Source: JACRDV01 sp024860865 [NCBI: Methanobacteriota archaeon] (lineage in GTDB: Archaea; JACRDV01). From it: a stretch of DNA of 8,896 bases. The stretch spans positions 1-8,896 of the forward strand of contig JACRDV010000119.1 of NCBI GenBank assembly GCA_024860865.1, read 5' to 3'. Positions 1-8,896 of this stretch are shown here, in pieces. Below the pieces are notes generated by a model. That model had not been told where the DNA came from. It ran no database searches and saw only the letters and a program-made list of their open reading frames with translations. Each line of letters begins with the position of its first letter. Position 1 is the stretch's first letter. Made by a program: the position numbers and the translations under genes.

Positions 1-680
1 CCGAAAACACTAGCTACTGCCATGCCAGCAACAATTAGTCCAGGATAAATTTCCTTTGTGTACTCAACAACTGCTTTCTCTGCATTCTCAGCATCCATCC
101 AAGAGTGGCCCTTTATCTCAATTCCATTGAGCTTTTTCGCAGCTATAGCTGCAACTGAAGCTTCATGTCCAGTAGCATCTATCACTATCCTTGATTTTAT
201 GGAAAGAGGATCAAAGCATGTCAGATTTTTAGGCAAGAGAGAAGTGAAGAACCAATTAATAACTATGCCTGCAATTCTGTTCTCTTTTACAATTATGTCC
301 TCGGCAATCATATTGTTAAAGAGCTTTACACCAGCATCAGAAGCAGCAGAGAGAAGTTTTGAAACTCCTTCAAGCGAGTCTCCGATGTAAAGGTAACTGT
401 TCAGTGGCTTCAGCTTTATTCCAAACTCTCTAGCAATTTTATCAGCTGGCTCCTCAATCAAAAATTTTGGAAAGGCTAATCCACCTTGCCAGAGACCACC
501 GCCAGCATGAACATTTCTTTCGAGTAAAACTACCTTAAAGCCTTGCTTGGCTAAATAATAAGAGCAAACCAATCCTGCAGGACCAGCGCCTACAACCACA
601 ACATCTGAATTTGAATACGCAGCCAAATCGTTTAGGAATTCTTTCGTTATTTCTTGAGTTATTTCTGCCTCGTCTATCAT
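1..680 (-). CDS. thi4: Thi4-family thiamine thiazole synthase (3' part cut by window edge)
   Basis: Archaeal Thi4 builds the thiazole of thiamine from NAD, glycine and sulfur; the family is often mislabelled ribose-1,5-bisphosphate isomerase. I translated the 226 codons visible from the ATG at 680. Residues 27-36 form a Rossmann strand and dinucleotide loop (VVVVGAGPAG), followed by ER at 54-55 and a Gly-rich GGGLWQGG segment at 60-67. An INW motif lies at 141-143, LTCFDP at 153-158 and DATGHEA at 168-174. Cys155 in the C-F-D-P motif sits where yeast Thi4 has its sulfur-donating Cys and where methanogen enzymes have His. The reading frame is intact to the window edge; roughly the last 40 residues, with the GPRMGP-type region, lie outside. 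The start is supported by a strong ribosome site 5 nt upstream. The JAMM gene lies 84 bp upstream on the same strand. Confidence 0.93.
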   Translation of the reverse strand, partial: MIDEAEITQEITKEFLNDLAAYSNSDVVVVGAGPAGLVCSYYLAKQGFKVVLLERNVHAGGGLWQGGLAFPKFLIEEPADKIAREFGIKLKPLNSYLYIGDSLEGVSKLLSAASDAGVKLFNNMIAEDIIVKENRIAGIVINWFFTSLLPKNLTCFDPLSIKSRIVIDATGHEASVAAIAAKKLNGIEIKGHSWMDAENAEKAVVEYTKEIYPGLIVAGMAVASVF

Positions 681-685
681 GAATT

Positions 686-694
686 TCACCCCTC
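686..694 (-). promoter_or_regulatory. Shine-Dalgarno site of thi4
   Basis: On the minus strand GAGGGGTGA lies 5 nt before the ATG at 680. It is an almost perfect complement of the archaeal 16S rRNA 3' end and fixes the thi4 start. Confidence 0.75.
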
Positions 695-740
695 AATTTA
701 AGCTAATTGTTTGATAACTAACTTTATTTTAACTGACAGC

Positions 741-748
741 CTATAAAG
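741..748 (-). promoter_or_regulatory. Candidate TATA box for thi4
   Basis: CTTTATAG on the minus strand lies in the 84-bp gap between the JAMM gene and thi4. A start site about 25 bp downstream would be near 718, giving a leader of roughly 38 nt that contains the ribosome site. It is inferred from spacing and base content only; read-through from the JAMM gene is equally possible. Confidence 0.35.
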
Positions 749-764
749 ATTTTTTTATTAGGCC

Positions 765-1184
765 TTATTTTGCCTCAACTGGGACTTCTTTAGGCTCTAA
801 TTTATCATAAATAAAGGCTCTGAATTTAGTTTCATATTTTTGAAGCGAAATAATTAACCATACTTCCTTTGGCCAGAGTTTCATGGCTTCTATGTCATAG
901 CCACTTGGATATGCCGCAAACTCAGGATGGGAGTGATAAAATCCAACTAGCTCTAAACCCTCTTTATCAGCCATCGAGACAGCATTATAGATTTCGCGAG
1001 GATCGATGTCAAAGCGAGTTGTCGATTCTAATCTATTTTTAGCATGAACAACCTTTTTTACAAGGATTTCTCCATCATTTTCTTTCCCGAAAAGAAAACC
1101 ACAGCACTCAATTGGAAAAGTCTTTTTGGCTGCGTCTTCCAGTTCTTTGAGCAACTCTATGGGTACAACAAGCTTTTGGCTCAT
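765..1184 (-). CDS. JAMM/MPN+ metallopeptidase, Mec (CysO-Cys peptidase)-like
   Basis: Stand-alone JAB1/MPN/Mov34 zinc peptidase of 139 residues. The complete JAMM signature is present: catalytic Glu26 in PIECCGFLFG (24-33), then His84 and His86, Ser94 and Asp97 in an H-x-H-x7-S-x2-D arrangement (HSHPEFAAYPSGYD). In characterised relatives such as Mycobacterium Mec and Wolinella HcyD, the enzyme cleaves an amino acid (cysteine or homocysteine) from the Gly-Gly end of a ThiS-like carrier. Other prokaryotic JAMM proteins act on ubiquitin-like SAMP conjugates. The CysO-like carrier encoded at 6509-6790 is the obvious candidate substrate, although its operon is 2.4 kb away. A TTG two codons upstream (1190) is possible, but the ATG at 1184 has the better spacing, 8 nt, to an AAGGGA ribosome site. 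The gene is divergent from the plus-strand gene at 1311 and precedes thi4. Confidence 0.88.
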   Translation of the reverse strand: MSQKLVVPIELLKELEDAAKKTFPIECCGFLFGKENDGEILVKKVVHAKNRLESTTRFDIDPREIYNAVSMADKEGLELVGFYHSHPEFAAYPSGYDIEAMKLWPKEVWLIISLQKYETKFRAFIYDKLEPKEVPVEAK

Positions 1185-1220
1185 TTTCAATTTCCCTTCA
1201 CTGATTTGCTAAAAAGTATT

Positions 1221-1280
1221 AACTCCCGTTCAGAGTTATTTAAATATACTCTAAATTTAATGAATATAAATTTTAGAGTT
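1221..1280. promoter_or_regulatory. Divergent promoter region with repeated AGAGT/ACTCT half-sites
   Basis: Four related half-sites alternate in orientation: AACTC (1221-1225), AGAGTT (1232-1237), ACTCTAAA (1248-1255) and TTTAGAGT (1272-1279). The last two form a perfect 8-bp inverted repeat with a 16-nt spacer. TTTAAATA at 1239-1246 could be the TATA box of the minus-strand JAMM gene (start site near 1218). ATATAAAT at 1264-1271 could serve the plus-strand gene (start site near 1293). The half-sites bracket both boxes, so regulator binding here is plausible but inferred. Confidence 0.4.
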
Positions 1281-1310
1281 TCGTTACGTAAAATAGTCAG
1301 AAAGATTCTC

Positions 1311-2264
1311 ATGATAACGGTAGGATTTTCCCCGCACTGGATTGAAGCATTGGAGCACATGGAAAAGGAAATGAAAAAACATGATGTAATAGTGCTTGAA
1401 GAACCTCAGAACCTTGCCTTCGAAAACATGTTAAAGGAAAAGATCAGCACAGATGAGTATTTGGGTTACTTATTCAATGATACTTATAATCTTTCTCCAG
1501 CATTTCCGAGATTCGCGAGAGAAATGTGCGAAATTTTAAGGAAGCTATACAAAGAAGGAAAGATAATCGATCAAGAAGATCCTTACTATCTTGTTCTTGA
1601 GGGGATATACCGAACAATTGATACAAGAAAAGAAAACTCATCTTCTGGGGAAATCATCCAAGAAATTCTAAGAGACCCTCAAATGAAAAAAGTATATTTA
1701 AGTGAAAGTAGGGCGCAGGGCTTTCTTTTAAATTATTACAACAAGGTTCTAAGTGGTAGTTTTAATGATGTAGTAAAAAATGTAAAAGAGTTTGCAAAGG
1801 CAGATGCTGAGAGGATAAAATTAAGATTAAAAATGAGAGCAGAATCTATTTCGAATAAAATAAAAAAAGGCAAATACAAAGGAAGTATCTATGTCGAAGC
1901 AGGAGGCATTCACCTTCCATTACTTTTATACCTAAGAGAAAATCTTGGAGATGCTTTTAAGATCAAGCCAATTTTTCTCCTTGAAGAGCCAACCAGGGAA
2001 ATGACAGCGGGCAGATTTCGTCATATCCTCCCTCCTGGAGATGTATTAACGCTGAGATATATGTGGGGAAAGATAAATGAAGAGCGAGATGATCTGCTTG
2101 CTGCGCGCAGCATAATACGGATTATGCTGTTAGAAAGATGGAAAGAAAAAGCGCCCTCTCAATTGAAGTTTCCGCATTTGAAAGAGGAAACAAAGTTAAT
2201 TAAATCCGTTGGGAAATTGAGCCTCAAAGATTGTGAAAACTTATTCAAACAAATTAGAAAATAA
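1311..2264 (+). CDS. Unrecognised protein, possibly a distant TraB/Tiki/ChaN-like relative
   Basis: A 317-residue soluble, charged protein that I cannot assign to a named family. The N-terminus starts with a strand and GFSPH (5-9), then VIVLEEP (26-32). The middle is helical and has a QEDPYY stretch at 88-93. A region at 168-201 reads as a helix rich in Arg followed by strand YVEAG and a G-x-x-H motif (Gly198 to His201). A second LLEEP lies at 223-227 and DLLAARSII at 261-269. The order GxxxH, VxLEE, then Arg-rich helix plus strand plus GxxH recalls the TraB/GumN/Tiki and EreA/ChaN superfamily, but this is pattern similarity from memory. The frame is open upstream to 1044, but that part overlaps the JAMM gene in antisense. 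ATG 1311 is preferred; ATG 1260 is an alternative. No clear ribosome site precedes 1311, which fits a short leader. Confidence 0.7.
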   Translation: MITVGFSPHWIEALEHMEKEMKKHDVIVLEEPQNLAFENMLKEKISTDEYLGYLFNDTYNLSPAFPRFAREMCEILRKLYKEGKIIDQEDPYYLVLEGIYRTIDTRKENSSSGEIIQEILRDPQMKKVYLSESRAQGFLLNYYNKVLSGSFNDVVKNVKEFAKADAERIKLRLKMRAESISNKIKKGKYKGSIYVEAGGIHLPLLLYLRENLGDAFKIKPIFLLEEPTREMTAGRFRHILPPGDVLTLRYMWGKINEERDDLLAARSIIRIMLLERWKEKAPSQLKFPHLKEETKLIKSVGKLSLKDCENLFKQIRK

Positions 2265-2279
2265 GTTAACCTTCTAAAA

Positions 2280-2302
2280 AATTTTGTATTTTTAAATTTC
2301 TT
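2280..2302 (+). terminator. T-rich terminator after the plus-strand gene
   Basis: ATTTTGTATTTTTAAATTTC-type T tracts begin about 15 nt after the stop codon at 2264. Archaeal RNA polymerase terminates at such T tracts without needing a hairpin. Inferred from composition and position. Confidence 0.4.
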
Positions 2303-2350
2303 AGTGGAATTTGCCAAAGTTGACAGCTAGCTTATCCATAATGCGCGTAA

Positions 2351-2458
2351 TCATGCGCACTCAATCGGTATTCCTTTGCCCCTAACAATTACCTCATCAT
2401 AAACTTTGGTTAAGCCCGCGTGAATACTTCTATCAATTTCTGGACTTCTTTTTCTCAT
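2351..2458 (-). CDS. Possible 35-residue protein overlapping the nucleotidyltransferase gene, or its frameshifted C-terminus
   Basis: An ATG at 2458 opens a 35-codon frame, offset by one base from the end of the larger gene and overlapping its last 26 bases. The product starts MRKRSPEIDR, is predicted mainly helical and ends GIPIECA. It has the amino-acid character of real protein, not of random AT-rich DNA. There is no clear ribosome site, so translation would be coupled to the upstream gene. The frames meet in an A5 run (GAGAAAAAGAAG), so one extra A in the genome or assembly would also produce this pattern, and the frame would then be the true C-terminus of the upstream protein. No family recognised. 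Confidence 0.33.
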   Translation of the reverse strand: MRKRSPEIDRSIHAGLTKVYDEVIVRGKGIPIECA

Positions 2459-3134
2459 CTATTATTCTAATGAGTTCATTAACATTCATGAAAGCATCAG
2501 CGATTATTCTCTCTTTTTCCTCTTTACCAGAAGGATTTAAGAAATTTGCAACCCACGTTGGGCCTTCTGCTGTTATGCTGCTGAACTTACTCCTTACGTT
2601 ATCTATGCCTTCCGCAATCAATTTATCGTCTACATATGGAGCAATCTCAGCAGCTACGTCCTCTGGGCCACCTTTATAATTCGCAGTTATAGAATAAACG
2701 TCATAGGCGTCTTTTTCCTTGTATCTCTCCTTTAATGCGAATCCTTTCGTAGTTATACACCCAACTACGTCAGCGATTTTAATCCCTACTAAAGTTTCTC
2801 CGTCTCCGGGGAGTATTCCTATCAATTCGTATTCTAAATAATGTTCAAATGCTATATCGCACCCACGCATGGTTCTTGCGAGCAAATCTCGCTGTACTTG
2901 TTTATGTCTTCGCTCTCTCTCAAATTGGATACTCAAAAAATCTACAGAGATATTATACTCTTTATTATCAGCTGGTGAGATTATTTTTCTGTCGAAACTG
3001 TAGGGGATTATATTCCCCAACCTATCTTTTCTCGGCACATACCCGCGATCTTTGATTATCTCTACTATTGTTGCATAGGCAACGCTGTCAACTATGTCGG
3101 GGTTAACAGCGATATCTATATCAATTGAGACCAT
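2433..3134 (-). CDS. Nucleotidyltransferase-like protein (AbiEii/MNT-type fold suspected), short N-terminus
   Basis: A 233-residue protein from the preferred ATG at 3134 (a 246-residue form would start at 3173). SIDIDIAV at residues 3-10 resembles the D-x-D metal-binding strand of pol-beta-type nucleotidyltransferases. YNISVDFLSI near residues 61-70 could supply the third acidic residue. A later LKERYKEKDAYDVYSI segment resembles the helix following the catalytic domain in AbiEii-like proteins. The usual G-G/G-S helix before D-x-D is missing, and I found no in-frame remnant of it upstream. The gene is therefore either an atypical family member or truncated. The inner start is chosen because the 18-bp palindrome and a TATA-like element would then lie upstream, and GTGA sits just before the ATG. 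If functional it may be a toxin-antitoxin component or a defence-type enzyme. The assignment is tentative. Confidence 0.6.
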   Translation of the reverse strand: MVSIDIDIAVNPDIVDSVAYATIVEIIKDRGYVPRKDRLGNIIPYSFDRKIISPADNKEYNISVDFLSIQFERERRHKQVQRDLLARTMRGCDIAFEHYLEYELIGILPGDGETLVGIKIADVVGCITTKGFALKERYKEKDAYDVYSITANYKGGPEDVAAEIAPYVDDKLIAEGIDNVRSKFSSITAEGPTWVANFLNPSGKEEKERIIADAFMNVNELIRIIDEKKKSRN

Positions 3135-3152
3135 TTTCACTATTTCTATTAT

Positions 3153-3170
3153 TTTCACCGTACGGTGAAA
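3153..3170. promoter_or_regulatory. 18-bp perfect palindrome, probable operator
   Basis: TTTCACCGTACGGTGAAA is identical to its reverse complement over all 18 bases. On the minus strand it lies directly after TTTATATG (3172-3179), a good TATA candidate, and just before the expected transcript start near 3150. This is the typical place for an archaeal repressor to block polymerase. It would also fall inside the longer alternative reading frame starting at 3173. Confidence 0.6.
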
Positions 3171-3171
3171 C

Positions 3172-3179
3172 ATATAAAT
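3172..3179 (-). promoter_or_regulatory. Candidate TATA box for the nucleotidyltransferase-like gene
   Basis: TTTATATG on the minus strand is 37 nt upstream of the ATG at 3134. It predicts a start near 3150 and a leader of about 15 nt. Inferred from position. Confidence 0.4.
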
Positions 3180-3328
3180 TATCGAAAGTCTTCAATTTAA
3201 GTGAGAGTTTTACAAAGGAATTTTGCCCAGCCCTCCTGTTGCAGGGTATGAACTAAAAAAACAAGTTTTTGCGGTTGTATTGTTGCATCTAAAGAGGGGT
3301 TGTGGTGGTTTTTCTGCTTCGGCTATCA
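3174..3328. other. Intergenic stretch without recognised gene
   Basis: I see no convincing coding frame on either strand here. The minus strand carries a T7 run near 3257-3263 (GTTTTTTTAG), which could end transcripts coming from the orphan frame or reading through from the sulfur operon. A small CCTG/CAGG hairpin lies near 3234-3244. Together with the orphan frame and the operon terminator, this makes a gap of about 400 bp without an intact gene. Confidence 0.5.
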
Positions 3329-3496
3329 CTAGTTGAGACTCTCGTGAGCCCTGGAGCCGAATAAAACTAGCTTTCCATCAACAGCGATAACTTTTCCGTG
3401 GGTCTGTGTTGCTGGAATGAGCACGTTTAGAAACTTTTCATTTTCTTCCATATCAACTATTTTCCATCTGTAGTTAGACTCGTAAAAGTGGGGATT
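3329..3496 (-). pseudogene. Orphan 55-codon coding-like fragment
   Basis: Reading the minus strand from 3496 gives 55 sense codons ending in TAG at 3329. The sequence has ordinary protein character: NPHFYESNYRWKIVDMEENE at 1-20, then a strand-rich part with FLNVLIPAT at 22-30, GKVIAVDGKLVLFGS at 34-48 and an HESLN end. An internal ATG at 3451 would give a 40-residue protein, but no ribosome site is evident. The amphipathic beta pattern suggests the C-terminal end of a larger protein whose 5' part was lost, since upstream the frame runs into the T-rich operon terminator. Family not recognised. A genuine small protein is the alternative. Confidence 0.38.
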
Positions 3497-3520
3497 AACC
3501 TTAGGTTTTAAGCAGCAAAG

Positions 3521-3545
3521 TAAAATTTGAAAATAAACAAAAAAT
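3521..3545 (-). terminator. T-rich terminator of the sulfur operon
   Basis: On the minus strand, ATTTTTTGTTTATTTTC followed by AAATTTTA begins about 38 nt after the TAG that ends the threonine-synthase-like gene. Successive T runs of this sort are typical archaeal intrinsic terminators. They mark the probable 3' end of the five-gene transcript. Confidence 0.5.
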
Positions 3546-3582
3546 CGACTTATGTGTTTTTGAATGTTTTACAACTAGATAG

Positions 3583-4848
3583 CTAGGCAGAATTCCTTCG
3601 CCAAATAACTCCGGCAGGCTTTAATTCATCAAGTAATTTTTTAAAAGCTTCAAAAGATGGTTCAATTGTTGGAGGCTTTATTAATTTCTCAGCAATGGTT
3701 TCTTGTGTTTTTAGACCATTACCTGTGATGTAAAGAACTATTTTTTCATCCCGATCGATTTCTCCTTCTTCTGCTAATTTCTTAAGAGTCGCTACTACAA
3801 CTCCGCCAGCTGGCTCAGTGAATATTCCTTCAGTTTTAGCCAAGAGCTCAATTGCTCCCAAGGTTTCTTCATCTGTTGAAGCTCTACCAGTCCCGCCGGT
3901 ATTTTTCATTGTTTGGATAGCATAATAACCATCAGCAGGGTCTCCGATAGCTAGACTTTTGCAGATAGTGTTAGGGTGTTCAACCGGTATTATCTCATCA
4001 GTTTTGTTCAACAGAGCTTGAATAATTGGGGAACAACCATTTGGTTGAGCTCCAGAAATTTTTACATGGTTTTCTTTGATCAGACCAACTCGCTCAAACT
4101 CTTGAAAACCTCTTCCAATAGAATGTAAAAGTGCGCCGCTAGCCATGGGTACAATAACATGGTCTGGAGGATTCCATCCTAGTTGTTCACAAACCTCAAA
4201 AGCCAGCGTTTTAGAGCCTTCAACATAATATGGACGGATGTTAATGTTAGCAAAACCAATGTTGCTAGTGACAGCCAACTCTGTAGCTAGTCTGTTGACT
4301 TGATCGTATGTTCCTTTAACAGCTACAATAATGGCCCCATAGGCCAGTGTTTGTGTTATCTTCGTAATCTCAAGACCCTCTGGAACGAAAACAAAACAAG
4401 GTAGCCCCGCCTTCGCGGCATGAGCTGCTAAAGCACCTGCAAGATTGCCAGTTGATGCACATCCTACTGCAGGCATACCAAATTCTAAGGCTTTAGTGAC
4501 AGCAACGCTTGCAGGCCTATCCTTAAAAGAATAGCTTGGGTTAACCGCATCATTTTTCAAGTAAACTTCTTTTAGACCCAATTCTTTTGCGAGTTTATCC
4601 GCTTTCAGAAGCGGAGTAAACCCTGCTCCAATATCTACTATTTTGTCTGTATCGTCAATTGGAAGCAATTCGATGTATCGCCATAAAGTTGGCTTTCTTT
4701 TTTCAATTTTAGTTCGAGATATTGCGCTTGAAATTTTATCGTAATCATAAATGACATCAACTGGTCCGAAGCACAGCTGACAAGCATTCAGCACTTTTTT
4801 AGGATAGTGCTCTTTGCATTCTCTGCATTCAAGTCCTATTGCAAACAT
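3583..4848 (-). CDS. Threonine-synthase-like PLP enzyme with N-terminal zinc ribbon; likely the sulfhydrylase of the carrier operon
   Basis: Fold-type II PLP enzyme of 421 residues. Residues 8-26 hold a C-x2-C...C-x2-C ribbon (Cys8, 11, 23, 26). NPSYSFKDRP (103-112) contains the PLP Lys109, STGNLAGALA (132-141) the cofactor/substrate loop, EPAGG lies at 345-349 and GNGLK at 376-380. The overall plan is that of threonine synthase, which acts on O-phosphohomoserine. The active-site motif deviates from the usual NPTGSFKDRG, and the gene ends an operon with a Gly-Gly sulfur carrier, its E1 and TusA. A sulfhydrylase using O-phosphoserine or O-phosphohomoserine and the carrier thiocarboxylate is therefore more likely than threonine synthesis. 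Cysteate synthase of Methanosarcinales shows that this lineage can switch to O-phosphoserine. The start at 4848 follows the upstream stop by 1 nt and has GGTGG 10 nt upstream; a start at 4911 would overlap the preceding gene by 62 bp. Confidence 0.85.
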   Translation of the reverse strand: MFAIGLECRECKEHYPKKVLNACQLCFGPVDVIYDYDKISSAISRTKIEKRKPTLWRYIELLPIDDTDKIVDIGAGFTPLLKADKLAKELGLKEVYLKNDAVNPSYSFKDRPASVAVTKALEFGMPAVGCASTGNLAGALAAHAAKAGLPCFVFVPEGLEITKITQTLAYGAIIVAVKGTYDQVNRLATELAVTSNIGFANINIRPYYVEGSKTLAFEVCEQLGWNPPDHVIVPMASGALLHSIGRGFQEFERVGLIKENHVKISGAQPNGCSPIIQALLNKTDEIIPVEHPNTICKSLAIGDPADGYYAIQTMKNTGGTGRASTDEETLGAIELLAKTEGIFTEPAGGVVVATLKKLAEEGEIDRDEKIVLYITGNGLKTQETIAEKLIKPPTIEPSFEAFKKLLDELKPAGVIWRRNSA

Positions 4849-4849
4849 G

Positions 4850-5383
4850 TTATTTCTTCCACCAGCAGACTTCTCCTCCAAACTCAACCAAGCGCCTTCT
4901 GAGGTGGACATCCTTGAACCTCCCCCAAAGCCTTGGATCGATACGATCCAAAGCGACTTTAGTTTTAATACCTCGTTCTAAAGTGAATTTGCAATCTAAA
5001 CTGCAAGGAATATAACCATAAGAACCGAGAAAGAATTCGTTAGGAATGTGCTTGCCACTTTGAAGGGCCTTTATCTCTTCTTTTGATATTTTTTCGCTGA
5101 GCTTTGAACCCTGCTCAAGAAAAGCTTTTACACAGCACTGTGGAATTCCAAACCAATCGCCTCTAGCTTTAGTATCTTCAGCTAAAGCTTCAAGATCACC
5201 CTTAACTTTAGCGACTAAATATTTCCCATTTTTATGTTTGTAAATGAGACCAAGATTTGTTATCAAAACCTCAAGATCTTTATCAGCATGTCTATTGATT
5301 TCAGCACCTTTTTTTATTCCCTCCTTTACCATAACTAAGTCTACAACTACACCGGGTTGTTCTTCAACCAAACTTTTTGCCAT
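4850..5383 (-). CDS. DUF483-like Cys-rich protein in the sulfur operon
   Basis: A 177-residue soluble protein of unknown function. Two cysteine motifs stand out: FGIPQCCVKAFLEQG around Cys83-Cys84, and YIPCSLDC with Cys127 and Cys131. A fifth Cys (173) lies near the Trp-rich C-terminus. From memory these motifs match the archaeal/bacterial DUF483 family; I could not search. The arrangement would suit a metal site or a redox or persulfide-carrying pair, but no catalytic residues are known to me. The gene sits between tusA and the threonine-synthase-like gene. It starts 39 nt after tusA, with GGAG 8 nt before its ATG, and its TAA is 1 nt before the next start. This tight placement suggests it works with the sulfur carrier or the PLP enzyme. 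Confidence 0.78.
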   Translation of the reverse strand: MAKSLVEEQPGVVVDLVMVKEGIKKGAEINRHADKDLEVLITNLGLIYKHKNGKYLVAKVKGDLEALAEDTKARGDWFGIPQCCVKAFLEQGSKLSEKISKEEIKALQSGKHIPNEFFLGSYGYIPCSLDCKFTLERGIKTKVALDRIDPRLWGRFKDVHLRRRLVEFGGEVCWWKK

Positions 5384-5422
5384 TTAGTGCGCTCCAATTT
5401 TTTCATTTTAAATTTAAAATTT

Positions 5423-5662
5423 TCAAGTACTTTCTTTAACTTTGATCCAAATGCCCCAAAGTTTTTCACTTTCTTTCTCAACCTTTAGGACCTCATGCCC
5501 GAGGGTTTTTATACTTCGTGGAATATTTCTGGAAGCTGGCTCATAATCAACAATCACTTTTAAAATCTGATTTGGTTCCATCTCTTCTACTTGCAGTTTT
5601 GTTTTAACATAAGTGTAAGGGCAAACATCTCCTCTTAAATCGAGTTCGACATCAGGTTTCAT
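5423..5662 (-). CDS. tusA-like: TusA/SirA-family sulfur-carrier protein
   Basis: A 79-residue TusA-fold protein. LDLRGDVCPYTYVKTKLQVE at residues 8-27 is the family signature. Cys14 is the persulfide-carrying cysteine; the CPxP motif of bacterial TusA is CPYT here. TusA proteins accept sulfane sulfur from a desulfurase or rhodanese and hand it to partners. In this operon the likely acceptor is the adenylated C-terminus of the CysO-like carrier, via the E1. The start is well supported: GGAGG lies 6 nt before the ATG and overlaps the TAG of the E1 gene, 10 nt upstream. No rhodanese or IscS/NifS-type desulfurase is visible in the window, so the sulfur source for TusA is unknown. Confidence 0.9.
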   Translation of the reverse strand: MKPDVELDLRGDVCPYTYVKTKLQVEEMEPNQILKVIVDYEPASRNIPRSIKTLGHEVLKVEKESEKLWGIWIKVKEST

Positions 5663-5672
5663 TAAAAGCCTC

Positions 5673-6479
5673 CTAAATTACACATACATGGCCGTATTCT
5701 AATTGTGAAACATCAGTGATAGTAGGATTCTCTCCACACACAGGGCATTTCGGATCTTTATTGATCTGAAATTCGTTAAAAGCCATGTTAATTGCATCAT
5801 AAATCAATAATCTACCTTTGAGAAGAGTTCCTATTTTCAATATGTACTTTAGAACTTCAGTCGATTGTATTAGCGCAATAGTGCCCGGGACAGTTCCCAA
5901 AACTCCGCCTTCTTGGCAGGATGGAATCAATCCTTCTGGGGGCTGTTCCGGGAAAATACATCTATAGCAAGGTGTTTCGCCAGGTATAATTGTGGTGACT
6001 TGTCCTTCAAACCTAAAGACACTACCGTGGAATATTGGCTTCTTTTGAATTACACATGCATCATTTATTAAAAACCTAGTTGGAAAATTATCAGACCCAT
6101 CGAGAACGGCATCATAATCTTTTATTATATCAAAAACATTTTTGGGAGTGACCATAGTTTGAAAAGTTTCAACTTTCACATTTGGATTTAAACTTTCTAT
6201 GAATTCTTTGGCAGATTCAGTTTTTGGTTTTCCAATATCTTTAGTTAAATGAATGACCTGCCTTTGGAGATTACTTACATCAACTTTATCAAAGTCTATG
6301 ACTCCAAGTGTTCCAATGCCGGCAGCTGCAAGATATATTAACGCTGGTGCACCAAGTCCGCCGGCACCAACTACTAAAATTTTGGCGCTCCTTAATTTCT
6401 TCTGACCCTTACCTCCAACTTCATTCAAAATTATTTGGCGACTGTATCTCTTAATCTCTTCTTCTGTGAATCCAAGCAT
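5673..6479 (-). CDS. ThiF/MoeB/HesA-family E1-like adenylyltransferase
   Basis: A 268-residue E1-like enzyme that activates the Gly-Gly C-terminus of a ubiquitin-like sulfur carrier as acyl-adenylate. The N-terminal YSRQIILNEVGGKGQ precedes the nucleotide loop GAGGLG (38-43). IDFDKVDVSNLQRQ (61-74) holds the ATP-contacting Asp and Arg, and Lys86 and Asp130 (DGSDNFPTR) are in place. Zinc ligands form two pairs, Cys171/Cys174 and Cys245/Cys248. Cys188 in PSCQEGG is the candidate catalytic cysteine used in sulfur transfer. There is no C-terminal rhodanese domain, unlike MoeZ or MOCS3, which may explain why a TusA-like gene follows. It begins 29 nt after the carrier gene, with GGGAG 4-5 nt before its ATG. 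It may also serve molybdopterin, tRNA thiolation or SAMP pathways, as archaeal UbaA does, but the operon argues for a dedicated role. Confidence 0.92.
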   Translation of the reverse strand: MLGFTEEEIKRYSRQIILNEVGGKGQKKLRSAKILVVGAGGLGAPALIYLAAAGIGTLGVIDFDKVDVSNLQRQVIHLTKDIGKPKTESAKEFIESLNPNVKVETFQTMVTPKNVFDIIKDYDAVLDGSDNFPTRFLINDACVIQKKPIFHGSVFRFEGQVTTIIPGETPCYRCIFPEQPPEGLIPSCQEGGVLGTVPGTIALIQSTEVLKYILKIGTLLKGRLLIYDAINMAFNEFQINKDPKCPVCGENPTITDVSQLEYGHVCVI

Positions 6480-6508
6480 TGAACTCCCTTATAAAAAATT
6501 TTAGATTA

Positions 6509-6790
6509 TTAACCTCCAGAAACAGCTGGTAAGATTGAAACTTCATCATTATCTTTAAGCGGCGTTTTTAAACCACCAGTAAGCCGAGTATCTTTTCCAT
6601 TTACAAAAACGTTTATAAACCTGCGAACTTTACCAGTTTTCTGGTCAATTAATCTTTCTTTGAAATCGTTTCCATATTTTGCAATGAGTTCTTCTACTAG
6701 CTGCTCGACCGTTGTTGCGTTTATATCGGTTTCTTTCTCTTGATTTGTTACAGCAGTCAAAACTGACGAGAAGCGCACTTTTACCGCCAG
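6509..6790 (-). CDS. CysO/MoaD/ThiS-family ubiquitin-like sulfur carrier ending in Gly-Gly; probable CTG start
   Basis: A small beta-grasp carrier of 93 residues when started at CTG 6790. It opens with strand VKVRF, has a helix LVEELIAKYG (31-40), then RRFINVFVNG (56-65) and TGGLKTPLKDNDEVSILPAV (71-90), and ends SGG. The C-terminal third is very close in pattern to mycobacterial CysO, which is also 93 residues and ends ILPAVAGG. The Gly-Gly end is where thiocarboxylate forms after E1 activation. Start choice: GGAGGG lies exactly 6 nt before the CTG, and the CTG restores residues MAVK of the first strand. The next in-frame start, GTG 6778, lies 18 nt from that site and would trim the strand. 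No ATG, GTG or TTG exists in frame upstream before the stop at 6827-6829. It is the first gene of the operon. Confidence 0.9.
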   Translation of the reverse strand: MAVKVRFSSVLTAVTNQEKETDINATTVEQLVEELIAKYGNDFKERLIDQKTGKVRRFINVFVNGKDTRLTGGLKTPLKDNDEVSILPAVSGG

Positions 6791-6796
6791 ATTTAA

Positions 6797-6802
6797 CCCT
6801 CC
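6797..6802 (-). promoter_or_regulatory. Shine-Dalgarno site pointing to a CTG start of the carrier gene
   Basis: GGAGGG on the minus strand is followed by TTAAAT and then CTG. Spacing to GTG 6778 would be 18 nt, too far. The site therefore decides for CTG. Confidence 0.6.
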
Positions 6803-6823
6803 ACGGCTCTCTGCATCGATAAA

Positions 6824-6840
6824 GTTTTAATAAATAAAAC
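6824..6840. promoter_or_regulatory. Promoter of the sulfur operon with overlapping dyad
   Basis: GTTTTA-ATAAA-TAAAAC is a perfect 6-bp inverted repeat with a 5-bp spacer. It covers TTTATTTA on the minus strand (6831-6838), a reasonable TATA box for the carrier gene with a predicted start near 6807, just upstream of the ribosome site. The minus-strand TATAATTTAAT at 6841-6851 is an alternative TATA element. A regulator bound to the dyad could block TBP. The sequence is AT-rich, so a chance dyad is possible. Confidence 0.38.
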
Positions 6841-6857
6841 ATTAAATTATACGTAAG

Positions 6858-6879
6858 AGTAATTTTAGAGCAAATTACT
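6858..6879. promoter_or_regulatory. Perfect 8-bp inverted repeat, probable operator next to TATA box
   Basis: AGTAATTT, spacer TAGAGC, AAATTACT: the arms are exact reverse complements. It ends 1 bp before TTATATAT, the likely TATA box of the plus-strand HTH-CBS gene, so it covers the TFB recognition position. It also lies upstream of the divergent sulfur operon promoter. It is a natural candidate for binding by the adjacent HTH protein; that link is inferred. Confidence 0.5.
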
Positions 6880-6880
6880 A

Positions 6881-6888
6881 TTATATAT
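6881..6888 (+). promoter_or_regulatory. TATA box of the HTH-CBS gene
   Basis: TTATATAT lies about 54 bp before the TTG start at 6942. The predicted transcript start is near 6910, leaving a leader of about 30 nt. Confidence 0.5.
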
Positions 6889-6941
6889 CATTTTTCTCAT
6901 AAAATATGACTGTGAGTAATAAAAATTAATGAGATGAGAAA

Positions 6942-7505
6942 TTGGCCGAAGAATTTGACCAAGAAGAAATTAAACGATTAAGAAGACAAGCAAATATAAC
7001 TCAAACTGAATTAGCAAAACGAGCAGGTGTAAGTCAGTCGTTAATTGCGCGGATAGAAGCAGGCACGCTCGATCCAAGACTTTCTACCTTTAAAAAAATA
7101 TTGGATGCGCTCAAGCAAGTTCAAGTTGAGAAAAAACGCAAAGTCGAGGAACTAATGAGCAGCCCAGTTATCTATGTTGGCCCGGATGATACTGTTGTTA
7201 AAGTTGCGCGATTGATGCAAAAAAATTCTATTTCCCAACTTCCAGTTTTAGACAAGGGAATTCAGGTAGGTAGTGTTTCAGAAACTAGCGTAATTAATAG
7301 GATAGCCACAGAAGGGGATCCAACTAGGCTTGTAAATCTAAAAGTAGGAGAAATAATGGAGGATCCCTTTCCAACAGTTAGTAAAACTGCTAACCTAGAT
7401 GTTGCAGTTTCATTATTGCGAAGTTCTCCTGCCGTATTAGTTGTAGATAAGGGGAGAGCAGTCGGAATAATTGCAAAAGCTGATGCAATCAAACTGTTGC
7501 GCTAA
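6942..7505 (+). CDS. XRE-family HTH regulator fused to two CBS domains
   Basis: A 187-residue archaeal-type regulator. Residues 9-62 form an HTH_3/XRE domain (QTELAKRAGVSQSLIARIEAG at 21-41 is the helix-turn-helix). Residues 69-125 and 136-187 are CBS domains (MSSPVIYVGPDDTV; MEDPFPTVSKTANLD), a pair that usually forms a Bateman module binding adenosyl ligands such as AMP, ATP or SAM. It probably senses such a ligand and controls transcription. It is divergent from the sulfur operon and separated from it by about 150 bp containing two dyads, so control of that operon and of itself is a reasonable inference; a SAM-type ligand would fit the context. The start is TTG 6942, the only start available after an in-frame TGA at 6930, with GAGATGA just upstream acting as a weak ribosome site. 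Confidence 0.88.
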   Translation: MAEEFDQEEIKRLRRQANITQTELAKRAGVSQSLIARIEAGTLDPRLSTFKKILDALKQVQVEKKRKVEELMSSPVIYVGPDDTVVKVARLMQKNSISQLPVLDKGIQVGSVSETSVINRIATEGDPTRLVNLKVGEIMEDPFPTVSKTANLDVAVSLLRSSPAVLVVDKGRAVGIIAKADAIKLLR

Positions 7506-7530
7506 TTTAGGATTTGAGCGTTAAGGCTAG

Positions 7531-7543
7531 TTTTTTAAAAATT
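7531..7543. terminator. Bidirectional T/A-tract terminator between convergent genes
   Basis: TTTTTTAAAAATT fills the 36-bp gap between the convergent HTH-CBS and zinc-ribbon genes. It gives a T6 run for the plus strand and a T5 run for the minus strand, so it can end both transcripts. Inferred from sequence. Confidence 0.45.
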
Positions 7544-7886
7544 ATCTTTGGGCTCTATTACACTCTGTACAGAAAATTGTATCAGCAGGCATTTCAGCTC
7601 CACAAAATTTGCATTGTTGTACTTGAACTTGAGGCTGAATCATTAGTCTCTCTCTTGGAGTAGCTCCGTATATTGCCCATCCTAAACCAATAATAGCAAT
7701 AATTGCTCCTAACAATTCCATATAGAGGGCTTGGCCATACTCAACCGTGGGTGAGCCATAAAAGCCGTAAATACCCGCCTTCTCCATTCCTGTTTGATAA
7801 ATTTGGATCGCTATTAAGCCGTATACAAATATCAATACGCCAATTGCAAGTAAAAACATGCCAAAACCGAAATATCCAGCGCGCAT
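7542..7886 (-). CDS. Two-helix membrane protein with C-terminal zinc ribbon
   Basis: A 114-residue protein of unknown function. Two hydrophobic segments (about residues 8-30 and 53-74) should span the membrane. They are joined by a short loop (QTGMEKAGIYGFYG) and followed by a Pro/Gln-rich linker at 84-91. The C-terminus is a zinc ribbon with Cys92, Cys95, Cys106 and Cys109 (CKFCG...CTECN). N- and C-termini are predicted on the same, probably cytoplasmic, side. Such small zinc-ribbon membrane proteins are common in archaea and mostly uncharacterised. The ATG at 7886 lies 12 nt after the SepCysS stop, so the two genes should share a transcript. A functional link to tRNA-bound cysteine synthesis is possible but unsupported beyond position. 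Confidence 0.75.
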   Translation of the reverse strand: MRAGYFGFGMFLLAIGVLIFVYGLIAIQIYQTGMEKAGIYGFYGSPTVEYGQALYMELLGAIIAIIGLGWAIYGATPRERLMIQPQVQVQQCKFCGAEMPADTIFCTECNRAQR

Positions 7887-7898
7887 AGATCCTCTCGA

Positions 7899-8896
7899 TT
7901 ATTGTTTTATATTAAATTCTTTTGTGTATTTTTCAACAATATCAAAAAAAGCATCGTGAAGGTTTGTCAATCCCTCTGAGCTTAGTCCATAAGTCGAAAG
8001 TTTAACATGCTTGCTCAATCCACGGTGTAATCCAATAAATCCGTGCTTCTCCATTTCTTCAGCCAAGAAGAATCCCTTGCGCTTATGGTGCTTTGAGATT
8101 TCCCAAAAAATTGGAGTTTCCAAATGAATCAAATGGTGGTTATGAGGTCTTTCTCCAATAATCATTATGCCTTGGATATTTTCTATTTCTTGTATAAACC
8201 ATCCGATTTTTTTTAACTCTTCACCCCAAGTTTTTGTGCGTTCTACCACATATGGAAATGATAACATTGAACTAATTAGTGGGATACCACCAACGCTGCA
8301 TCCAAAAACATTTGGAATTTTTTTTCCAAAGACTCGGCCAGTCCAATCTGGTTTTATTGTTGATGGAGCAAATGCCTTTTTTCCCCACTCATAAGAGGTT
8401 ATTAAAAAACCAAGCGGTCCCAGAGATGCCATTGATTTGTGAGCAGATATTGTCAAAAAATCAGCCTTAAAATCTCGCATATTAACTGGCATGACCCCGC
8501 CAGTATATGCTGCATTCACCATGTAAGGTATTCCATAATCCTCTGCTATTTTCCCAACTTCTTTTACTGGATTAAGATTGCCATAATATGGCTCAACGTG
8601 AGTTAAAACTAAGAGAGCTGGAAGTTTTTCACTTTGGCTTTTAACTTGTTCGATTTTTTCCACAAAGTCCTCTGTCCTCACTTTATATTCTGGATACCCT
8701 GTGTTCGTAGGTTCCACTAGTTGTAGGCCAGCCATTTCAGCAGCAATTGCGGTTGAATAATGGCATAAAGGATCTGCCACTATTATGTTTGTGTAGTCTT
8801 TTGATCCTTCAACTTTCAAGCTTTCGGCTATTGTTCTAACAACTGCGAATTGGGCTGCGCGGCATCCAAATGTATGTTCTGCGACATCTCCGCCAA
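7899..8896 (-). CDS. pscS: O-phospho-L-seryl-tRNA:Cys-tRNA synthase (SepCysS), N-terminus cut by window edge
   Basis: PLP enzyme that converts Sep-tRNA(Cys) to Cys-tRNA(Cys), the second step after SepRS. 331 residues are visible; the frame is open from 8894 and the TTG at 8819 is internal, not the start. The preceding visible residues GGDVAEHTFGCRAAQFAVVR belong to the family's conserved N-terminal part, and roughly 50-60 residues are missing. The PLP lysine is in SAHKSMASLGPLG (codon 8436-8438). FGCSVGG keeps the conserved cysteine implicated in persulfide or Fe-S chemistry. PHNHHLIHLETP and the C-terminal GLHRGLSKHVKLSTYGLS match SepCysS sequences as I remember them. The N-terminal C-x2-C pair lies outside the window, as does SepRS if linked. 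The zinc-ribbon membrane gene follows by 12 nt. Confidence 0.93.
   Translation of the reverse strand, partial: GGDVAEHTFGCRAAQFAVVRTIAESLKVEGSKDYTNIIVADPLCHYSTAIAAEMAGLQLVEPTNTGYPEYKVRTEDFVEKIEQVKSQSEKLPALLVLTHVEPYYGNLNPVKEVGKIAEDYGIPYMVNAAYTGGVMPVNMRDFKADFLTISAHKSMASLGPLGFLITSYEWGKKAFAPSTIKPDWTGRVFGKKIPNVFGCSVGGIPLISSMLSFPYVVERTKTWGEELKKIGWFIQEIENIQGIMIIGERPHNHHLIHLETPIFWEISKHHKRKGFFLAEEMEKHGFIGLHRGLSKHVKLSTYGLSSEGLTNLHDAFFDIVEKYTKEFNIKQ

Follow-up and report, generated by a model that had tools for sequence, protein, structure and literature searches.

A probable MetM/MetO-type homocysteine synthase operon with its own sulfur-loading enzymes on an archaeal contig

What does a threonine-synthase-like enzyme do in an operon that also encodes a small sulfur carrier and enzymes that could load it? 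Such an operon occupies positions 3583-6790 on the minus strand of the 8,896-nucleotide stretch analysed here in full (the window), in the order carrier, E1, TusA, DUF483 and PLP enzyme, with intergenic gaps of 1-39 bp when the PLP enzyme start is taken at 4848. A preliminary description had read it as a parallel archaeal route in which an enzyme of ThrC lineage converts O-phosphoserine to cysteine or O-phosphohomoserine to homocysteine. Our analysis argues for the latter: the operon quite probably encodes an archaeal homocysteine synthase of the MetM/MetO type together with its own sulfur-loading enzymes. The window comprises the following features.

765..1190, minus strand: JAMM peptidase, candidate carrier protease (Prok-JAB, 77 bits; HSHP...PSGYD; PDB 5lda JAMM1, 82.9 bits)
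3583..4848, minus strand: MetM-like PLP enzyme of ThrC lineage, 421 aa (PALP, 247 bits; thrC TIGR00260, 297 bits)
4850..5383, minus strand: DUF483-like Cys-rich protein (PF04467, 31.7 bits; cut-off 25)
5423..5662, minus strand: TusA-like sulfurtransferase (TusA, 77.5 bits; motif CPYT instead of CPxP)
5673..6479, minus strand: E1-like adenylyltransferase, MoeB/ThiF/UbaA type (ThiF, 297 bits; best PDB match MoeB 1jw9)
6509..6790, minus strand: sulfur carrier, MetO/CysO-like, C-terminal SGG (ThiS, 56.5 bits, Pfam; moaD_arch, 61.9 bits, over cut-off)
6942..7505, plus strand, divergent from the operon: HTH and two CBS domains, putative regulator (HTH_3 and CBS matches)
7542..7886, minus strand: small protein between SepCysS and the HTH-CBS gene (weak zinc-ribbon match)
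7899..8896, minus strand: SepCysS, 3' part; the gene runs past the contig end (PRK09331, 337.7 bits over a cut-off of 301; PDB 3wkr)

Domain matches recovered all six genes named at the outset, that is, the five-gene operon and JAMM. To reach the 93 residues initially given for the carrier, translation would have to begin at a CTG at position 6790; the first conventional start codon is the GTG at 6778 (89 aa; 6509-6778). Its likeness to CysO held up, the best PDB match being 3dwg chain C (58.5 bits), which we take to be M. tuberculosis CysO. Within the E1, Pfam matched ThiF, with one further match under cut-off, and no rhodanese domain. For the PLP enzyme, the most likely start is the ATG at 4848 rather than 4911, because homologues of the enzyme begin there (421 aa at locus L046). 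Homologues of the DUF483 protein lie upstream of MetM at L046 and L184, and a YkgJ-type protein occurs in a sister operon; the predicted structure of the DUF483 protein, built on three sequences, was too poor to use (mean pLDDT 43.9). No Rfam family reached its gathering score in the window, which thus contains no known riboswitch.

Phylogenetically, the PLP enzyme is of ThrC lineage yet stands outside the ThrC clade. A quick tree separated it from ThrC and grouped it within a MetM-like clade (68 versus 23 proteins, SH-aLRT 100), and a smaller quick tree, which took in 42 of the 80 named loci, gave the same split (50 versus 25 proteins, SH-aLRT 100). The pocket follows this division: relative to Tth ThrC, the changes T88 to L, S155 to N, N157 to R and R160 to Y were found in 50/50 clade members, the window enzyme (L, N, R, Y) included, while all 24 ThrC proteins compared retained the ThrC residues (two long-branch ThrC proteins, L027 and L034, were omitted from the pocket table and from the 68-versus-23 tree). 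Eighteen additional clade members carry the same pocket residues, except L180, with T for N; the four loci missed by the motif pattern have Arg for Lys outside the pocket, again with the additional T for N in L180. In a fold comparison of the enzyme model, threonine synthases came closest (2c2b, Z 44.7; 1uim, Z 40.7), and the cysteate synthase CapA2 (9k3c) reached Z 39.4 at 18% identity; this modelled fold does not settle the substrate. By score, we rejected identities as cysteate synthase (TIGR03844, 86.5 versus a cut-off of 324.9), CysK/CysM (cysKM, 48 bits versus 344, and far under the cysK cut-off too) and MetY.

Is the association with a carrier a property of this clade? Among 80 named loci, picked by enzyme similarity alone, a Gly-Gly carrier adjoins the enzyme in 75, whereas none of 25 canonical ThrC genes has one. 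For this count, L103 (weak upstream match; 195 bp of downstream sequence) was scored as lacking a carrier, and none was found within 3 kb at L085, L086, L117 or L124, of which L086 and L124 are clade members. A same-strand ORF test placed the carrier beside the enzyme in 62/80 loci. Five of the 80 (L056, L061, L073, L077, L085) yielded no MetM ORF in that test because of the greedy choice of ORFs; the first four also lack one in the neighbourhood listing of 76 loci. No carrier turned up at the locus examined in genome G126 (L185). The pairs L047/L191 and L049/L192 each seem to be a single contig named twice. The enzyme-carrier pair recurs in cyanobacteria, Chloroflexota, Actinomycetota and others; a plasmid collection returned one record at E 1e-60, from Nonomuraea (L176; 45.6% identity), in which the carrier begins 37 bp past the match, and the viral contigs searched yielded no relative. 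Clade, pocket and adjacency thus bear out the proposed pairing of a ThrC-lineage enzyme with a thiocarboxylate-type carrier. A specifically archaeal or novel parallel route is not supported, as the same pair occurs in these bacteria and has already been described as MetM/MetO.

With respect to the host genome (92% complete), the lack of any other threonine synthase, which the preliminary description had named among the findings that would count against it, was not observed: a separate canonical ThrC is encoded on contig C25. The genome's four PALP proteins are this ThrC, MetM and two TrpB (TrpB assigned by eye), with no CysK-, CysM- or CBS-like protein among them. HcyBio had no match in the genome at this completeness. 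Nor was a full MetB/MetY-type enzyme (PF01053) found at 1e-40, the six PF01053 matches being weak and partial (best 30.8 bits; two exceed Pfam's low cut-off, 27 bits); in this the host resembles the Streptomyces hosts of MetM/MetO, which reportedly have no full enzyme of this type either. Against the homocysteine reading, no GHMP homoserine kinase scored over cut-off in the genome, where three of four weak matches are, by eye, other kinases. Across archaea, mutual exclusion of MetM and HcyBio/PF01053 seemed clean in 61 genomes (0/6 carriers) but not in 297, where HcyBio or a strong PF01053 protein accompanies MetM in 9 of 31 MetM carriers; the negative association does not reach significance (Fisher p = 0.056), and the genomes are not independent. 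In this survey, archaeal MetM and ThrC were separated by a score gap, 17 of those loci later being confirmed in the 68-versus-23 tree, and genomes G277 and G162 were entered as MetM carriers on partial matches.

Taken from sequence evidence, O-phosphohomoserine as the likely substrate and homocysteine as the likely product of the PLP enzyme are well supported by clade, pocket, carrier adjacency and the separate ThrC. The O-phosphoserine-to-cysteine arm of the original proposal finds little support, the enzyme scoring far under the cut-offs for cysK, cysKM and cysteate synthase. The methionine precursor homocysteine is probably made here with sulfur handed over on a small carrier protein. The E1 would adenylate the C-terminal Gly-Gly of the carrier, and TusA, standing in for a rhodanese domain, would supply the persulfide sulfur. 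The idea that TusA replaces the rhodanese of MoeZ is plausible, and such a replacement, by SirA, had been put forward for related operons (Iyer et al. 2006, row 4e on SirA-containing operons, in the passages of PMC1779556 consulted). On the MetM-like enzyme, O-phosphohomoserine would lose its phosphate, and the carrier thiocarboxylate would then be used to add sulfur at the gamma carbon. Homocysteine may be released directly, or via an acyl shift and cleavage by a JAMM peptidase; DUF483 may, as a guess, bind metal or handle persulfide. The link of JAMM to the operon is weak: cast initially as a partner, the gene sits 2.4 kb away in a different transcription unit, sharing its strand with Thi4, which it precedes by 75 bp, and JAMM was detected near the enzyme in just 3/76 listed loci (L046, where it adjoins TusA, L071 and L125).

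A neighbour absent from the preliminary account is SepCysS. Contig C77 (L156) carries the same region with the 5' part of the gene and DUF169 upstream; there, the CxxC near the N-terminus reads CFDC. TIGR02539 stays under its cut-off for the window SepCysS as well as for full-length relatives of its branch (genome G001: 348 versus 365). SepCysS lies <10 kb from MetM in 12 of the 23 genomes having both (~0.37 expected). TusA directly precedes DUF169-SepCysS at L036, L157 and L161, and at L167 TusA-DUF169 is followed by two small frames and then SepCysS. SepCysS accepts sulfide in vitro, and its physiological sulfur donor is regarded as unsettled. One relay of TusA, E1 and carrier, with DUF169, might feed both MetM (homocysteine) and SepCysS (tRNA-bound cysteine), as thiocarboxylate or persulfide, a tentative idea that we consider rather unlikely. 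If true, such archaea would assimilate sulfur for both amino acids via a ubiquitin-like carrier hub, which would be the physiological donor of SepCysS. Where archaea have SepCysS as well, this clustering opens the question of what donates sulfur for tRNA-dependent cysteine formation to direct testing. Passages of PMC8762117, PMC1779556 and PMC2948915 contained no description of a MetM-SepCysS link; the subscription literature lay mostly outside the search, so this is no proof of its being unpublished.

Could the operon serve another end? The enzyme might turn O-phosphoserine and carrier thiocarboxylate into free cysteine, in the manner of CysM/CysO. The genome encodes CysRS and therefore uses free cysteine, yet it has neither a CysK/CysM/CBS-like PALP protein nor a strong PF01053 match; the carrier's closest structure is CysO; and cysteate synthase, a relative of ThrC, uses O-phosphoserine. 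However, cysteine can already be supplied through SepRS and SepCysS, the enzyme's scores contradict such an identity, and its pocket residues are common to the cyanobacterial and actinobacterial MetM-like proteins, whose Streptomyces relative reportedly uses O-phosphohomoserine, rendering a cysteine synthase improbable. Carrier, E1 and TusA might alternatively serve mainly SepCysS and tRNA thiolation, with MetM an additional user or one that takes free sulfide. The gene clustering and the TusA-DUF169-SepCysS arrangements fit this, but of the named loci only L046 has a SepCysS match close to the enzyme, and eight Nitrososphaeria-type genomes with the MetM-carrier pair have no SepRS; MetM is therefore the carrier's usual partner. 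As sulfide, moreover, serves SepCysS in vitro, we regard this as very improbable.

Least probable of all, and barely credible to us, is a second threonine synthase or a threonine deaminase, with the carrier reserved for molybdopterin or tRNA thiolation. The enzyme does exceed the TIGR00260 cut-off, and passages of PMC12172450 report both activities for a Microcystis homologue 51.6% identical to MetM, with a metO-like carrier gene (47.25%) beside it; one product peak was left unnamed, and homocysteine was not proven. The canonical ThrC on C25, the altered pocket and a carrier that adjoins the MetM-like clade rather than ThrC all speak against it. Homocysteine synthesis remains our preferred reading. 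As 7/7 clade members tested score over NCBI's cut-off for threonine synthase, a mislabelled homocysteine synthase may be present in genomes as far apart as those of ammonia-oxidising archaea and cyanobacteria.

Among known systems, CysO-CysM-MoeZ-Mec of Mycobacterium resembles the window in its carrier (the window carrier being closest to 3dwg_C), its E1 and a JAMM protein, which the contig also encodes; the window differs in that its PLP enzyme is not CysM, its E1 has no rhodanese and its JAMM gene lies in a separate transcription unit. In Wolinella, the HcyS/HcyF/HcyD system, together with MetY, yields homocysteine. This system and the SirA operons (excerpts of PMC1779556) share carrier, rhodanese-free E1 and SirA/TusA, whereas the predicted sulfhydrylase of the window is of ThrC lineage rather than an O-acetylhomoserine enzyme, with no strong PF01053 match. 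Ubl-E1 fusion proteins were described in Thaumarchaeota (Makarova and Koonin 2010, portions of PMC2948915, whose main text contains neither 'threonine synthase' nor 'ThrC'); carrier-E1 fusions likewise adjoin MetM in the Nitrososphaeria-type loci L038 and L039, although carrier and E1 are separate genes in the window. Portions of PMC12172450 present S. albulus MetM as a homocysteine synthase and place a SAM riboswitch on metM, in contrast to the window, where no Rfam family reached its gathering score. The window enzyme is linked to this MetM through cyanobacterial homologues and the Nonomuraea protein, not through MetM's own sequence. S. albulus MetM/MetO, which Hasebe et al. reportedly found in 2024 to make homocysteine from O-phosphohomoserine, shares the ThrC-like PLP enzyme, the adjoining carrier gene and the route predicted here. 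A carrier-based homocysteine route is therefore not new in kind; to the Streptomyces pair, the archaeal operon adds an E1, a CPxT-type TusA and DUF483, with SepCysS 3 kb away.

The five genes proposed as an operon in the preliminary description do follow one another in tandem, within a window that is the entire contig C74 of a 1.54 Mb archaeal host genome (160 contigs, 92.5% complete):

6790 to 3583, minus strand: carrier (a Gly-Gly protein), E1, TusA, DUF483 and PLP enzyme (here MetM), head to tail
6942-7505, divergent from the operon: HTH-CBS gene
7899-8896, beyond the HTH-CBS gene: SepCysS, truncated by the contig end
2.4 kb from the operon: JAMM gene, on the strand of Thi4 and preceding it by 75 bp

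Thi4 is a sulfide-dependent thiazole synthase, and given the JAMM-Thi4 arrangement (window 1-1190) the JAMM protein may be tied to thiamine and not to the operon. A second host contig, C77 (L156:1-1515), repeats the SepCysS region (7899-8896) and differs at a few residues, as strain variants that broke the assembly would; there, DUF169 lies upstream of SepCysS on the same strand.

The window PLP enzyme matches the NCBIfam threonine synthase model TIGR00260 (297 bits, cut-off 167), and its AlphaFold model is good (pLDDT 82.1), with a fold nearest to threonine synthases. Cysteate synthase and cysteine synthase were rejected as identities, the scores being well under both cut-offs; the cysteine arm of the earlier proposal, in which O-phosphoserine yields cysteine, is unlikely for this operon. 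Absence of any other threonine synthase from the genome, which would have spoken against the proposal, does not apply, as a canonical ThrC resides on contig C25 (41% identical to the window enzyme, motif NPSGSFKDRG). Across 61 archaeal genomes, close homologues of MetM were found in five others (54-58% identity), one of which, G023, holds an extra 79-residue piece (54%) on a separate contig; the other listed matches were at most 42% identical. Scanning genome contigs with a clade alignment gave a larger set (at least 80 loci), the best 80 of which, selected by enzyme similarity alone, span archaea and many bacterial phyla. A quick maximum-likelihood tree split 50 clade members from 25 ThrC (SH-aLRT 100) and placed a Hadesarchaea enzyme (L046, 67%) closest to that of the window. 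Adding 17 archaeal loci and one actinobacterial locus (Nonomuraea), and removing two long-branch ThrC, again separated the 68 members from 23 ThrC with an SH-aLRT of 100.

The substrate pocket is altered too. T88, S155, N157 and R160 of Thermus ThrC align with L, N, R and Y in 50 of 50 clade members and are retained in all 24 ThrC aligned; the 18 additional members carry the same four residues, except for T in place of N in L180. In ThrC, the phosphate of the substrate is bound by S155 and R160 and its carboxylate by the loop at residue 88. The clade pocket has thus been rebuilt and then kept constant in archaea, cyanobacteria and actinobacteria alike, a pattern suggesting that all three share a single reaction. 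The window enzyme is thus probably not simply a threonine synthase.

A carrier-like reading frame adjoins the enzyme in 75 of the best 80 loci (tblastn, either strand; L103 not counted), or in 62 by a same-strand ORF test, and nearly all carriers bear PA[VI]xGG at or near the C-terminus. None was found beside the enzyme in L085, L086, L117 and L124, nor beside any of 25 canonical archaeal ThrC genes (flanks mostly about 1.5 kb). Most archaeal MetM loci fetched likewise have an adjacent carrier; L185 showed none, and a contig end truncates L195. Six carriers (L058, L079, L099, L106, L111 and L118) end in GGK, GGL, GGR, GGAN, GGAI and GGSR, respectively, and must lose the 1-2 residues past Gly-Gly before they can work.

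Elsewhere, in Hadarchaeota-type loci (L046 and L184) and in the majority of Nitrososphaeria loci, carrier and E1 form one fusion protein with the carrier in front:

L046:11289-12392, carrier-E1 fusion
L184:7052-8170, carrier-E1 fusion
L038:5374-6699, carrier-E1 fusion
L039:8344-9684, carrier-E1 fusion

Because the carrier precedes E1, Gly-Gly is internal (AGG, then a linker) and has to be freed by proteolysis ahead of thiocarboxylation. The JAMM gene adjoining TusA in L046 encodes a natural candidate protease for this. Thaumarchaeota Ubl-E1 fusions were already noted in 2010 (PMC2948915). By gene family, E1 would activate the carrier and TusA would load the sulfur. Iyer et al. 2006 (PMC1779556) describe operons of a carrier, an E1 without rhodanese, SirA and an O-acetylhomoserine sulfhydrylase, and predict that SirA, of the TusA family, acts like a rhodanese. 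TusA-like frames beside E1, DUF169 or SepCysS mostly have CPxT instead of CPxP: the window protein (5423-5662) and 18 of 24 listed frames do, the remainder being five CPxP (two beside E1, in L178 and L179) and one CPVT. The window protein and these CPxT frames form a TusA subfamily with the motif CPxT[FY].

SepCysS recurs near MetM. L036 and L157 hold a single run of MetM, carrier, YkgJ-type CxxCxxCC protein, E1, TusA, DUF169 and SepCysS; L167 keeps this order with two small frames ahead of SepCysS, and in L178 and L182 (families f27 and f8) such genes are scattered over about 10 kb among neighbours that by eye resemble sulfate assimilation genes. The L036 operon lacks DUF483 (window 4850-5383) and has the YkgJ-type protein (L036:7500-7958); both being Cys-rich, they may be alternatives. 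MetM and SepCysS lie within 10 kb in 12 of 23 genomes with both (7 of 11 families; one genome counted across the ends of one contig, if circular), against a chance expectation of about 0.37 genomes, the genomes not being independent. In four genomes of one family (G071, G132, G150, G223), a SepCysS-family match sits about 50 bp from a PF01053 match, a second link of SepCysS paralogues to homocysteine-type enzymes. A putative sulfur relay common to MetM and SepCysS is the part worth testing.

In the host genome, searches for alternative homocysteine enzymes returned no HcyBio match and no PF01053 match at 1e-40. PF01053 did give six matches, all weak and partial; the best reached 30.8 bits and two exceeded the low Pfam cut-off of 27. 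Such matches, common to most genomes in that search, are probably other aminotransferases. Of the four PALP proteins in the genome, one is ThrC, one is MetM and the other two look by eye like TrpB. SepRS (650.8 bits) and CysRS (528.6 bits) are both encoded, and a MetE-like protein reaches only 31.9 bits. No GHMP homoserine kinase passed the cut-off, three of four weak matches being by eye mevalonate kinase, beta-RFAP synthase and shikimate kinase; we therefore infer O-phosphohomoserine supply only from the presence of ThrC. Among 297 archaeal genomes, 31 have MetM, of which 29 score at least 562 bits and two are partial matches. HcyBio and strong PF01053 proteins are both missing from 22 of these, and one or both occur in nine (families f27, f8 and f30), compared with 128 of 266 genomes without MetM (p = 0.056, kinship ignored).

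Streptomyces MetM reportedly converts O-phosphohomoserine to homocysteine with thiocarboxylated MetO. A 2025 paper (PMC12172450) credits Hasebe et al. 2024 with finding the homocysteine synthase MetM in Streptomyces, mentions cyanobacterial homologues, likens the carrier gene next to Microcystis thrC to metO of S. albulus, and puts the Microcystis enzyme at 51.6% identity to MetM. It also reports threonine synthase and deaminase activity and an unassigned product peak for the Microcystis enzyme, with homocysteine unproven; these findings count against a simple transfer of MetM function. The homocysteine arm of the preliminary description is supported for the window operon by the separate clade, the altered pocket, the adjacent carrier and the MetM/MetO precedent: Streptomyces couples a ThrC-like enzyme with a carrier, and the window operon and its relatives pair the same two.
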